Shown here piece by piece: positions 1 through 64,000 of a stretch of 64,000 nt of DNA. The DNA comes from Pseudooceanicola atlanticus. Its GTDB lineage: Bacteria; Pseudomonadota; Alphaproteobacteria; Rhodobacterales; Rhodobacteraceae. The notes under the pieces are model-generated. The model saw nothing but the letters and a program-made list of their open reading frames with translations, did not search any database and was not told the origin of the DNA. Location of the stretch: assembly GCF_000768315.1 (NCBI RefSeq), contig NZ_AQQX01000003.1:1-64000 (forward strand). Reading direction: 5' to 3'. Positions within the stretch are counted from its first letter, which is position 1. The number at the start of each line of letters is the position of its first letter. A program made the translations under genes and the position numbers.

Positions 1-380
1 CATAGGCGGCTGAGAAACAACGCTCTTGTTACAAGAGTGCGCCGGGTCCCATCAGTTAGCCGCCGCGTAGGCGGTAGAGGAGAAAAAGGTGTTTCCGTGT
101 GCAACGGCTCCACCCTATCTCCTTGTCAGGGACCCGGCGTGAGCCGCCGCATAGGCGGCTGAGAAACAACGCTCTTGTTACAAGGGTGCGCCGGGTCCCA
201 CCAGTTAGCCGCCGCGTAGGCGGTAGAGGAGAAAAAGGTGTTTCCGTGTGCAACGGCGCCAACCTATCTCCTTACCAGGGACCCGGTGTGAGCCGCCGCG
301 TAGGCGGCTGAGAAACAACGCTCTTGATACAAGAGTGCGCCGGGTCCCATCAGTTAGCCGCCGAGTAGGCGGTAGAGGGA
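1..380 (+). repeat. 149-bp tandem repeat, about 2.5 copies
   Basis: Position 1 realigns with 150 and 299, giving a period of exactly 149 bp with only scattered substitutions between copies. Each unit contains two hairpin-bearing 28-nt subunits, at 139-166 and 204-231 in the best complete unit. They are separated by alternating 37-nt and 56-nt stretches. The array is cut by the left window edge and ends near 380, where the sequence becomes unique. Short reading frames inside it have no coding character. Confidence 0.95.
1..380 (+). CRISPR. Type I-F-like CRISPR repeats with abnormal spacing
   Basis: The subunits at 139-166 and 288-315, and the partial one at 1-17, are 28 nt long. They read GTGA, stem GCCGCC, loop GCATA or GCGTA, stem GGCGGC, then TGAGAAA. 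This matches the length and layout of type I-F repeats (stem CTGCC, loop GTATA, stem GGCAG, tail CTAAGAAA), which Cas6f cleaves. Degenerate versions sit at 55-82, 204-231 and 353-380. Against a normal array: the intervals are 37 and 56 nt instead of 32, and the 'spacers' are near-identical between units. No cas genes are visible. It may be the tail of an array, an array-derived tandem duplication, or a mobile-element RNA that mimics I-F repeats. Confidence 0.45.
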
Positions 381-577
381 CCTGGATCTCCGGCCCGAAC
401 TCTGTGATCCTTGCGTTGAAGATGCGGATATCGCCCCGGTGGAAGATCGCAGGTCCCCAAGGAAAAACCTTCGGAGACGGCAGTCAGATTGCCAATCTCT
501 CAGGTCTCAACCGCTCCGATTCAGTTCTTCATGGAATCACCCGGTAGCTGCTGATCGCGACTAACGGTCGATGCTGG
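381..577. other. Unique non-coding stretch after the repeat array
   Basis: This 197-bp gap lies between the end of the tandem repeat and the stop codon of the small mobilization gene. I see no plausible gene, no clear promoter and no strong terminator in it. Confidence 0.5.
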
Positions 578-859
578 CTATTGCTTCTCTCCGGGCGACG
601 CGGGCAGAGGCTCAAGACCGAGAAACTTCCGATCTGTCGGTCGATTGATGTGTTTGTCGATGAACCGTTCCAACCTCTTGCGATCCTCCGGGCTGGCCTT
701 GGCCATCGCCGCCAGAAACGCACCACCGTGGATGTATTTACGCCGATCGTCTTCCTTGCGCTGACGCTTCTTCTCCTCGCCCTCCGCAGATTTCAAGCGC
801 GCCTGCGCCTGCTCCAGTTTTTCCCTGAGCATCTCTACCCGTTTGCTGCGATCTGTCAT
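578..859 (-). CDS. Small MobC-like mobilization accessory protein
   Basis: This 93-residue protein is very basic and helical, rich in Lys, Arg and Glu. It has a heptad-like N-terminal half (about residues 5-45) and a C-terminal block containing HGGAFLAAMAKASPEDRKRL. Proteins of this size and composition commonly sit divergently next to MobA/MobL relaxase genes and help open oriT. Here the relaxase gene starts 216 bp away on the other strand. I chose the start at 859 because a strong AGGAGG ribosome-binding site precedes it; the frame stays open further upstream without such a site. Function is inferred mainly from context. Confidence 0.6.
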   Translation of the reverse strand: MTDRSKRVEMLREKLEQAQARLKSAEGEEKKRQRKEDDRRKYIHGGAFLAAMAKASPEDRKRLERFIDKHINRPTDRKFLGLEPLPASPGEKQ

Positions 860-985
860 GGGAACACCTCCTGATTTCTCATCTCCGAAAGGGAGATGTT
901 GCCCGGCCTTGCTTCGCGCACCCAAAAATCGGAACGACGACGCGGGAACAGCTGTGCACGGCACCCGTCCCCGCCGCCGAGAGGC

Positions 986-1017
986 AAGGGCGCAGTTACG
1001 CAAAGTTGAAACTTTGC
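986..1017 (-). other. IncQ-type oriT-like site (putative nic region)
   Basis: On the minus strand an 8-bp inverted repeat (GCAAAGTT/AACTTTGC, 1000-1017) is followed by CGTAACTGCGCCCTT (986-1000). This is the arrangement of the RSF1010/R1162 origin of transfer, where an inverted repeat precedes GTAAGTGCGCCCT and the relaxase nicks just inside the GCGC. It lies in the 216-bp gap between the divergent mobilization genes, exactly where oriT is expected for a MobA/MobL relaxase. The match is by recall of the IncQ consensus, not by alignment. Confidence 0.65.
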
Positions 1018-1075
1018 CGCGCGCTGCCGCGAGCATTGAGGAGCGGATACCCGCCCCGAGCACGATTTCATTTCT

Positions 1076-2314
1076 ATGAAACACTTGCGCCCACATCCAG
1101 CCAGCCATTGCCCACTCCTGGTCATTTCCCGGTCGGACGGACGGTCATCCGTCGCCGCGGCCGCTTACGCCTCTCGGAGCCGGATGACCGATCATCGGAC
1201 TGGTCTGATTTTCAACTATCGCAATGTTCCGGGTCTCCTGCACGAGGGCCTCGTGGGCTGGAAATCCTCTGCCGAGGAACTTTGGAACGCCGCCGAGAAA
1301 TCCGAGGTGCGAAGCAACGCGCGTGTCGCGAGGGAACTGAGGCCGGCCCTGCCCGCTGAGCTGCCGCACAACGAGCAGATCCGTCTGGTTCACGGGTTTG
1401 CGTGCTGGCTGCGAGACTCGTTCGGTGTTGCCGTCCATTATGTGACCCACGCCCCCAGATTCTTCGACGAAGAATGGGGGAAGGCGCTCTGGAAAAACCG
1501 TGGGACGGAGGTCGGCGAACAGGACTATTTTACCGCTCTAAAAGACCCAACAAAGAGCAATATCAACTTTCATGCGCACATCCGGTTCACGACCCGGGAA
1601 GTCGAGCGCGATAGTGGCGTTTTCGGAGAGAAAACGCGTGTGCTCGACGCACGGGACACCGGTGCCGCCTGCGTCCTTCTCATGCGCCAAGAATGGGAAA
1701 ACCGAACAAACGCCGCGCTCAAACGCTGTGGATCATCCGCTCGTATCGACCTGCGTTCCTATGCCGATCAAGCAGCGGCTGGCGACGCGCCGGAAGGGCT
1801 TGAGCCCCAGAGGCACGAGGGACCGAAGACGGCAGCGATCAAAAGAAAACGGCGGCAGGCAAAAGCAGCACCAGCGGGGGCCAGACAACGGGACCGCGCG
1901 ACCGTGCGCTCAAGGAATGAGGCTCTGTGGCAGGCGTGGGATCTGAAGCGCGCAAGGCAACGGGAAGAAGCTCGGAGATCCGGAGAGTCGCAGCATATCG
2001 CGAACAAGCGGGAGGCTGAGCGCCGACAGGAAGCCACGGCTCATGCTGACAGGATCCGTTCGGCCGATACTGATGAAGCAATAAGGGCCGCGGTCGAACA
2101 GTCACACTCCGTCGAGAGCACTCGAGCTGGATGCGGCTGGGCCCAGGCTATCAGCGACGCAATGGCCGGACGCGGTCCCTTCGCCGAAGGTTTCGAGAAC
2201 GACGAAACGATAGATCCCGAGAACTGCAATCTGCCCCATGCTCCGGAACCCGAACCGATCATGCGGCCGGTCGCGGTGAAGCGCCGCTCTCCGCGGCAGC
2301 GCACACGGGGATAG
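1076..2314 (+). CDS. mobA: MobA/MobL-family relaxase
   Basis: The protein nicks and covalently binds oriT to start conjugative transfer of single-stranded DNA. Near the N-terminus (residues 18-31) SRSDGRSSVAAAAY is the family hallmark, with Tyr31 a candidate catalytic tyrosine. NFHAHIRFTT (residues 164-173) supplies the metal-binding HUH pair. The C-terminal half is basic, Arg/Ala-rich and probably coiled. At 412 residues it resembles relaxase-only forms and lacks the primase domain of RSF1010 MobA. No coupling protein or type IV secretion genes are visible, so transfer would need a helper, at least as far as this end of the element shows. The start at 1076 is the first ATG ahead of the conserved block. 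Confidence 0.85.
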   Translation: MKHLRPHPASHCPLLVISRSDGRSSVAAAAYASRSRMTDHRTGLIFNYRNVPGLLHEGLVGWKSSAEELWNAAEKSEVRSNARVARELRPALPAELPHNEQIRLVHGFACWLRDSFGVAVHYVTHAPRFFDEEWGKALWKNRGTEVGEQDYFTALKDPTKSNINFHAHIRFTTREVERDSGVFGEKTRVLDARDTGAACVLLMRQEWENRTNAALKRCGSSARIDLRSYADQAAAGDAPEGLEPQRHEGPKTAAIKRKRRQAKAAPAGARQRDRATVRSRNEALWQAWDLKRARQREEARRSGESQHIANKREAERRQEATAHADRIRSADTDEAIRAAVEQSHSVESTRAGCGWAQAISDAMAGRGPFAEGFENDETIDPENCNLPHAPEPEPIMRPVAVKRRSPRQRTRG

Positions 2315-2545
2315 AGGCGCGGCACAGGCGACGGTTTGTTGCTGAGGCACTCCGCATTTCTCCTACCGACTGTATGCCCGCCCGCCTCCAATAGCGCCGA
2401 AACGAGGTTAAGCGGCGATCCTGCTGCACTTCCACCGAGAGGGATATCTGCACCGGCTGCACGCGCGTTGTGACGCGCATCCGGTGGCCGATACCCGAGA
2501 GAGGCAATGTTGGACCGCGTCGATCATCGAAGCCAGGAGATATTG

Positions 2546-3070
2546 ATGTTCGATCACACAATCCATGTCGCAGCCAACTGGGCCGAATATGTCGAGCCAG
2601 GTCATGTCGTGCTGTTTCGCTTCCCCGTTCGCTATCCGCAAACGAAAGACGGATTGCCGACGGCCCGCCCCTGCCTCGTGCTCGAAGTCGATGGCGAAGG
2701 AGCTTCCCGCAAACTCGTGCTTGCCTATGGGACAACTGCGACATCGATTTCACACACCGGCTACGACATTCGCCTCACACGCTTGTCCGACCTAAAAAGT
2801 GCAGGTTTGAAACGGCCCACTCGCTTCATCGGCGCTCGTCTGTTGTCGGTCAGTCCGAACCATGATGGCTTCCCCATTGGAATGACCGGCACACCGGTCA
2901 CAGGTCGTCTGGCAGATGCCCCTTGGGAAAGGATGCAATGGGTGCGCGCGCGTCTCCATGCCGAGCACGGTATAGCCGTCGAGCACCAGAGGGAACGCAG
3001 CTCAACCTCCGTCGCCGTTGAGCATCGCATGCGGCGAACGATGAAATCGGGACGCCAATCGGCAGTCTAA
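2546..3070 (+). CDS. PemK/MazF-like protein of the mobile element
   Basis: The 174-residue product opens its conserved part with GHVVLFRFPV (about residue 20) and continues with a RPCLVLEV strand (about residues 41-48). That pattern recalls the G-x-V-x4-FP...RPxLVL core of PemK/MazF-type toxins, which are mostly mRNA interferases. The match is partial: the family is usually about 110 residues, and here a C-terminal basic extension follows. No antitoxin-like gene precedes it; a small helical gene follows at 3143. The start at 2546 is supported by AGGAG seven bases upstream. It could equally be a non-toxic PemK-like domain protein. Confidence 0.5.
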   Translation: MFDHTIHVAANWAEYVEPGHVVLFRFPVRYPQTKDGLPTARPCLVLEVDGEGASRKLVLAYGTTATSISHTGYDIRLTRLSDLKSAGLKRPTRFIGARLLSVSPNHDGFPIGMTGTPVTGRLADAPWERMQWVRARLHAEHGIAVEHQRERSSTSVAVEHRMRRTMKSGRQSAV

Positions 3071-3142
3071 CCACCGGCAGTATGACCGGCCCCTCCATGG
3101 TGAGGGCCGGTCGCACTCCGGCTCGCAGACTTGGAGAGAAAC

Positions 3143-3562
3143 ATGTTTCCGAAACCCACCACATACGCCAACGGCAACAACCATCGCATGGTGCATTTCT
3201 TCGATCAGAAAATGCATGGAGATTTCGAGAGGATGGAGGACATCCTCGCTGACGCGTCACGCCATACCCGAGCGGCGTGCGAAGAGATCAGCCAGCTTCC
3301 CTACGAGGCGTGCAAACCACTCCAGCGGTGGTCTGGCGATCTCGACAAGCATCTCGAACAAAACTCACTGCTCACTGAGGATTTCCGCCACGCTACTCGT
3401 TCGGCGCTTCGCGAAATGGCGAAGCTGGAGCCGGAGCTGGCCCCCGGTCTGATAGACGATGCCATGCGATTTTTGCGCGATGCTCTGGAGGCGTCCTACC
3501 GGGTCTGCGACTTGCTCGCAGCGGAGCAAGCCATCGCCAAGCACCGGGGAAACCGTAACTGA
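3143..3562 (+). CDS. Hypothetical helical protein of the mobile element
   Basis: I do not recognise this 139-residue protein. It is predicted mostly helical and acidic, with no signal peptide or membrane segment. It lies 72 bp after the PemK-like gene on the same strand, so the two could be co-transcribed. The ATG at 3143 has GGAGAG just upstream, which favours it over a TTG four codons earlier. Position invites an antitoxin or plasmid-maintenance guess, but nothing in the sequence proves it. Confidence 0.6.
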   Translation: MFPKPTTYANGNNHRMVHFFDQKMHGDFERMEDILADASRHTRAACEEISQLPYEACKPLQRWSGDLDKHLEQNSLLTEDFRHATRSALREMAKLEPELAPGLIDDAMRFLRDALEASYRVCDLLAAEQAIAKHRGNRN

Positions 3563-3870
3563 CGCCGAGATCGCCGGGGCTGGATCCCCCGGCGCCAGGG
3601 CGCGCTGGCCCCACTCACCTTTCTTTTGCTCAAGTTGGCGCGCCCGTCCTGACACCACCGCCTTTACCGGCAATGAATACCAGGAAGTGATCATCGTTCC
3701 CGGAAAGACCGATCACAGGTCAGAACGAACTGTTTCCTATACAGATGTTTATCCCGCGAAATCTGTCGGCTACTTTCAACCTCAGCACGAACGGAGCCAC
3801 TTCATGTAGCGAACACCTTCCATGCCCTCGAAACCAGCCGCATCCCTGCGGTGGTCGGGCATGGAGTGCT
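3563..3870. other. Intergenic region within the element
   Basis: A 308-bp gap without a convincing gene. Short open frames here lack ribosome-binding sites and coding bias. I see no RNA gene or strong inverted repeat. Confidence 0.4.
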
Positions 3871-4122
3871 ATGTCGAAAAAGACAACCGCGCGGGCCGCG
3901 GCGAACGCAAGAGCCCAAGTCTCCCTGACCTCCTCGACCGCGCGGATCGAACAGGTCAGAACTACCCTCTGTCAGGCAGCGAGGCTGATCACCCAGGGCG
4001 AAACCTGGATGCTCCCATACCTGAAAAGGCTCAAGGCCGAACTTGATCGGCTCGAAGACGACCAAGACCTTCTCCTTCAAGCCCAAGAAATCGCCAACGC
4101 CGCCCCTCGCAGGGCGGCGTAA
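3871..4122 (+). CDS. Small hypothetical coiled-coil protein
   Basis: This 83-residue protein has a basic, Ala-rich N-terminus and a helical C-terminal half (from about residue 45) with a leucine-rich amphipathic stretch (YLKRLKAELDRLEDD). There are no recognisable enzyme motifs. The ATG at 3871 has a weak GGAG four to five bases upstream. A GC-rich hairpin overlaps its 3' end. It is part of the element cargo and is too short to assign a role. Confidence 0.45.
   Translation: MSKKTTARAAANARAQVSLTSSTARIEQVRTTLCQAARLITQGETWMLPYLKRLKAELDRLEDDQDLLLQAQEIANAAPRRAA
4097..4120 (+). terminator. Hairpin at the 3' end of the small coiled-coil gene
   Basis: A 9-bp perfect stem (ACGCCGCCC/GGGCGGCGT) with a 6-nt loop overlaps the last codons of the preceding gene. 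It is followed by AATGCTTT, a weak T run. It is a plausible but imperfect intrinsic terminator. Confidence 0.4.
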
Positions 4123-4209
4123 TGCTTTCACATCTACCGGAAACGGAGTGATCAGCGCGTGCAGCTTAACATGGCGTGCATGTCGTATGGTGCTATCGTC
4201 GAGAGAGAT

Positions 4210-4761
4210 ATGTCCGACAACACAGAAAACACTGAAAAAAAGGCTGCTATGTCACACTATGCGGTCATCGACTTCGAAGCCAGCAGCCTTTCGTCTGACA
4301 GCTGGCCGATCGAGATCGGTTTGTCATGGCTCGACGAAGGTCAGGTTAGGACCTGGTCATCTCTTATGCGGCCATCCAGATCATGGAACCTCGATGACTG
4401 GTCTGATGAGAGCGCAGCAGTTCACCGGATCCCCATAGAAATCGTCCACGCTGCGCCATGCGTCGATGTAGTCGCGGCCCGTTTCTTCGAAGTCCTCGGA
4501 ACGCGCCAGTTGGTCTCCGACGCGCCGGTCTTTGAAACACACTGGTTAACGAGAATGACCGAGGCCGCTGACCAGCCGGCCAAAGGACCGGTGCTCGATT
4601 TCCACCGGGTTTCATTCGCGAACTTCAGCGGCCTTGCCCTCGATTTGCTATACGAAACGATCGAGAGAAAGGTTGTGCCGCATCGAGCTGGCCCCGACAG
4701 CGCCCGATTGGTTGCTGGTTGGCGCAGAGCCCTTGCGCATCATGAGGACCACCTCTCGTAG
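4210..4761 (+). CDS. DEDDh-type 3'-5' exonuclease-like protein
   Basis: The DnaQ/RNase T-like fold is indicated by three ordered motifs. ExoI is IDFEASS (Asp and Glu at about residues 21 and 23). An ExoII-like SDAPVFETHWL follows near the middle. ExoIII-like HRAGPDSARL near the C-terminus supplies the His and Asp. Such enzymes remove nucleotides from 3' ends of DNA or RNA. At 183 residues it is close to a minimal domain and lies just before the integrase gene, so it is element cargo. The start is uncertain: ATG 4249 begins five codons before the first catalytic motif and has AAGG upstream, while 4210 gives a short polar extension. Confidence 0.65.
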   Translation: MSDNTENTEKKAAMSHYAVIDFEASSLSSDSWPIEIGLSWLDEGQVRTWSSLMRPSRSWNLDDWSDESAAVHRIPIEIVHAAPCVDVVAARFFEVLGTRQLVSDAPVFETHWLTRMTEAADQPAKGPVLDFHRVSFANFSGLALDLLYETIERKVVPHRAGPDSARLVAGWRRALAHHEDHLS

Positions 4762-4791
4762 ATTTTGCCGCAGCACCCGGTTTTGCCACGA

Positions 4792-6123
4792 TCATGCGAG
4801 ATGATCGGGCACCGGCAAGGACAGCTGCTGGGCAATCTCGTGCCGCTTTTCGAGCGTCACATCGTCACCGTAGACCGGCCGCCCCCGGATCTTTTTGATG
4901 CTGTGGCCCATCATGTGGCCCTTCTCCGTTTCGCTCACCCGGAACGCCTCCATCCTGCTCTCCCAGGAATGCCGCAGACCTCCGATCGTGTGCTCTGGCG
5001 AAGGAAAGAGACCACTTGTCCTAAGACGGCCATTCACATTGCCGGAATACCCACCCCTACCGCGATACCTGGGGAACCCATCCGGGTTTCGCCGTGCCGC
5101 CGCCAAGGCGACGCCCACCAATGGCACCTGACGCTTCGACGCATGGTTCTTGATTTCGCGCCGGTGCTCGCCGCCGCTATTCGCGACGAGGATGTGGGGA
5201 ATGGCTGCATCCAGCACGATCGCCTCAGGCGGGAGATCGTGGATTTCAGATTGTCGACACCCAGTCTCAATGGAGATCAGAAGGATGTCCCGCGCTTCGG
5301 CATTGAGATTGTCGAACGCCCCAGGTGCGAACCATTTCTCGACGATCCAGTCGGTCGGAATCTCCAGCTTCCGGTTTTCATCATTGTGCCGATCACGCAG
5401 ACTGACCCTCCGATACGGCTCGGGAGGGTTCGGTCGCGCGATGTTCTCGTAGTAACGCCTAAGCATTCCTGCGAGGTTGGCGAACTCTTTGTTTGCGCTC
5501 TCAATCGCGAGGCCTTCGGCAGCCACCCTGCGCTTCCACCACGCTCGATGCCGTAGCGCGACCGCATGGTCGATATCCTCCACGAGGATGTCGGCACCGT
5601 CCAACGCCGCCCGTAGGTTGCTGGCAGCCCGGATTTTCGCATTGCGCCAGACCCGCATCTGGTTGGGATTTTTGAACCGATTGTCGAATGCAGCAAGCTG
5701 CTCATCAGCAGCCGCGAACTGGGATAGTCGCAGGCCCGTCTGCTCCACGCCGCCAAGCAAGGCCGTCGCGACCTTTGGATCGCTTCCATGCCTTTCCACG
5801 GCGGCGAACCGACCCAACAACTCATCCAGAGGCGCTGTCACGAGATCCGCGACCGGGCGATAGGGAAATCCTTCATTGGCCGCGATATGCGATGCAGCGG
5901 CCAGTTGATCTACGGTGCCTGACATTTCCGGTGTGAGTGCCCGCATCGCTTCAAGATCCTTGAGAATCTGAGCTTCAGCAGCGGGCAGAAGCTCGCGCGC
6001 GCGTCGCTCGCTGTCCGTTCGTAGACTGCGATGAATCTCACTGCGACCGGCGACATCGAGATATCTCCGCGGCACCCGCATCCGGAGATGCCAGATGCCG
6101 TTTCGCTTGTGCAATCCCGCCAT
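4792..6123 (-). CDS. int: Tyrosine recombinase (integrase) with DUF6538-like N-terminus
   Basis: This 443-residue site-specific recombinase would integrate and excise the element at tRNA-Ser. The N-terminus (MAGLHKRNGIWHLRMRVPRR) is of the DUF6538 type common in alphaproteobacterial integrases. A SAM-like DNA-binding region follows, then the catalytic domain: Arg in TGCRQSEI, Lys in ASKRQVPLV, Arg in GGLRHSW, His in MGHSIKK and Tyr in RPVYGDD. The first residue of the usual HxxR box appears to be Gly. The gene reads away from the attachment site, whose tRNA fragment lies about 150 bp upstream of its start. The cargo genes converge on it. Confidence 0.9.
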   Translation of the reverse strand: MAGLHKRNGIWHLRMRVPRRYLDVAGRSEIHRSLRTDSERRARELLPAAEAQILKDLEAMRALTPEMSGTVDQLAAASHIAANEGFPYRPVADLVTAPLDELLGRFAAVERHGSDPKVATALLGGVEQTGLRLSQFAAADEQLAAFDNRFKNPNQMRVWRNAKIRAASNLRAALDGADILVEDIDHAVALRHRAWWKRRVAAEGLAIESANKEFANLAGMLRRYYENIARPNPPEPYRRVSLRDRHNDENRKLEIPTDWIVEKWFAPGAFDNLNAEARDILLISIETGCRQSEIHDLPPEAIVLDAAIPHILVANSGGEHRREIKNHASKRQVPLVGVALAAARRNPDGFPRYRGRGGYSGNVNGRLRTSGLFPSPEHTIGGLRHSWESRMEAFRVSETEKGHMMGHSIKKIRGRPVYGDDVTLEKRHEIAQQLSLPVPDHLA

Positions 6124-6271
6124 GATTTCCCCCGTATCCGAGCCGGACCCGATTCCACAGATTCAGCCGGGTTTGCTCCACATTTTGCTACACAATGCCC
6201 GGCATGTCTCGCATCGTGATGTGTCGCAACTATCTTGAAATCATGGCTTTTTCAGGATGCAGATTGTCGCA

Positions 6272-6294
6272 TTCGAATCCCTGTCTCTCCGCCA
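6272..6294 (+). other. att site: 3' end of a tRNA-Ser gene (fragment)
   Basis: The T-loop TTCGAAT, the 3' T-stem CCCTG, the acceptor strand TCTCTCC and GCCA follow in perfect tRNA spacing. The acceptor strand would pair with GGAGAGA, the typical 5' end of tRNA-Ser. The sequence to its left cannot form the T-stem, D-arm or anticodon arm, so only the 3' 23 nt are present. A truncated tRNA 3' end beside an integrase gene is the classic scar of site-specific integration. The intact gene should lie at the other element end, reading rightwards. Confidence 0.75.
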
Positions 6295-6329
6295 CTTTTC
6301 CTTGATTTCACTGCGAAATCTGGAAAAGT
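6294..6329. other. Stem-loop abutting the attachment site
   Basis: ACTTTTCC pairs with GGAAAAGT, and inside it GATTTC pairs with GAAATC around a 5-nt loop. It begins at the last base of the tRNA fragment. It could be the old terminator of the tRNA gene or a recombination-associated site. The rest of 6330-6525 shows no gene. Confidence 0.45.
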
Positions 6330-6525
6330 GACAACCACACCAACGCTCTGATGAATTTTCAGCTTTTCGTCAGCCGGTATGTTCGTCGGTTTGAAGACGC
6401 AAACCTTGCTTTGGCCTCCTGCTTCATTCTGCTTTTCGGTTGGTCGCAGAAGTTCGCAAACACCGCTGTAATCCGACGCCAAAGGTCCACGACCCGAGGC
6501 CCCCGGCAACCAGTCACAAACGACT

Positions 6526-7617
6526 CTACCGGAAATCCATCGGCAGGCTGAAACTGCGGGGGGCGCCGCCCAGTTCACGGGGCGCGCGTGGCATGCGACC
6601 GGCAGAGCGGATCGCCTGCACCGCCGCACGGTCCAATGCGCCAAGGCCGGAGGATCGGCTGATGCCCGCCGCCGTGACCTGTCCAGACGGCGACACGGTA
6701 AGCGACACGACCACACGCCCGCCACGGCCACCGGGATGGCGCTTGCGGCTTTCGATACGGGCGCGGATCTTGGCCCCCCAGACCGAGATCAGACGTTGCT
6801 GCTGGGCACGGCTCAGGCTGCGCGCACCGGATGCCGTGGCATTACCGGCCTGTGCCGCCCCGCCCGTCCCGGCAGAGCGTTGCGCGTTCCGGTTCGTGTC
6901 GCCCTGCCCCTGGTTGCGCGTCTCGGCCTGACGCGGTTCGGGACGCCGCTGCGGTTCGGGGCGCGTCGCCTGCTGGACAGGAGCGGGCCGCTCCACGCGT
7001 TCGGGGCGCTGCGGCGGCGGACGCAGGCTGGTGCGCGGGATCGTTTCGGACGACGCCTGCTCCTGCGGTTCAGGCTCCGGCTGCGGCTCTGGCGGCGTCG
7101 TGTCAATCTGGGGCAGCGCGGCCATGCGTTGCGGCGCCTGTCGCTGCGGCGGCTCTGGCCGGTCGGGCGTGGTGTCGCGGGTGGGCTGCGGCAGGTCCGG
7201 CGCGGCATCGGGCGTCGCGGTTTCCGCGCGTTCCGGCGCGATGGCCTCCGCCTCGGGTTCGGGCGGCAGTGGCGTTTCGGTGTCAAAGCTCGGCAGGGCC
7301 ACCTGCCCGTCCATCATCGCAGGACGATCCGGCAAGGCCTGCGGCACGGCACGATCGACCTGCGGCGCCGGCGGCGGCGGGGCGATATCGGGCTGGGCCA
7401 CGGGTTGCGGCGCTTCGGTGACAGGCGCGATCTCGGGCGGGCGCTCCCACTCCTCGACCATGGCGGCCAGCTCTGCAGAGGCGGCGGTCATGGTGACGGA
7501 ATTCTCACCGCCCTGCCCGCCTGTCTCCTGCCCGCCATCCTCCTGCGGCCATTGCGCAAAGAACAGGACGTGCAGACCGGCGGCCAGTGCCACGAATACC
7601 GGGAAATCAACCTTCAT
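6526..7617 (-). CDS. tonB: TonB-family energy transducer
   Basis: This periplasm-spanning protein couples the proton-driven ExbBD motor to outer-membrane receptors. The 363-residue product has one N-terminal membrane anchor (about residues 5-20), a long Pro/Gln/Glu-rich spacer, and a C-terminal domain (last about 80 residues: RHPGGRGGRVVVSLTVSPSG...LDRAAVQAI) of the TonB type. The start at 7617 is used because it overlaps the exbD stop as ATGA and begins right before the membrane anchor; the open frame extends far upstream through exbD without meaning. It is the last gene of the minus-strand iron operon, and its stop lies about 230 bp from the integration site. Confidence 0.9.
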   Translation of the reverse strand: MKVDFPVFVALAAGLHVLFFAQWPQEDGGQETGGQGGENSVTMTAASAELAAMVEEWERPPEIAPVTEAPQPVAQPDIAPPPPAPQVDRAVPQALPDRPAMMDGQVALPSFDTETPLPPEPEAEAIAPERAETATPDAAPDLPQPTRDTTPDRPEPPQRQAPQRMAALPQIDTTPPEPQPEPEPQEQASSETIPRTSLRPPPQRPERVERPAPVQQATRPEPQRRPEPRQAETRNQGQGDTNRNAQRSAGTGGAAQAGNATASGARSLSRAQQQRLISVWGAKIRARIESRKRHPGGRGGRVVVSLTVSPSGQVTAAGISRSSGLGALDRAAVQAIRSAGRMPRAPRELGGAPRSFSLPMDFR

Positions 7618-7994
7618 TGCGGCACCGTCACCAATTCGACCGATCCCACGCCGCGCCCGGCCAGTTCCGCCAGGACCCGCGCCACGACCGACGCCTCGAC
7701 CCCGGCATCGGCGCGCAGACGCGGCGCATCCGCCGCGGCTTCGGCAAAGGCCGTCACGGCCGCCTCGCCCCGCAGATCGCCATAGGCCAGCGTGCCGTCC
7801 GACCCGACATAAAGGATTGCCGGCGCCTTGTCGGCGCTCTCGCCCTCCGCCTCGGGCGGCGTGACCTCGACCGGTTCCGGCGGGGCCAGTTCGGATGTCA
7901 TCAGGAAGAAGATGAGCAACAGGAAGACCACGTTGATCATCGGCACGACGGATTCGGTCGCGCGGCGTTTCACGGGGGTGGCAAAATCCATCAT
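7614..7994 (-). CDS. exbD: ExbD-like biopolymer transport protein (second copy)
   Basis: The 126-residue protein has the ExbD layout: a short cytoplasmic N-terminus, one membrane helix with the functional Asp position replaced by Asn (VPMINVVFLLLIFFLM, about residues 18-33), and a periplasmic domain. It overlaps tonB and the upstream exbD by 4 bp each, so translation is probably coupled. Two ExbD paralogs in tandem suggest a heteromeric stator; the other copy keeps PLIDVVF with the Asp. The Asn here may mark a non-proton-conducting partner. Confidence 0.85.
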   Translation of the reverse strand: MMDFATPVKRRATESVVPMINVVFLLLIFFLMTSELAPPEPVEVTPPEAEGESADKAPAILYVGSDGTLAYGDLRGEAAVTAFAEAAADAPRLRADAGVEASVVARVLAELAGRGVGSVELVTVPQ

Positions 7995-8368
7995 TCCACC
8001 AGAACCAGGGCCGAGAAGCCTTCGGCGCGCAGCGCTTCGGCCACGCCCAGCACACGTTGCAGATCGGCGGCATCGCGGCCGCGCAGGATGATCGCATTAT
8101 CGGGGCCCGACATCATGCCTCGCAGCGCGTCCGGCAACGCCCTCAGATCCGTATCGATCCCGTTCAGGCGCAGCGCCTCGGGCGCGATATCGACCAGACG
8201 CGGCGGCCCTGAATATCCCGCACCGGCCCCGCCAAGCGGCATGGGCATCACGGTTTCGATCCCGAAACGCGAGGCCAGCATGAAGAAGACCAGCAGCAGA
8301 AAGACCACGTCGATCAACGGGGTCAGACTGGGCCGCCTGCGCGGCCGGGACTGCGCGAACAGCATCAT
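7991..8368 (-). CDS. exbD: ExbD-like biopolymer transport protein (first copy)
   Basis: A 125-residue ExbD/TolR-family protein. The membrane helix contains LTPLIDVVFLLLVFFMLAS (about residues 15-33), with the conserved Asp expected to carry protons. The periplasmic C-terminal domain follows. Its start overlaps the exbB stop by one base and its stop overlaps the next exbD by 4 bp. It works with ExbB and TonB to energise the TonB-dependent receptor encoded just upstream. Confidence 0.88.
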   Translation of the reverse strand: MMLFAQSRPRRRPSLTPLIDVVFLLLVFFMLASRFGIETVMPMPLGGAGAGYSGPPRLVDIAPEALRLNGIDTDLRALPDALRGMMSGPDNAIILRGRDAADLQRVLGVAEALRAEGFSALVLVE

Positions 8369-9288
8369 TATTCGGCGGCCACGCGGGCCTGTGCCTCCTG
8401 CGTCGCGCCCGACGCCGGGGTCACGAAGATGCGGGCGGCGATGTCTTCCATGTCCGCACGCACCGACTCGATCACCGATTCAAACCAGGTCAGCGCGGCC
8501 GAGGCGGGGATTGCCACCGCCATGCCTGCCGCCGTGGTCAGCAGCGCCTCCCAGATGCCGCCGGCCAGCATGGCCGGGTCGGCGCGGCTGCCCGCCTCCT
8601 GCAACGCCTGGAAGGCCGAGATCATGCCAAGCACCGTGCCCAGAAGGCCCAGCAGCGGCGCGATGGTCGCAATCAGTTCAAGCGCGCGAAGGCCTGCGGA
8701 TTGGTCGGCCATCTGGCGTTTCGCGACCCGCACGGTTTCCTCGCGGGCCAGGTCGTCCGACATATTGTGACGCGCTAGCATGGCCGCATGGGTCAGCTTG
8801 CTGCGCAGACCCTTGCGGCTGCCGACGATCGCCACCGCTTCGCTTTCGCGGCCCGCTTCCCATAGCTCTACCGCGCGGAACGAGGCCTTGCGCGACCAGG
8901 CACCGGCGCGGAACAGGCGCCACAGCTTCCACAGGATCAGCGCGGCGGTCAGAACCGAAAGCGCGGCGATCACCCAGATCGCAGGCCCGCCATCCACCAG
9001 GAACCGCAGCGCCTGATCCAGGGCAGAGCCCGGCGCGACACCGTCGATCACCGGCGTGACCTCGGGCGTTTCGACGGCAGGCACGGTTTCAACAGACGGT
9101 GCCGTATCGACGGATGGCGCCGCATCGACCGAACCGCCCGCCTCGCCCGCCGGGGCAGTTTCAACCGGATCGGTCACCGGCGCCGCCTCAGGGGCGACGT
9201 CGGGCGATGGCGTCCCGCTCTCCTGCGCGACGACCGCGCCCGGCAGGGACAGGAGAAGAACAGGGGAAACGGAACGCATCATTTTCAT
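8368..9288 (-). CDS. exbB: ExbB/TolQ-family proton channel protein
   Basis: This 306-residue inner-membrane component of the ExbBD motor starts with a signal-like segment (residues 1-21). An unusual Pro/Val/Thr/Glu-rich linker follows (about residues 22-85, repeating SVDTAPSVETVP-like units), then the MotA/TolQ/ExbB core with three hydrophobic segments. The core has LELIATIAPLLGLLGTVLGM and the later ALLTTAAGMAVAIPA helix typical of the family. The N-terminal periplasmic extension recalls the long ExbB type. It starts 3 bp after the receptor stop, so it is co-transcribed with the receptor and exbD-exbD-tonB. Confidence 0.9.
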   Translation of the reverse strand: MKMMRSVSPVLLLSLPGAVVAQESGTPSPDVAPEAAPVTDPVETAPAGEAGGSVDAAPSVDTAPSVETVPAVETPEVTPVIDGVAPGSALDQALRFLVDGGPAIWVIAALSVLTAALILWKLWRLFRAGAWSRKASFRAVELWEAGRESEAVAIVGSRKGLRSKLTHAAMLARHNMSDDLAREETVRVAKRQMADQSAGLRALELIATIAPLLGLLGTVLGMISAFQALQEAGSRADPAMLAGGIWEALLTTAAGMAVAIPASAALTWFESVIESVRADMEDIAARIFVTPASGATQEAQARVAAE

Positions 9289-9291
9289 GGC

Positions 9292-11238
9292 TCAGAACTT
9301 CGTGCTGACGGTGAGGGCAATGGTCCGGCCGGGTTCGGTCAACGGCACCACGCGGGCAAAGTCGATGCCGTCCGACGACCGGTTCGAATAGGTCTCGTTG
9401 AAGACGTTGCGCACATCCAGCCGGACTTCGATATTGTCGTAGCCGCGCGGGGTGTAGGTGCCGAAGACGTTGAAGACCTCGTATCCGGGCAGCTGCGTGC
9501 CGCCGTTATTTTGGTCCAGAACGATTTCCGCGGTACCACCCAGGGTGATCTCGGGCGTCACGTCATAGGCGGCGGACAGGCCGAAGATATGGCCCGCCGG
9601 ACGACCCCAGTAGTAATCGGTCGACCCGATGGCCTGGCCGTCCTTGCGCACGTCGGCATAGGTGTAGTTCGCCTGGAAGTACCCCATGGCCGCGTCATAA
9701 CGCAGCGAGGCATCGACCCCCTTGGTCGTGAGCGTCGGATAGAAATCCCCCGGTCCGCCATTGCGGCTGCCGTCGAAGAGGTAGGGCGCATCCTTGATCT
9801 CGGTGTAGAAGACGGCCGCGTCGGCGGTCCAGCCACCGGTCTGGTAGCGCAGACCGATCCGCGCATTGTTCGCGCGCGAGGCCCGCATCACCCCGTAGGT
9901 CCAGGGTCTCGGAGCCCCGCGGGAGGAGTTGATCAGCGCAGCTTCGCTCAGCTCGTAGCCGCCCCAGACAGAGGCCGCGCCGATGTTCAGCGACAGCGCC
10001 TCGGTCAGCATGATGTCGGCAGCGGCATTGACGCTGACGCCTGCCTCTTCATGGGTCGAGCCATCCGCCAGTTCGAATTTCTGCATGTCGGCGCGCATAC
10101 CGTAGGACAGCGACACCCGGTCGCTCAGATCCTGGCGCATCTGGGCAAAGACGCCCACGTTGTTCAGGGTTTCCTTCGCGCCCGGCGCATTGCCGGCGCC
10201 CGTGCCCTCTGCGGTGTCGTGGAAGAAATCCGCGCCCGCAGTCAGCACGCCGTTGCCCAGGGTGAACTCGTTCTTGAACGTCCCGCTGAGGCTGGTGTTC
10301 TTGCCCTGCGCCTGGCCCGCATCCACCAGCTGTTCGTTATAGGCCAGCTGGATGATCGGCGCCCAGGCCCCCTGCGGCGCCTCGTCGGTATAGGTGAAGG
10401 TGTAGGATTTCCGCTCTGCCACGGCCTGTTGCAACGTCGTCGGACGCCCCACGACAGCGGCAAAGTCGGGCCGGGCAAAGCCGCCCTGGAACGCGCGTTG
10501 GCCCGCATCGCGGGTATGGTCGGCCGAGAATTCCAGCCGCTTGCCGTCTTCGGTGGTGAAGGCCAGCTTTGCGACATAGTTCGACACATCCGCGCCGGTG
10601 CCGATCACCGTATTGCCCGAACCGTCGGTGTAATCGTCGCCCTTGGTGCGGGTGCCGCTCAGCAGGTATTCGAACCCGCCCTCGCGCCCGAAGATCGTCA
10701 GGCTGGACCGCAGCGTATCGCCGTTGCCCGAAAATCCGACACTCGCCTGACCGCCGAAATTATCCCCGATTTCAAGCAGATCGCGGGCATCCTTCGTCTC
10801 ATACGCGACCGAGCCGCCCAAGGCGCCCGGCCCCTGATCGGCGGGTGCGAGACCCGAAGACACCTCGACCTGCTTCAGAAGCGCCGGGTCGATCAGCACG
10901 TTGCCGGTATGGTGGAAGGCCGACTTGTTCTGCCGTGCCCCGTCGATGGTGATGGAGAGCAGGCTTTCCTCGATCCCGTGCACAAAGACCTTCTGCGCGA
11001 TCGAGGCCCCGCCGCTCGCGGTGATCTCCGACTCGCCTTCGAACACGTCCGCCATGCTGGCCGGGTTGCGCTGTTCCAGGTCTTCCTGGGTGACCGTGGT
11101 GTTCCCCAACACCTGCTGCGCTGCTTCGGATTCGACGCGGATCGCGTCCAGTTCGATCACTTCCTGCGCCTGCAATTGTGCCATCGGCACCAAGATTGCC
11201 GCGCTGGCCAACAGCCATGCCTTACCCTTCAAGGTCAT
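9292..11238 (-). CDS. TonB-dependent outer-membrane receptor (haem/siderophore type)
   Basis: The 648-residue product has a signal peptide ending near AQAQE (about residues 1-25) and a plug domain (VTQEDLEQRNPASMADVFEG, VFVHGIEESLLSITIDG). A 22-strand-type barrel follows, ending in the aromatic terminus VSTKF. The plug motif with 'INxxRxxxxxHH'-like text (IDGARQNKSAFHH) resembles haem/haemoglobin-type receptors, while the adjacent ABC transporter resembles siderophore systems, so the ligand is uncertain. The ATG at 11238 is preferred over a GTG two codons upstream. It is the first gene of a receptor-exbB-exbD-exbD-tonB run. Confidence 0.88.
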   Translation of the reverse strand: MTLKGKAWLLASAAILVPMAQLQAQEVIELDAIRVESEAAQQVLGNTTVTQEDLEQRNPASMADVFEGESEITASGGASIAQKVFVHGIEESLLSITIDGARQNKSAFHHTGNVLIDPALLKQVEVSSGLAPADQGPGALGGSVAYETKDARDLLEIGDNFGGQASVGFSGNGDTLRSSLTIFGREGGFEYLLSGTRTKGDDYTDGSGNTVIGTGADVSNYVAKLAFTTEDGKRLEFSADHTRDAGQRAFQGGFARPDFAAVVGRPTTLQQAVAERKSYTFTYTDEAPQGAWAPIIQLAYNEQLVDAGQAQGKNTSLSGTFKNEFTLGNGVLTAGADFFHDTAEGTGAGNAPGAKETLNNVGVFAQMRQDLSDRVSLSYGMRADMQKFELADGSTHEEAGVSVNAAADIMLTEALSLNIGAASVWGGYELSEAALINSSRGAPRPWTYGVMRASRANNARIGLRYQTGGWTADAAVFYTEIKDAPYLFDGSRNGGPGDFYPTLTTKGVDASLRYDAAMGYFQANYTYADVRKDGQAIGSTDYYWGRPAGHIFGLSAAYDVTPEITLGGTAEIVLDQNNGGTQLPGYEVFNVFGTYTPRGYDNIEVRLDVRNVFNETYSNRSSDGIDFARVVPLTEPGRTIALTVSTKF

Positions 11239-11318
11239 CGTCACGTGTCCCGTTATTCGTTTGTGATGGAGTGCTTGCGGAACGCGGGCAGGCCGACGTC
11301 TGGCTGGCTTTGGGTGAG

Positions 11319-11347
11319 CGGATATTTTTTCCTAGTATTTTTGTCAA
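11319..11347 (-). promoter_or_regulatory. Candidate promoter for the receptor-exbBD-tonB genes
   Basis: On the minus strand a perfect TTGACA (11342-11347) is followed after 17 bp by TATCCG. This AT-rich patch stands out in the 127-bp gap upstream of the receptor gene. It would give the receptor genes their own transcription in addition to read-through from the ABC transporter. No clear Fur, Irr or RirA box was recognised. Confidence 0.35.
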
Positions 11348-11365
11348 CAACTGGCGGCGATTATT

Positions 11366-12118
11366 TCATACGATCACGACCGGCCGCCCATCGACCATGC
11401 GCACCCCCGCTTGGGTGCCGAAAACCTCACCGATCATGGTGTCGGTGATGACATCCCCGGGCGTTCCCTGCGCCGCGATCCGCCCGTCCTTCATCACGAC
11501 CAGTCGGTCGGCAAAGGCGGCAGCGTAGTTGATATCGTGCAGCACGATGACGATCGTGCGCCCCTCCTCGTCCGCCAGCTCCCGCATCAGGCGCATCAGG
11601 TCCCGCGCGGCGGCGATGTCGAGGTTGTTCAAAGGCTCGTCCAACAGCAGGTACGGCGTGTCCTGCGCATAGGCCAACGCGGCAAAGGCGCGCTGTTTCT
11701 GCCCGCCCGAGATCTCGTCGAGGAACCGCTCGCGCAGCGGGTCGAGGCTGAACCGTTCCAGTGCCCGGTCGACAATCGCATGATCCGCCTTGCCCGGCCG
11801 CCCCCGGTGCCAGGGATAACGGCCAAAGCTCACCAGGTCGGCGACGCGCAGCCGGGCGCTGACCCTTGTTTCCTGCGGCATCACCGCCAGCACGCGGGCC
11901 AGGTCCTGGTCGCTCACCTGCCCCACGGCGTGCCCCGCCACGCGGATATGGCCCGACTGGATCTTGCGCAGCCGTGCGACCAGCGACAGCAACGTCGACT
12001 TGCCCGCGCCGTTGGGCCCGATCAGCGCGGTCATCCCGCCTTCGGGGATCACAAGGTCGACCCCGTTCAGGATAGGTGCCTTGCCGATGGAATGATGCAG
12101 GGCCTCGATCTCGATCAT
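11366..12118 (-). CDS. Iron-siderophore ABC transporter ATP-binding protein
   Basis: A 250-residue FepC/YclP-type ATPase. It has Walker A GPNGAGKST (about residues 35-43), signature ISGGQKQR, Walker B YLLLDEP, and the H-loop VLHDINYAAAFADR. It powers the two FecCD permeases encoded upstream. The start at 12118 overlaps the permease stop by 4 bp (ATGA), which fixes it; the frame runs open much further upstream inside the permease gene. Third cytoplasmic component of the operon binding protein-permease-permease-ATPase. Confidence 0.92.
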   Translation of the reverse strand: MIEIEALHHSIGKAPILNGVDLVIPEGGMTALIGPNGAGKSTLLSLVARLRKIQSGHIRVAGHAVGQVSDQDLARVLAVMPQETRVSARLRVADLVSFGRYPWHRGRPGKADHAIVDRALERFSLDPLRERFLDEISGGQKQRAFAALAYAQDTPYLLLDEPLNNLDIAAARDLMRLMRELADEEGRTIVIVLHDINYAAAFADRLVVMKDGRIAAQGTPGDVITDTMIGEVFGTQAGVRMVDGRPVVIV

Positions 12119-13125
12119 GCCGCACGCCTTTTTATCAGAAGGATCAGGAAGACCGCGCCGCCGATCAGCTCGATCACAACGGTCAGGGGGGTCTGGAAGC
12201 CCAGCAGCCGCTCCATGACCAATTGTCCGCCCACCAGGATCACGGCCCCGATCAGCGCCGCCGAGGGAATCAGCACTGCGTGACGATGCGAGGGCGTGAC
12301 GATATGGGCAAAGGCCGTGACGATCAGGCCGAAAAAGCTCGACGGTCCGAACCCGCCCGAGGCCAGCGGCCCGACCAGCGCCGTCGCCGCCGCCACCAGC
12401 ACGCAGATCAGGATCAGCGCCTGCCGCTGCAACCGCGCCGGCGGTTCGCCCAGGCCTGTCGCGGCCGCGTCGCCCAGGGCCAGCACGTCCATACGGTGCC
12501 GAAGGCGCCAGGCCAGCACCAGCGCCACGGCGATCGCGACAAAGGACAGCGCCAGCAGCGTCCCGTCGATCTGCGTGAACCGGGCAAAGGACAGTGACTG
12601 CACCATCTGGAACTCGCTCGGGTCGATCATCCGTTGCAGGAATTCCGTCAGCGCCCGGATCAGCAGGCCCAGCACGATGCCGCACAGGACCAGCCGAACC
12701 ATGTCGCCCCCCGCCAGCCGCATCAGCCCCGCGAACAGGACCAGCCCCAGCACCGACATCGCCGCCAGGTTCCCTGCGAACAGCCAGGCCGCACCGATCT
12801 GCGCATAGCCGCTCGCCCCCAGCGAATGCACCAGCAGCGTCAAGACCAGTACGTACAGCGCGTCGAACCCCATCAGCGACGGGGTCAGGATGCGGTTTGC
12901 CGTGACCGTCTGGAACATCACTGTCGCCACCGACAGCGCCACGCCCACGAGGATCAGCGCCGCCAACTTGGTGGCGCGATAGGGCAGCAGAAAGCTCCAC
13001 GGCCCCTGCGCCTTCAGCACCATGTAGGCCAGCGCCGACAGAACCAGCACGGCGGCCAGGATCGCCAAGCGCCCGGACATGGAAGACCGGGATATCGAAG
13101 GCCTGAACAGCGAAAGACTAGACAC
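12115..13125 (-). CDS. FecCD-family iron-siderophore permease (second)
   Basis: The 336-residue protein has about nine hydrophobic helices and the family motif GPLASGGFGPSSFFGLIVTAF near residue 240, close to the coupling region that contacts the ATPase. It resembles the YclO/CeuC branch of FecCD permeases. The GTG start at 13125 overlaps the end of the preceding permease gene by 8 bp. It forms the membrane channel with the neighbouring permease. Confidence 0.9.
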   Translation of the reverse strand: MSSLSLFRPSISRSSMSGRLAILAAVLVLSALAYMVLKAQGPWSFLLPYRATKLAALILVGVALSVATVMFQTVTANRILTPSLMGFDALYVLVLTLLVHSLGASGYAQIGAAWLFAGNLAAMSVLGLVLFAGLMRLAGGDMVRLVLCGIVLGLLIRALTEFLQRMIDPSEFQMVQSLSFARFTQIDGTLLALSFVAIAVALVLAWRLRHRMDVLALGDAAATGLGEPPARLQRQALILICVLVAAATALVGPLASGGFGPSSFFGLIVTAFAHIVTPSHRHAVLIPSAALIGAVILVGGQLVMERLLGFQTPLTVVIELIGGAVFLILLIKRRAA

Positions 13126-14062
13126 GCGCCGCCCCCCGCCGGATCAGCACCAGGAAGATCAGCGCCCCGATCACCGAAATCGTCGTCGCCACCGGCACCT
13201 CGTAGGGCGCTCGGATCCAGCGCCCCAGCATGTCGGCCACCAGCACGATCAGCGCCCCGGCCAGCGCCGTCAGCGGCAGGGCCCGGCGCAAATTGTCCCC
13301 CGCCATGCGCACCACGAGGTTCGGCACGACCAGCCCGACAAAGGGGATCGCGCCCAGCGTCACCACCACAAGCGCCGTGACCACCGACACCGCCACGATG
13401 GCCGCCGCGGTGATGCGACCCACGTTCACGCCCAGCGTGCGCGCCGTATCCTCGCCCAGGCTCAGCAGGGTCAGCCGATCCGCGATCAGGAAGGTCGCGG
13501 CCGAGGCGATAGCGGCGATCCACAGCAATTCATACCGCCCGCGCAGCACGCCGGACAATTCGCCCGTCAGCCAGACCCCGAGGAACTGCATCATGTCGCC
13601 CTGGTAGGCGACGAAGGTCACCACCGCGCCGATCACGCCGCCATAGACAAGCGCCACCAGCGGCACCAGCAGGGGCTGCGTCGGCGGCAATGGCCGGATC
13701 AGCGCCATCAGGCCAAGGCTGCTGACCAAGGCCGCGCCAGAGGACGCGACCATCTTGGCCCAGATCGGCGCGCCGGGCACCAGCAGCGTGATCACCAGGA
13801 TGCCAAGCGCCGCGCTCTGCCCCGCGCCCGCCGTCATCGGCTCCACGAAGCGGTTGCGTGCCAGCAGTTGCATGATCTGTCCGGTGATCGCCAGCCCCGC
13901 CCCGGCCAGCATCGCGGCCAGGGTGCGCGGCAAACGGCTCTCCCAGATCAGCGCGCGCGCCTCCGCGTCGCGGAAAACGTCACCCGGCGCGACATCCGCC
14001 ACGCCAAGAAACAGCGAACAGATCGCCATCAGGGCCAACAGGCCCAGCCCGAAAAGGCGCAT
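13118..14062 (-). CDS. FecCD-family iron-siderophore permease (first)
   Basis: This 314-residue polytopic protein contains the family blocks RLPRTLAAMLAGAGLAITGQIMQ (near residue 45, over the cytoplasmic loop and next helix), FVEPMTAGAGQSAALG, and GAIPFVGLVVPN (near residue 240). It resembles the YclN/CeuB branch. It follows the binding-protein gene by 12 bp and overlaps the second permease, consistent with one transcript. Confidence 0.9.
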   Translation of the reverse strand: MRLFGLGLLALMAICSLFLGVADVAPGDVFRDAEARALIWESRLPRTLAAMLAGAGLAITGQIMQLLARNRFVEPMTAGAGQSAALGILVITLLVPGAPIWAKMVASSGAALVSSLGLMALIRPLPPTQPLLVPLVALVYGGVIGAVVTFVAYQGDMMQFLGVWLTGELSGVLRGRYELLWIAAIASAATFLIADRLTLLSLGEDTARTLGVNVGRITAAAIVAVSVVTALVVVTLGAIPFVGLVVPNLVVRMAGDNLRRALPLTALAGALIVLVADMLGRWIRAPYEVPVATTISVIGALIFLVLIRRGAARV

Positions 14063-14074
14063 TCCTTCGCCCCT

Positions 14075-14983
14075 TCACATCGCGTTCAGGGCAGCGGCGA
14101 CCTCGTCCAGCGTCCGGTTCAGGGACCCGACCCCGCCCGTCGCGATATACAGCTCGGCCGAGGACAGGTAGATGATCCGCCCCGCCTGCGCGGCCTCGGT
14201 GCCCGCGATCAGGCTGTTGTCCAGCGTGGCCTGCGCCGATTGCGTGCCGTCCCCGATCGCCGCGCCGCGGTCCACGACCAGCAGCGTGCCGGGATCGGCC
14301 TCGGCCACGTATTCAAAGGACACGGCCTCGCCATGGCGGTTCTCGGTGATGCCCTCGACCGCGGGGGTGAACCCCAGCTCCGTATGCAGCCAGCCAAAGC
14401 GGCTGCCGGGGCCGAAGACCGACATTTTCGGCCCGTTTGTCATCAGGATCAGCGCGGTGCCGCCCTGGGCCTCCACCGCCTCGCGCAGTTCCGCCCGCTT
14501 GGCCTCGAGCCCCGAGGCGATCTCTGCGGCGGCGTCTTCGCGGTCCAGCATCCGGCCGAACCCTTCCAGCCTTGCCAGCCCGTCCGACATCGCGTCAGTG
14601 CCCACGCTCATATCCGCCACCGGGGCGATATGGCTCAGCGGGTCGGCCATGGCGACGGCGCGCGGGCCGACCACGATCAGGTCGGGCGCCAGTGCGGCGA
14701 TTGCCTCGAAATCGGGCTCGAAGAAGGACCCGACGGTCGGCACCTCGGACAGCGCCTCGGGCAGGTAATCGACATAGAGCGGCGTGATCACCCCGACCGG
14801 CGTGACGCCAAGCGCCGACATCGTGTCCAGCGCCGAAATATCCAGCACCACGATCCGCTCCGGCGCCGCGGGGAGCGTCATTTCTCCGGTCGCGGTTTCG
14901 AAGGTCACGGGGTCGGCAAGAACGGCAAATGCAGAGCTGGCAAGAACGGCGACTGCGGACAGGACGCGGCTGGCATAGCGCAT
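14075..14983 (-). CDS. Siderophore-binding periplasmic protein (YclQ/CeuE-like)
   Basis: A 302-residue cluster-A-III binding protein. It has a signal peptide (residues 1-23, ending VLADP), then PERIVVLDISALDTMSALGV, PDLIVVGPRA and a C-terminal lobe. This pattern matches the FatB/CeuE/YclQ group, several of which bind petrobactin- or enterobactin-type catecholate siderophores. It is probably the first gene of the minus-strand iron operon. ATG 14983 has GGAG about 10 bases upstream. The substrate is inferred from the family only. Confidence 0.88.
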   Translation of the reverse strand: MRYASRVLSAVAVLASSAFAVLADPVTFETATGEMTLPAAPERIVVLDISALDTMSALGVTPVGVITPLYVDYLPEALSEVPTVGSFFEPDFEAIAALAPDLIVVGPRAVAMADPLSHIAPVADMSVGTDAMSDGLARLEGFGRMLDREDAAAEIASGLEAKRAELREAVEAQGGTALILMTNGPKMSVFGPGSRFGWLHTELGFTPAVEGITENRHGEAVSFEYVAEADPGTLLVVDRGAAIGDGTQSAQATLDNSLIAGTEAAQAGRIIYLSSAELYIATGGVGSLNRTLDEVAAALNAM

Positions 14984-15049
14984 GGCTGTATTACTCCTCG
15001 GAGGGGATCGAATGTGCTGGCTTGCGACGCGACGCTGGCTGTTGACACG

Positions 15050-15078
15050 GTTCTAAGGGCTTGGCAAATCAGGGTCAA
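15050..15078 (-). promoter_or_regulatory. Candidate promoter of the siderophore ABC operon
   Basis: On the minus strand TTGACC (15073-15078) and TAGAAC (15050-15055) are separated by exactly 17 bp. They lie about 70 bp upstream of the binding-protein start, in the region shared with the divergent DUF2218 gene. It is a good sigma70-like match; an iron-responsive operator is expected here but I could not identify one with confidence. Confidence 0.45.
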
Positions 15079-15120
15079 CGAAATACCTTACAAAAAGAAT
15101 CGAGAAATGAGAGTCGCACC

Positions 15121-15405
15121 ATGAAGACGGCAAATGCCCGATATGAAACGGAAAATGCTTCACGCTACCTCCAGCAATTGTGCAAGCATTTCGCGCATAA
15201 AGTGAAGGTCGAATACGATTCGCATAGCGGCCATGCAGAGCTGCCCCCGGGTCCCGCACGGCTCAAGGCCGATGAAAACGCCCTCGATATCGAGGTCACC
15301 GGCCCCGATGACGAAGGCCTGACCCGCGCCAAATTCATCATCGAGGATCACCTCAAACGCTTTGCCCACCGGGAACAACCGGATGCGCTGACATGGACGG
15401 CGTGA
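15121..15405 (+). CDS. DUF2218 domain-containing protein
   Basis: This 94-residue protein matches the DUF2218 pattern: NASRYLQQLCKHFAHKV, then SGHAELPPG, and the closing VIEDHLKRFAHRE-like block. The family has no established biochemical role but is frequently found beside siderophore uptake genes. It diverges from the iron operon and is followed immediately by hemP, fitting a role in iron metabolism. The start at 15121 precedes the conserved region; GAGAGTCGCACC upstream contains a weak ribosome-binding site. Confidence 0.85.
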   Translation: MKTANARYETENASRYLQQLCKHFAHKVKVEYDSHSGHAELPPGPARLKADENALDIEVTGPDDEGLTRAKFIIEDHLKRFAHREQPDALTWTA

Positions 15406-15407
15406 AC

Positions 15408-15560
15408 ATGACAGGGGACAGCGGACAAGCCTCTGACGACAAACCCCGCTACTCGGCACGGGAGCTGACAGGCTCCGGCCAGACCGCCGAGATCGTGCTG
15501 GACGGCCAGATCTACACGCTGCGGATCACCCGCTCGGGCAAGCTGATCCTGACCAAGTAG
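15408..15560 (+). CDS. hemP: Hemin uptake protein HemP
   Basis: A short reading frame of 50 codons plus stop. Its C-terminus, IYTLRITRSGKLILTK, is the diagnostic end of HemP, after a YSAREL...VLDGQ block. HemP is a small cytoplasmic protein of haem-uptake loci, in some bacteria an activator of haem receptor genes. The ATG at 15408 follows the DUF2218 stop at 15405 almost directly; an in-frame ATG at 15393 overlapping that gene is the alternative. A strong terminator follows. Confidence 0.85.
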   Translation: MTGDSGQASDDKPRYSARELTGSGQTAEIVLDGQIYTLRITRSGKLILTK

Positions 15561-15598
15561 GCACAGCCGTTGGTGCCTGTTATTTCATCCCTGGACCT

Positions 15599-15634
15599 GG
15601 GGCCGCCGACAGCCATGTCGCCGGCCCCTTTTTT
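15599..15634 (+). terminator. Intrinsic terminator after hemP
   Basis: GGGGCCG-CCGACA pairs with TGTCG-CCGGCCCC around a short loop and is followed by six Ts. It ends the DUF2218-hemP transcript. Confidence 0.85.
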
Positions 15635-15663
15635 GTCCCGGATCGCCCTTGCCTGCGTGAAAC

Positions 15664-15697
15664 TTACGCCGTAATTATACAAAAACTTACGACGTAA
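15664..15697. promoter_or_regulatory. Double palindromic operator upstream of the TetR gene
   Basis: Two 11-bp near-identical palindromes, TTACGCCGTAA (15664-15674) and TTACGACGTAA (15687-15697), have centres 23 bp apart, about two helical turns. They end 16 bp before the TetR start codon. Such a pair is the expected autoregulatory site, bound by two dimers. Confidence 0.75.
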
Positions 15698-15713
15698 GCA
15701 CATCAGATCAATC

Positions 15714-16346
15714 ATGCCCAGAACACCCCTGTCCCGCGAACGCATCCTGTCCAAGGCCATGGAAATGGCCGATGCCGAGGGGCTGTCGGCCCTGTCGATG
15801 CGCAAGGTCGCCGCGCAGCTGGATGTGGAGGCGATGTCGCTCTACAACCACGTGAAAAACAAGGGCGACATGATCGACGGCATCACCGATCTGGTGGCCG
15901 GAGAGATCACCCTCCCGACCCCCGATTTCGACTGGAAGGGCGAGATGCGCGCCCGGTCGCAATCTGCTCACCGCGTGCTGATGCGCCACCCCTGGGCCGT
16001 ATCGGTCTTTGTCGAATCCGGCCTGCCCGGCCCCAACATGATGACCTATCTCGACGCCTCGCTGGGCTGCCTGATGGCCGTCGGTTTCACCCCGGTCCAG
16101 GCCGACTTGGCCCGCAACACGATCGACAACCACATCTACGGCTTCACCCGCCAGCAACTGGCCCGCCCGCGCCGCGCCCGCGACTTCAAACGCGTCGCCA
16201 AGGCCGAGGCAAAGGCGATCCCCAAGGACAGCTACCCTGCCCTGCACCGCCGCAGCCTCGCACTGGCCGACACCACCGCCGAGGAACGCGAAGATTTCGA
16301 TTTCGGCCTGACCCTGATCCTCGACGGCCTCGAAGCGCTGCTATGA
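15714..16346 (+). CDS. TetR/AcrR-family transcriptional regulator
   Basis: The 210-residue protein starts with a helix-turn-helix domain (about residues 8-55: ILSKAMEMADAEGLSALSMRKVAAQLDVEAMSLYNHV) like that of the TetR_C subgroup, followed by a helical ligand-binding domain. The paired palindromes just upstream are its likely operator, so it probably represses itself. Its stop overlaps the next gene by 4 bp. The effector and other targets are unknown. Confidence 0.88.
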   Translation: MPRTPLSRERILSKAMEMADAEGLSALSMRKVAAQLDVEAMSLYNHVKNKGDMIDGITDLVAGEITLPTPDFDWKGEMRARSQSAHRVLMRHPWAVSVFVESGLPGPNMMTYLDASLGCLMAVGFTPVQADLARNTIDNHIYGFTRQQLARPRRARDFKRVAKAEAKAIPKDSYPALHRRSLALADTTAEEREDFDFGLTLILDGLEALL

Positions 16347-16675
16347 GCGGCGCGCCCCTCACCTCGATCCGCAATATCGGCCCGGCCATGGCGCAGGAGA
16401 TGCAGCGCGCCGGTTTCCGTGATGCCGACCACTTGCGCGACCTTGGCGCCGATGCGGCCTATGCGCGGATGATCGACACCGGCACGCGCCCCCATTTCAT
16501 CGGCTATTACGCCCTTGTCATGGGGCTTCATGGGCGACCCTGGAACGATTGCCAGGGGGATGAAAAGACCCGGTTGCGCGCCAGCTTCGACGCGCTTTGC
16601 GCCGCAAGAAAGACCCCCGACAACAGCGCGATAGAGGCAGAGCTCGACAAGCTCGGGCTGGGCCTGCGGCGCTGA
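16343..16675 (+). CDS. TfoX C-terminal domain protein
   Basis: A 110-residue protein made essentially of a TfoX/Sxy C-terminal domain: LTSIRNIGPAMAQEMQRAGF (residues 6-25) is a helix-hairpin-helix-like start, and YYALVMGLHGRPWNDC is a family block. Stand-alone domains of this type are common in alphaproteobacteria; a role in competence is not implied. Its ATG overlaps the TetR stop, so the pair is translationally coupled and likely shares the palindromic operator. Confidence 0.8.
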   Translation: MSGAPLTSIRNIGPAMAQEMQRAGFRDADHLRDLGADAAYARMIDTGTRPHFIGYYALVMGLHGRPWNDCQGDEKTRLRASFDALCAARKTPDNSAIEAELDKLGLGLRR

Positions 16676-16735
16676 TCGGGGAACATTTTACCCCCTGTCC
16701 CTGTTGACCCCGCAACCGGATCGAAAGGACAGACC

Positions 16736-16909
16736 ATGGATATTCTCCGCATTCTCATCGCCATTTTCATCCCGCCCTTGGGCGTCTTTCTGCAGGTCGG
16801 TCTTGGCGGCGCCTTCTGGCTGAACCTGCTGCTGACGATCCTGGGCTACATCCCCGGCATCGTGCACGCCCTCTACATCATCCTGTCGCGCGGGCCCGAA
16901 CACGCATGA
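16736..16909 (+). CDS. YqaE/Pmp3-family small membrane protein
   Basis: A 57-residue protein with two hydrophobic helices: ILIAIFIPPLGVFLQVGLG, then FWLNLLLTILGYIPGIVHALYII. The IPPLGVFLQ and GYIPGIVHALY blocks are diagnostic of the Pmp3/YqaE family, linked to membrane potential and stress in some organisms. ATG 16736 has AAAGGAC upstream. Its stop overlaps the next start by 4 bp. Confidence 0.88.
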   Translation: MDILRILIAIFIPPLGVFLQVGLGGAFWLNLLLTILGYIPGIVHALYIILSRGPEHA

Positions 16910-17316
16910 CCCTCGATGATCACGCACGATTTGCGCGTCTGGAACGGCTGGAGCGTCTGGCCAACACGATGGACAGCGCGGTCCGGATCCCCGGCACGGG
17001 GATCCGGCTTGGCCTCGATTCCATCGTCGGCATCATCCCCGGCATCGGCGACCTGCTGACTGCCGGCCCCTCCGCCTACATCGTGTCCGAGGCGCATAAC
17101 CTCGGCCTGCCGCGCCGCACGCTGGCGCGGATGGGCCTCAATATCGGGGTCGACTGGCTGATCGGCACCGTGCCGCTGATCGGTGACATCTTCGACATCG
17201 GCTGGAAGGCGAACCTGCGCAACGTCGCGCTGATCCGCCAGCATCTCGAACGCGGCACCCTCCCTGCGGACACGAAAAAGGCCGCACCGGGAACGGCGCG
17301 GCCTTCGATCGGTTGA
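16906..17316 (+). CDS. DUF4112 membrane protein
   Basis: The 136-residue protein has the DUF4112 features: LANTMDSAVRIPGTGIRLGLDSIVGIIPGIGD (about residues 18-49) and WLIGTVPLIGDIFDIGWKANLRN (about residues 83-105), two hydrophobic stretches around conserved Gly/Asp turns. The function is unknown. It overlaps the Pmp3-like gene and was probably co-transcribed with it. A terminator for the converging ndk gene lies inside its last codons. Confidence 0.82.
   Translation: MTLDDHARFARLERLERLANTMDSAVRIPGTGIRLGLDSIVGIIPGIGDLLTAGPSAYIVSEAHNLGLPRRTLARMGLNIGVDWLIGTVPLIGDIFDIGWKANLRNVALIRQHLERGTLPADTKKAAPGTARPSIG
17275..17305 (-). terminator. Intrinsic terminator of ndk
   Basis: On the minus strand GGCCGC and GCGGCC flank a GC-rich loop and are followed by five Ts. 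The hairpin lies about 25 bp beyond the ndk stop and inside the 3' end of the converging DUF4112 gene, so the same bases serve as codons on the other strand. Confidence 0.6.
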
Positions 17317-17327
17317 CGCGGGTTGGC

Positions 17328-17750
17328 TTAGCCGACCAGCTCGAGGCCCGAGAAGAAGTAGGCGATCTCGACAGCGGCGGTTTCCGGCGCGTCGGAGCCG
17401 TGGACGGAGTTTTCGCCAACGGATTCAGCGAATTCGGCGCGGATGGTGCCAGCGGCTGCTTCGGACGGGTTGGTGGCGCCCATCACTTCGCGGTTCTTGG
17501 CGATTGCGCCTTCGCCTTCCAGAACCTGCACGACGACCGGCTCGGACGCCATGAATTCGCACAGTTCGTCGTAGAACGGACGCTCGGCATGCACGGCATA
17601 GAAGACGCCGGCCTGTGCCTTGGTCAGGTGGATCCGCTTCTGGGCGACGATGCGCAGGCCGGCATCTTCGAACTTGGCGTTGATCTTGCCGGTCAGGTTG
17701 CGGCGGGTGGCGTCGGGCTTGATGATGGACAGGGTGCGTTCGGTAGCCAT
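17328..17750 (-). CDS. ndk: Nucleoside diphosphate kinase
   Basis: The enzyme transfers the gamma-phosphate of ATP to nucleoside diphosphates through a phosphohistidine. At 140 residues it has the standard length. It begins [17 protein letters not shown], and the active-site block [13 protein letters not shown] (about residues 113-125) contains the catalytic His. The start at 17750 matches the family start; the frame stays open upstream without conservation. Confidence 0.97.
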
Positions 17751-17898
17751 GTGCGTCGTCTCTCTTTCAAAGGCGGAGCCTGCGGGCTCCAGATAAAATC
17801 CGCGCCCGCGTATCACGCGGTCGTCACTTTGAAAAGCCACCATTCGATGACAGCCCGCGCCCGCGTGCCGCGCCCCCCGGGGTTGAGCCACGGCGCCA

Positions 17899-18405
17899 TT
17901 GACGTTAGAGAACCCCGTCTTGAACCCGGAGTGCAACAGCGTGTTCGCAAAAATCTGGACCGACTACATTGCGCCCCTTCTCGGGCGCCCACCCCGCTTC
18001 CAGGCGGCAGCCCTGTGCTATCGTTACGGCGATGCGGGGCTCGAAGTGCTGCTGATCACCTCCCGCACGACCAAGCGCTGGATCCTGCCCAAGGGCTGGC
18101 CCAAACCCGGCACGGATGCCGGTGGCACCGCGCTGGAAGAAGCATGGGAAGAGGCCGGGATCAAGCCACGCGGCGGTCGCCCCCGCAAGATCGGCCGCTA
18201 CCGCTATGACAAGGTGCTGAGCGGTGGCCTGCCGGCCGCGACCGATGTCGATGTCTACGCGATCAACGTCGAAAAGCTCTATGACGACTTCCCCGAGGTC
18301 GGCCAACGCGATCGCCGCTGGTTCACCCCGCAGGAGGCGGCAGAGCTGGTCGATGAAGAAACGCTCCGCGATCTGCTGCTGACCCTCCCCGCCGATCTCG
18401 CCTGA
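17899..18405 (+). CDS. NUDIX hydrolase
   Basis: This 168-residue protein contains the Nudix box [18 protein letters not shown] (about residues 71-88), which binds the metal and cleaves a diphosphate linkage. [11 protein letters not shown] directly before it is typical of the diphosphoinositol/diadenosine polyphosphate-type subfamily. A likely substrate is diadenosine polyphosphate or a related compound, but this is family-level only. The start is uncertain: TTG 17899 gives the longest frame and later TTG/GTG codons are possible. It diverges from ndk. Confidence 0.82.
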
Positions 18406-18440
18406 TCGCGCTGCCCGCGCCCTCACAGAAAGACCGACCC

Positions 18441-19922
18441 GTGCCGCAGGACACCCCCACCAATCGCTGGAAGACGCTGGACCAGGACCTCAACCGGCTG
18501 TCCCGGCTCGAAGCGGCCTCCATGTACGCTTCCCGCCCCCTCGTGGGCGTCGGCGCGTCGCTGGTCTTCGTCACCCTCGCCGCCCTTGCTGCCGCGATCT
18601 TCACCGGCGGCGAACCGCAAAGCCTCGCGGTGATCGTGGCGGCGGCCTTCGGCGCCTACATGGCACTGAACATCGGGGCCAATGACGTCGCCAACAACAT
18701 GGGACCCGCCGTCGGCGCCAAGGCGCTGTCGATGCTGGGCGCCATCGCCATCGCCGCGATCTTCGAAAGCGCAGGCGCGCTGCTGGCGGGCGGTGACGTC
18801 GTCGCCACGATCTCCAAGGGGATCATCGACCCCGCAGGCTTCACAGATGTGCGCATGTTCATCCGCGCGATGATGGCCGCGCTGCTGTCGGCGGCGATCT
18901 GGGTGAATATCGCGACCTGGGTCGGGGCGCCGGTTTCAACCACCCACTCCGTCGTGGGCGGCGTCATGGGGGCCGGCATCGCCGCGGCGGGCCTTGCCAC
19001 CGTCGACTGGGGCACGATGGGTGCCATCGCCGCCAGCTGGGTGATCTCGCCGCTGCTGGGGGGCGTGATCGCCGCCGCCGTGCTGGCCTTCATCAAGTGG
19101 CGCATCATCTACGTCGAGGACAAGATCGCCGCCGCCCGCACCTGGGTGCCCGTGCTGATCGGCCTGATGACCGCCGCCTTCGCCGCCTATCTCGCGCTCA
19201 AGGGGCTCAAGCGGATCATCAAGATCGACATGACCGACGCGCTGCTGATCGGCGCCGTGGCAGGCATTGCCTTGGGCGCGCTGTCTGCCCCGCTGATCCG
19301 CCGCCAATCCGAGGGGCTCGAGAACCGCAACCGCTCGCTCAAGGTGCTGTTCCGCATCCCGCTCGTCGTCTCTGCCGCGTTGCTGTCCTTCGCCCATGGC
19401 GCCAATGACGTGGCCAACGCCGTCGGGCCGCTCGCAGCTGTCGTCTATGCCCAGCAATCCGCCGGTGTCGCCGGCGAGGTGTCGATCCCGCTCTGGGTCA
19501 TGATCATCGGCGCGCTCGGTATTTCCTTCGGCCTCGTCTTCTTCGGGCCCAAGCTGATTGGCATGGTCGGCAGCCAGATCACCAAGCTGAACCCAATGCG
19601 CGCCTATTGCGTCGCGATCTCGGCCGCGATCACCGTCATCGCCGCATCGTGGCTGGGGCTGCCGGTTTCCTCGACCCATATCGCCGTGGGCGGTGTCTTC
19701 GGGGTCGGGTTCTTCCGCGAATGGCACGCCGCACGCCGGGCGCGGAAATTCCAGGCGGGTCAGCCGCCCGCCATCCGCTTGCCCGGCCAGGAACGCGCCC
19801 GTCGGAAACTGGTCCGGCGCTCGCATTTCCTGACCATCATCGCGGCCTGGGTCATCACCGTGCCCGCCGCGGCCCTGTTGTCGGCGGGCTGCTTCGCCCT
19901 GCTGCACGGGCTGGGCTTCTGA
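18441..19922 (+). CDS. pit: Inorganic phosphate transporter (Pit family)
   Basis: The 493-residue membrane protein has two PHO-4-type repeats, each with the signature GANDVANNMGPAVGAKAL (about residue 78) and GANDVANAVGPLAA (about residue 318), and about ten helices. Pit carriers take up metal-phosphate with protons. The cytoplasmic loop near residues 235-305 links the halves. It starts with GTG at 18441. An N-terminal cytoplasmic extension of about 30 residues precedes the first helix. Confidence 0.93.
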   Translation: MPQDTPTNRWKTLDQDLNRLSRLEAASMYASRPLVGVGASLVFVTLAALAAAIFTGGEPQSLAVIVAAAFGAYMALNIGANDVANNMGPAVGAKALSMLGAIAIAAIFESAGALLAGGDVVATISKGIIDPAGFTDVRMFIRAMMAALLSAAIWVNIATWVGAPVSTTHSVVGGVMGAGIAAAGLATVDWGTMGAIAASWVISPLLGGVIAAAVLAFIKWRIIYVEDKIAAARTWVPVLIGLMTAAFAAYLALKGLKRIIKIDMTDALLIGAVAGIALGALSAPLIRRQSEGLENRNRSLKVLFRIPLVVSAALLSFAHGANDVANAVGPLAAVVYAQQSAGVAGEVSIPLWVMIIGALGISFGLVFFGPKLIGMVGSQITKLNPMRAYCVAISAAITVIAASWLGLPVSSTHIAVGGVFGVGFFREWHAARRARKFQAGQPPAIRLPGQERARRKLVRRSHFLTIIAAWVITVPAAALLSAGCFALLHGLGF

Positions 19923-19936
19923 TCGCCGACACAAGC

Positions 19937-19956
19937 GGCGCCCCGACCGGGGCGCC
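19937..19956 (+). terminator. GC-rich hairpin after pit
   Basis: A perfect 8-bp stem, GGCGCCCC/GGGGCGCC, with a 4-nt loop lies 15 bp after the pit stop. It lacks a T run, so termination activity is uncertain. Confidence 0.35.
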
Positions 19957-20055
19957 CCCTGCGGCACACACGATCCGGACAAAAGCGCCCGGCCCACTTG
20001 GCACTGGCACAAACGCCTCTGGCCCCCGCCCGAACCCTCTGCTACGTCGCGCCTC

Positions 20056-21912
20056 ATGCTGCGCATTCAGAACATATCTTTCGCCATGGCCGGCCGTCCC
20101 CTGATCGAGGACGCCTCCGTCACCATCCCCGAAGGCCACAAGGTCGGCATCGTCGGGCGCAACGGCGCCGGCAAGACCACCCTGTTCAAGCTGATCCGCG
20201 GCGAATATCCCGTCGATACAGGCTCCATCTCCATGCCCGAACGCGCCCGCATCGGCGGCGTCGCGCAGGAGGTGCCGGGCAACGAGGTCTCGCTTCTCGA
20301 TACCGTTCTGGCCGCCGATACCGAACGCGCCGGGCTGATGGCCGAGGCGGAAACCGCCACCGATGCCACCCGCATCGCCGACATCCAGACCCGCCTCGCC
20401 GATATCGACGCCTGGTCCGCCGAGGGCCGCGCCAGCGCGATCCTCAAGGGCCTGGGCTTTTCCGAAGCCGAACAGCACATGCCCTGCTCGGCCTTCTCCG
20501 GCGGCTGGCGGATGCGTGTGGCGCTGGCGGGGGTGCTGTTCTCGCAGCCCGATATCCTGCTGCTCGACGAACCGACCAACTACCTCGACCTCGAGGGCGC
20601 GCTCTGGCTGGAAAGCTACCTGCAGCGCTACCCCCATACCGTGCTGATCATCTCGCACGATCGCGGGCTGCTGAACCGGGCCGTGGGCGCGATCCTGCAT
20701 CTCGATGACCGCAAGCTGACGCTCTATTCCGGCCCCTACGACCAGTTCGCCCGCCAGCGCGCCGAACGCCGTGCCGTCATGGTCGCCGAGGCCCGCAAGC
20801 AGGAGGCCCGCCGCGCCCACCTGCAAAGCTTCGTTGACCGGTTCAAGGCCAAGGCCTCCAAGGCGAAACAGGCGCAATCCCGCGTCAAGATGCTGGAAAA
20901 GATGGAAAAGATCACGCCGCCCGAAGAGGCCGCGCGCACCGTCTTCTCCTTCCCCGAACCCGAGGAACTGTCGCCCCCCATCATCCGGATCGAGGATGGG
21001 GTCACCGGGTATGGCGACAAGGTCGTCCTGCGGCGTCTGAACCTGCGCATCGACCAGGATGACCGCATCGCCCTGCTGGGCCGCAATGGCGAGGGCAAGT
21101 CGACCCTGGCCAAGGTCCTGTCCGACCGACTGGCCCTGATGGAGGGCAAGATCACCCGGTCGTCCAAGCTGCGCATCGGGTTCTTTGCCCAGCACCAGGT
21201 GGATGAACTGCATATCGACGAAACGCCGCTCCAGCACATCCAGCGCGAACGCCCGAACGAGGCGCCGGCCCGGCTGCGCGCCCGTCTCGCCGGGTTCGGC
21301 CTGATGGCGGAGCAGGTGGAAACCGAGGTCGGCCGCCTCTCCGGCGGCCAGAAGGCGCGGCTGTCGCTGCTGCTGGCCACGCTCGACGCGCCGCATCTGC
21401 TGATCCTCGACGAACCGACCAACCACCTCGACATCGAAAGCCGCGAGGCCCTGGTCGAGGCGCTGACCGCCTATTCCGGTGCCGTGGTGCTGGTCTCGCA
21501 CGACATGCATCTTCTCAGCCTGGTCGCGGACCGGCTCTGGCTCGTGAAGGATGGCAACGTGTCCTCCTTCGACGAGGATCTGGAGGCCTATCGCGCCTTC
21601 CTTCTGAACCAGAACAAGCCCTCCGAAGACGCTGATAAGAAAAAGGAAAAACCCAAGCCCAAGCGTGCCTCCCGCGATCAGATCCTGGCCCTGCGCGCAG
21701 AGGTCCGCAAATGCGAGGAACGCCTGCAGAAGCTTCAGGAGATGGCCGACAAGCTGTCGAAAAAGCTGGCCGATCCCACGCTCTACGAACAGGAACGGAT
21801 CGGAGAGCTCGAGGTCTGGAACAAGAAATATGCCGAGGTGTCAGAGGCCATCGAACGTGCCGAAACCCTCTGGATGCAGGCCGAGGAAAAGCTGGAAACC
21901 GCGCAGGCCTAG
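20056..21912 (+). CDS. ABC-F family ATPase
   Basis: A 618-residue soluble protein with two ABC cassettes and no membrane part. Cassette 1 has GRNGAGKTT (about residue 34), FSGGWRMR and LLLDEPTNYLD. Cassette 2 has GRNGEGKST (about residue 346), LSGGQKARL and LILDEPTNHLD. A charged linker between them and a Lys-rich coiled-coil tail (from about residue 525) fit the Uup/YheS-type branch, whose members act on ribosomes. It converges with the following minus-strand gene, overlapping it by 4 bp. Confidence 0.92.
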   Translation: MLRIQNISFAMAGRPLIEDASVTIPEGHKVGIVGRNGAGKTTLFKLIRGEYPVDTGSISMPERARIGGVAQEVPGNEVSLLDTVLAADTERAGLMAEAETATDATRIADIQTRLADIDAWSAEGRASAILKGLGFSEAEQHMPCSAFSGGWRMRVALAGVLFSQPDILLLDEPTNYLDLEGALWLESYLQRYPHTVLIISHDRGLLNRAVGAILHLDDRKLTLYSGPYDQFARQRAERRAVMVAEARKQEARRAHLQSFVDRFKAKASKAKQAQSRVKMLEKMEKITPPEEAARTVFSFPEPEELSPPIIRIEDGVTGYGDKVVLRRLNLRIDQDDRIALLGRNGEGKSTLAKVLSDRLALMEGKITRSSKLRIGFFAQHQVDELHIDETPLQHIQRERPNEAPARLRARLAGFGLMAEQVETEVGRLSGGQKARLSLLLATLDAPHLLILDEPTNHLDIESREALVEALTAYSGAVVLVSHDMHLLSLVADRLWLVKDGNVSSFDEDLEAYRAFLLNQNKPSEDADKKKEKPKPKRASRDQILALRAEVRKCEERLQKLQEMADKLSKKLADPTLYEQERIGELEVWNKKYAEVSEAIERAETLWMQAEEKLETAQA

Positions 21913-22382
21913 ACCGCCTGGTCCACCGGCATCAGCGGTTTGACCTCGGGCAGGATCTCCTCGAGGTACTCGATTGTCTTCAAACGGAATTTCCGCGCCT
22001 TCACCTCAGCGGGCAAGCGGCTGAGCCAGTGGGAATTCTGGTTTCGGAACTCGCTGACCGACCCGTCGGGCCAGACATGGCGGCGCGGCAGCATCAGCGG
22101 CCGGAACACGTCGATCATGTGCTGCACCTCGTGGACCGACGCGAACCGGAAGGTGAAGTCGTCGATTTCGACCCACAGCATCGGATAGCCCTCCGCCACC
22201 CGGTGCGATGAGGGCATCAGGACATTGTAGCTCATCGGGGACGCCTGCCGCGTGGCCGAATAGGTGATCCAATAGCGTTTCACATCAATCGCCGGTTTGC
22301 TTTCAATGCCATAGGCAGACTCAATCCTGCCCCAGAGCCTCCGCGCAACCTGCAACTGAACGTGTTGGTTCATCTTGCTCAC
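21909..22382 (-). CDS. Conserved hypothetical protein
   Basis: I do not recognise this 157-residue protein. It has no signal peptide or membrane helix and a mixed alpha/beta composition with many aromatic residues (VKRYWITYSATRQ, GYPMLWVEIDDFTFRFASVHEVQHMID). Codon usage matches its neighbours. It is a single-gene unit ending tail-to-tail with the ABC-F gene. Confidence 0.65.
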   Translation of the reverse strand: MSKMNQHVQLQVARRLWGRIESAYGIESKPAIDVKRYWITYSATRQASPMSYNVLMPSSHRVAEGYPMLWVEIDDFTFRFASVHEVQHMIDVFRPLMLPRRHVWPDGSVSEFRNQNSHWLSRLPAEVKARKFRLKTIEYLEEILPEVKPLMPVDQAV

Positions 22383-22530
22383 AAATCCTTATGGACGCGT
22401 CATTATTCAGCATCCGGCAACAATCGATTTACCCGAAGATGGTTAACATCCCGTCGCCCCCGGCACGGCGGGCAGAGCGCCATGCAAAACAGGGCTTTTC
22501 CTTTGCGCCGCCGCGTGGTCCAAACACCCC

Positions 22531-23154
22531 ATGGATACCGGATTTCTCATCACTGCCTTCGTCACGCTTTTCGTGATCATCGACCCGGTCGGCCTGACCC
22601 CGCTTTTCGCCGCGCTGACCCAGGGCCAGTCCGCCCGCCAGCGCCGCGCGATCGCCATCCGCTCCTGCGGGATCGCCCTCGGGCTGCTGATCCTCTTTAC
22701 CCTGCTGGGCGAGGCCGTGATGGGCTTTGTCGGAATCTCCATGCCCGCGTTCCGGATCGCCGGTGGCATCCTGCTGTTCCTGACCGCGCTGGAAATGCTG
22801 TTCGAACGCCGCTCCAAGCGCCGCGAAAGCCAGACGGAACAGGCCGAAGAGGACCTGCCGGACCCGTCCGTCTTCCCGCTGGCCACGCCCCTGATCGCCG
22901 GCCCTGGCGCCATCGCCACGGTGATCCTGCTGGCCGGCCGGCAATCCGATCCGCTGGGCATTGCGCTGGTCGTGGGCGTGGTCGCGGCCGTGCTGCTGGT
23001 GGTCTTTTCCTTCTTTCTGACCGCGACACTGCTGGAGCGCATCCTGGGCCGCACCGGCATCAACGTGGTCACCCGCATCCTCGGCATGCTGCTCGCGGCA
23101 TTGTCAGTGCAATTTGTCCTCGACGGGCTCAAGGATTTCGGTCTGGCCGGGTGA
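22531..23154 (+). CDS. MarC-family integral membrane protein
   Basis: A 207-residue protein with about six hydrophobic helices. It starts FVTLFVIIDPVGLTPLFAALT and later has PLATPLIAGPGAIATVILLA (near residue 117), both MarC-family hallmarks. The transported substrate of this family is unknown, and the old link to multiple antibiotic resistance has not held up. It is followed 31 bp later by the retropepsin gene. Confidence 0.92.
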   Translation: MDTGFLITAFVTLFVIIDPVGLTPLFAALTQGQSARQRRAIAIRSCGIALGLLILFTLLGEAVMGFVGISMPAFRIAGGILLFLTALEMLFERRSKRRESQTEQAEEDLPDPSVFPLATPLIAGPGAIATVILLAGRQSDPLGIALVVGVVAAVLLVVFSFFLTATLLERILGRTGINVVTRILGMLLAALSVQFVLDGLKDFGLAG

Positions 23155-23185
23155 CGGGCCTGAACCGCGGCCCTATATCTTTCTC

Positions 23186-23764
23186 ATGGATACGAATTCT
23201 TGGATGAACCTCGCATACCTCGTCCTGCTCGGCGGTGCCCTGGGCGGTTGGGTGATCTACCAGAACCGGGGCCGGATGAACCAGATGATGCAAGGTGCCG
23301 TCGCCTGGGGCCTGATCTTCATCGGTGTCGTCGCCGCGATCGGGCTCTGGGGTGACATCCGGCAATCCGTCGCCCCCCGCCAGGCCGTCCTCCAGGGCGG
23401 AGAGATCACCGTCCCCCAATCCCCTGACGGCCATTACTACCTGACCGCCGAGGTCAATGGCGAACCGCTGCGCTTCATGGTGGATACCGGGGCCAGCGAC
23501 ATCGTCCTGACCCGTGCAGATGCCGCGCGGGTCGGCATCACCGAAGACGACATCGTCTTTTCGGGCCGCGCCCTCAGCGCGAACGGAGAGGTGCGCATCG
23601 CGCCTGTCCGCCTCGACAGCGTCGCGCTTGGCCCCGTCGTGGCACAGGGCGTCCGCGCTATGGTCAATGACGGAGAGATGCGCCAATCCCTCATGGGGAT
23701 GAGCTATCTCCAGACCTTTTCCAAGATCGAGATCGGCGACGGCGCCCTGCTTCTGAAACCCTAG
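23186..23764 (+). CDS. Membrane-anchored retropepsin-like aspartic protease (TIGR02281 type)
   Basis: The 192-residue protein has two N-terminal membrane segments (about residues 5-22 and 37-55) and a single-lobe aspartic protease domain with the catalytic triplet DTGAS (FMVDTGASDIVLT, about residue 100). One lobe means it must dimerise to be active. Substrates are unknown. The start at 23186 removes an upstream extension that overlaps marC. It ends 4 bp into the converging holC gene. Confidence 0.87.
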   Translation: MDTNSWMNLAYLVLLGGALGGWVIYQNRGRMNQMMQGAVAWGLIFIGVVAAIGLWGDIRQSVAPRQAVLQGGEITVPQSPDGHYYLTAEVNGEPLRFMVDTGASDIVLTRADAARVGITEDDIVFSGRALSANGEVRIAPVRLDSVALGPVVAQGVRAMVNDGEMRQSLMGMSYLQTFSKIEIGDGALLLKP

Positions 23765-24231
23765 GCGTCCTTCGCGGCGCTTTCGGCCTTCATTTCCCAG
23801 CGGCCCCCGGCCTCGGACCAGTATTTCGCACCGCATCCGGCATCGACCAGCGTCCTCCACTGCACCCGCGCACGTTGCAACGCGTCGTGGTCATTGCCGT
23901 CGAACAGCACGCAGACCCGCTCCATCGCCCTGACCTCCTCCGGGGTCAGTTCGGCCCCGTCGATGGTCATCAGGCAGGCCGGGTCGTTGGCGGCGGCCCC
24001 GGTGGTCAGCAGGATCGGTTGCAGCGCATCGTGTTCGCCGCCCGCCAGGCCATGGGGCAGGAAGTCCTCCTCCGGCCCCAGCCACAGCTTTTCATCCAGC
24101 CAGGCCAGACGGTCGGGCTGGCCACCGCGCACGGTGATCCGCCAGCCCGCGCCGCGCGCCTTGCCCAGAAGCATGGGCAAGGTCTGGTCCACGGCGGACA
24201 TGGTCAGGTGGTAGAAATAGGCCTCTCCCAC
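23761..24231 (-). CDS. holC: DNA polymerase III chi subunit
   Basis: The 156-residue protein starts AYFYHLTMSAVDQTLPMLLGKA and carries the DRLAWLDEKLW, EDFLPHG and CVLFDGND blocks of HolC, which bridges the clamp loader and single-strand-binding protein. Its place just after pepA is the common arrangement in alphaproteobacteria. Confidence 0.92.
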   Translation of the reverse strand: MGEAYFYHLTMSAVDQTLPMLLGKARGAGWRITVRGGQPDRLAWLDEKLWLGPEEDFLPHGLAGGEHDALQPILLTTGAAANDPACLMTIDGAELTPEEVRAMERVCVLFDGNDHDALQRARVQWRTLVDAGCGAKYWSEAGGRWEMKAESAAKDA

Positions 24232-24247
24232 GGCGTGGCCTCCGGTC

Positions 24248-25729
24248 TCAATCCTTGACGGGCTTCGGCTCGAACTTCAGCTGGACCAGCTGGTCCAGTG
24301 CCCGCACGCCCCATCCGGTGGCGCCGGCCGGGGCAAAGGTCGTTTCGCTCTTCACGCTGGCCACGCCTGCGATGTCGATATGGCACCAGGGCGTCTCGTC
24401 CTTGACGAAGCGGCGCAGGAACTCCGCGGCGGTGATCGACCCGGCCGGGCGACCGCCGGTATTGCCGACATCGGCGATCCGCGATTTCAGCTGCTTGGCA
24501 TAGGCCGCGCCAAGCGGCATCCGCCAGGCGCCTTCGCCCACCGTTTCGGCGGCACGCAGCAGCCCGCGGCACAGGCTGTCATCGGTCGAGAAGACACCGG
24601 CATTCTCATGCCCCAGGCCAATGATTATCGCACCGGTCAGCGTGGCAAGGTCAATCATTCCAGTGGGTTGGAAGCGTTCCTGCGTGTACCACATGACATC
24701 GCACAGAACCAGGCGACCTTCGGCGTCGGTATTCGTCACCTCGATCGTGTCGCCCTTCATCGAGGTCACGACATCCCCCGGACGATAAGCGCGGTCCGAC
24801 GGCATGTTCTCGACCAGCCCGACCAGGCCCACGACATTGGCCTTGGCCTTGCGCAGGGCAATCGCCCGCATCGCGCCGGCCACGGTGCCCGCGCCGCCCA
24901 TATCCATGGTCATGTCTTCCATGCCCGCGGCGGGTTTCAGCGAAATCCCCCCGGTATCAAAAACGACGCCCTTGCCGACCAACGCCAGCGGCTTCTCGTC
25001 GCCGCCACCGTTCCACTGCATCACCACGACCTTCGACGGGCTGGCCGATCCCTGGCCCACGGCCAGCAGCGCGCCCATGCCCAGCTCTTCCAGCTTGTCC
25101 TCTTCCAGAACCTCGACCTCGAGGCCAATTTCCTTCATCGCGGCCAGGCGGTCGGCGAATTCGGTGGTGGTCAGCACGTTGGCGGGCGCGTTCACGAGGT
25201 CGCGGGTAAAGAACACGCCCTCGGCCACGGCCAGCTTGGGCGCGGCGGCGGCTTCGGCGCTTTCGGGGTTGGAACACATGACCGTCACCGCGCCCAGCGT
25301 CTTGGGATCGTCGGTCTTCTGGTCAACGTAGGAATAGGCCATCAGCACCAGCGCCTCGACCAGCGCGGCGGGCTGGCGGAATGCCCCCGCAAGGATCAGC
25401 ATGTCCTTTTCGCCCAGGCCCTTGCCCAGCGTGGCGCCGGCCTTGCGCACGGCCTCGGCCTCAACCCGGCGGTCCAGAACGACCACCTCGAGACTTTCGG
25501 CGGCCATGCCGGTGGGCCAGCCCAGGCTGATGACCGCGCCGCCCTCTGCCTTGCCGAAGGCCTCGCTTTCCACCAGCCGTTTCAGCGCGCCCTTGGTCAG
25601 GCGGTTCACGCGCCGCGCGGCGGGCGACATGCGGCCTTCCTTGTCGACGATCACGGCGACCTTTCCGGGCGCCTCTGCGATGGCGTCGATATCGGTGGCG
25701 GCAAAGCTGACTTTGGCGGTCTGGGTCAA
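24248..25729 (-). CDS. pepA: Leucyl aminopeptidase (M17)
   Basis: This 493-residue cytosolic metallopeptidase removes N-terminal residues from peptides. The metal-binding and catalytic blocks are VGKGVVFDTGGISLKPA, DMGGAGTV and the signature NTDAEGRLVL (near residue 344). A TTG start at 25729 with AGGAGA five bases upstream fits best; the frame upstream is open but unlike the family. holC follows 16 bp after the stop, and lptF diverges from it. Confidence 0.95.
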   Translation of the reverse strand: MTQTAKVSFAATDIDAIAEAPGKVAVIVDKEGRMSPAARRVNRLTKGALKRLVESEAFGKAEGGAVISLGWPTGMAAESLEVVVLDRRVEAEAVRKAGATLGKGLGEKDMLILAGAFRQPAALVEALVLMAYSYVDQKTDDPKTLGAVTVMCSNPESAEAAAAPKLAVAEGVFFTRDLVNAPANVLTTTEFADRLAAMKEIGLEVEVLEEDKLEELGMGALLAVGQGSASPSKVVVMQWNGGGDEKPLALVGKGVVFDTGGISLKPAAGMEDMTMDMGGAGTVAGAMRAIALRKAKANVVGLVGLVENMPSDRAYRPGDVVTSMKGDTIEVTNTDAEGRLVLCDVMWYTQERFQPTGMIDLATLTGAIIIGLGHENAGVFSTDDSLCRGLLRAAETVGEGAWRMPLGAAYAKQLKSRIADVGNTGGRPAGSITAAEFLRRFVKDETPWCHIDIAGVASVKSETTFAPAGATGWGVRALDQLVQLKFEPKPVKD

Positions 25730-25949
25730 GGGTCTCTCCTGTGGATCGGTTTCGGCCCGGCCGGTCACGGCGGGCCCGTTTGTCTGGCATTCTGTCGCGT
25801 CGGGCCGCGCGGCATTCCACCCCGCACCCGGCCTCCGGGCGAAGCTAGCGCCGCCCCGCCGCTTTGACCAGATAGCAGTTTTCCCCCGCATTCAAATCCG
25901 CTAGGTTCGGCCCAAGCCCGAGAACGGGCGGCAAGACTTGGGGGAATAC

Positions 25950-27125
25950 TTGGCACGTTTCGACAGATATCTCCTGTCGCAGTTCATGGTGCTGTTTGGA
26001 TTCTTCTCGCTGGTCCTCGTCTCCATCTACTGGATCAACCAGGCGGTGCGACTGTTCGACCGGCTGGTGGGCGACGGGCAAAGCACCTTCGTCTTCCTGG
26101 AATTCACGGCGCTCAGCCTGCCCAACGTGATCCGCATCGTGCTGCCGATGGCCTGCTTTGCGGCCACGGTCTACGTGACCAACCGGCTGTCATCCGAATC
26201 CGAACTGGTGGTGATGCAGGCCACCGGGTTCTCGCCCTGGCGCCTGGCCCGACCCGTCCTCGCCTTCGGGCTGATCGTCGGGCTGATGATGTCACTTATG
26301 ACCCATATCCTCGTCCCCGCCTCCATGTCGCAGATGCAGGAACGGCAGGAGGACCTGCAACGCAACGTCACCTCGCGATTACTGACCGAGGGCACGTTCC
26401 TCCACCCGATCGACGGGATCACCTTCTACATCCGCGACATCGCCCCCGATGGCACGCTGACGGACGTCTTCCTGTCCGACCGCCGCGATCCCGAAGCGCC
26501 CCAGACCTACACCGCCGCCCGCGCCTACCTTGTCGCCGATGGCAGCGGGGCCGAGGGCGCCAGCGGCAAGCTGGTGATGGTCGACGGGCTGGCGCAGACG
26601 CTGAACTCGGAAAACAACCGGCTCTTCACCACGCATTTCAAGGATTTCACCTATGATATCGGGCGGCTCTTCGGTGATGTCGGACAGCCCTTCGTGCATG
26701 TGCGTCACTTCTTCACGCCGCAGCTATTCCTGCAGCCGGAAACCGTAGCGACCCTGACCAGTTCCTCGCTCGGCTCCGTCCTGGAAGAGGCGCATGGCCG
26801 GTTCGGTCAGGCGCTGCTGTGCGTGGCCGCCGCGCTGATCGGCTTTGCGACGCTGATGATCGGCGGCTATTCCCGGTTCGGCATCTGGCAACAGGTCGTG
26901 CTGGCGATCCTGCTGATGCTGATCGTCAAGGGGGTCGAGGGCGTGGTGCAGGACCCGGTCCGCAACAATGCCGCGCTCTGGCCGCTGGTCTACCTGCCGG
27001 GCCTCATCGGCATCGGCATCGGCACCGGGCTGCTCTGGCTGTCGACGCAATCCAGCCGCCCCTGGCTGCGCCGCCGCACCGTGACAACCCCGGACGCCCC
27101 CCAGGATGCGGGGACCGCCCCGTGA
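25950..27125 (+). CDS. lptF: LPS export ABC transporter permease LptF
   Basis: Together with LptG and LptB, LptF extracts lipopolysaccharide from the inner membrane. The 391-residue protein has the YjgP/YjgQ layout: helices at the N-terminus (FDRYLLSQFMVLFGFFSLVL), MACFAATVYVTNRLSSESELVVMQATG, a periplasmic beta-jellyroll domain, then C-terminal helices. I chose TTG 25950, preceded by GGGGGA, over TTG 25938. lptG overlaps its stop. Confidence 0.93.
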   Translation: MARFDRYLLSQFMVLFGFFSLVLVSIYWINQAVRLFDRLVGDGQSTFVFLEFTALSLPNVIRIVLPMACFAATVYVTNRLSSESELVVMQATGFSPWRLARPVLAFGLIVGLMMSLMTHILVPASMSQMQERQEDLQRNVTSRLLTEGTFLHPIDGITFYIRDIAPDGTLTDVFLSDRRDPEAPQTYTAARAYLVADGSGAEGASGKLVMVDGLAQTLNSENNRLFTTHFKDFTYDIGRLFGDVGQPFVHVRHFFTPQLFLQPETVATLTSSSLGSVLEEAHGRFGQALLCVAAALIGFATLMIGGYSRFGIWQQVVLAILLMLIVKGVEGVVQDPVRNNAALWPLVYLPGLIGIGIGTGLLWLSTQSSRPWLRRRTVTTPDAPQDAGTAP

Positions 27126-28219
27126 TCCTGAACCTCTACTTTGCCCGCCGCTTCCTGCGCTCCTTCCTGGGGCTGCTGGTGGTGTTCCTGGGCATGTCCA
27201 TCGTGATCGACCTGGTGGAACATCTGCGGCGGCTCTCGGGCACCGACACGACCTTCGTGCAGGTGTTCCAGCTGACCCTGCTGAACGCGCCCAAGGGGAT
27301 CTACACGATCCTGCCGCTGGTGATGATCCTGTCCACCGTGGCGCTGTTCCTCAGCCTCGCGCGGTCCTCCGAACTGGTGGTGACCCGCGCCGCCGGACGC
27401 TCCGCCCTGCGGTCGCTGATCTCTCCGGTCGTGGTGGCGCTGCTGATCGGCGCGGTCGGCGTGACCATGATCAACCCGATCGTCGCCGCGACCTCGAAAC
27501 GCTACGCCGTCATGCTGGAGAACTACCGTACCGGCACGATCGACGCCGTCTCCGTCTCGGCCGAGGGGCTTTGGCTGCGCCAGGGCGGCGATGACGGCCA
27601 GACCGTGATCCGTGCCGCTCGCGCCAATCCGCAGGCGACCGAACTCTACGACGTGATGATGATCGACTATGCCGCGACCGGCGGCCCCGAACGCCGGATC
27701 GAGGCCCGCCGCGCCCGTCTGATCGCCGGCGCATGGGAGCTGACGGACGTCCGCATCTGGCCGCTCTCCATCGGGGCCAACCCCGAGGCGCTGACCCAGC
27801 AGGTCGAACGGATCGAGATCCCCTCGACCCTGACCGAGGCCCGCATCCGCGACACGTTCGGCGATCCCTCGGCCATCCCGATCTGGGAATTGCCCACCTA
27901 TATCCACCTGCTGGAGGAGGCCGGGTTTTCCGCCCGCCGCCACGCCGTCTGGTTCCAGATGGAGCTGTCGCGCCCCCTCTTCCTCGTCGCCATGGTTCTG
28001 ATCGCCGCGGCTTTCACCATGCGCCATGCGCGCTTCGGCAAGACCGGGGTCGCGGTGCTGTCGGCGATCATGCTGGGCTTCGCGCTCTATTACATCCGCA
28101 GCTTCGTCCAGATCCTGGGCGAAACCGGCCAGGTGCCCGTCGCGCTCGCCGCCTGGGCGCCACCGGTGGCATCCTTGCTCTTGGCCATGGGCCTGCTTCT
28201 GCATATGGAGGACGGATGA
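27122..28219 (+). CDS. lptG: LPS export ABC transporter permease LptG
   Basis: The 365-residue partner of LptF has the same design, starting NLYFARRFLRSFLGLLVVFLG and carrying LSLARSSELVVTRAAGRSAL (cytoplasmic coupling region) before the periplasmic domain and C-terminal helices. Its GTG start overlaps the lptF stop (GTGA) and its own stop overlaps the lptD start (ATGA), a fully coupled trio. Confidence 0.93.
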   Translation: MILNLYFARRFLRSFLGLLVVFLGMSIVIDLVEHLRRLSGTDTTFVQVFQLTLLNAPKGIYTILPLVMILSTVALFLSLARSSELVVTRAAGRSALRSLISPVVVALLIGAVGVTMINPIVAATSKRYAVMLENYRTGTIDAVSVSAEGLWLRQGGDDGQTVIRAARANPQATELYDVMMIDYAATGGPERRIEARRARLIAGAWELTDVRIWPLSIGANPEALTQQVERIEIPSTLTEARIRDTFGDPSAIPIWELPTYIHLLEEAGFSARRHAVWFQMELSRPLFLVAMVLIAAAFTMRHARFGKTGVAVLSAIMLGFALYYIRSFVQILGETGQVPVALAAWAPPVASLLLAMGLLLHMEDG

Positions 28220-30369
28220 CCCGCCTCCTGCGCCTCGTTTCCCTCACCCTCGCGCTGCTGCTGCCCGCCACCCTGCACGCCCAGCAGGACGATGAGGCGA
28301 TGCCGGCCATGCTGGTGGCCGACCAGGTCCGACTGGATGGCCGCACCCGCCTGGTCGCCGAAGGAAATGTCGAGGTTCTTCAGGGCGATACCCGGCTGCG
28401 CGCGGCCCAGATCACCTATGACCGCGACACCGAGGAATTGCTGATCACCGGCCCCATCGTCATCACCAATGGCGAGGACGAGCTGATCCTGGCGGACGAG
28501 GCACGGCTGGAACGCGATCTCCGCAACGGCCTGGTGCGCAGCGCCCGGGTCGTTCTGGACCAGCAATTGCAGCTGGCCGCGGCCAGGCTAGACCGGGTCA
28601 ACGGTCGCTATTCCCAGCTGACCCGCGCCACCGTGTCCTCCTGCAAGGTCTGCGGCACGCAGGCACCGCTCTGGCAGATCCGCGCCCGCCGCGTGGTGCA
28701 CGATACCGAGGCCAAGCAGCTCTATTTCGACGATGCCCGGTTCGAGGTGAAGGGCATCCCGATCTTCTACCTGCCCCGCCTGCGCCTGCCCGACCCGACC
28801 CAGACCCGCGCCACCGGTTTCCTGATCCCCTCGATCCGGCGCAATTCGCAGCTGGGGACCGGGGTGAAAATCCCCTATTTCATCCGGCTCGGCGATCACC
28901 GCGACCTGACGATCACGCCCTATATCTCACCGCGCACCCGGACGCTGGAATGGCGCTACCGGCAGGCCTATGTGAATGGACGCATCACCTTCAACGGCGC
29001 GATCACCCGCGACGACCTGCGCCCCAACAAGACCCGCGCCTATATCACCGGCACAGGCGTGTTCGAATTGCCGCGCGACTTTGTGCTGGATTTCGCGATC
29101 GAATCCACCTCCGACAACGCCTATATCTCGGATTACAGCTATTCCGACGCCGACCGGCTCGAAAGCCGGGTGACGCTGTCGCGGATCCGGCGGGACGAAT
29201 ATTTCGCCGCCGAACTGGCCTATTACCACACGCTCCGCGTCAACGAGAACAACTCGACCATTCCGTCGATCATCGGCGATGCCCGCTATGAACGCCGCCT
29301 CTTCCCCCGTGCGGGCGGAGAGCTGCGCCTGACCGCCGAAACCCACAGCCACCTGCGTTATTCCAACCTGACGGTCGACGGCACCGACCCCGACACCGTG
29401 TCCGACGGGCGCGACCTGGGCCGGATCAGTGCCGGGATCAGCTGGGGCAACCGCTGGACCCTGCCCGGCGGCATCCGCGCGGCATTCCGCACCGGCGTCG
29501 TCGTCGATGCCTTCCGCGTCCGCCAGGACCTCGCCGCGCGGCCCGACTCGGTCGATCAGGTGACGCCCAATGCGCAGCTGATCCTGCGCTGGCCCTGGAC
29601 CCGGCAGGATCCCGGTGGCGTCACCCAGATCATCGAACCCATGGCCATGGTCGCCTGGAGCGGCGGCCAGCGCCCCAACCTCGTCAACGACGAAAGCACC
29701 CGGGTCGAGTTCGACGAGGGCAACCTGCTCGCCCTGTCCCGCTTCCCCGCCGCCGACCGCCGCGAACGCGGGTTGCAGACGGCCGTCGGCGTCAGCTGGT
29801 CGCGCATCGCCCCCGAAGGCTGGGACGCGAAACTGACCTTCGGCACCGTGCTGCGCAAGACCGCCGACCCGGCCTTTTCCGCCTCCTCCGGCCTCGCCGG
29901 CACCCGCTCCGACCTGCTGGTGGCGGGACAGCTCAAGAACCTCAACGGGCTGACCCTGACCGGGCGCGGCCTCTTCGATACCGGGCTGGTCCTGAACAAG
30001 GCCGAGGCGCGGGCACATTGGAACATTGGCCGCTACGACCTGTCGGCCAGCTATATCTGGCTCTCCGCCGACCCGGCCGAGGCCCGCCCCTCCGCGGTGT
30101 CGGAATGGGCCTTCGCCTCGTCCATCGACCTGGGCCAGCACTGGACGGCCCTGGTCTCAAGCCATTACGATATCGCGGCAAATCAGCCGATTTCAGCCGG
30201 GTTGGGGCTGATCTACTCCAACGAATGCGTGGATGTGACGCTTTCGGCCTCGCGCAGCTTCACCTCTTCCACTATCGTCACCCCAGCCACAGATTTCAGC
30301 CTTCTGATCGGGCTGCGCGGTTTCTCGGCCAACACGTCCGGCCGAGGCGCGACCCGCTCCTGCAACTAG
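28216..30369 (+). CDS. lptD: LPS assembly outer-membrane protein LptD
   Basis: LptD inserts lipopolysaccharide into the outer leaflet. The 717-residue protein has a signal peptide (residues 1-22, ending LHAQQ), an OstA-type jellyroll with LVAEGNVEVLQGDTRLRA (about residues 49-66), and a large beta-barrel. Conserved cysteines include SSCKVCG (near residue 140) and the C-terminal SCN, which could form the inter-domain disulfides. The start overlaps the lptG stop. Confidence 0.94.
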   Translation: MTRLLRLVSLTLALLLPATLHAQQDDEAMPAMLVADQVRLDGRTRLVAEGNVEVLQGDTRLRAAQITYDRDTEELLITGPIVITNGEDELILADEARLERDLRNGLVRSARVVLDQQLQLAAARLDRVNGRYSQLTRATVSSCKVCGTQAPLWQIRARRVVHDTEAKQLYFDDARFEVKGIPIFYLPRLRLPDPTQTRATGFLIPSIRRNSQLGTGVKIPYFIRLGDHRDLTITPYISPRTRTLEWRYRQAYVNGRITFNGAITRDDLRPNKTRAYITGTGVFELPRDFVLDFAIESTSDNAYISDYSYSDADRLESRVTLSRIRRDEYFAAELAYYHTLRVNENNSTIPSIIGDARYERRLFPRAGGELRLTAETHSHLRYSNLTVDGTDPDTVSDGRDLGRISAGISWGNRWTLPGGIRAAFRTGVVVDAFRVRQDLAARPDSVDQVTPNAQLILRWPWTRQDPGGVTQIIEPMAMVAWSGGQRPNLVNDESTRVEFDEGNLLALSRFPAADRRERGLQTAVGVSWSRIAPEGWDAKLTFGTVLRKTADPAFSASSGLAGTRSDLLVAGQLKNLNGLTLTGRGLFDTGLVLNKAEARAHWNIGRYDLSASYIWLSADPAEARPSAVSEWAFASSIDLGQHWTALVSSHYDIAANQPISAGLGLIYSNECVDVTLSASRSFTSSTIVTPATDFSLLIGLRGFSANTSGRGATRSCN

Positions 30370-30432
30370 ACCGCCAATGTTCCGCATGACGACCAGATCG
30401 GCGACCACGACCAAAGACGAACGGACCTGACA

Positions 30433-31656
30433 ATGCGCCATTTCCTCCGCCTCTGCCTGACCCTGACGCTGCTGACCGGCGCGCTGGCCATTGCCGTGCC
30501 CGCCAGCGCACAATCCTCCTTCGGACCGGCGATCAAGGTCAACGACGCGGTCATCACGCAATACGAACTGGACCAGCGGATCCGCATGCTGCGCCTCTTC
30601 CGCACCCCCGGCGACATCCCCGAACTGGCGGCCGAGCAGCTGATCGACGACCGCCTGCGCATGACGGCCGCAGCCCAGCTGGGCATCTCGCCCAGCGAAG
30701 AGGAAATCGCCGCGGGCATGGAAGAATTCGCCGGGCGCGCCAACCTCTCGGCCGAACAATTCCTGTCCGCCCTGCAACAGGCCGGCGTTTCGGCCCAGAC
30801 CTTCCGCGATTTCGTGCGCGCGGGCGTGGCCTGGCGGGAAACCGTGCGCGCGCGCTTCGGTCCCCGCATCCAGATCTCCGAATCCGAGATCGACCGCGCC
30901 CTGGCCACCGGCGGCGCTTCCGGCGGGTCCGTCCAGGTGCTGATGTCCGAGATCTTCCTGCCCGTCGAACCCGGCACCGAGGAAGAGACCCAGGCCCTGG
31001 CCGAGCGCATCCGCCGCTCCAACGCCACCGGATTCGCACGCGCCGCCCGCGAATATTCCTCCGCCCCCTCGGCCGGCCAGGGCGGCCGCGTCAACTGGGT
31101 GCCCGTCTCCAACCTCTCGCCGCAACTGCGCCAGGTGATCCTCGGGCTGCGCCCCGGCCAGATCAGTGCCCCGGTCGAGGTGGATGGCCAGATCGCGCTC
31201 TTCCTGCTGCGCGCCGTCGAGGAAAGCGATACCCGCACGCCCGAATATGCCGCGGTGGAATATGCCGCCTATTACATCGCCGGTGGCCGCTCCGAACAGG
31301 CGCTGGCCGAAGCCGCCCGCGTCAAGGCGCGCGTCGACACCTGTGACGACCTTTACGGCGTGGCCAAGGGCCAGCCCGAAAGCGTGCTGGAACGCGGCAC
31401 ACGCGCCCCCAACGAGGTGCCTGCCGACATCGCCCTGGAACTGGCCAAGCTGGATGCCGGCGAAGTGTCGACGGCCCTGACCCGCTCCAACGGGCAGACC
31501 TTGGTCTTCCTGATGCTCTGCGGCCGGTCCTTCGACCTTTCGGGCGCGGTATCGCGCGAGGGCGTGGCGCTCGACCTGCAGAACCAGCGGCTCGCCACCT
31601 ATGCCCAGGGCTACCTGCAACAGCTGCGGGACGAAGCGCGGATCGTGCGCCGGTAA
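30433..31656 (+). CDS. surA: Periplasmic chaperone/peptidyl-prolyl isomerase SurA
   Basis: A 407-residue SurA-type protein. It has a signal peptide (residues 1-26, ending ASAQS), an N-terminal chaperone domain ([19 protein letters not shown]), and a parvulin-type domain (about residues 175-270: [14 protein letters not shown]...FARAAREYS...[15 protein letters not shown]). It escorts outer-membrane proteins such as LptD, encoded 63 bp upstream. rsmA follows at once. Confidence 0.9.
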
Positions 31657-31657
31657 C

Positions 31658-32500
31658 ATGGCCACGATCGACGGCCTGCCGCCCCTGCGAGAGGTGATCG
31701 CCACCCACGGGTTGGCGGCCAAGAAATCGCTGGGGCAGAACTTCCTGCTGGATCTGAACCTCACGGCCAAGATCGCCCGCCAGGCGGGCGAGCTGTCGGA
31801 CTGCGACGTGCTGGAAATCGGCCCCGGCCCCGGCGGCCTGACCCGCGGGCTGCTGGCCGAAGGCGCGCGACGGGTGCTGGCAGTGGAAAAGGATGCGCGC
31901 TGCCTGCCCGCCCTGGCCGAGATCTCGGACGCCTATCCGGACCGGCTCCAGGTCATCAATGCCGATGCGCTTCAGCTCGACCCGCTGGAGCATCTGACGC
32001 CCCCGATCCGCGTTGCGGCCAACCTGCCCTACAATGTCGGGACGGAATTGCTGGTGCGCTGGCTGACCCCGCCGCAATGGCCACCCTATTGGCAAAGCCT
32101 GACGCTGATGTTCCAGCGCGAGGTGGCGGACCGCATCGTGGCCCGGCCCGGCTCCAAGACCTATGGCCGCCTGTCGCTTCTGGCTTCCTGGCGGGCCGAG
32201 GCCCGGATCGTCATGACCCTGCCGCCCGAGGCCTTCACCCCGCCGCCGAAAATCTCCTCGGCGGTGGTCCATATCACCGCCCTGCCGGAGCCGCGCTACC
32301 CGGCCGATCCCAAGGTGCTGGAACAGGTCATCGCCCGCGCCTTCAACCAGCGCCGCAAGATGCTGCGCGCGGCGCTGAAAGGGCTGAAACCGGATATCGA
32401 GGACCGGCTGATCGCGTCGGGCATCAAGCCCACCGACCGTGCCGAAACGGTCAAGCTGGAACAATTCTGCGCCCTCGCCCGCGCCGTCGCCGCCCCCTGA
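31658..32500 (+). CDS. rsmA: 16S rRNA dimethyladenosine transferase
   Basis: KsgA/RsmA dimethylates two adjacent adenines near the 3' end of 16S rRNA. The 280-residue protein has [11 protein letters not shown] (near residue 22), the SAM-binding [16 protein letters not shown], and the catalytic NLPYNV (near residue 125). It starts one base after the surA stop. In many relatives pdxA lies between surA and this gene; here it is missing. Confidence 0.95.
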
Positions 32501-32580
32501 CCACCCTCTGATCCAATCGTGCGCCTGCGGCGCATTCCTTTCTACTCGCGCCCCTGCTGCCCAGGGGCGCTCGGGTCCTG

Positions 32581-32660
32581 CCTCCGGCGGGAGTATTTCC
32601 GGCAAGATGAAGCAGGGGATCCACGCCCTTTCATCTGGCCGAAAATATCCTCGGGGGGAG
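32581..32660. repeat. Inverted pair of a Rhodobacteraceae-type intergenic repeat
   Basis: Copy A (32581-32612) contains CCTCCGGCGGGAGTATTT and AAGATGAAG. Copy B (about 32628-32660) is its reverse complement in outline, with CTTTCATCTGGCC and AAAATATCCTCGGGG. Between them is only about 16 bp, so the pair can fold into a long imperfect hairpin between the converging rsmA and P450 genes. A separate CCGGCCCC/GGGGCCGG hairpin follows at 32661-32679. Confidence 0.7.
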
Positions 32661-32703
32661 CCGGCCCCGCAGGGGCCGGCATGGGGGGCAGACGCCCCCC
32701 CCG

Positions 32704-34053
32704 CTACCGCGCCTCCAGGCGCAAATTGATGCCTTTTTCCGAGCGGACCGTCAGGTGCGCGACCGGGTTGGGCGGCGCGCCCACGGGCGTCACGCGGAAA
32801 TGGCGCAGGATCATCGACAGGATCAGCGGCCCCTCGACCATGGCAAAGCCCGCGCCGGTACAGACCCGAGCCCCGGCGGAGAACGGGATATAGGCGTCAC
32901 GTCCGCATTGGCGGCCATTCTCGGTCTGCCAGCGGGCGGGGTCGAACCCGTCGGGATCGTCCCAGAGCCGTTCATGGCGGTGCAGATGCCAGGGGCTGAG
33001 CACCACCTGCGAGCCCTTGGCCACATCGCGGTCGCGGAAATGTTCGGGACATGCCGCCTCGCGCACCATCATCGGCACCGGCGGGTAGAGCCGCAGCGCC
33101 TCGCGGAACACGTCGCGGGACAGTTTCAGGCGGGACATGACGGCGAAATCGGCGCCCGCATCCAGGGCCCGCGCCTCCTCTGCCAGCCTGTCCTGCCACT
33201 CGGGATGGGTGGCCATGAGGTAGAGCGTCCAGGCCAGGGCAGAGGCCGAGGTTTCGTGCCCCGCGAGGAAGAAGATCGCAACCTGGTCGACCATTTCAGC
33301 GGTTTCGAACATTTCGCCCGTCTGCGGATCGCGGGTCGTCATGATCTTGGTGGCCAGGTCGTCGGGCGCCGTCCCAGCCGCGATCTGTGCCTGACGTTCG
33401 GACGTCAGCGTGGTGATCAGCCGGCGGATGTCGCGGGCCGCCGCGCGCGTGTCCCGCTTGTGAAACCGCGGCATCCAGCGCGGCAGCGGCACGAAGGCGG
33501 CAATGTTCAGGATCGGCGACGAGCGCTGGTAATCGCGGAACCGGGTAAAGACCTGCGCCGCGATCTCGTGCTCGATCGGGATCGAGAAGAGGGTCCGGAA
33601 GATCACGTCGGCCGCCGCGTGCGAGGTTTCCTCTTCGATCTCGACATCCGTGTCGGTTCGTTTCGACAGCCGTGAAATGCAGGCCTCTGCCGCGTCCCAC
33701 ATGGCCGGGAACGTGTCCTTCAGCCGCCCGCCCTCGAAGGCCGGGTCGATGATGCGCCGTTGCCGTTTCCAGTGATCACCGTTCGACAGGAAGACGCTGT
33801 CGCCCAGCAGCGGCCGCAGCCCTTCGTTCACCCGTTCGGATTTCGGGAAATCGTCGGGCCGGTCCTTCAGCACGGTCTTCACCAGGTCGGGCTGGTTCAC
33901 CATGTAGGAACGGAAGAAGGGCGTGCGGAATTCGGCCATCCAGGCGCGGTAGAGCCGCGCGGGCTGGGCCGACAGGATGTCCTGACGGAAGAGCCGCACA
34001 TAGCGCCAGAGCGAGACGCGATCCGCCCGCGCCTTGGGCTTGGGCGGGGTCAT
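32704..34053 (-). CDS. Cytochrome P450
   Basis: The 449-residue haem-thiolate monooxygenase has the I-helix motif AGHETSA (residues 264-270), the ExxR pair in EALRLYPP (from 318), and the haem-binding loop FSAGARVCTGAGFA (391-404) with Cys398 as ligand. It has no membrane anchor, as usual in bacteria; its overall pattern is closer to CYP102/CYP4-like fatty-acid hydroxylases than to camphor-type P450s. Its ATG overlaps the preceding gene's stop, so the two are co-translated. No ferredoxin partner is visible nearby. The substrate is unknown. Confidence 0.93.
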   Translation of the reverse strand: MTPPKPKARADRVSLWRYVRLFRQDILSAQPARLYRAWMAEFRTPFFRSYMVNQPDLVKTVLKDRPDDFPKSERVNEGLRPLLGDSVFLSNGDHWKRQRRIIDPAFEGGRLKDTFPAMWDAAEACISRLSKRTDTDVEIEEETSHAAADVIFRTLFSIPIEHEIAAQVFTRFRDYQRSSPILNIAAFVPLPRWMPRFHKRDTRAAARDIRRLITTLTSERQAQIAAGTAPDDLATKIMTTRDPQTGEMFETAEMVDQVAIFFLAGHETSASALAWTLYLMATHPEWQDRLAEEARALDAGADFAVMSRLKLSRDVFREALRLYPPVPMMVREAACPEHFRDRDVAKGSQVVLSPWHLHRHERLWDDPDGFDPARWQTENGRQCGRDAYIPFSAGARVCTGAGFAMVEGPLILSMILRHFRVTPVGAPPNPVAHLTVRSEKGINLRLEAR

Positions 34054-35279
34054 GCGACGCTCCGGTAGCGGTTCACCGGGGTCTCGATCCGCGACTTGGA
34101 CGGGACACGCCCGTCAAAGCGCGCGCCCAGAGTCTTCGGGCCGGCGGTGATGCGGAAGTAATCGTAATCTCCGGGCCGGTCGAAGGCGCAGAGATATTGG
34201 AAATGCAGCCGGAAGAACCGCCAGCGCATCTCTTTCCATTTTTCGGGGCTCAGGGTCTGGGTGAAGGCGGCCGAGATCACCAGCGGCCAGCGCTTGCCCG
34301 TCTCCGGCGCCACGCCCGTGACGCTGACCGGATCGCAGAGCGCGAAGGCGCAGCCATCGCCCGGCGCGGTGACATCGACCCAGGACAGCTCCTCCCGCTG
34401 GCACAGGAAGGCGAGGTCGGCGCGCAGCCGCTGCGCCCGCGGCAGGAAGGACACCATCGGCACCACCTGGCCCAGCGACAGGAAAGACAGGACCGGCCCC
34501 TCGGACGGCACACGGCCGTCGCGGATCAGGTCCGCCAGGATCGAGACCGCCAGATGCGCGCCCGAGGAATGGCCGACCACCAGCACCTCGTCGCTGTCGC
34601 CCTGCAGGGCCTCGGCGATGGCGTCGGCAAAGCGGGCCATACGTTCCTCCAACGCCTCAGGGTTGGACCCCAAGGTCCTGGCGGAAAAGGAATAATCATG
34701 CATCAAGTAATAGGCGAAGAGCTTTCCGTCCTTGGACCGGAACCAGCGCAGCCCGACCCAGATCAGCGCCAGCCCCGCCGCAATCGTGACCCAGGGGGCC
34801 AGGAGCGGCGCGACAACGGACACGCCTAGGAACACCACAAACCCCAGCCCGCAGGCCACCATTGTGCAAAGCGCCAGTTGCAGCAGCAGCATCCCGACCG
34901 GGTAGAGCGCGGCGATGACCGGCCCCTTGCGCAGCCGCATCAGCCGGAACAGCGCGCCGGAAAAGATATAGGCCGAGGCCGTCCAGATCAGCTGAAGGTA
35001 GGTCGCAGGAATGGTCGAGGACATGCTGTCGCGCACGATGTCGGACCAGACCAGCACCTCGACATCGGTATTGCAGCGCGCGCCCTCGATCTCGGCCTCC
35101 ACGTGCCAGCCATAGGAGCCCTTGGTCGTCTTGGGGCGCAGACCGATCTCATAGCCGGAAATCTCCGCCTGTGCGGCGGATTCCTTGCGGTACAGCTCGC
35201 GGTAGCGCCGCGGATGAATAGGGTCGTAGCCGGGGATGTAGAAGACCCGGCGCCGTGTCACGGTGGGAGAGCTGCTCAT
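34050..35279 (-). CDS. Membrane-associated alpha/beta-hydrolase-like protein
   Basis: This 409-residue protein has a nucleophile elbow VVGHSSGAH (GHSSG at 236-240), typical of serine hydrolases. Two or three hydrophobic segments come before it (about residues 92-178), placing the enzyme on the inner membrane. The N-terminus, RRVFYIPGYDPIHPRRYRELY, could supply the first strand and oxyanion turn. Candidate acid and His residues lie in the C-terminal part but cannot be assigned. It precedes and overlaps the P450 gene, suggesting sequential action on a hydrophobic substrate. Confidence 0.6.
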   Translation of the reverse strand: MSSSPTVTRRRVFYIPGYDPIHPRRYRELYRKESAAQAEISGYEIGLRPKTTKGSYGWHVEAEIEGARCNTDVEVLVWSDIVRDSMSSTIPATYLQLIWTASAYIFSGALFRLMRLRKGPVIAALYPVGMLLLQLALCTMVACGLGFVVFLGVSVVAPLLAPWVTIAAGLALIWVGLRWFRSKDGKLFAYYLMHDYSFSARTLGSNPEALEERMARFADAIAEALQGDSDEVLVVGHSSGAHLAVSILADLIRDGRVPSEGPVLSFLSLGQVVPMVSFLPRAQRLRADLAFLCQREELSWVDVTAPGDGCAFALCDPVSVTGVAPETGKRWPLVISAAFTQTLSPEKWKEMRWRFFRLHFQYLCAFDRPGDYDYFRITAGPKTLGARFDGRVPSKSRIETPVNRYRSVA

Positions 35280-35364
35280 CTCTCTGCCTCGGTTTGTTTG
35301 GGCCGAGGATACCGGGAAATGGCGGCGACATTAAGACTTTTTAGCGGGCCAAGCGCGGCGCGGA

Positions 35365-36114
35365 TCAGCCCAAGGTGGCGAGGCTCGGGAAGGTTTCGAG
35401 CAGCCAGAACGACATGGCCGAGAACCCGCCGGTCAGCATCAGCAGCCCGATGGTCCACAGCAGAAGCCCCATGACCCGTTCGATCCGTTCCATGTTGCGC
35501 TTCATCCAGGCCATCGCCCCGCCGAGGCGCGGCAGGAAGGCCGCCACCAGCAGGAACGGAATGCCCAGCCCCGCCGCGTAGACCGCCAGCAGCGCCGTGC
35601 CCTTCGCGACCGAGGCCTCGGAGGCGGCCAGCGACAGGATCGCGCCCAGCTGCGGGCCGATGCAAGGGGTCCAGCCAAAGGCGAAGGCCAGGCCCAGCAC
35701 ATAGGCGCCGAACGCGCTGCCGCCGCGGTCGCCCGCATCCAGCCGCGCCTCGCGGTCGAGGAACCCGATCCGGTAGACGCCGACGAAATGCGCCCCGAAG
35801 ATCATCACCAGGATCCCGGCCACGATATTGAAATAGCTTTGATATTGCAGGAACAGCGTGCCCACCGACGAGGCCGCGAAGCCCAGCAGCAGGAACACCG
35901 TCGACAGGCCCAGTACGAACATCAGCGCCGCGCTCACCGCTCGTCCCCGGCCCGATCCCTGGCCCAGATCGTTCAGCGACACGCCGGACATGTAGGCGAT
36001 ATAGGGCGGTACGATGGGCAGCACGCAGGGGCTGAGGAACGATATCCCCCCCGCGATCAGCGCCACGATCATCGCGGGCAACAGGCCCGCATCTATGATG
36101 TCTATCCCGAACAT
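35365..36114 (-). CDS. ccdA: CcdA-type thiol-disulfide transporter
   Basis: The 249-residue protein has six hydrophobic helices and the paired redox cysteines of CcdA: FLSPCVLPIVPPY (helix 1, about residue 30) and GWTPCIGPQLGAI (helix 4, about residue 152). It carries electrons from cytoplasmic thioredoxin to periplasmic thiol systems, notably for cytochrome c maturation. It lies upstream of the hydrolase/P450 pair on the same strand, 85 bp away. Confidence 0.93.
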   Translation of the reverse strand: MFGIDIIDAGLLPAMIVALIAGGISFLSPCVLPIVPPYIAYMSGVSLNDLGQGSGRGRAVSAALMFVLGLSTVFLLLGFAASSVGTLFLQYQSYFNIVAGILVMIFGAHFVGVYRIGFLDREARLDAGDRGGSAFGAYVLGLAFAFGWTPCIGPQLGAILSLAASEASVAKGTALLAVYAAGLGIPFLLVAAFLPRLGGAMAWMKRNMERIERVMGLLLWTIGLLMLTGGFSAMSFWLLETFPSLATLG

Positions 36115-36206
36115 GTCCTCCGATTATCGGCTTCTGCGTCCGGCGTCACGTGGCGTGTTGTCACAAAGCCGTGGACGCGGATGCCGCGTCCCGGTAATCG
36201 CAGGGC

Positions 36207-36431
36207 ATGGACGACGTGGATATCGACGCGATCGGGCTGCTCTGCCCCCTGCCCGTGCTGCGGCTGCGCAAGCGCCTGCAACCCCTCGCATCCGGGGACA
36301 GCCTGACCATGTTGGCCGACGACCCCGTCGCCGCCATCGACATCCCGCATTTCTGCCATGAGGAGGGTCACGCCCTTCTCGAAAACCGCGCCGAGGGCGA
36401 GGCCCGCTATTTCGTGATCCGCAAGGGCTGA
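36207..36431 (+). CDS. TusA-family sulfurtransferase
   Basis: A 74-residue TusA/SirA-like protein with the active-site motif LLCPLPVLRLRK (Cys at about residue 13), used to pass persulfide sulfur in tRNA thiolation or cofactor synthesis. The length is normal. It diverges from ccdA. Confidence 0.92.
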   Translation: MDDVDIDAIGLLCPLPVLRLRKRLQPLASGDSLTMLADDPVAAIDIPHFCHEEGHALLENRAEGEARYFVIRKG

Positions 36432-36686
36432 TCTCAAGGCTAGGCCTTCGAACCTACGCAGGCAGTCCCCTTGGCGCGGGCTGAAAGCCCGGGCCGCGCC
36501 CGACCCTCCCCCAGGGAGGGCGCATGGCGATGTCATTCCCAGCAAGATCAACAGGGAATGCTTTTACGTGCCACACCGCCCCAAGCAGACAAACGCCCAC
36601 CCAGGGTCGGGCGCGTCCCTCAGTGCGGTGCGGAAAAGCAGCAAAGCAGACAACCACCGGCTGCCCCTGTCAAAAAGCATCCGCCA
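36432..36686. other. Intergenic region between tusA-like gene and rne
   Basis: No gene is visible. Near 36474-36501 GGCGCGG and CCGCGCC enclose GGGCT-GAA-AGCCC, a stable hairpin that may be a terminator without a T run or a dispersed intergenic repeat. The rest looks featureless until the rne terminator. Confidence 0.4.
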
Positions 36687-36718
36687 AAACGAAACCAGCC
36701 GCCCCAAGGGACGGCTGG
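36687..36718 (-). terminator. Intrinsic terminator of rne
   Basis: On the minus strand CCAGCCG-CCC pairs with GGGGCGGCTGG and is followed by TTTCGTTTT, about 25 bp after the rne stop. Confidence 0.75.
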
Positions 36719-36741
36719 TCTGCAATTTCATTTGCCAGGCG

Positions 36742-39570
36742 TCAGCCCTTGCCGATCGACCACCAGCCGCGCTTCTTCGGCTTGTCGGGCTCCGCCGGTG
36801 TGTCGGTGGAGGCACCGGCCATCGCGGCCTCGGGCGTCTGTTCGCGCTCGGGCACAGGCTCTGCGGCCTTGGGCTCCTCCGCCGGGGCATCCGCCGGGGC
36901 TTCGGGCGCAGGCGCGTCCTCGGCCACGGGCTCAGCGGCAGGTTCCTCGGCCACGGACGCGTCGGCCACCGGATCAGCCGGGGCTTCGGCCACAGGCTCC
37001 GCAGGCGCATCGGCCACGGGTTCAGCCACAGATTCGGGCGCTGCATCCACAGCCGCCGCGTCCGGCTCTGCCGCGGGCACCGCATCGGCTGCAACCTCGC
37101 CCGCAGGCTCAGCCTCGGCCGCGGGGGCGGCTTCGGTCTTGGGCTTGGCCCGGCTGCGGGTCCGCTTGGGCTTCGCGGGCGCCGCTTCGGCATCGGCCGG
37201 AGCGTCAGCCTCGGAGGCCTCTCCCGTCACACTTGCATCGTCAGCCGTGGCCTCTGCCGCTTCGGGCTCGGGCTTCTTGCGGCTGCGGGTCCGGGTGCGC
37301 TTGGGCTTCTCGGCAGGGGTTTCCTCGGCCGTTGCAGCCTCCGCACCGGCGCTGTCATCGGACTTGGCGGTCTCGCCCTCACCCGACTTGGCCTCCGTGG
37401 CCTCGCCCTGATCGGACGCGCCCGCGTCACCCTGCGACGAGTCGTTCGCCTGATCGTCGCCAGAGCCGTTCTCCGAATAATCCTTGCTGCTCTTGCGGCG
37501 ACGCCGACGACGGCGCTTCTTCTTGGGCTTCGGCTCTTCGCTGGTCTGTTCCGGCGCGTCGCCGCCCGGCAGGTTATCCTCGCCTTCGGCCTCTTCCACC
37601 GCCTCTTCGGCCTCGTCATAGCTGTCCATGAAGGACGCATCGGCAGAGACGAAATTCACGACCTCGGCCACCTTGCGGGTCGCCGTCTTGAACTTCTCGA
37701 CCGAGAAATCGGGGCTGATCAGATGCGGGTCGCCTTCGATCCGGACCGACAGGCCATAGCGGGCCTCGATCTGGGCGACATGCTCGCGCTTCTGGTTCAT
37801 CAGGTAGTTCGCGATGTCGACGGGGCACTTCACCAGCACCTCGCGGGACCGGCCACGCACGCCCTCTTCCTCGATCTGGCGCAGGATGTTCAGCGCCATG
37901 CTGTCATCCGACCGGATCAGGCCTGTGCCGTGGCAGGCCGGGCACGGCTGGGTCGAAGCCTCGAGCATACCGGGCCGCAGACGCTGCCGCGACATCTCCA
38001 GCAGGCCGAACCCGCTGATCCGGCCCACCTGGATGCGGGCGCGGTCGGTCTTCAGCTTGTCCTTCAGCTTCTTCTCGACGGCGGCGTTGTTCTTGCGCTC
38101 GTCCATGTCGATGAAGTCGATAACGATCAGGCCGGCAAGGTCGCGCAGACGCAGCTGGCGCGCGACCTCCTCGGCCGCCTCCAGGTTGGTCTTGGTCGCG
38201 GTTTCCTCGATCGAGCCTTCCTTGGTGGCCCGGCCGGAGTTCACGTCGATAGCCACCAGCGCCTCGGTCACGCCGATCACGATGTAGCCGCCGGATTTCA
38301 GCTGCACGGTCGGGTTGAACATCCCGCCCAGGTAGCTTTCCACCTGGTAGCGCGCGAATAGCGGCATCGCGTCGTGGTAGTTCTTCACGTTTTTGGCGTG
38401 GGACGGCATGATCATCTTCATGAAGTCCTTGGCGATGCGGTAGCCGCGCTCGCCCTCCACCAGCACCTCGTCGATATCGCGCGAATAGAGATCGCGGATC
38501 GACCGTTTGATCAGGTCGCCCTCTTCGTAGATCTTCGCCGGCGCGATGGATTTCAGCGTCAGTTCGCGAATCTGTTCCCACATGCGCTGCAGGTATTCGT
38601 AATCGCGCTTGATCTCGGTCTTGGTGCGCTTGGCCCCCGCCGTCCGCACGATCAGGCCCGCGCCCTGGGGCACGTCGATCTCGGCTGCGGTTTCCTTCAG
38701 CTTCTTGCGGTCCGCGGCATTGGTGATCTTGCGGCTGATACCGCCGCCACGGGCGGTGTTGGGCATCAGGACGCAATAGCGGCCGGCCAGCGACAGGTAG
38801 GTGGTCAGCGCAGCGCCCTTGTTGCCGCGCTCTTCCTTGACGACCTGTACCAGCAGGATCTGGCGAACCTTGATGACTTCCTGGATCTTGTAGCGGCGCG
38901 GACGCGGCTTGCGGACCGGGCGGATGTCTTCCTGGTCGTCGTCATCGGCCACCGACTCGATCTCGGAATCGCGGTCGGACGCTTTCGAGCCCGTCTCGCC
39001 ATCCTCGTCGTCGTCATCCGCGGCTTCGGCTTCGGTATCCTCGGCAGGTTCCTCGACGGGCGTCTCGGCCACCGTCTCCATCGGAGACAGCCCCTCCTCA
39101 TCGCTCTCGGCGCCATCTTCCAGGTCGATCGTCTCCATGCCCGAGATCTCGCCATCGGCGGCCTCTGCACTGGTGACCGCATCCTCGCTCTCGACCTTTT
39201 CGGCCTTGGCAGAGGGGCGGCGGCGCGAGCGGGACTTCTTCTTCTCGTCCTCGGCTTCGTCCTTGGCCTTCTGCGCTTCGGCGTAGGCCCGCTCCTCCTC
39301 CATCAGCGCCTCGCGGTCGGCGACGGGGATCTGGTAGTAATCGGGATGAATTTCGGAAAAGGCCAGGAAACCATGCCGGTTCCCGCCGTAATCGACAAAC
39401 GCTGCCTGCAACGAGGGTTCGACCCGCGTTACCTTGGCCAGGTAGATATTGCCGGCTAGCTGGCGTTTGTTCTCCGATTCAAAGTCGAACTCTTCGACCT
39501 TGTTTCCGTCGACCACCACGACGCGGGTCTCTTCCGCGTGGGTGGCATCGATAAGCATTTTCTTTGCCAT
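36742..39570 (-). CDS. rne: Ribonuclease E
   Basis: This 942-residue endonuclease is the core of the RNA degradosome. It starts AKKMLIDATHAEETRV. The S1 RNA-binding domain is split by a long acidic insertion (about residues 90-230, rich in Glu/Asp), as is usual in alphaproteobacteria. The catalytic DNase I-like region includes AIDVNSGRAT and VIDFIDM, and the Zn-link is CPACHGTG. From about residue 640 the protein becomes low-complexity: Lys/Arg patches such as KKKRRRRRRRKS alternate with Ala/Glu/Pro repeats, the scaffold for partners. The start at 39570 matches the family; MDN three codons earlier is possible. Confidence 0.95.
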   Translation of the reverse strand: MAKKMLIDATHAEETRVVVVDGNKVEEFDFESENKRQLAGNIYLAKVTRVEPSLQAAFVDYGGNRHGFLAFSEIHPDYYQIPVADREALMEEERAYAEAQKAKDEAEDEKKKSRSRRRPSAKAEKVESEDAVTSAEAADGEISGMETIDLEDGAESDEEGLSPMETVAETPVEEPAEDTEAEAADDDDEDGETGSKASDRDSEIESVADDDDQEDIRPVRKPRPRRYKIQEVIKVRQILLVQVVKEERGNKGAALTTYLSLAGRYCVLMPNTARGGGISRKITNAADRKKLKETAAEIDVPQGAGLIVRTAGAKRTKTEIKRDYEYLQRMWEQIRELTLKSIAPAKIYEEGDLIKRSIRDLYSRDIDEVLVEGERGYRIAKDFMKMIMPSHAKNVKNYHDAMPLFARYQVESYLGGMFNPTVQLKSGGYIVIGVTEALVAIDVNSGRATKEGSIEETATKTNLEAAEEVARQLRLRDLAGLIVIDFIDMDERKNNAAVEKKLKDKLKTDRARIQVGRISGFGLLEMSRQRLRPGMLEASTQPCPACHGTGLIRSDDSMALNILRQIEEEGVRGRSREVLVKCPVDIANYLMNQKREHVAQIEARYGLSVRIEGDPHLISPDFSVEKFKTATRKVAEVVNFVSADASFMDSYDEAEEAVEEAEGEDNLPGGDAPEQTSEEPKPKKKRRRRRRRKSSKDYSENGSGDDQANDSSQGDAGASDQGEATEAKSGEGETAKSDDSAGAEAATAEETPAEKPKRTRTRSRKKPEPEAAEATADDASVTGEASEADAPADAEAAPAKPKRTRSRAKPKTEAAPAAEAEPAGEVAADAVPAAEPDAAAVDAAPESVAEPVADAPAEPVAEAPADPVADASVAEEPAAEPVAEDAPAPEAPADAPAEEPKAAEPVPEREQTPEAAMAGASTDTPAEPDKPKKRGWWSIGKG

Positions 39571-39942
39571 GTTGTCCATTCGCACGCGAAACCGTCCCCC
39601 GGGCCTGGCGGCGCAAGAGACGTTCTGACGTGACTGATAGGGGCGATTTTGCGGGCCTGGCGGGTCATATCGACGGGGCGGCGCAAATGCGCCCTGCCCT
39701 CGCCTGTCATATGTCCGTCGCGCCTCATCGCGGTTCTTCTCCGGCGGCTTGAGCCTGTCATCGGACCGGCCTGCCACCCGTTCGGTGCCACATCAGCCTT
39801 TCAAGACCGTGTGGCGTTGCTTCGATCCCAGAAGGGATCCATTCGGTCTGGTCCGCGCCAAGGTGGGTCTTTCTCGCCACCTGTCCGGTCACTGAACCAG
39901 AGAAACTCTCTACCGGAGGACTGAACTCCGGATCGTTTGTCC

Positions 39943-39972
39943 ACAATAGAACCTGCACAGGTTAAATGACAA
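39943..39972 (-). promoter_or_regulatory. Candidate rne promoter with internal palindrome
   Basis: On the minus strand TTGTCA (39967-39972) and TATTGT (39943-39948) are 18 bp apart. The spacer holds the palindrome AACCTGCACAGGTT (39950-39963, central CA unmatched). It would give rne a leader of about 365 nt, in line with autoregulated rne genes. A TTGTCC/TTAAAT pair on the plus strand overlaps it. Confidence 0.45.
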
Positions 39973-39986
39973 TGGAGAAAATCATC

Positions 39987-40094
39987 ATGAGGAATGCATC
40001 TGCGCCTTTCCATCGCCGCAGCGCCCGTTTTCAGGGCTCTACCGGAGCGTGCACCGGGCGGTCGGGCTTCGTCTCTCTTTCGCGTAATGGTTGA
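39987..40094 (+). CDS. Possible 35-residue small protein
   Basis: ATG 39987 is preceded by GGAG nine bases upstream and opens a 35-codon frame for a basic, Ser/Arg/Gly-rich peptide (begins MRNASAPFHRRSARFQ). It lies just downstream of a possible plus-strand promoter that overlaps the rne promoter. I recognise no family. It may be a real small protein, a leader peptide, or chance. Confidence 0.25.
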   Translation: MRNASAPFHRRSARFQGSTGACTGRSGFVSLSRNG

Positions 40095-40151
40095 CCCGAC
40101 GTCCAAATATTACGTCACCGCTCTGCCCCCGCACGGAATCAAGCCGTAGGC

Positions 40152-40294
40152 GCCGTGCGAGCGCCGTCTCGCCCCAACGGGGCGGCGCTTTGGCAACCGC
40201 AGCGGCCAGCCCTGGACGAAGATGCAGCTTGCACCATGAAAGTGGCGTAGCGGATCGGTCTCAGCGCCGTCCCGCGAGACGGCGCTCGCACGGC
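40152..40294. repeat. 20-bp perfect inverted repeat flanking a 103-bp loop
   Basis: The arm at 40152-40171 (core CGTGCGAGCGCCGTCTCG at 40154-40171) is perfectly repeated in reverse complement at 40275-40294. The region between contains its own hairpin CGCCCC-AAC-GGGGCG (40170-40184). It lies between the rne leader and the dctD terminator. It could be a structured RNA, a miniature mobile element, or a dispersed intergenic repeat. Confidence 0.7.
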
Positions 40295-40310
40295 TTCCGC
40301 CTCACTCCTC

Positions 40311-40346
40311 AAAAACGAAAAACGGCCGGACCAAATGGTCCAGCCG
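40311..40346 (-). terminator. Intrinsic terminator of dctBD
   Basis: On the minus strand CGGCTGGACC pairs with GGTCCGGCCG around ATTT and is followed by TTTTTCGTTTTT, about 25 bp after the dctD stop. Confidence 0.85.
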
Positions 40347-40371
40347 CTCAATTCCCGCAGGAAACCCGGGA

Positions 40372-41712
40372 TCAGGACGCGATGTAATCGGCCCGCTGCA
40401 ACCCGTATTTCGCCATCTTCTCGTTCAGGGTCCGGCGTGGCAGGCACAGCTCGTCCATCACCGACGCGATGGAGCCCTTATGACGCCGCATCGTGTTGTC
40501 GATCAGCATCCGTTCGAACGCCTCGACATATTCCTTCAGCGGCTTGCCCTCGGTCGTCACCACGGCCTGCATGTCGTCATGCTCGGTCATCAGCAGCGAC
40601 GCGATCGTGCCCGACCCGCGGCGCGATTGCAGCACTGCGCGTTCGGCCACGTTGATCAGCTGGCGCACGTTGCCCGGCCAGGGCGCCTGCAACAGCTGGG
40701 CGGCCTCCTGCGCGGCCACTTTGGGGGCCTCGCAGCCATATTCCTCGGAAAACTGCTCGGTGAAGGTGGTGAACAGGGTCAGCACGTCCTCGCCCCGCTG
40801 GCGCAGCGGCGGCACGGTGATGCGCAAGGCGGCCAGGCGGTAGAACAGGTCAGACCGCAGCGCATCCTCGCAGGTGCGCTCGGCCTCCTGCATGTTGCAG
40901 ATGGCGACGATCCGGGTCTCGGCCGGGGTGCCCTGCTCGTTCATGGCATTCAGCAGCTTGCCCTGCACGGCGTCGGACATCGCCTCGACATCCTCCAGTA
41001 CAAGAGTGCCGCCGCGGGCCTCCTCGATGGCGGGCAGCTGGCTGTCCTCGGGGTTCATCGGGCCGAACAGCCGCTTGGTCAGGGCGTCCTCGTCCATGGC
41101 GCCACAGCTGACCAGCACGAACCGCTTGCCGGCCCGCGCGCCGACCGCATGCAGCGCATGGGCGACCAGCGTCTTGCCGGTGCCGGTCTCGCCGTCGATC
41201 AGCACGTGACCGTCGGCCTGGCCCAGGTCGAGGATATCTTCACGCAGCCGCTCCATGGCCGGGGAAATCCCGATCAGCTTCTTCATCAGCTGGCCACCGT
41301 CGGACAGCTCGCGCCGCAACTGGCGGTTGTCCATGACCAGGCGGCGGGCATTCGCCGCCTTCTTGGCCAGCTTGTTCATCCGTTCCGGGTCGAATGGCTT
41401 TTCCAGGAAGTCGAAAGCGCCCAGGCGCATCGCCTCAACCGCCATGGGCACGTCGCCGTGGCCGGTGATCATGATCACGGGCAGCGCACTGTCCGATCCC
41501 ATCAGCTTGCGCAGGAACTGCATCCCGTCCATGCCGGGCATCTTGATGTCGGAAATCACGATCCCGGGGTAATCGGGACCAAGCGCCTTCAACGCGTCCT
41601 CCGCGCTCGGGAAGGTTTCGGTGTCGTACCCAGACAGGGCCAGCCACTGGCTGATCGACTGGCGCATATCCTGCTCATCGTCGACGATGGCGATCTTCAT
41701 GGCCTTTTGCAT
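40372..41712 (-). CDS. dctD: DctD-like response regulator lacking the GAFTGA loop
   Basis: The 446-residue NtrC-family regulator has a receiver domain with phospho-acceptor Asp55 (VISDIKMPGMDG), an AAA+ domain with Walker A GETGTGKT (174-181), and a C-terminal Fis-type helix-turn-helix (about residues 414-440). The stretch from RLFG (214-217) to GGTLVLEDVE (234-243) is shortened and holds no GAFTGA loop, and the Walker B acidic pair reads ED rather than DE. GAFTGA is needed to engage sigma54, so this protein probably activates, or represses, in another way. It is the partner of the DctB kinase encoded 19 bp upstream and presumably controls C4-dicarboxylate uptake. Confidence 0.85.
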   Translation of the reverse strand: MQKAMKIAIVDDEQDMRQSISQWLALSGYDTETFPSAEDALKALGPDYPGIVISDIKMPGMDGMQFLRKLMGSDSALPVIMITGHGDVPMAVEAMRLGAFDFLEKPFDPERMNKLAKKAANARRLVMDNRQLRRELSDGGQLMKKLIGISPAMERLREDILDLGQADGHVLIDGETGTGKTLVAHALHAVGARAGKRFVLVSCGAMDEDALTKRLFGPMNPEDSQLPAIEEARGGTLVLEDVEAMSDAVQGKLLNAMNEQGTPAETRIVAICNMQEAERTCEDALRSDLFYRLAALRITVPPLRQRGEDVLTLFTTFTEQFSEEYGCEAPKVAAQEAAQLLQAPWPGNVRQLINVAERAVLQSRRGSGTIASLLMTEHDDMQAVVTTEGKPLKEYVEAFERMLIDNTMRRHKGSIASVMDELCLPRRTLNEKMAKYGLQRADYIAS

Positions 41713-41731
41713 TTTCGTTTTCTCCGGTCTT

Positions 41732-43531
41732 CTACTCTGCCGCCTCGATCTCTTCGTTCAAGATAGGCAATTGTATCTCGAAAACAGCCCCACCCGCCTC
41801 TGCGTTCCGTGCGGTGAGCCGGCCGCCGAGGTCGTTGACGATCCCCGAGGAGATGGCAAGCCCCAGTCCAACCCCGTCTCCGGGCTGCTTGGTGGTGTAG
41901 AAAGGCTCGAACAGATCATCGAGGTTCTCGATCCCCGTGCCGTTGTCCCGGACGGTGATCGTGGCGGTTTCCCCGGCACTCAGGATGACATCGATCGCCG
42001 GATTCTCGACCGAGGAGGTCGCATCCAGCGCATTGCGCAACAGGTTGATCAGCACCTGTTCCAGGCGCAGCCGATCGGCCATCACCATGACCTGCCGTTC
42101 GGGCAGCGCACGGGTGATACGGACCTGTCTCTGGCGCAGCTGCGGCTCCATCATGGACAGGGCCGAGGCCAGGGAATCCCCAACGTCTACAGGGGCAAAC
42201 GTGTCTCCGCCCTTGCGCGCGTAGGATTTCAGCTGGCGGGTGATCGCGCCCATCCGGCCGATCAGGTCGTCGATCCGCTGGAACGACGACAGCGCCTCTT
42301 CGGGCCGGTTGCGCCGCAGCAGCAGCGCGGCCCCGGCCAGGTAGGTCTTCATCGCGGCCAGCGGCTGGTTCAGCTCGTGGCTGACAGCCGCCGACATCTC
42401 GCCCAGGGCGGCCAGCTTCGACGATTGCGCCAGCGTCTGTTCCGCCACTTTCAGCGATTGCTGCATGCGTTCCCGCTCGGCGATTTCCCGCTGCAGCCTT
42501 TCGTTCAAGGCGCGAAGTTCCGCCGATTCCTCCTGGAAGAACGCCATGCGCAACGCGTTCTTCCGGCTCAGCGCGTAAAACGCCAGCGCCAGCAGGATGG
42601 CAAATCCCATGATTTCCAGTGCCAGAACGCCGTTCACCTTCTCGCGGACGCTGGAATAGGTGGTGAAGGACGCGATCTGCCAGCCCCGGAACGGCAGCCG
42701 CGACGACACCCGCATCACCGCCTCGCCCTTCACATAGGCATCAGCCGGCAGGACGGACCAGTCCGCGGTCGCCTGGATGGCCCGCTGGATGGCGCTGTCG
42801 GGCGGTTCGCGCACCAGCGCCGCACCCTCGGTCAGGCCGCGCCAGCGCGGTTCCGTCGCCAGGATGATGTTGCCGGTCGAGTCGGTCACCAGCACCGCGT
42901 CGGAAATCCCCGCCCAGGCCCGTTCGAATTTCTGCAGGTCGACCTCGACGACGATGACGCCGGCGGTTTCGCCCTGGCTTTCCACCTTACGCGAATAGGT
43001 AAAGCGATAGCCGATGCCCTCCCGCTCCGCGACGGTGAAGACGGTCGACGAGGATCGCAGCGCGTCGACGAAATGCCCGGTCCCGGCATGGGCCTCGCCC
43101 AGGCGGTTGCGGTCGGTCGCGGCCACGGTGCGCCCATCCCGGTCCAGCAGCATCAGCGAGGCCGCGCCGATCTCGTCGACGAAGGAAATCAGCCGCTGGG
43201 TGGATTGCGAGAAATCGTTGGAATTGAGCGCGCCGATCAGCGCCGGGTCACGGCTCAGCAACTGCGGCACGATGGAATTCCGGCGCAGCTCCGACACCAG
43301 GTTGCCGCCGTAAAGCGCCAGCCGCAGCTCGGCCCGGTTGCGGGTGTTCTGGGTGAACCGGTCGGTCAGCGCGGAATTGGTGACCCAGATCACCACCGAC
43401 GCCACCAGCACGAAGATCAGCAACGCGATCCGTGTTCGCCAGGAAATCGTCCGCCGCCCGGTCACAGTGCTGCGACGGCCGGATTGCCCCAGCCCGAAAC
43501 GTCCAGAATTGCCCTGCGAAGCGTCGGCCAT
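41732..43531 (-). CDS. dctB: DctB-like sensor histidine kinase
   Basis: A 599-residue membrane kinase with two hydrophobic segments (about residues 33-52 and 300-320) around a periplasmic double-PAS-like sensor. A cytoplasmic coiled coil, the H-box AAVSHELNQPLAAMKTYL, the N-box LINLLRNALDAT, and G-boxes DNGTGI and GVGLGLAI follow. DctB-family kinases sense C4-dicarboxylates. No dctPQM transporter genes are in the window. Confidence 0.88.
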   Translation of the reverse strand: MADASQGNSGRFGLGQSGRRSTVTGRRTISWRTRIALLIFVLVASVVIWVTNSALTDRFTQNTRNRAELRLALYGGNLVSELRRNSIVPQLLSRDPALIGALNSNDFSQSTQRLISFVDEIGAASLMLLDRDGRTVAATDRNRLGEAHAGTGHFVDALRSSSTVFTVAEREGIGYRFTYSRKVESQGETAGVIVVEVDLQKFERAWAGISDAVLVTDSTGNIILATEPRWRGLTEGAALVREPPDSAIQRAIQATADWSVLPADAYVKGEAVMRVSSRLPFRGWQIASFTTYSSVREKVNGVLALEIMGFAILLALAFYALSRKNALRMAFFQEESAELRALNERLQREIAERERMQQSLKVAEQTLAQSSKLAALGEMSAAVSHELNQPLAAMKTYLAGAALLLRRNRPEEALSSFQRIDDLIGRMGAITRQLKSYARKGGDTFAPVDVGDSLASALSMMEPQLRQRQVRITRALPERQVMVMADRLRLEQVLINLLRNALDATSSVENPAIDVILSAGETATITVRDNGTGIENLDDLFEPFYTTKQPGDGVGLGLAISSGIVNDLGGRLTARNAEAGGAVFEIQLPILNEEIEAAE

Positions 43532-43591
43532 GGCTCAGCTTACGTCACGGTCAGCCGCCGCTCAAGCGGCGCGCAACCCGGGCCGCACGGC

Positions 43592-44260
43592 TCAGGCGGA
43601 AACCAGCCCGCCCACGAGGTGAGTGAACATCGCCCGCCCGTCGCTGCCGCCCAGGGCCTCGTCCGCGGCGCGCTCCGGATGGGGCATCATGCCCAGGACC
43701 CGGCGATTGGCGCTCAGCACGCCCGCCACATCCCCGGCCGACCCGTTGGGGTTGTCGTTGTAGGTAAAGGCGATCCGGTCCTCGCCCTCCAGCTGGGCCA
43801 GCAGCTCCGCATCGGCCTGGTAATTGCCGTCGTGATGCGCAATCGGGATCTGCAATTCCGTGCCGGCATTCCAGGCGCGGGTGAAATCGCTGTCGCTGGT
43901 GCGCACGGTCAGCGGCACTGTGCGGCAGATGTATTTCAGGTTGGCATTGCGGATCAGCGCGCCGGGCAGGATCCGCGTCTCCGTCAGGATCTGGAACCCG
44001 TTGCAGATGCCCAGGGCATAGCCGCCCCGCTCCACATGCGCCTTCAGCGACGCGCAGATCGGCGAGTTTGCCGCGATCGCCCCGCAGCGCAGGTAATCCC
44101 CGTAAGAGAAACCGCCCGGCACGCCGACGATATCGACGCCGTCGGGCAGCGTGTCGTCCTTGTGCCAGACCATGGTCACATCGGCGCCCGCCTTCTCGAA
44201 GGCGACCTTCAGGTCACGGTCGCAGTTGGAACCCGGAAAAACGAGGATGGCGGCTTTCAT
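43592..44260 (-). CDS. purQ: Phosphoribosylformylglycinamidine synthase subunit PurQ
   Basis: The glutaminase subunit of FGAM synthase supplies ammonia in purine synthesis. The 222-residue class I amidotransferase has the nucleophile Cys in LGICNGFQ (near residue 86) and the PHPE pair near the C-terminus. It starts AAILVFPGSNCDRDL; the start at 44260 is unambiguous. Its partner purS lies about 3.9 kb away, across inserted genes. Confidence 0.96.
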   Translation of the reverse strand: MKAAILVFPGSNCDRDLKVAFEKAGADVTMVWHKDDTLPDGVDIVGVPGGFSYGDYLRCGAIAANSPICASLKAHVERGGYALGICNGFQILTETRILPGALIRNANLKYICRTVPLTVRTSDSDFTRAWNAGTELQIPIAHHDGNYQADAELLAQLEGEDRIAFTYNDNPNGSAGDVAGVLSANRRVLGMMPHPERAADEALGGSDGRAMFTHLVGGLVSA

Positions 44261-44271
44261 GGTGGCGTCTC

Positions 44272-45309
44272 CTAAGACGAGAAATCCGTGATGACGGCCA
44301 CGCCCGGCGGCGTTGGCCCGTTGAACGCTGCCAGTTCCGCCCCGGTCTTGGACAGCGGGATCTCGCGCGCGATAAGCGGGCTCATATCCACCTTTCCGCT
44401 CTGGATCAATCCAAGCAGCGACGGATAGCGCCACGATGGCATCCCGCGGGTGCCGTAGAGTGCGATATTGCCCTGGTAGACGGCAGACATGTTCACCTGC
44501 ATCTGCGCCGTATGGCCCACGGGCATGCCCACCTGCACGTGCCGGCCCAGCGGGCGCAGGCATTCCAGCGACCCGTTCACCGTGGCCTCGATGCCAAGCG
44601 CCTCGACGCTGACATGGGCGCCGCCGCCGGTCATCTCCTTGATCTGCGCGCCGACATCGCCGCCAGAGGCATTGACCGCCGCGTCGATGCCAAGGCTCAG
44701 CGCATGGTCCAGCTTCTCCTGCACCACGTCCACGACCACCACATGCGCGCCAAGCGCCTTGCCCAGCAGCGCCGCCGACAGACCGATGCCCCCGGTGCCA
44801 TGCACCGCCAGCCATTCCCCGCCCTGCAGCGCCGCGCGCCCGGTCAGCGCATGCCAGGACGTCGTCACCCGGCAGCCCAGCCCGGCGGCCAGCGTGGGCG
44901 ACATGCCCTCGGGCAGGCGCGCCAGGTTGTGATCGCGCGGCACGGCGACATATTCGGCAAAGGCCCCCGGTTCGATGAAGCCCGGCAGGCGCTGGTCGAG
45001 GCAGGTGTTCTGCGCCCCCGCCTGGCATTGCGGACAGGATCCGCAGGCCAGGATGAACGGCGCCACCAGCACATCGCCTACCTGCCACTGGCTGTCCGGG
45101 CCGGTCTCGACCACCTCGCCGCAATATTCGTGCCCGCCGATCTGGCCCGGCTTCACGCGGGGATGTTCGCCCACCCAGCCGTGCCAGTCGCTGCGACAGA
45201 CCCCGCAGGCCAGCACCTTCAGGATCACCCCGTCCTCGGGACAGGCCGGATAGGGCACATCCTCGATCGACAGGTCCTCGTTATAGGCTCTCAGTACCGC
45301 GGCACGCAT
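44272..45309 (-). CDS. Zinc-dependent alcohol dehydrogenase
   Basis: A 345-residue medium-chain dehydrogenase. Catalytic zinc ligands are in GVCRSDWHG (Cys, near residue 37) and GGHEYCGE. The structural zinc loop CGSCPQCQAGAQNTC has four Cys. The cofactor fold is GTGGIGLSAALLGKALGA. The substrate is not predictable from sequence. It ends 12 bp before purQ on the same strand, so it may share its transcript. Confidence 0.9.
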   Translation of the reverse strand: MRAAVLRAYNEDLSIEDVPYPACPEDGVILKVLACGVCRSDWHGWVGEHPRVKPGQIGGHEYCGEVVETGPDSQWQVGDVLVAPFILACGSCPQCQAGAQNTCLDQRLPGFIEPGAFAEYVAVPRDHNLARLPEGMSPTLAAGLGCRVTTSWHALTGRAALQGGEWLAVHGTGGIGLSAALLGKALGAHVVVVDVVQEKLDHALSLGIDAAVNASGGDVGAQIKEMTGGGAHVSVEALGIEATVNGSLECLRPLGRHVQVGMPVGHTAQMQVNMSAVYQGNIALYGTRGMPSWRYPSLLGLIQSGKVDMSPLIAREIPLSKTGAELAAFNGPTPPGVAVITDFSS

Positions 45310-45571
45310 GGATCACTCCTCCCGTATCTCCCGCGGCCAGATGACCCGGCGGCCGGCCAAAGATCAAGCGTTCCGGGCGTCAGGCAGTGTTGCCCGGCGC
45401 ACGCCCCGTTAACCCGGGGCCCCCGGCAGCGGCGCACCGACGCAATACCGACGTGATACCGACGCGATGCCGATAGGCCCGCAACGCCCCGAAACCCCTG
45501 TTAACCCTGGCCGCGGGGCCGATTCGCCGGCTCCGCCGTTGCCGACCACCGCACGGTGCCCCCGCAACACC

Positions 45572-46078
45572 TCAGCCGACCTTGGGCGGTTCCACCTCTT
45601 CGGGCGTCACAGACGACCCCTCTGCGGGCGGAGGCCGCCGCCATTGCACCATGTCATAGAGCGCCTGCGGGCTCATCCGCTGGGCATTCGCCATGCCAAG
45701 TGCCGCGGCGCAGATCTCGGAACAGAACCACTTCGCCTCGTCATGCCGGGCCAGCGAAAACACTTGCGAGAACAGGATGCCCACGTAATCGTACCTGGCC
45801 CCTAACCTCTTGCGAATAAAGGTGACAATCTCTGCGGCGTCTGAGTTCACCTCGACCAGGTCCCAGCTTTCCACCTTCAGCGTGATGGGCTTTTCCCGCA
45901 CCCCGCCATCGCGCCCCGACGACGACAGGCACAGGTGCTCCTGCCCCAATTCCGCCGGCCCCTCGATCAGCTCCACATGGCTGTAGGGCGACCGCGTGGC
46001 GAACCGGATCAGCCCGTCCTGGAGGCGGTGCCAAATGGACGATCCGCGCCCCTTGTAGAATGCCAAAGTAATCATCAC
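45572..46078 (-). CDS. Permuted papain-like (NlpC/P60-related) protein
   Basis: The 168-residue protein has the order His-then-Cys of permuted papain-like folds: RSPYSHVEL (His near residue 34) and KWFCSEICAAALG (Cys near residue 118). Similar small proteins occur in phage and bacterial genomes and may cut amide bonds in peptides or lipids. There is no signal peptide. The Pro/Glu-rich tail is probably disordered. The 262 bp between it and the dehydrogenase hold nothing I can identify. Confidence 0.65.
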   Translation of the reverse strand: MMITLAFYKGRGSSIWHRLQDGLIRFATRSPYSHVELIEGPAELGQEHLCLSSSGRDGGVREKPITLKVESWDLVEVNSDAAEIVTFIRKRLGARYDYVGILFSQVFSLARHDEAKWFCSEICAAALGMANAQRMSPQALYDMVQWRRPPPAEGSSVTPEEVEPPKVG

Positions 46079-46263
46079 GGCCCTCCGCTGCTCTGGATCA
46101 GCCTAACCGCCTTGGATCACAGGCAAAAGTAGGCCTTTCCCGACCTTTTCGGCAATTTCAGAACCGTCCTGAGACCGCGAAAAAGTTTGCTCCACTCGCG
46201 TAATACGGGCAATCTGAACGCCATGTCGAACATCCGAACCCCAGACCTCTCCGAGGCCGGAAA

Positions 46264-47424
46264 GTGACGCCCCGCGGCTTTGCCGAGGCGGAGTTCCTGA
46301 CCCGCCTGTCCCGCGCACAAGCCGCCATGCAAACCGCTGACATCGCGGCGCTTTTCCTGACCACCGAACCCGAGATTCGCTACTTCACCGGCTTCCTCAC
46401 CCGCTTCTGGGAAAGCCCCACGCGCCCCTGGTTCCTGGTCGTTCCCGCGCAGGGCGATCCCGTTGCCGTCATCCCCTCCATCGGTGGCCACCTCATGGGG
46501 CAAAGCTGGATCACCGACATCCGCACCTGGCGCGCGCCCGACTATGACGACGACGGCGTGACGCTCCTTGCCGACACGCTCGCCGAACTCACCCCCAAGG
46601 GTGCGCGCATCGGTCTGCCCAGTGGTCGCGAGACCCATCTGCGGATGCCGTTACAGGATTTTCAGCGCCTTCAGTCGCTCCTCCCGGACCGCGATTTCAC
46701 CAATGATGCCAATATCATGCGCGGCTTGCGTGAAGTGAAGTCCGAAGCGGAGATCGAAAAGCTCCGCGCTGCCTGCACCATCGCCTCCGCCGCCTTTTCC
46801 AGCGTGCCGGACATCGCCAGACCGGGCATTCCCCTGGCGAAGGTCTTCCGCGACTTCCAGCGCCTCTGCCTCGCCGAAGGAGCCGATTGGGTGCCCTACC
46901 TCGCCGGCGCCGCGGCCCCCGGTGGCTATGGCGATGTGATCTCTCCGGCCGATGATCGCCCGCTGGCCAAGGGCGATGTGCTGATGCTGGATACCGGTCT
47001 GGTCCATGACGGCTACTTCTCTGATTTTGATCGCAATTTCAGCATTGGCCGGGCTTCGCCACAGGTTCGCGACGCCCATGTGAAATTGATCGAGGCGACC
47101 CAGGCCGCCTTTGCCATCGCCCGCCCCGGCGCCACCGCCGCCGACCTCTTCCACGCCATGGACCGGATCGTCACCGGCGGCGCTGGCGGGTCGGATGCCG
47201 GGCGGCTGGGGCATGGGCTGGGCATGCAATTGACCGAACCGCCCTCGCTCATCCCCGCAGATGACACGCCGCTGGTCCCCGGCATGGTGCTGACCCTCGA
47301 ACCGGGGATCGAGGTCACACCGGGACGCATCATGGTGCACGAGGAAAACATCGTCATCCGAGAGACCGGGGCGGAGTGGCTGTCACTTCCCGCACCCCCT
47401 GAGATTGTCGAGATAACCTCATGA
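46264..47424 (+). CDS. M24-family peptidase (Xaa-Pro/ectoine hydrolase-like)
   Basis: The 386-residue protein has a creatinase-type N-terminal domain and a C-terminal pita-bread fold. Metal ligands are visible in MLDTGLVHDGYFSDFDRNF (two Asp), LGHGLGM (His), and the Glu residues of LTLEPGIE and VHEENIV. It is close to proline dipeptidases and to ectoine hydrolase (DoeA/EutD). The next gene overlaps by 4 bp and encodes an Asp/Glu racemase-like protein, which supports the ectoine-type pairing but does not prove it. Confidence 0.82.
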   Translation: MTPRGFAEAEFLTRLSRAQAAMQTADIAALFLTTEPEIRYFTGFLTRFWESPTRPWFLVVPAQGDPVAVIPSIGGHLMGQSWITDIRTWRAPDYDDDGVTLLADTLAELTPKGARIGLPSGRETHLRMPLQDFQRLQSLLPDRDFTNDANIMRGLREVKSEAEIEKLRAACTIASAAFSSVPDIARPGIPLAKVFRDFQRLCLAEGADWVPYLAGAAAPGGYGDVISPADDRPLAKGDVLMLDTGLVHDGYFSDFDRNFSIGRASPQVRDAHVKLIEATQAAFAIARPGATAADLFHAMDRIVTGGAGGSDAGRLGHGLGMQLTEPPSLIPADDTPLVPGMVLTLEPGIEVTPGRIMVHEENIVIRETGAEWLSLPAPPEIVEITS

Positions 47425-48167
47425 CAACGCAGATTTTTCCACATGAGATCACGAAGCAGAAACCGCCCCAGATCGGCCTTGTCGTGCTGCAAACCGACGA
47501 AACGATCGAGGTCGATTTCCGCCGTCTCTTCTATGGCGGGGCAGAGCTTCTGGTGACGCGCATCCCCTCGGGCGACGAGGTGACGCCGGAAACCCTCGCC
47601 GCGATGGAGGCCCATATGGCCGACGCCGCGTCCCTGCTGCCCCCCAATACGCCCTTTGCCGCGCTCGGATATGCCTGCACCTCGGGATCGGCCCAGATCG
47701 GGCCAAAGCGCGTGGCCGAGATCCTGCGCCAGACCGTCAGCGCTGACGCCTATACCGACCCGGTCACCGCCCTGGTGGCGGCCTGTGAAACGCTGGGAAT
47801 TCAACGGCTTGGCCTGTTATCTCCCTACATGGCCGCGGTGTCGGACCGGATACGCTCGGTCCTGTCAAACCGCGGGATCGAAACTCCGGTCTTCGGCACC
47901 TTCAACGTCACCAACGAAGCACGGGTGGTCCGCATCACCCCCGCCTCGATCATCCAGGCGGCGGAGATGCTGGCCGCCAAGGGCGGGATCGACGCGCTGT
48001 TTCTCAGCTGTACCAACCTGCGCACGCTCGACGTGATCCAGACGCTGGAACAGCGGCTCGAGATCCCCGTGCTCAGCTCCAACCAGGTGCTGGCCTGGCA
48101 CATGGCAAAAGGGGCCGGAACGCGTCTTGCGCCCGGCCCCTGGGGTCAACTCTCTGAAAACAGGTGA
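47421..48167 (+). CDS. Asp/Glu racemase superfamily protein (EutA/maleate isomerase-like)
   Basis: A 248-residue protein with the two-cysteine active site of this superfamily: GYACTSGSAQIG (near residue 77) and LFLSCTNLRT (near residue 195). Relatives include maleate isomerase, arylmalonate decarboxylase and ectoine-utilisation EutA. The coupling to the M24 peptidase gene suggests both act on the same catabolic substrate. Other ectoine genes are not visible here. Confidence 0.78.
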   Translation: MTTQIFPHEITKQKPPQIGLVVLQTDETIEVDFRRLFYGGAELLVTRIPSGDEVTPETLAAMEAHMADAASLLPPNTPFAALGYACTSGSAQIGPKRVAEILRQTVSADAYTDPVTALVAACETLGIQRLGLLSPYMAAVSDRIRSVLSNRGIETPVFGTFNVTNEARVVRITPASIIQAAEMLAAKGGIDALFLSCTNLRTLDVIQTLEQRLEIPVLSSNQVLAWHMAKGAGTRLAPGPWGQLSENR

Positions 48168-48171
48168 TTTT

Positions 48172-48402
48172 TCAGACCATCTCGACGGAGTAGCTTTCGA
48201 TCACGGTATTGGCGAGAAGCTTCTCGCACATCTCCTTGACCGTGTCCTCGCTGGTGCCGTCGGCCAGGTCCAGTTCGATCACCTTGCCCTGGCGCACACC
48301 CTCGACCCCGTCGAAGCCGAGCGATCCGAGCGCGTGGCGCACCGCCTCGCCCTGCGGGTCCAGAACACCGTTTTTCAGCATGACATGAACACGGGCTTTC
48401 AT
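48172..48402 (-). CDS. purS: Phosphoribosylformylglycinamidine synthase subunit PurS
   Basis: A 76-residue PurS: KARVHVMLKNGVLDPQGEAV is the family start and VIESYSVEM the end. It bridges PurL and PurQ in the FGAM synthase complex. The start at 48402 lies 11 bp after the purC stop. The racemase gene converges from the other side, only 4 bp away. Confidence 0.95.
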   Translation of the reverse strand: MKARVHVMLKNGVLDPQGEAVRHALGSLGFDGVEGVRQGKVIELDLADGTSEDTVKEMCEKLLANTVIESYSVEMV

Positions 48403-48413
48403 CGCGGCACCTT

Positions 48414-49172
48414 TCAGTTGATCAGCGTGGGCTTGGTATGGCCGTTGGATTTGGGCATCACGCCCAGGCGTTTGGCGACTTCGGTATAGGCATCGGTCAG
48501 CGACCCCAGATCGCGGCGGAACACGTCCTTGTCCAGCTTCTGGCCGGTTTCGATGTCCCACAGGCGGCAGCTGTCAGGGCTGATTTCGTCAGCAATGATA
48601 AGACGTTGGAAGTCGCCGTCATAGACGCGGCCGATCTCGATCTTGAAATCGACCAGCTTGATCCCGACGCCGTACATCAGGCCGGACAGGTAGTCGTTCA
48701 CCCGCAGCGCCAGCGCCAGGATGTCGTCCATGTCCTGCTGCGAGGCCCAACCGAAGGCGGCGATATGTTCCTCGGTGACCAGCGGGTCGCCCAGCTTGTC
48801 GTCCTTGTAGCAATATTCGACGATCGGACGCGGCAGCGCGGTGCCTTCCTCGATGCCGAGGCGCTTGGACAGCGACCCTGCGGCGAAGTTGCGCACGATG
48901 ATTTCCAGCGGAATGATCTCGCAGGCGCGCACAAGTTGTTCGCGCATGTTCAGCCGCTCGATGAAATGAGTCGGCACGCCCACATTGGCCAGGCCGGTCA
49001 TGAAGAACTCGCTCAACCGGTTGTTGAGCACGCCCTTGCCCTCGATCGTGGCCTTCTTCTCGGCGTTGAACGCGGTCGCATCGTCTTTGAAATATTGAAC
49101 AATCGTCCCCGGCTGCGGGCCTTCGTAAAGGATCTTCGCCTTGCCTTCGTAGATTTTCTTGCGGCGTGCCAT
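48414..49172 (-). CDS. purC: SAICAR synthase
   Basis: PurC joins aspartate to CAIR with ATP. The 252-residue protein starts [16 protein letters not shown] and contains [18 protein letters not shown] and [11 protein letters not shown], family blocks for nucleotide and substrate binding. The start at 49172 is fixed by the conserved N-terminus. It heads a purC-purS pair and diverges from the ATPase zeta gene, a common Rhodobacteraceae arrangement. Confidence 0.96.
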
Positions 49173-49326
49173 GGCTGCCCTTTCTCTGGGTCCGGAAACC
49201 GGCCCCTTCCAGTGTTGCGCCCTCTTAGTCCATGGGCGTGATTGTCGCAAGCGCGGCCCGGCCCTTGCGCGAACGCGCCGGCACGGGCATATCGGGTCCG
49301 AGGATTTTTCACGCAAGGGACACGCC

Positions 49327-49638
49327 ATGAGCACCTTCGACGATCGCGAAAACGCATTCGAGAACAAATATGCCCATGACCAGGAGATGCAGTTCCGCGC
49401 CGAAGCGCGCCGGAACAAGCTGCTGGGCCTGTGGGCGGCAGAGCTGATGGGCAAGACCGGTGACGATGCCGCCGCCTATGCCCGCGAAGTGGTCAAGGCC
49501 GATTTCGAAGAGGCCGGCCACGAGGACGTGGTGCGCAAGGTCGCCGGCGACCTGGGCGACAAGGCCACCGCGGACGAGATCCGCGTGAAGATGGAACAGC
49601 TGCTGAAGGTCGCCAAGGGCCAGCTGGTCGACGAATGA
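49327..49638 (+). CDS. F1-ATPase inhibitor zeta subunit (DUF1476)
   Basis: The 103-residue protein begins [20 protein letters not shown] and continues [19 protein letters not shown], the hallmark of the alphaproteobacterial zeta subunit. It blocks ATP hydrolysis by inserting its N-terminus into F1. The start at 49327 is followed directly by the inhibitory segment. A strong terminator follows. Confidence 0.93.
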
Positions 49639-49668
49639 TCTGACAGCCCCATACAGGGTCTGATCGAA

Positions 49669-49696
49669 GGGCTGCCCCCGCCGGGGCGGCCCTTTT
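49669..49696 (+). terminator. Intrinsic terminator after the zeta gene
   Basis: GGGCTGCCCC pairs with GGGGCGGCCC around a short loop and is followed by four Ts. Confidence 0.7.
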
Positions 49697-49873
49697 GCGT
49701 GTCTGCAGCGGCGAGATACCTAGAATTGCAGGCAAATCGCTGCAGCGCCCGGCGGCAGCGCCAGCAGGATAGCCCTGATCGCCTGCCCCTCCAAATTTGC
49801 AATGAATTGAGGGTTTAAGGTCCCGGTAGGACATCTCTCCTACTCCTCCTTCCCGGTGAGAGTGGAGAGATTG

Positions 49874-51745
49874 ATGACCAGACGAACGCCCAACTGGGCG
49901 GCCGCGCAGGACGTGCGCGCCGCAACCCTGTCCCGTGCGCTGCCCCTGCGGCAGTTGCGGCTGCTGCTGCCCCTCGGGATCGGGCTGGCCTGCCTTTGGC
50001 TGCTTCAGGGACGGCTGAGCACGCTGGACATGCGCGCGGTGACGCAGGTCATCACCACGACCCATCCCGCGCAATGGCTGGCCGCCGCCGGGGCCACCGC
50101 GCTCAGTTTCTGGGCCATCGGGACCTATGACGCGGTGATGCACCGCCATCTGCGCACCGGCGTTCCGCCCCGCGTGGCGCGGATCACCGGGGCCGGGTCC
50201 GTCGCGATCGCACAGGTGCTGGGGCTTGGCCTGCTCACCGGGGCGCTGGCGCGCTGGCGGATGCTGCCGGGCGCGCGTCCGGGGATGGCGGCGGCGGTTA
50301 CCGCGGCCGTTTCGGGCTCCTTCCTGGCCGCTTGGGCCCTTCTGGCTGCGGTCGCGGCCATCGCAGTGCCCGCGATCGCGATGCCCGGCCTGGCCATCCT
50401 GCTGATCGTCGGGGCCTGCCTCGCCCTGCCCGTCCTCGCGTTTCGCCATCCGGTGCTGCGCTGGCGGCGCTGGTCGCTGCGCCTGCCGACCCTCCGGGCC
50501 CTAGGGGCGATGACGCTGCTTGCCGCGCTCGACATCCTGGCCGCGGCCACCGCGTTGCATGTGCTGATGCCGGGCCATCTCTCTGTCGACTTCCTGCTGC
50601 TGCTGCCCGTCTTCACGCTCGCCATCGGCGCCGGCCTTTTCAGTTCGACGCCCGGCGGGGCCGGCCCGTTCGAGCTGACCCTGCTGGCCTGCCTGCCCGC
50701 CATCGACCAGGAGGCGCTGCTGGGCGCGGTGCTGGCGTGGCGGGTGATCTATTACGCGATCCCTGCGCTGCTGGCGCTGATCCCGCTGGCCCGTCCCTTT
50801 GCCGTCGCCGCGCGGTTGCCCTGCACGGCACGGCCTGATGCTGCGGCGCTCTCGCAGGCCTCACGCGCGGAATGCGGCGTGGCACGGCAGAACGGGGCAG
50901 AGCTGCTCTCGTCCGGCACCGACAGCGCCATCGTCGTGGAAACCGGGCAGAGCCTGACCCTGCTTTTCGATGCGTTTTCGGGCCGGGGGGATGCGTCGAT
51001 GCTGCACGCGCTGCGCAGCGAGGCGGCGGAGCGGACGCTGGTGCCCGCAATATACAAATGCTCTGCCTCGCTGGCCGCCACCGCCCGGGCCGAGGGCTGG
51101 CACGTCCTGCATATCGCCGACGAGGCGGTGATCGACCCGCAGCGCTTCTCGCTCGATGGATCGCAGCACCGGCAATTGCGACGCAAGCTGCGGCATGCGG
51201 CCAAGGCGCGCGTAACGGTCAGCGAGGCCTGTCCCCGCGATGCCACCCTGCACCGGACGCTGGCCGCGATCGACCGGCACTGGGTGACCCAGCATGGCAC
51301 GGCACGCGGGCTGTCCATGGGCCGGTTCGACCCCGAATACATCGCCGGGCAACGCCTTTTCCTGGCCTGGCAGGCCGGTCGTATCATCGCCTTCGTGACC
51401 TTCCACGAAGCGCGGGACGAAATGACGCTGGACCTGATGCGCCATGGGCCGGGGCAACCCGACGGCGTGATGCAGGCGCTGATCGCCGCGGGGATCGTGG
51501 CGGCCCAGAAAGAGGGTCGCATGTTCAGCCTGGCCGCCCTGCCCGCCCGCCCCGGTGGCGAGGGGCCAATCCTTGCCCGCTTGCGCAAATGGCAGGTCAG
51601 ACTGACCGGCAGCGACGGCCTGATCCGCTTCAAGGAGGCCTTCGCACCGCGCCGCAAACCGCTCTACCTCGCAGCGCCAACGCTTTCAGCACTGACCCTC
51701 GCTGCGGCGGACCTGGCACGCGCCATTCAGGCCCCCGAGGGGTAG
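49874..51745 (+). CDS. MprF-like lysyl/aminoacyl-phosphatidylglycerol synthase family protein
   Basis: The 623-residue protein has two parts. The N-terminal half (about residues 25-310) is polytopic and flippase-like, with FSSTPGGAGPFELTLLACL as its clearest family block. The C-terminal half (about residues 325-610) is a DUF2156/GNAT-type domain, with YKCSASLAATARAEGW, RQLRRKLRHAAKA and GRFDPEYIAGQRLFLAWQ. MprF proteins add amino acids to phosphatidylglycerol and flip the product, lowering surface charge. The start at 49874 has GGAGAG upstream. Confidence 0.82.
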   Translation: MTRRTPNWAAAQDVRAATLSRALPLRQLRLLLPLGIGLACLWLLQGRLSTLDMRAVTQVITTTHPAQWLAAAGATALSFWAIGTYDAVMHRHLRTGVPPRVARITGAGSVAIAQVLGLGLLTGALARWRMLPGARPGMAAAVTAAVSGSFLAAWALLAAVAAIAVPAIAMPGLAILLIVGACLALPVLAFRHPVLRWRRWSLRLPTLRALGAMTLLAALDILAAATALHVLMPGHLSVDFLLLLPVFTLAIGAGLFSSTPGGAGPFELTLLACLPAIDQEALLGAVLAWRVIYYAIPALLALIPLARPFAVAARLPCTARPDAAALSQASRAECGVARQNGAELLSSGTDSAIVVETGQSLTLLFDAFSGRGDASMLHALRSEAAERTLVPAIYKCSASLAATARAEGWHVLHIADEAVIDPQRFSLDGSQHRQLRRKLRHAAKARVTVSEACPRDATLHRTLAAIDRHWVTQHGTARGLSMGRFDPEYIAGQRLFLAWQAGRIIAFVTFHEARDEMTLDLMRHGPGQPDGVMQALIAAGIVAAQKEGRMFSLAALPARPGGEGPILARLRKWQVRLTGSDGLIRFKEAFAPRRKPLYLAAPTLSALTLAAADLARAIQAPEG

Positions 51746-51832
51746 CGCCCCTTTCAACCCCGCCACGGGCACGTTATGTCAGGGGCAGACATGCGCAGGC
51801 CAAGGGGTCCGCGCTCCAGCCCGGAGGATTAT

Positions 51833-52852
51833 ATGACCGACGCTCTTTCCCGCCTGCTTGAAACCCGTGACTGGCTGATGGCCGACGGGGCAACCGGGAC
51901 CAACCTGTTCAACATGGGCCTGTCGTCGGGCGATGCACCGGAATTCTGGAACGTGGATCACCCGGACCGGATCAAGCAGCTGTACTCCTACGCCGTGGAT
52001 GCGGGCAGCGACATCTTCCTGACCAACACCTTCGGCGGCAACGCGTCCCGCCTGAAGCTGCATGACGGCCAGGACCGCGTGCGAGAGTTGAACCGCCTCG
52101 GGGCCGAACTGGGCCGCGAGGTCGCCGATGCGTCGGGCCGGACCGTGGTGGTCGCGGGTTCGGTCGGGCCGACCGGGGACATCATGGTGCCGATGGGGTC
52201 GCTGACCCACGAATTGGCGGTCGAGATGTTCCACGAACAGGCCGAGGGCCTGAAGGAAGGCGGCGCGGATATCCTGTGGCTGGAAACGATCTCGGCCCCC
52301 GAGGAATACAAGGCCGCGGCAGAGGCCTTTGCCCTGGCCGGCATGCCCTGGTGCGGAACCATGTCCTTCGACACGGCAGGCCGCACGATGATGGGCGTGA
52401 CCTCCGAAGCGATGGTCAAGATGGTGGAGGGCCTGCCCAATCCGCCGATCGCCTATGGCGCCAATTGCGGTGTCGGCGCGGCGGACCTGCTGCGCACGGT
52501 GCTGGGCTTTGCCGCCCAGGGCGTGGAGCGTCCGATCATCGCCAAGGGCAATGCCGGTATCCCGAAATACGAGGATGGCCACATCCATTACGACGGCACG
52601 CCAGAACTGATGGGCGATTACGCGGTGATGGCCCGCGATTGCGGCGCGACGATCATCGGCGGCTGCTGCGGGACCATGCCGGAACACCTTGAAAAGATGC
52701 ACGAAGCGCTGGAAACCCGGCCCCGTGGCGATCACCGCCCGACGCTTGAGGAGATCGCAGAGAAGCTTGGCGGATTCTCCTCTGCCACGGACGGGACGGG
52801 CGACGATGCCGGGCCCAAACGGTCGCGCGGCGGACGTCGCAAGAAGGCGTGA
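51833..52852 (+). CDS. Betaine-homocysteine S-methyltransferase
   Basis: A 339-residue zinc methyltransferase of the homocysteine methyltransferase family. It starts LMADGATGTNLFNMGL. The zinc cysteines are in ANCGVG (near residue 211) and GGCCGTMP (near residue 280). It transfers a methyl group from glycine betaine to homocysteine, giving methionine. The ATG at 51833 has GGAGGA upstream, which excludes the longer frame. The C-terminal Lys/Arg-rich tail is extra. A perfect terminator follows. Confidence 0.87.
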   Translation: MTDALSRLLETRDWLMADGATGTNLFNMGLSSGDAPEFWNVDHPDRIKQLYSYAVDAGSDIFLTNTFGGNASRLKLHDGQDRVRELNRLGAELGREVADASGRTVVVAGSVGPTGDIMVPMGSLTHELAVEMFHEQAEGLKEGGADILWLETISAPEEYKAAAEAFALAGMPWCGTMSFDTAGRTMMGVTSEAMVKMVEGLPNPPIAYGANCGVGAADLLRTVLGFAAQGVERPIIAKGNAGIPKYEDGHIHYDGTPELMGDYAVMARDCGATIIGGCCGTMPEHLEKMHEALETRPRGDHRPTLEEIAEKLGGFSSATDGTGDDAGPKRSRGGRRKKA

Positions 52853-52887
52853 GGCCGGGCCAAGCGGCTGAGATTTTGATGGTTGAA

Positions 52888-52922
52888 CGGCCCCGGATGA
52901 CGATCCGGGGCCGTTTGCTTTT
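52888..52922 (+). terminator. Intrinsic terminator after the betaine methyltransferase gene
   Basis: CGGCCCCGGAT pairs perfectly with ATCCGGGGCCG around GACG and is followed by TTTGCTTTT. Confidence 0.88.
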
Positions 52923-52994
52923 GGGCATCGCTGGGCGTCGGGGTCAGCCGCGTATCAAAGGGCCACGGCGCGGCGGCTTGCGGCCTTGGAACGC

Positions 52995-54101
52995 TTACTC
53001 CGGCACCAGCCGATAAACCGTCCCGCGATCTTCCGAGATGAACCACAGGTAGCCGTCCGGCCCGGTCCGCACGTCACGTACACGGCGGGTTTCCAGGCCT
53101 TCGATCTGTTCGACCTCGCGCAGGGGATCACCGGAGAGCCGCGCGATATAGTCGAATTTCAGCGCCCCGACAAAGGCATCGCCCTGCCAGTCGGACACCC
53201 GCCCATCGTAGAAGGTCATGCCCGACGGGGCGATGGAGGGGTCCCAGTAATGCACCGGCTGTTCCATGCCTTCCTTCTCCGTGCCCTCGCCGATTTCACC
53301 GCCCGAATAATGGCGCCCATATGCGATGACGGGCCAGCCGTAATTCGCGCCCTTCCGGATCAGGTTGACCTCGTCACCGCCCCGGGCACCGTGTTCGTTG
53401 ACCCAAATGCGGCCCTCGCCATCCATCGCAGCGCCCTGCGGGTTGCGGTGACCGTAGGACCAGATCGCCGGTTGCGCGCCGTCCTGGCCCACGAAGGGAT
53501 TGTCCGACGGGACGGAGCCATCGCGGTTCAGACGCAGAACCGACCCGTTATGCCGCGCCAGGTCCTGGGCGGCGGGGCGGTCGCCGCGCTCTCCGATCGT
53601 CATGTAGAGCTTGCCGTCCTCCCCCTCGACCAGGCGGGATCCGAAGTGCCGGCCGCCAGAGCTGCCCTCGGCCATTTCGAAAATCACCTCGGTACCCTCC
53701 AGCGTTGTGCCATCCTCAGACAGGCGCCCGACGCTGAGCGCGGTGCCCGAGCCGCCGGATTGCCGTTTCGCATGGGTCAGGTAGACCTGCCGCGTCTCGG
53801 CGAAGTCGCGCGGCACTAGGATATCGAGCAAGCCGCCCTGCCCCTGTGTCAGGATATCGGGCAAACCGTCAATGCGGCTCGCCTCACCGTCGCGCACGAT
53901 CCAGAGCCGCCCTTCCTTTTCGCTGACCAGGAACCCGCCATCCGGCGGAAAGGCCACCGCCCAGGGTGTCGCGAATCCCGATGCGACGGCCTCGGCCCGC
54001 ATGGTGCCGGCAGACGTGTCGAGCGCAACGGCGGAACCGGCCAGGGACAGCGCCAGGCCGCCTGCGGCCAGTGATGCGGAAACAATCTTGGAAAATGCCA
54101 T
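52995..54101 (-). CDS. PQQ-dependent sugar dehydrogenase-like protein (soluble, periplasmic)
   Basis: The 368-residue protein has a signal peptide (residues 1-27, ending SAVALD) and a six-bladed propeller like YliI/Asd and the glucose/sorbosone dehydrogenase family. Recognisable are GFATPWAVAFPPDGGFLVSEKEGRLW, GQGGLLDI, YMTIGERGD, SYGHRNPQG, VNEHGARGGDE and NYGWPVI. It oxidises a sugar or alditol in the periplasm with PQQ or a similar cofactor; whether PQQ is made by this strain is not visible. The start at 54101 has AGGAG upstream. Confidence 0.88.
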   Translation of the reverse strand: MAFSKIVSASLAAGGLALSLAGSAVALDTSAGTMRAEAVASGFATPWAVAFPPDGGFLVSEKEGRLWIVRDGEASRIDGLPDILTQGQGGLLDILVPRDFAETRQVYLTHAKRQSGGSGTALSVGRLSEDGTTLEGTEVIFEMAEGSSGGRHFGSRLVEGEDGKLYMTIGERGDRPAAQDLARHNGSVLRLNRDGSVPSDNPFVGQDGAQPAIWSYGHRNPQGAAMDGEGRIWVNEHGARGGDEVNLIRKGANYGWPVIAYGRHYSGGEIGEGTEKEGMEQPVHYWDPSIAPSGMTFYDGRVSDWQGDAFVGALKFDYIARLSGDPLREVEQIEGLETRRVRDVRTGPDGYLWFISEDRGTVYRLVPE

Positions 54102-54245
54102 GAGAAACTCCTGTTGTTGACGCTGAACTAGGGCGCGGGACGGGGCCAACAAGCCGGTCTCACGTCAACATCACGAGGCCTTTCCTTTTCGTGAAACGGC
54201 GCATAGCATCACGCCAGAACAAGGTTCCAACTAGGGAGACGAACC

Positions 54246-55439
54246 ATGAAAAAGCTTCTTCTGGCTTCTGCCGCGATTGCCGGGCTGACCGCCACGGCAC
54301 AAGCCGCAAGCCACGCCAACGAAGTCAAGATCGGCATCATCCTCGGCTTCACCGGCCCGATTGAATCGCTGACCCCCGCCATGGCCGCCGGTGCCGAGAT
54401 GGCGATGAGCGAAGTGACCGAAAGCGGCATGCTGATGGACGGTGCTACCGTGACCCCGGTCCGCGCCGACAGCACCTGCGTCGATTCCGGTGCCGCCACC
54501 GCCGCCGCCGAACGTCTGATCACCTCCGAAGGGGTTAAGGGCATCATGGGCGCGGATTGTTCCGGCGTGACCGGCGCGATCCTGACCAACGTGGCCGTGG
54601 CCAACGGCATGGTCATGATCTCCCCCTCCGCGACGTCGCCGGGCCTTTCGACCGCCGAAGATGACGGCCTGTTCTTCCGCACCGCGCCCTCCGATGCCCG
54701 CCAGGGCGTCGTGATGACCGAAGTGCTGATGGATCAGGGCATCGAATCCGTTGCGGTGACCTACACCAACAACGATTACGGCAAGGGCCTTGCCGACAGC
54801 TTCCAGCAGGCGTTCGAGGCCGCGGGCGGCACCGTGACGATCTCGGCCGCGCATGAAGACGGCAAGGCCGACTATTCCGCCGAAGTGGGCGCGCTGGCCT
54901 CTGCCGGTGGCGACCGCCTTGTCGTGGCAGGCTACGTGGACCAGGGCGGCGCGGGCATCGTGCGCGGCGCGCTCGACACCGGCGCGTTCGACACGTTCCA
55001 CTTCCCCGACGGGATGATCGGCGCGGCGCTCGAGGAAAACTTCGGCTCCGAGCTTGACGGCTCCACCGGCCAGGTGCCGGGCACCGACAGCCCGGGCGCA
55101 GCCCGCTTTGCCGAAGCCGTGGGCGACACCTTCGACCCGACCGGCCCCTATACCGGCGAAAGCTATGATGCCGCGGCGCTGATCATGCTGGCCATGCAGG
55201 CGGCGGGCTCCGTCGAGCCGGGCGACTACAAGACCAAGGTGATGGAAGTCGCCAACGCCCCGGGCGAGAAAATCTACCCCGGTGAGCTGGGCAAGGCGCT
55301 GGAGCTGATCGCAGCCGGCACCGATATCGACTATGTCGGCGCGACCAATGTCGAACTGATCGGCCCGGGCGAGGCCTCCGGCTCCTATCGTGAGATCGTC
55401 TTTGAAGGCGGCAAGATGGAGACGGCTGGCTATCGCTAA
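54246..55439 (+). CDS. Branched-chain amino-acid-type ABC transporter binding protein
   Basis: A 397-residue Peripla_BP_6 protein with a signal peptide (residues 1-20, ending AQAAS). It starts EVKIGIILGFTGPIESLTP and shows MSEVTESG, the GIMGADCSGVTGAIL strand and SATSPGLST. Two cysteines (in STCVDSG and GADCSG) may form a disulfide. It collects substrate for the LivHMGF-type permease encoded downstream; the ligand could be an amino acid or amide. Confidence 0.9.
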   Translation: MKKLLLASAAIAGLTATAQAASHANEVKIGIILGFTGPIESLTPAMAAGAEMAMSEVTESGMLMDGATVTPVRADSTCVDSGAATAAAERLITSEGVKGIMGADCSGVTGAILTNVAVANGMVMISPSATSPGLSTAEDDGLFFRTAPSDARQGVVMTEVLMDQGIESVAVTYTNNDYGKGLADSFQQAFEAAGGTVTISAAHEDGKADYSAEVGALASAGGDRLVVAGYVDQGGAGIVRGALDTGAFDTFHFPDGMIGAALEENFGSELDGSTGQVPGTDSPGAARFAEAVGDTFDPTGPYTGESYDAAALIMLAMQAAGSVEPGDYKTKVMEVANAPGEKIYPGELGKALELIAAGTDIDYVGATNVELIGPGEASGSYREIVFEGGKMETAGYR

Positions 55440-55458
55440 GTCACCGATTGTCATGGGA

Positions 55459-55488
55459 AACGGCCCGGTTTAAGCCCGGGCCGTTTTC
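55459..55488 (+). terminator. Intrinsic terminator/attenuator between binding protein and ATPase genes
   Basis: ACGGCCCGG pairs with CCGGGCCGT and is followed by TTTC, 20 bp after the binding-protein stop. It would make the binding protein more abundant than the downstream permease parts. Confidence 0.7.
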
Positions 55489-55539
55489 AATCAGGGGACC
55501 GACGGGCCATAGAATGCCCGCACCCAAGGGGGACATGCC

Positions 55540-56319
55540 TTGATCACTGTCACGGATTTGCACAAGCATTTCGGCGGCTTCCATGCCGTTGACGGGGCCA
55601 GCCTGACCATTGAACCGGGAACGATCACCGGCCTGATCGGGCCGAACGGTGCCGGCAAGACGACGCTGTTCAACGTGATCGCGGGGTTGCTGAAGCCGAC
55701 CTCGGGCAAGGTGACAATGGATGGCGAGGACATCACCGGCCTGCCGCCCCATGCCCTGTTCGACAAGGGATTGCTGCGCACCTTCCAGATCGCCCACGAG
55801 TTCCATTCGATGACCGTGCGCGAGAACCTGATGATGGTGCCCGCCGACCAGTCGGGCGAAACCCTCTGGAATGCCTGGTTTCATCGTGGTCGCATCGCAT
55901 CCGAGGAACGCGCGCTGCGTGAAAAGGCCGATGAGGTGCTGGAATTCCTGACCATCGCGCATCTGGCCGACGAAAAGGCCGGCAACCTGTCCGGCGGGCA
56001 GAAAAAGCTGCTTGAGCTGGGCCGCACCATGATGGTCGACGCCAAGATCGTCTTCCTGGACGAGGTCGGCGCGGGCGTGAACCGGACGTTGCTGAACACG
56101 ATCGGCGACGCGATCATCCGCCTGAACAAGGAACGCGGCTATACCTTCGTCGTGATCGAGCATGACATGGATTTCATCGGTCGGCTTTGTGATCCCGTCA
56201 TCTGCATGGCCGAGGGCAAGGTCCTGGCCGAAGGCACGCTGGACGAGATCAAGGCCAACGAGCAGGTGATCGAGGCCTATCTGGGCACCGGGCTGAAGAA
56301 CAAGGAAATGCAGGCGTGA
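55540..56319 (+). CDS. livG: ABC transporter ATP-binding protein LivG-like
   Basis: The 259-residue ATPase has Walker A GPNGAGKTT (about residues 35-43), signature NLSGGQKKLLELG, a LivG-type RTFQI block and the H-loop VIEHDMDFI. Walker B reads VFLDEVGAGVN, with Val-Gly where LivG proteins usually have Pro-x. It starts with TTG at 55540, preceded by GGGGG. It begins the operon part after the attenuator. Confidence 0.9.
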   Translation: MITVTDLHKHFGGFHAVDGASLTIEPGTITGLIGPNGAGKTTLFNVIAGLLKPTSGKVTMDGEDITGLPPHALFDKGLLRTFQIAHEFHSMTVRENLMMVPADQSGETLWNAWFHRGRIASEERALREKADEVLEFLTIAHLADEKAGNLSGGQKKLLELGRTMMVDAKIVFLDEVGAGVNRTLLNTIGDAIIRLNKERGYTFVVIEHDMDFIGRLCDPVICMAEGKVLAEGTLDEIKANEQVIEAYLGTGLKNKEMQA

Positions 56320-56365
56320 AGCGCGGCTCGACCATTACCTTACATCTCTACGGCATTGCCCTGAT

Positions 56366-56866
56366 ATGAAACACTTTTTGACCTCCCTCACCCTGACCGC
56401 GCTACTGCCGGCCGCCGCCATGGCCTGCGAGGAGATATCGTCGAACTACAAGCTGTGTCTTGAGGGCACGCCGTGGGAAACGGCCGAGATCATGCCGAAC
56501 GCCGAGGGCGCGACCTTCATCGTTCGACCCTTTGTCATGGATTACATCGAACCCTATGCGGGCCGGTCAGACGGGCCGCTGGCGGGTGACCTGGACCAGC
56601 TGAACGACTTTTTCGACTTCCCGGCGGATACGCTGGTGCTGCGTGAAAGCCTGACCGGAGAAGACGGGCGCCAGGCCGAGCTTCAGATCGACGAATTCGG
56701 CACCTTCGACGACCGGGTCTCTGCGCTGATGCTGGTCGATATCGAGGGCGTGCGCATCCAGATGCTGGTGAACGCCGATGCCGGCACCCCGGTCGAGGAT
56801 ATGCGCCGCATGAGCGTTGCACTGTTCGAGGCCGCCGACCTGATCTGTCCCGGCGGGTGTTATTGA
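56366..56866 (+). CDS. Exported protein of unknown function, paralog 1
   Basis: The 166-residue product has a signal peptide (residues 1-20, ending AMACEE) and mature cysteines at the start (ACEEIS), in KLCLEGTPWET and at the end (ICPGGCY). The block C-x8-LCLxxTxW-T is shared with the next gene product, so they are divergent paralogs. It lies inside the Liv operon between livG and livF, suggesting a periplasmic accessory to the transporter. I recognise no named family. Confidence 0.7.
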   Translation: MKHFLTSLTLTALLPAAAMACEEISSNYKLCLEGTPWETAEIMPNAEGATFIVRPFVMDYIEPYAGRSDGPLAGDLDQLNDFFDFPADTLVLRESLTGEDGRQAELQIDEFGTFDDRVSALMLVDIEGVRIQMLVNADAGTPVEDMRRMSVALFEAADLICPGGCY

Positions 56867-56867
56867 C

Positions 56868-57392
56868 ATGATGCGCGGCCTGCTTCCCCTTCCTGTCCTT
56901 GCCCTGATGGCGCTGCCTGCGCTGGCGGATGCACCGCAGGATGCCTGCCTGCCGCTGACCGACATGGCAGAGCTATGCCTGCAGGACACCGACTGGGCCA
57001 CGGGTTTCTGGATGCAGGGCGGCGATGGCAGCGCCCTGACGCTGGGCAATGTGACGCTGGCCATGTCGCGCGACTGGACCGGCCGCGACGCGGATGCAGA
57101 GGATCGCGAAGGCGAGATCGAGGCGGTGGTCGCTGGCGTCACCTCCTCCTACCCCGAGGCAAGGGTCATTCCGCTGGACCGGATCGACATGCCCGGTTTC
57201 GTCGTCTATCGCAGCGCCGTGGATTTCGGCGCGGATGCGGCGGGGCTCCGCGGTGCGATCTATGCGATTGCCGACGTGCCCGGCCCGGACGACCATTTCC
57301 TGCCTCTGCTGTCGGATGTCGACCTGACGGCCGACCTTTACGAGCTGCACGCCACCGCCCTGCGCGCCCTTCGGATCAAGGAGCCCGAATGA
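56868..57392 (+). CDS. Exported protein of unknown function, paralog 2
   Basis: A 174-residue protein with a signal peptide (residues 1-20, ending ALADAP). The mature N-terminus, ACLPLTDMAELCLQDTDWAT, matches the previous gene product. The rest is acidic and probably forms one periplasmic domain. It starts one base after the previous stop and overlaps livF by 4 bp, so it is firmly part of this transcript. Confidence 0.7.
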   Translation: MMRGLLPLPVLALMALPALADAPQDACLPLTDMAELCLQDTDWATGFWMQGGDGSALTLGNVTLAMSRDWTGRDADAEDREGEIEAVVAGVTSSYPEARVIPLDRIDMPGFVVYRSAVDFGADAAGLRGAIYAIADVPGPDDHFLPLLSDVDLTADLYELHATALRALRIKEPE

Positions 57393-58102
57393 CCCAACCT
57401 TTCCTGATCGGTGACCAGATGACCGGCGGTTACGGCCGCGGGCCCGACATCCTGCATGGCTGCACCATCGCGGTGAACCCCGGTGAGATCGCGGTGATCG
57501 TCGGCCCGAACGGTGCGGGCAAGTCCACGGCGATGAAGGCGCTCTTCGGGATGCTGGATGTGCGGTCGGGCCAGGTTCTGCTGGACGGACAGGATATCTC
57601 CGCGCTCAGCCCGCAGGACCGGGTGCGCCAGGGCATGGGTTTCGTGCCGCAGGTGAACAACATCTTCCCGTCGATGAGCGTTGAGGAAAACCTGGAAATG
57701 GGTGCCTTCATCCGGACCGACGATATCTCGGGCACGATGGAGCAGGTCTACACCCTCTTTCCCATCCTCAAGGACAAGCGCCGCCAGGCCGCGGGCGAAT
57801 TGTCCGGCGGGCAGCGTCAGCAGGTGGCCGTGGGCCGCGCGCTGATGACGAAGCCCAAGGTGCTGATGCTGGATGAACCGACCGCCGGGGTCAGCCCGAT
57901 CGTGATGGACGAACTGTTCGACCGGATCATCGAGGTCGCCCGCACCGGGCTGCCGGTTCTGATGGTCGAACAGAATGCCCGCCAGGCGCTGGAAATCGCG
58001 GATCGCGCCTATGTGCTGGTCCAGGGTGCCAATGCCCATACCGGGACGGGCAAGGAATTGCTGGCCGATCCCGAAGTGCGCCGGTCCTTCCTGGGGGGAT
58101 GA
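57389..58102 (+). CDS. livF: ABC transporter ATP-binding protein LivF-like
   Basis: The 237-residue second ATPase of the transporter has Walker A GPNGAGKST (about residues 39-47), the LivF-type block GMGFVPQVNNIFPSMSVEENL, signature LSGGQRQQV and Walker B VLMLDEPTAGV. The start at 57389 overlaps the upstream stop as ATGA; the frame is open further upstream only by chance. Confidence 0.93.
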   Translation: MTQPFLIGDQMTGGYGRGPDILHGCTIAVNPGEIAVIVGPNGAGKSTAMKALFGMLDVRSGQVLLDGQDISALSPQDRVRQGMGFVPQVNNIFPSMSVEENLEMGAFIRTDDISGTMEQVYTLFPILKDKRRQAAGELSGGQRQQVAVGRALMTKPKVLMLDEPTAGVSPIVMDELFDRIIEVARTGLPVLMVEQNARQALEIADRAYVLVQGANAHTGTGKELLADPEVRRSFLGG

Positions 58103-58512
58103 GGATGAAGCTGCCCGTGCCCTTGCTGTCGCTCGCTGTTGCCGGCCTCGCCGCTATGCCCGCTTGGTGCGAAGGCGCGCGGATGATGCTGGATTGCACC
58201 GCCGTGACCAGCTGCACCCAGACCGGCACCTGCAATGAGGCGTCCCGGCCCTACGCGATCACCATTGCTCCGCAGGACATCGACGTGGATGGCGCCGGCA
58301 GCTACGCGATCACCATCAGCGAGACCAGTCACGACGCCAAAGGTTTCGCCCGGACAGGCCCGTTCCACTGGCAGGTGGGCGATTACGGGCTGCACACGCT
58401 GACCCTGACTGGCGAGGCGACCGCGCTGATGATCCGCCAGGACACGACGCCCAATGGCACCGTCGCGCCCCGCGCCGACATAGACTTCCTGCAATGCGAG
58501 GTGACGTTTTGA
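58099..58512 (+). CDS. Small exported protein of unknown function in the Liv operon
   Basis: The 137-residue protein has a signal peptide (about residues 1-25, ending AWCEG) and three mature cysteines near its start (LDCTAVTSCTQTGTC) and one near the end (LQCEVTF). It is probably beta-rich. It differs from the two paralogs encoded upstream. Its ATG overlaps the livF stop, and livH follows 34 bp later. Confidence 0.65.
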   Translation: MRMKLPVPLLSLAVAGLAAMPAWCEGARMMLDCTAVTSCTQTGTCNEASRPYAITIAPQDIDVDGAGSYAITISETSHDAKGFARTGPFHWQVGDYGLHTLTLTGEATALMIRQDTTPNGTVAPRADIDFLQCEVTF

Positions 58513-58546
58513 CCTCTGTGACCCATCCTGAAGAAAGGGCCGACAC

Positions 58547-59557
58547 ATGGACGCGCTGAATGCGATCGTCGCCTTTTCCAACTTCGTCATGGTTCCGGCG
58601 CTGGCCTATGGCGCGCAGCTGGCGCTTGGCGCGCTCGGGGTGACGCTGATCTACGGGATCCTGCGGTTTTCCAACTTTGCCCATGGCGACACCATGGCCT
58701 TCGGCACGATGTCGGTGATCCTGTTCACCTGGCTGTTCCAGGGCTGGGGACTGTCGCTCGGGCCGCTTCCGACCGCCCTATTGGCGCTGCCCTTCGGCAT
58801 CGCGCTCTGCGCGGTGCTGGTGTTGGGAACAGACCGGGTGGTCTACCGGTTCTACAGGGCGCAGAAGGTCAAGCCTGTGGTGCTGGTGATCGTGTCGATG
58901 GGCGTGATGTTCGTGACCAACGGGCTGGTGCGTTTCATCATCGGCCCCGATGACCAGCGCTTTGCCGATGGCGAACGCTTCCTGATCTCGGCCCGCACGT
59001 TCAAGCAGATGACGGGCCTCGATGAAGGGCTGGCGATCAAGACGGGCCAGGCGCTGACGCTGGTGATCGCGGTGATCGCCGTGGCGCTGCTGTTCTGGTT
59101 CCTGAACCACACCCGCACCGGCAAGTCGATGCGAGCGTATTCCGATAACGAGGACCTGGCGCTGCTGTCGGGCATCAACCCGGAAAAGGTCGTCATGGTC
59201 ACCTGGCTGATCGTCGCCGCGCTGGCCACCGTGGCCGGCACGCTTTACGGGCTCGACAAGTCGTTCAAACCGTTCACCTATTTCCAGCTGCTTCTGCCGT
59301 TCTTTGCGGCCGCCATCGTCGGCGGGCTGGGATCTCCGCTCGGGGCGATCGTGGGCGGATTTGTCATCGCCTTTTCCGAGGTGATGATCACCTATGCCTG
59401 GAAAAAGGTGCTGGGCTACCTGATGCCCGAAAGCCTTGAGCCGTCGGGCCTCGTCCAGCTTCTTTCCACCGATTACAAGTTCGCGGTCTCGTTCGTGATC
59501 CTGCTTGTGGTCCTGTTGTTCCGCCCCACGGGGCTATTCCGGGGGAAAGCCGTATGA
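58547..59557 (+). CDS. livH: ABC transporter permease LivH-like
   Basis: A 336-residue membrane protein with about eight helices. It has YGAQLALGALGVTLIYGILRFSNFAHGD (near residue 21) and AAIVGGLGSPLGAIVGGFVIAFSE (near residue 257), the coupling-region hallmark of branched-chain permeases. Its stop overlaps the next start by 4 bp. Confidence 0.93.
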   Translation: MDALNAIVAFSNFVMVPALAYGAQLALGALGVTLIYGILRFSNFAHGDTMAFGTMSVILFTWLFQGWGLSLGPLPTALLALPFGIALCAVLVLGTDRVVYRFYRAQKVKPVVLVIVSMGVMFVTNGLVRFIIGPDDQRFADGERFLISARTFKQMTGLDEGLAIKTGQALTLVIAVIAVALLFWFLNHTRTGKSMRAYSDNEDLALLSGINPEKVVMVTWLIVAALATVAGTLYGLDKSFKPFTYFQLLLPFFAAAIVGGLGSPLGAIVGGFVIAFSEVMITYAWKKVLGYLMPESLEPSGLVQLLSTDYKFAVSFVILLVVLLFRPTGLFRGKAV

Positions 59558-60843
59558 AACTGCGCGATGCCGGATTGTTCGCTCTCGTGGCGCTGCTGAT
59601 CGTCCTGACGGGCGTGATGCAAAGCTGGAACCTGGCCCTTCAGGTGCTGAACATGGGGCTGATCTCGGCGATCATGGCCCTGGGTGTGAACCTGCAATGG
59701 GGCTTTGCGGGCCTGTTCAACGTGGGCGTGATGGGCTTTGTCGCGCTTGGCGGGCTGGCCGTTGCGATCACCGCCATGCCGCCCGTGCCGGAGGCCTGGA
59801 GCGCCGGTGGCGCGCGTGTGCTGCTGGCCATGGTCGTGGCCGGTGCCACCATCGCCGGCGCGGTCGCCATCTGGCGGAAACGGCCGAAGGCGCGCGGCTG
59901 GCTGGTCGCGGCTCTGATCGTGGTCGGGTTCATCTTCTACCGGTTCCTCTTCGACCCGGCCCGCGATGCGATCGAGGCGGTGAACCCCGCGCTGCAGGGC
60001 AATCTGGGCGGCCTGGGCATCCCGGTGCTTCTGGCCTGGCCGATCGGCGGGCTGCTGGCGGCGGGCGCGGCCTGGCTGATCGGCAAGACTGCCCTGGGCC
60101 TGCGGTCGGATTACCTGGCCATCGCGACGCTCGGCATTGCCGAGATCATCATCGCGATCATGAAGAACGAGGATTGGCTGGCCCGTGGCGTGAAGAACGT
60201 GATCGGCATCCCCTCGCCCCTGCCCTCGGCCATCGAGTTGCAGCAGGGCGAAGGCTTTGCCGAACGCGCCGCCAGCTGGGGCGCCGATCCGGTCACCGCC
60301 TCCACCATTGCGGTCAAGCTGGGCTATGCCGGGCTGTTCGCCGCCGTGCTGATCATCCTGCTGGTCCTGATGCAGCTGGCGCTGAATTCGCCGTGGGGGC
60401 GCATGATGCGCGCGATCCGGGACAATGAAACCGCGGCCGAGGCCATGGGCAAGAACGTCACCAAGCGGCACCTGCAGATCTTCGTTCTGGGCTCTGCCAT
60501 CTGCGGCATTGCCGGGGCGATGATGACGACGCTGGACGGGCAGCTGACGCCGGGCACCTACCAGCCGCTGCGCTTCACCTTCCTGATCTGGGTGATGGTG
60601 ATCGTCGGCGGGTCCGGCAACAATTACGGCGCGGTGCTGGGCGGGTTCCTCGTCTGGTTCCTCTGGGTTCAGGTAGAGCCGATGGGCCAATGGCTGATCG
60701 GCACGCTGACCTCGGGCCTGCCCGAGGGCGACCTGAAGCAGCACCTGCTGGGCAGCGCCGCCTATATGCGGCTGTTCACCATGGGGGTGCTGATGCTGAT
60801 CGTGCTGCGCTTCTCGCCCCGCGGCCTGATCCCGGAGCGCTGA
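59554..60843 (+). CDS. livM: ABC transporter permease LivM-like
   Basis: The 429-residue permease partner is longer than LivH. It contains GLRSDYLAIATLGIAEII (near residue 183), RAIRDNETAAEAMGKNVTKRHLQIFVLGSAICGIAGAM (near residue 286) and a C-terminal GLIPE. Together with LivH, LivG and LivF it completes the transporter. Confidence 0.93.
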   Translation: MKLRDAGLFALVALLIVLTGVMQSWNLALQVLNMGLISAIMALGVNLQWGFAGLFNVGVMGFVALGGLAVAITAMPPVPEAWSAGGARVLLAMVVAGATIAGAVAIWRKRPKARGWLVAALIVVGFIFYRFLFDPARDAIEAVNPALQGNLGGLGIPVLLAWPIGGLLAAGAAWLIGKTALGLRSDYLAIATLGIAEIIIAIMKNEDWLARGVKNVIGIPSPLPSAIELQQGEGFAERAASWGADPVTASTIAVKLGYAGLFAAVLIILLVLMQLALNSPWGRMMRAIRDNETAAEAMGKNVTKRHLQIFVLGSAICGIAGAMMTTLDGQLTPGTYQPLRFTFLIWVMVIVGGSGNNYGAVLGGFLVWFLWVQVEPMGQWLIGTLTSGLPEGDLKQHLLGSAAYMRLFTMGVLMLIVLRFSPRGLIPER

Positions 60844-60846
60844 GCC

Positions 60847-62022
60847 ATGGCCATGCCCCGTACCGCCACCACCTTTGCGCCTCCGGTCATGGAAGCCCGC
60901 CGCTGGCTGGCAGAGGCCGATCTGCCCGCCGACATGCCGCTCATCAACGTGAGCCAGGCGGCACCGGTCGATCCGCCGCCACAGGCCCTGCGCGCCGAGA
61001 TCGCGCGCCTCGCGCTGGAGGAACCGCAGGCGCACCTCTATGGCCCCGTGCTGGGCCTGCCCGATCTGCGGCAGGAGGTCGCCAACCAATGGTCCGCCGC
61101 CTATGGCGGGTCGATCGATGCGCCGCAGGTCGCCATCACCTCGGGCTGCAACGAGGCGTTCTGCGCCACCATCGCGACCCTGCTGGCCGAAGGCGACGAG
61201 GTAATCCTGCCGACGCCCTGGTATTTCAACCACAAGATGGCGCTGGACATGATCGGCGCGACATCTGTCGCGCTGCCGACAGGGCCATCGCTGGTCCCCG
61301 ATGCCGAGGATGCGGCGCAGCTGATCACCGAGCGCACCCGGGCCATCGCGCTGGTGTCGCCCAACAATCCCGCCGGGGTCGAATACCCGCCCGAGGTGCT
61401 GTCGGCCTTTTTCGAGCTGTGCCAGGCGCGCGGGATCGCCCTGATCCTCGACGAGACCTATCGCGATTTCCATTCCTCCACGCAGGCGCCGCATGACCTG
61501 TTCACCCGGCCCGGTTGGGAGGAGACGCTGATCCAGCTTTACTCCTTCTCCAAGGCGTACCGACTGACCGGGCACCGGGTGGGCGCCATGGTCGCGGGTC
61601 GTGAACGGCTGGCGGAGGTCGAGAAATACCTCGACACCGTCACCATCTGCCCGGCCCAGCTGGGGCAGTTCGCGGCGCTGTGGGGGATGCGGAACCTGCA
61701 GCAATGGCTGGCCGGCGAACGCGCCGAGATCCTGGCGCGCGGCGAGGCGATCCGCAGCGGCTTTGGCCCGCTGGCGGACAAGGGATGGACCTTGCTGGGG
61801 GCCGGGGCCTATTTCGCCTATCTTCGGCATCCGTTCGACCAGCCCTCGGACGTGATCGCCCAGCGGCTGGTGTCGGAGGCCGGGATCCTGATGCTGCCCG
61901 GCACGATGTTCACCCCCGAGGGCGACGCCGCGGGCCAGGCGCAGATGCGGGTGGCCTTTGCCAATCTCGACGCCGACGGGATCGCCGGATTCATCGACCG
62001 CCTCGCCAATTGGACCGCCTAG
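60847..62022 (+). CDS. PLP-dependent aminotransferase (class I/II)
   Basis: The 391-residue fold-type I enzyme has ITSGCNEAFCATIATL, SPNNPAGVEYPPEV, LILDETYRDF (PLP-ring Asp) and the Schiff-base Lys in YSFSKAYRLTGHRVG (near residue 238). It starts 3 bp after livM and so is likely co-transcribed, suggesting that it acts on the imported amino acid. Its exact substrate is unknown. A GCCCCTG/CAGGGGC hairpin without a T run follows at 62060-62078. Confidence 0.9.
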   Translation: MAMPRTATTFAPPVMEARRWLAEADLPADMPLINVSQAAPVDPPPQALRAEIARLALEEPQAHLYGPVLGLPDLRQEVANQWSAAYGGSIDAPQVAITSGCNEAFCATIATLLAEGDEVILPTPWYFNHKMALDMIGATSVALPTGPSLVPDAEDAAQLITERTRAIALVSPNNPAGVEYPPEVLSAFFELCQARGIALILDETYRDFHSSTQAPHDLFTRPGWEETLIQLYSFSKAYRLTGHRVGAMVAGRERLAEVEKYLDTVTICPAQLGQFAALWGMRNLQQWLAGERAEILARGEAIRSGFGPLADKGWTLLGAGAYFAYLRHPFDQPSDVIAQRLVSEAGILMLPGTMFTPEGDAAGQAQMRVAFANLDADGIAGFIDRLANWTA

Positions 62023-62176
62023 TCCAGCCGCCAGCGCCAATGTGAGCCGCGCGGCCCTTGCCCCTGCCGCACAGGGGCACTAGACAGTTCCGGCATTGGC
62101 CCAGCACGATCATGACACCACGATCAGCATGGGGATCAAGGCGCAGGCAAAGCGCACCAAGGAGGAGCGGCACATC

Positions 62177-64000
62177 ATGGCGGCAAGCAAGGGCAGCAAG
62201 GTAGCGATCTGGATCCTGATGGGTCTGTTGATCCTCGGGCTGGGCGGGTTCGGCGCAACGAACTTCTCCTCCACCGTGCGCAGTGTCGGGTCGGTCGGCG
62301 ATCAGGATATCTCCACCATGGAATACGGCCGCGCCCTTCAGGAAGAAATGCGCGCGATCGAGTCGCAGATGGGCCAGTCGCTGTCCTTCGAACAGGCGCA
62401 GGCCTTCGGTTTGCCGGGCCGTACGCTGTCCCGTCTCGTGGCCGATGCGTCACTGGACAACGAGGCCGAGCGGATCGGCCTGTCCGTGGGTGACGAGATC
62501 CTCGGCCAGCAATTGCAGAACATCCCCGCCTTCCGCGGTATCGACGGCAATTTCGACCGCGAAACCTATTCCTTCGCCCTCGACCGCGCAGGCATGTCCG
62601 AGACGGAGTTCGAGAACTCCCTGCGGGACGAAACCGCGCGCACCCTGCTGCAAGGCGCCGTCGTTTCGGGCAAGGCTCTGCCCGACAGCTATATCGACAC
62701 GATGCTGACCTACCTGGCCGAACGCCGCCGCGTGACCTGGGCACGGGTGTCGAGCGACGAGATCACCGGCCCGACCTTCGATCCATCCGAGGAAGACCTG
62801 CGCACGCTCTACGAGAACGAGATCGACCGCTTTACCCTGCCCGAGCGCAAGATCATCACCTATGCTTGGCTGACGCCCGAGATGATCCTGGACGATGTCG
62901 AACTGGACCCGGCCCTGATCGAAGAGGAATACGAGGCGCGTTCGGCGGACTTCAACAAACCGGAACGCCGCCTTGTCGAACGTCTGGTCTATGCCAATGA
63001 CGACGCCGCGCAGGAGGCCGCAACGCGGCTGGAAAAAGGCGAGGTCGGGTTCGAGGACCTGGTGCTGGAACGCGGTCTGGTGCTGGCCGATATCGACATG
63101 GGCGACGTGACCCAATCCCAGCTGGGCGAAGCCGGTGAGGCCGTCTTTGCCGCCGAAAGCGGCGATGTCGTGGGGCCCGAGCAGACCAACCTCGGCCCGG
63201 CCCTGTTCCGCATCAACGGCATCCTGTCGGCCGAAGTCACCCCGCTGGAAGACGCGCAAGCGATGATCCGCGAAGAGCTGGCCTTCGACCGCGCCAGCCG
63301 CCGCGTCTCGGCCGAGGCAGAGCCTGTCGAAGACCTTCTGGCCGCCGGCGCCACGCTCGAAGAGCTGGCCCAGGAAACCGACATGCAGCTGGACAGCGTC
63401 GAATGGGCCGAGGGCCAGACCGAGGGCATCGCGTCCTATGAAGGTTTCGAAGCGGCGGCCAAAGCCCTGCAAGAAGGCGATTTTCCCGAAGTCATGCAGC
63501 TGACCGATGGCGGCATCTTCGCGATGCGCCTGGACGAGGTGATCGCGCCGGAACCGGCCCCCTTCGACGATGTCCGCGACCGTGTGCTGAACATCTGGGA
63601 AACCCGCCGCAACATGGAACGCCTGAATGCCGTAGCCGATGACTACATCGCCAAGCTGGGCGAAGCGGCCGATTTCGCGTCCCTCGGGCTGGAAGCGCAG
63701 ACCGAAGAAGCCCTGATCCGCGACAGCGACGTTCTGGGCACGCCTCCGGAATTCGTCACCCGCGCCTTCCAGATGCAACCCGGCGAGATTTCCAAGGTCG
63801 ATGCCTTCGGGTCCGTCCTGATCCTGAAGCTTGACGAGATCCTGCCGCCTAACCTGGAAGACCCGGACACCGCCGCGCTGCGTGACAACCTGCAACAGCG
63901 TCTGTCGACCTCCGTGTCGCAGGACATCTACCGCGCCTTCGCCGAAGATGCCCGGACCCGTGCCGGCGTCGATATCGACCAGACGGCGATCAACGCGGTG
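62177..64000 (+). CDS. ppiD: SurA/PpiD-type peptidyl-prolyl isomerase (partial, cut by window end)
   Basis: The frame is open for 608 codons to the last base with no stop. The product has a short cytoplasmic start, one membrane helix (VAIWILMGLLILGLGGFGA, about residues 9-27), a SurA-type N-terminal domain and a parvulin-like region. It fits the periplasmic, membrane-anchored PpiD foldase, which is usually 600-630 residues, so only a few residues are missing. The start at 62177 has GGAG 9 bases upstream; an in-frame ATG at 62129 would add 16 basic residues. Confidence 0.88.
   Translation, partial: MAASKGSKVAIWILMGLLILGLGGFGATNFSSTVRSVGSVGDQDISTMEYGRALQEEMRAIESQMGQSLSFEQAQAFGLPGRTLSRLVADASLDNEAERIGLSVGDEILGQQLQNIPAFRGIDGNFDRETYSFALDRAGMSETEFENSLRDETARTLLQGAVVSGKALPDSYIDTMLTYLAERRRVTWARVSSDEITGPTFDPSEEDLRTLYENEIDRFTLPERKIITYAWLTPEMILDDVELDPALIEEEYEARSADFNKPERRLVERLVYANDDAAQEAATRLEKGEVGFEDLVLERGLVLADIDMGDVTQSQLGEAGEAVFAAESGDVVGPEQTNLGPALFRINGILSAEVTPLEDAQAMIREELAFDRASRRVSAEAEPVEDLLAAGATLEELAQETDMQLDSVEWAEGQTEGIASYEGFEAAAKALQEGDFPEVMQLTDGGIFAMRLDEVIAPEPAPFDDVRDRVLNIWETRRNMERLNAVADDYIAKLGEAADFASLGLEAQTEEALIRDSDVLGTPPEFVTRAFQMQPGEISKVDAFGSVLILKLDEILPPNLEDPDTAALRDNLQQRLSTSVSQDIYRAFAEDARTRAGVDIDQTAINAV

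Follow-up and report, generated by a model that had tools for sequence, protein, structure and literature searches.

Repeats in a mobile element at the edge of a contig

The first 380 nt of the stretch of Pseudooceanicola atlanticus DNA analyzed here (64,000 nt of contig NZ_AQQX01000003.1, hereafter "the window") carry 28-nt hairpins that resemble type I-F CRISPR repeats but stand at abnormal distances from each other. This raises the question of what kind of element displays such hairpins: a CRISPR array, a decoy directed against one, or something else. Tandem Repeats Finder reported an array with a period of 149, 2.5 copies and 94% matches, and in a repeat search of the window the second 149-nt copy was 95% identical to the first. 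The 149-bp unit comprises, in order, R1 (28 nt), s1 (37 nt), R2 (28 nt) and s2 (56 nt). The features, all on the plus strand, are listed with bit scores against the Rfam model CRISPR-DR4 (RF01317; gathering score 35).

1–378: tandem array with unit R1-s1-R2-s2, cut on its left side by the contig end and continuing at C3:1–78 (minus strand) of the same genome (G000)
1–17: R1 stub at the contig start, last 17 nt only (14.9 bits, 5′-cut)
55–82: R2, hairpin retained, tail degenerate (15.6 bits)
83–138: s2 arm (other copy at 232–287)
139–166: R1, I-F-like repeat GTGAGCCGCCGCATAGGCGGCTGAGAAA (28.3 bits)
167–203: s1 arm, with its own hairpin CGCTCTTG/CAAGGGTG and then GCGCCGGGTCCC (other copies at 18–54 and 316–352)
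204–231: R2, hairpin retained, tail degenerate (15.6 bits)
288–315: R1, second full copy (25.1 bits)
353–380: R2, last copy (no match at E ≤ 10)

The coordinates of the 28-nt subunits and the 37- and 56-nt separators given in an earlier note on this DNA are correct. The three subunits it had called degenerate are those listed as R2, with their low score or, in the last copy, no match. As it had also said, the separators are near-identical between units and the spacing is not that of an I-F array. Its 6-bp stem for R1 needs amending: a stem-loop is present, but the stem has 5 bp and can be extended to 7 bp via G5-C21 and A4-U22. The arms offer pairings of their own. GCGCCGGGTCCC in s1 (167–203) has a potential pairing partner in the end of the s2 before it; in s2 (83–138), TCTCCTT pairs with GAGGAGA of the R2 tail, the end pairs with s1, and the inner stems are GGTG/CACC and CCGT/ACGG.

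The extension to the left that the earlier note called for leads to nt 1–78 of contig C3. In the relatives G007 and G013 the array joins the C3 piece to the window piece without a gap. Because these two genomes carry both flanks unbroken, the contig break here lies within the array.

We read the array as sitting in an integrated copper-resistance island of ~20 kb plus the array, at tRNA-Ser. Genes on the C3 side encode two multicopper oxidases, CusF, a cytochrome c, an outer-membrane efflux protein, DUF305 and MauE/glutaredoxin proteins, and those on the window side include a MobA/MobL relaxase and a DUF6538 protein. The window-side features are as follows.

578–859, minus strand: small island ORF of 93 aa, no family match in profile searches
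1076–2314, plus strand: MobA/MobL (MobQ-like) relaxase (PF03389, 1.3e-33; MobQ model below cut-off)
4792–6123, minus strand: probable tyrosine integrase of the island (PF20172, 1.6e-11, N-terminal DUF6538 only)
6272–6299, plus strand: right attachment repeat of 28 bp, identical to the 3′ end of tRNA-Ser(CGA) at C3:14080–14107 (minus strand)

The DUF6538 protein is probably the integrase of the island, a name that we base on position and sequence, DUF6538 alone being matched. The relaxase and the 28-bp tRNA-Ser attachment repeats bear out the proposal that the array lies inside an integrated mobile element beside a mobilization gene. Among 1399 plasmid records, the Mob protein had only relatives with <60% identity. 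No copies of the window array were found in the plasmid and phage collections, and none of its flank, or of the G095 array, in plasmids. The island also encodes a DEDDh-type exonuclease at window 4159–4761, based on weak matches (Pfam RNase_T just under the cut-off, and PADLOC).

Related elements occur across Rhodobacterales

Besides the island, related elements, each with its own s1 and s2, are present at 13 other Rhodobacterales loci, a count that includes two related Thioclava plasmids (83% identity). A DNA search found the array in 3 of the 22 genomes of the genus, at a single locus in each. Among 394 family genomes, six were matched by DNA search; three of the four weak matches were accepted, and the fourth (G156), a single hairpin, was not. 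A covariance model built from ten elements matched 27 of 388 family genomes at E ≤ 0.01, of which eight were accepted after inspection (G000, G013, G095, G336, G310, G068, G023 and G225). Only three of the eight are independent of the model, because the first five supplied its elements: G068 and G023 (E ~2.5e-6) and G225 (E = 0.0055, accepted by eye). Inspection covered 16 of the 22 new model loci (L058–L063 were left out), with three accepted and 13 rejected as coding sequences or single hairpins.

Four of the 13 loci are on plasmids of Sulfitobacter sp. OXR-159, Thioclava nitratireducens, T. electrotropha and Roseovarius indicus, drawn from inspection of 6 of 37 and 1 of 18 matching plasmid records. 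A mobile context is found for the window and several relatives. Further loci are in Roseicyclus marinus, Cribrihabitans marinus and a Rhodobacteraceae MAG. The Sulfitobacter plasmid array has three hairpins per unit over about 1.4 kb. Two loci with an R1 and no clear R2 (L030, Maritimibacter harenae; L208, a Rhodobacter xanthinilyticus plasmid) stand outside the 13. The coding-like L031 and L034 and the single repeat of L028 were left out of the count, and H28, inside a coding gene, was dropped. In L028, a MAG contig, the lone I-F-like repeat (2684–2711, GTTGGCCGCCGCACAGGCGGCTGAGAAG) lies between ribonucleotide reductase and EarP genes.

Most loci have irregular spacing. In the MAG MSM13 (L033), both repeat pairs enclose an s1 of 32 nt, the length seen in genuine I-F arrays; elsewhere s1 ranges from 20 to 84 nt. 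The genes around the loci differ, with relaxase genes nearby at two (window and G023). Among 37 island and neighbor proteins scanned against Pfam, no family was found at more than two loci (relaxases of two families, MFS transporters). A search for an orthologous empty site in the genus of G336 (2 genomes) matched only the upstream gene in the second genome. In a Maritimibacter MAG (L072/L029, 20-kb contig), the element lies between WYL-domain and AAA_25 ATPase genes, perhaps on a plasmid or integrated element.

The earlier note had left room for the 149-bp unit being an ordinary satellite. We disfavor this, because the DNA search found one locus in each genus carrier and the plan recurs elsewhere with new sequence. 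No description of such arrays in Rhodobacterales was found in the open-access literature, judged by titles and the starts of abstracts among the matches listed.

R1 resembles type I-F CRISPR repeats

The profile search agreed with the earlier proposal that R1 is I-F-like. Its best copy matched CRISPR-DR4 with E = 4.5e-4 (700 nt searched, 4227 families); simple arithmetic gives ~7.5e-4 expected chance matches at that score for this model alone over the 4.94-Mb genome. No Rfam family other than CRISPR exceeded its gathering score in the window, L054 or L070. A regular 10-repeat array with a 60-nt period in a Halothiobacillaceae MAG (L036) scored 29.3–30.3 bits against the same model, and the repeats adjoining csy2, csy3 and cas1f on a Pararhizobium plasmid scored 17.5 bits, so that R1 is about as near to CRISPR-DR4 as a regular array and nearer than csy-linked repeats. 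Although R1 falls below the gathering score, it is not thereby set apart from CRISPR repeats, since regular arrays also score <35. Counted by eye, 25 of 28 positions are identical between the window R1 and the Halothiobacillaceae repeat. Thus the sequence and hairpin of an I-F repeat are found in R1, with R2 reaching only 15.6 bits, and the regular 60-nt period with unique ~32-nt spacers is not found in the window array.

The Halothiobacillaceae array (L036:4300–5000) lies beside zinc-uptake and HEPN-domain genes. No cas genes were present in ten ORFs scanned within 6.6 kb, and we therefore call this array regular but not cas-linked.

A covariance model from Rhodobacterales elements, run at E ≤ 0.001 on 367 class genomes, matched only the genome of the window and three others (G524, G665 and G666), and the stretches examined from these three hold regularly spaced I-F-type arrays. 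The same model (labeled "R2"), trained without the plasmid loci, gave 54.9 bits on L206, 48.8 on L209, 46.5 on L205 and ~26 on L211 and L208. Regular arrays scored likewise (64–76 bits on L036 and 37–47 on L210, Pararhizobium gei plasmid p3), so this model cannot tell the elements from I-F arrays.

In combination, the elements and regular type I-F repeats share a 28-nt repeat, a GCC-rich stem, a GNRYA-type loop, a CTNAGAAR-type tail and comparable bit scores. They differ at repeat positions 3–5, which are mostly NAG in the elements and of TCA/TTG/TAC type in regular I-F arrays. Unlike those arrays, the elements have R1 stems that are mostly extendable to 7 bp, a degenerate R2 that alternates with R1, and separators that range in length from 20 to about 144 nt and have a tendency to fold, and no cas genes were found in the carriers tested.

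The tested cas genes are absent from the sampled hosts

The earlier note had reckoned with I-F systems in related hosts, but none turned up in the family sample. A profile search detected Csy3 (Cas7f) in 0 of 388 family genomes, and Cas1 was detected in 0 of 9 carrier genomes, carriers known only from contigs or plasmid records being outside this count. Csy3 was chosen for the family search as it is strongly matched on the Pararhizobium plasmid. Cas6f, searched with PF09618, was found in 0 of 22 genomes and, over the whole family sample, in 0 of 388, negatives that carry less weight because a likely Cas6f beside csy3 on the Pararhizobium plasmid escapes this model. PF09618 did detect Cas6f in one of ten genomes (G666). 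Of the three class genomes with regular arrays, G666 alone yielded Cas6f and Cas1, and the assemblies of the remaining two are incomplete.

The likely Pararhizobium Cas6f is encoded between csy3 and cas1f (L210:2198–2848, plasmid p3 of P. gei). Neither Pfam nor NCBIfam has a model that matches it, PADLOC gives no more than a weak match to type IV Cas6, and standard models may overlook alphaproteobacterial Cas6f.

The separators behave as structured arms

When compared with mononucleotide shuffles, 8 of 17 s1-type arms are significantly better folded (p < 0.05; Fisher 1.8e-9, with arms of one locus being non-independent); the window's own s1 does not fold significantly (p = 0.20). At the same threshold, 2 of 48 spacers of regular I-F-type arrays (P = 0.18) and 5 of 29 short phage spacers (P = 0.05; set without L110 and L158) fold on themselves.

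We compared pairing within a locus with pairing across loci, taking one unit from each of 14 loci. Own-locus pairing was stronger for the R2 tail with the next 62 nt (P = 5e-5), upstream with the R2 tail (P = 0.0025), upstream with s1 (P = 0.009) and the two halves of s1 (P = 0.009), and a control segment gave P = 0.27. The segments were picked after seeing folds, and the four P values survive correction for four tests, though not necessarily for that choice. For upstream with s1, the own partner was the best in only 2 of the 14 loci (the window and Sulfitobacter), and a shuffled duplex test on 17 units found no general pairing of these segments (Fisher 0.30). Stems between upstream and downstream reached p < 0.05 in 2 of 20 units.

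In the consensus fold of the island, a 10-bp stem between the s2 end and the s1 end encloses R1 and the s1 hairpin. Variable columns among island units comprise 10 of 106 paired and 19 of 71 unpaired positions (P = 0.003), or 9 of 94 and 14 of 55 when the duplicated end is removed (P = 0.017), with the structure taken from the same alignment. Using the fold of one row, the difference was not significant (P = 0.21). R1 and R2 themselves show weak covariation, with 2 both-side changes, a level that was reached in 54 of 500 shuffles. The alternation of hairpins across loci is established, and a single common fold is not. From these folding and pairing signals, s1 and s2 look like structured arms and not like spacers, which speaks against the suggestion that the window holds a decayed CRISPR array.

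A motif, CCYATCTCCTT, occurs in s2 at window 114–124 and 263–273 and also in L022, L027, L030, L033, L205 and L206, either exact or with 1–2 changes and mostly ahead of R1. Its sequence appears to be complementary to ribosome-binding sites, and in the fold of the island units its partner is the tail of R2.

Polarity of the arrays

Around each of the 14 loci, a close pattern of the R hairpin matches a single strand, with 0 matches on the minus strand, giving each locus a single orientation. In a covariance search of both strands, weak minus-strand matches (≤22.8 bits) were confined to the Sulfitobacter array. Most loops read G-N-R-Y-A, with GCGAA and TTTCA also present. The tail CTKAGAAR follows R1 at 13 of the 14 loci, if L067 and L069 are read one base off the printed register; G023 has CTTAGAGG. 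This conservation is partly ascertainment, because the tail was built into the pattern or model by which many of these loci were detected. At one position of R2, G.U is the commonest pair (10 of 13). The polarity, the one-sided tail, the loop and the G.U pair fit RNA.

Terminator-like hairpins with a score ≥35 were found after 6 of 17 loci, compared with 9 of 800 random stretches, which are mostly genic; at a loose threshold the counts were 7 of 17 and 121 of 400. None was found downstream of the window or G007 array, and no promoter-like site was found around the G007 copy.

Comparison with known repeat and RNA systems

RacrIF1 is a solitary type I-F repeat that interacts with Cas6f and Cas7f (PMC10651486). 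Like RacrIF1 as described there, the present array is an I-F repeat mimic on a mobile element without cas genes; unlike it, the array has multiple repeats and structured arms, and no I-F system was found in the hosts sampled. CreA of CreTA (PMC9458426, PMC10097628), with one or two degenerate ectopic repeats, is another point of likeness. CreTA is reported to operate with Cascade in the same cell, whereas cas genes were not found here. In the family genomes and carriers searched, the Csy3 and Cas1 results give no sign of a resident Cascade for which the array could serve as a guide.

A REP-like dispersed repeat was rejected, as a DNA search finds only one array in G000; a loose hairpin pattern gave 54 + 38 matches in that genome and 37 + 31 in the reversed control. 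REP/BIME elements are hairpins amplified in tandem with locus-specific linkers, as is the present array, but the array differs in having a single locus per genus carrier and direct rather than inverted order. CsrB/RsmZ-type sponge RNAs carry many copies of one protein-binding hairpin per RNA, another likeness, and we know of no sequence relation between them and the array.

Viral sequences gave a separate observation. Of 108 IMG/VR stretches with an I-F repeat pattern, 20 hold 2–4 I-F-like repeats separated mostly by 12–26 nt and not by 32 nt, with three separated by 8, 36 or 38 nt and some loci being near-duplicates (L105, L109, L118, L120, L130, L137, L139, L148, L151, L157, L162, L166, L173, L177, L185, L189, L190, L200, L203 and L204). 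A terminator-like hairpin with a score ≥28 lies within 150 nt after 11 of the 20. These loci may be short-spacer relatives of RNA anti-CRISPRs.

What the array may be

The irregular spacing, the pairing arms with changing sequence and the failure to find Cas7f or Cas1 indicate that these are not ordinary CRISPR arrays. With confidence and doubt about equally balanced, we predict that the array gives rise, or gave rise in the past, to a structured non-coding RNA that belongs to the mobile element and displays I-F-like hairpins. Each unit of the predicted RNA would present two hairpins, GCC-rich in the stem and mostly GNRYA in the loop, alternating with the locus-specific stem-loops s1 and s2. 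If the array acts as RNA, an RNA-binding protein could recognize the I-F-like hairpin and be held by its many sites. Tandem growth would raise the number of such sites, and the hairpins gained with each further copy of the unit suggest a function in titration or presentation.

The earlier note proposed an RNA anti-CRISPR, in which the hairpins would bind Cas6f, and possibly Cas7f, of I-F recipients entered by the island or plasmids. The part of this proposal concerning an I-F-like hairpin on an integrated element stands: R1 resembles I-F repeats down to the 8-nt tail, its context is mobile, a type I-F system is present on an alphaproteobacterial plasmid (Pararhizobium), and the interactions reported for RacrIF1 provide a precedent (PMC10651486). 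The target system, in contrast, was not found in the family sample, which weakens the decoy reading. Racrs are reported as solitary units, whereas this is a tandem array; the Racr model has no place for structured arms such as s1 and s2; and a search of IMG/VR with two patterns of the hairpin turned up 0 stretches. We consider such a decoy, the main rival, unlikely. Somewhat less likely still is a DNA-level site, a single-strand hairpin used in replication, transfer or recombination of the element. One array locus per genus carrier, the location of several on plasmids or islands and the relaxase near two loci would suit it, and the cross-locus pairing results suit single-stranded DNA too, but the asymmetric loop, the one-sided tail and the conserved R2 G.U pair suit RNA better, and the flanking genes vary between loci.

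That the array is a remnant of a type I-F array, or that a GC-rich hairpin repeat resembles an I-F repeat by chance, appears very unlikely. The expected number of chance matches to the DR4 model is low but does not make coincidence absurd, and the degenerate R2 and the 32-nt s1 of L033 would agree with a remnant; these readings leave unexplained why s1 has other lengths elsewhere and why one plan with locus-specific pairing arms recurs at many loci where cas genes were not found. We regard as highly improbable a bank of minus-strand terminators insulating the copper operon, formed by the s1 hairpin followed by TTTCTC on that strand. In L020 (6700–7700, both strands) there are 6 terminator-like sites compared with 0.9 in shuffles, two of which are minus-strand s1 hairpins, and the adjacent small ORF points to the copper genes, but the T tracts are short and interrupted and the I-F-like R hairpins would go unexplained.

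A further-reaching reading, to which we give somewhat less than an even chance, is a family of structured RNAs that derive from or mimic CRISPR repeats and that mobile elements have taken up in a bacterial family lacking type I-F systems. Displayed in tandem within folded units, the hairpin would titrate a non-Cas protein or disarm the I-F systems of other hosts on arrival. CRISPR finders would probably skip such elements, given their irregular spacing. They would also escape searches for solitary repeats: in the part of PMC10651486 that describes SRUFinder, repeats within 100 bp are clustered as arrays and disregarded, and tandem repeats ≤100 bp apart would be treated in this way. If the array acts as RNA, it would provide a direct test of roles of CRISPR-repeat hairpins beyond CRISPR immunity, and would show what binds such hairpins where Cas6f is absent.
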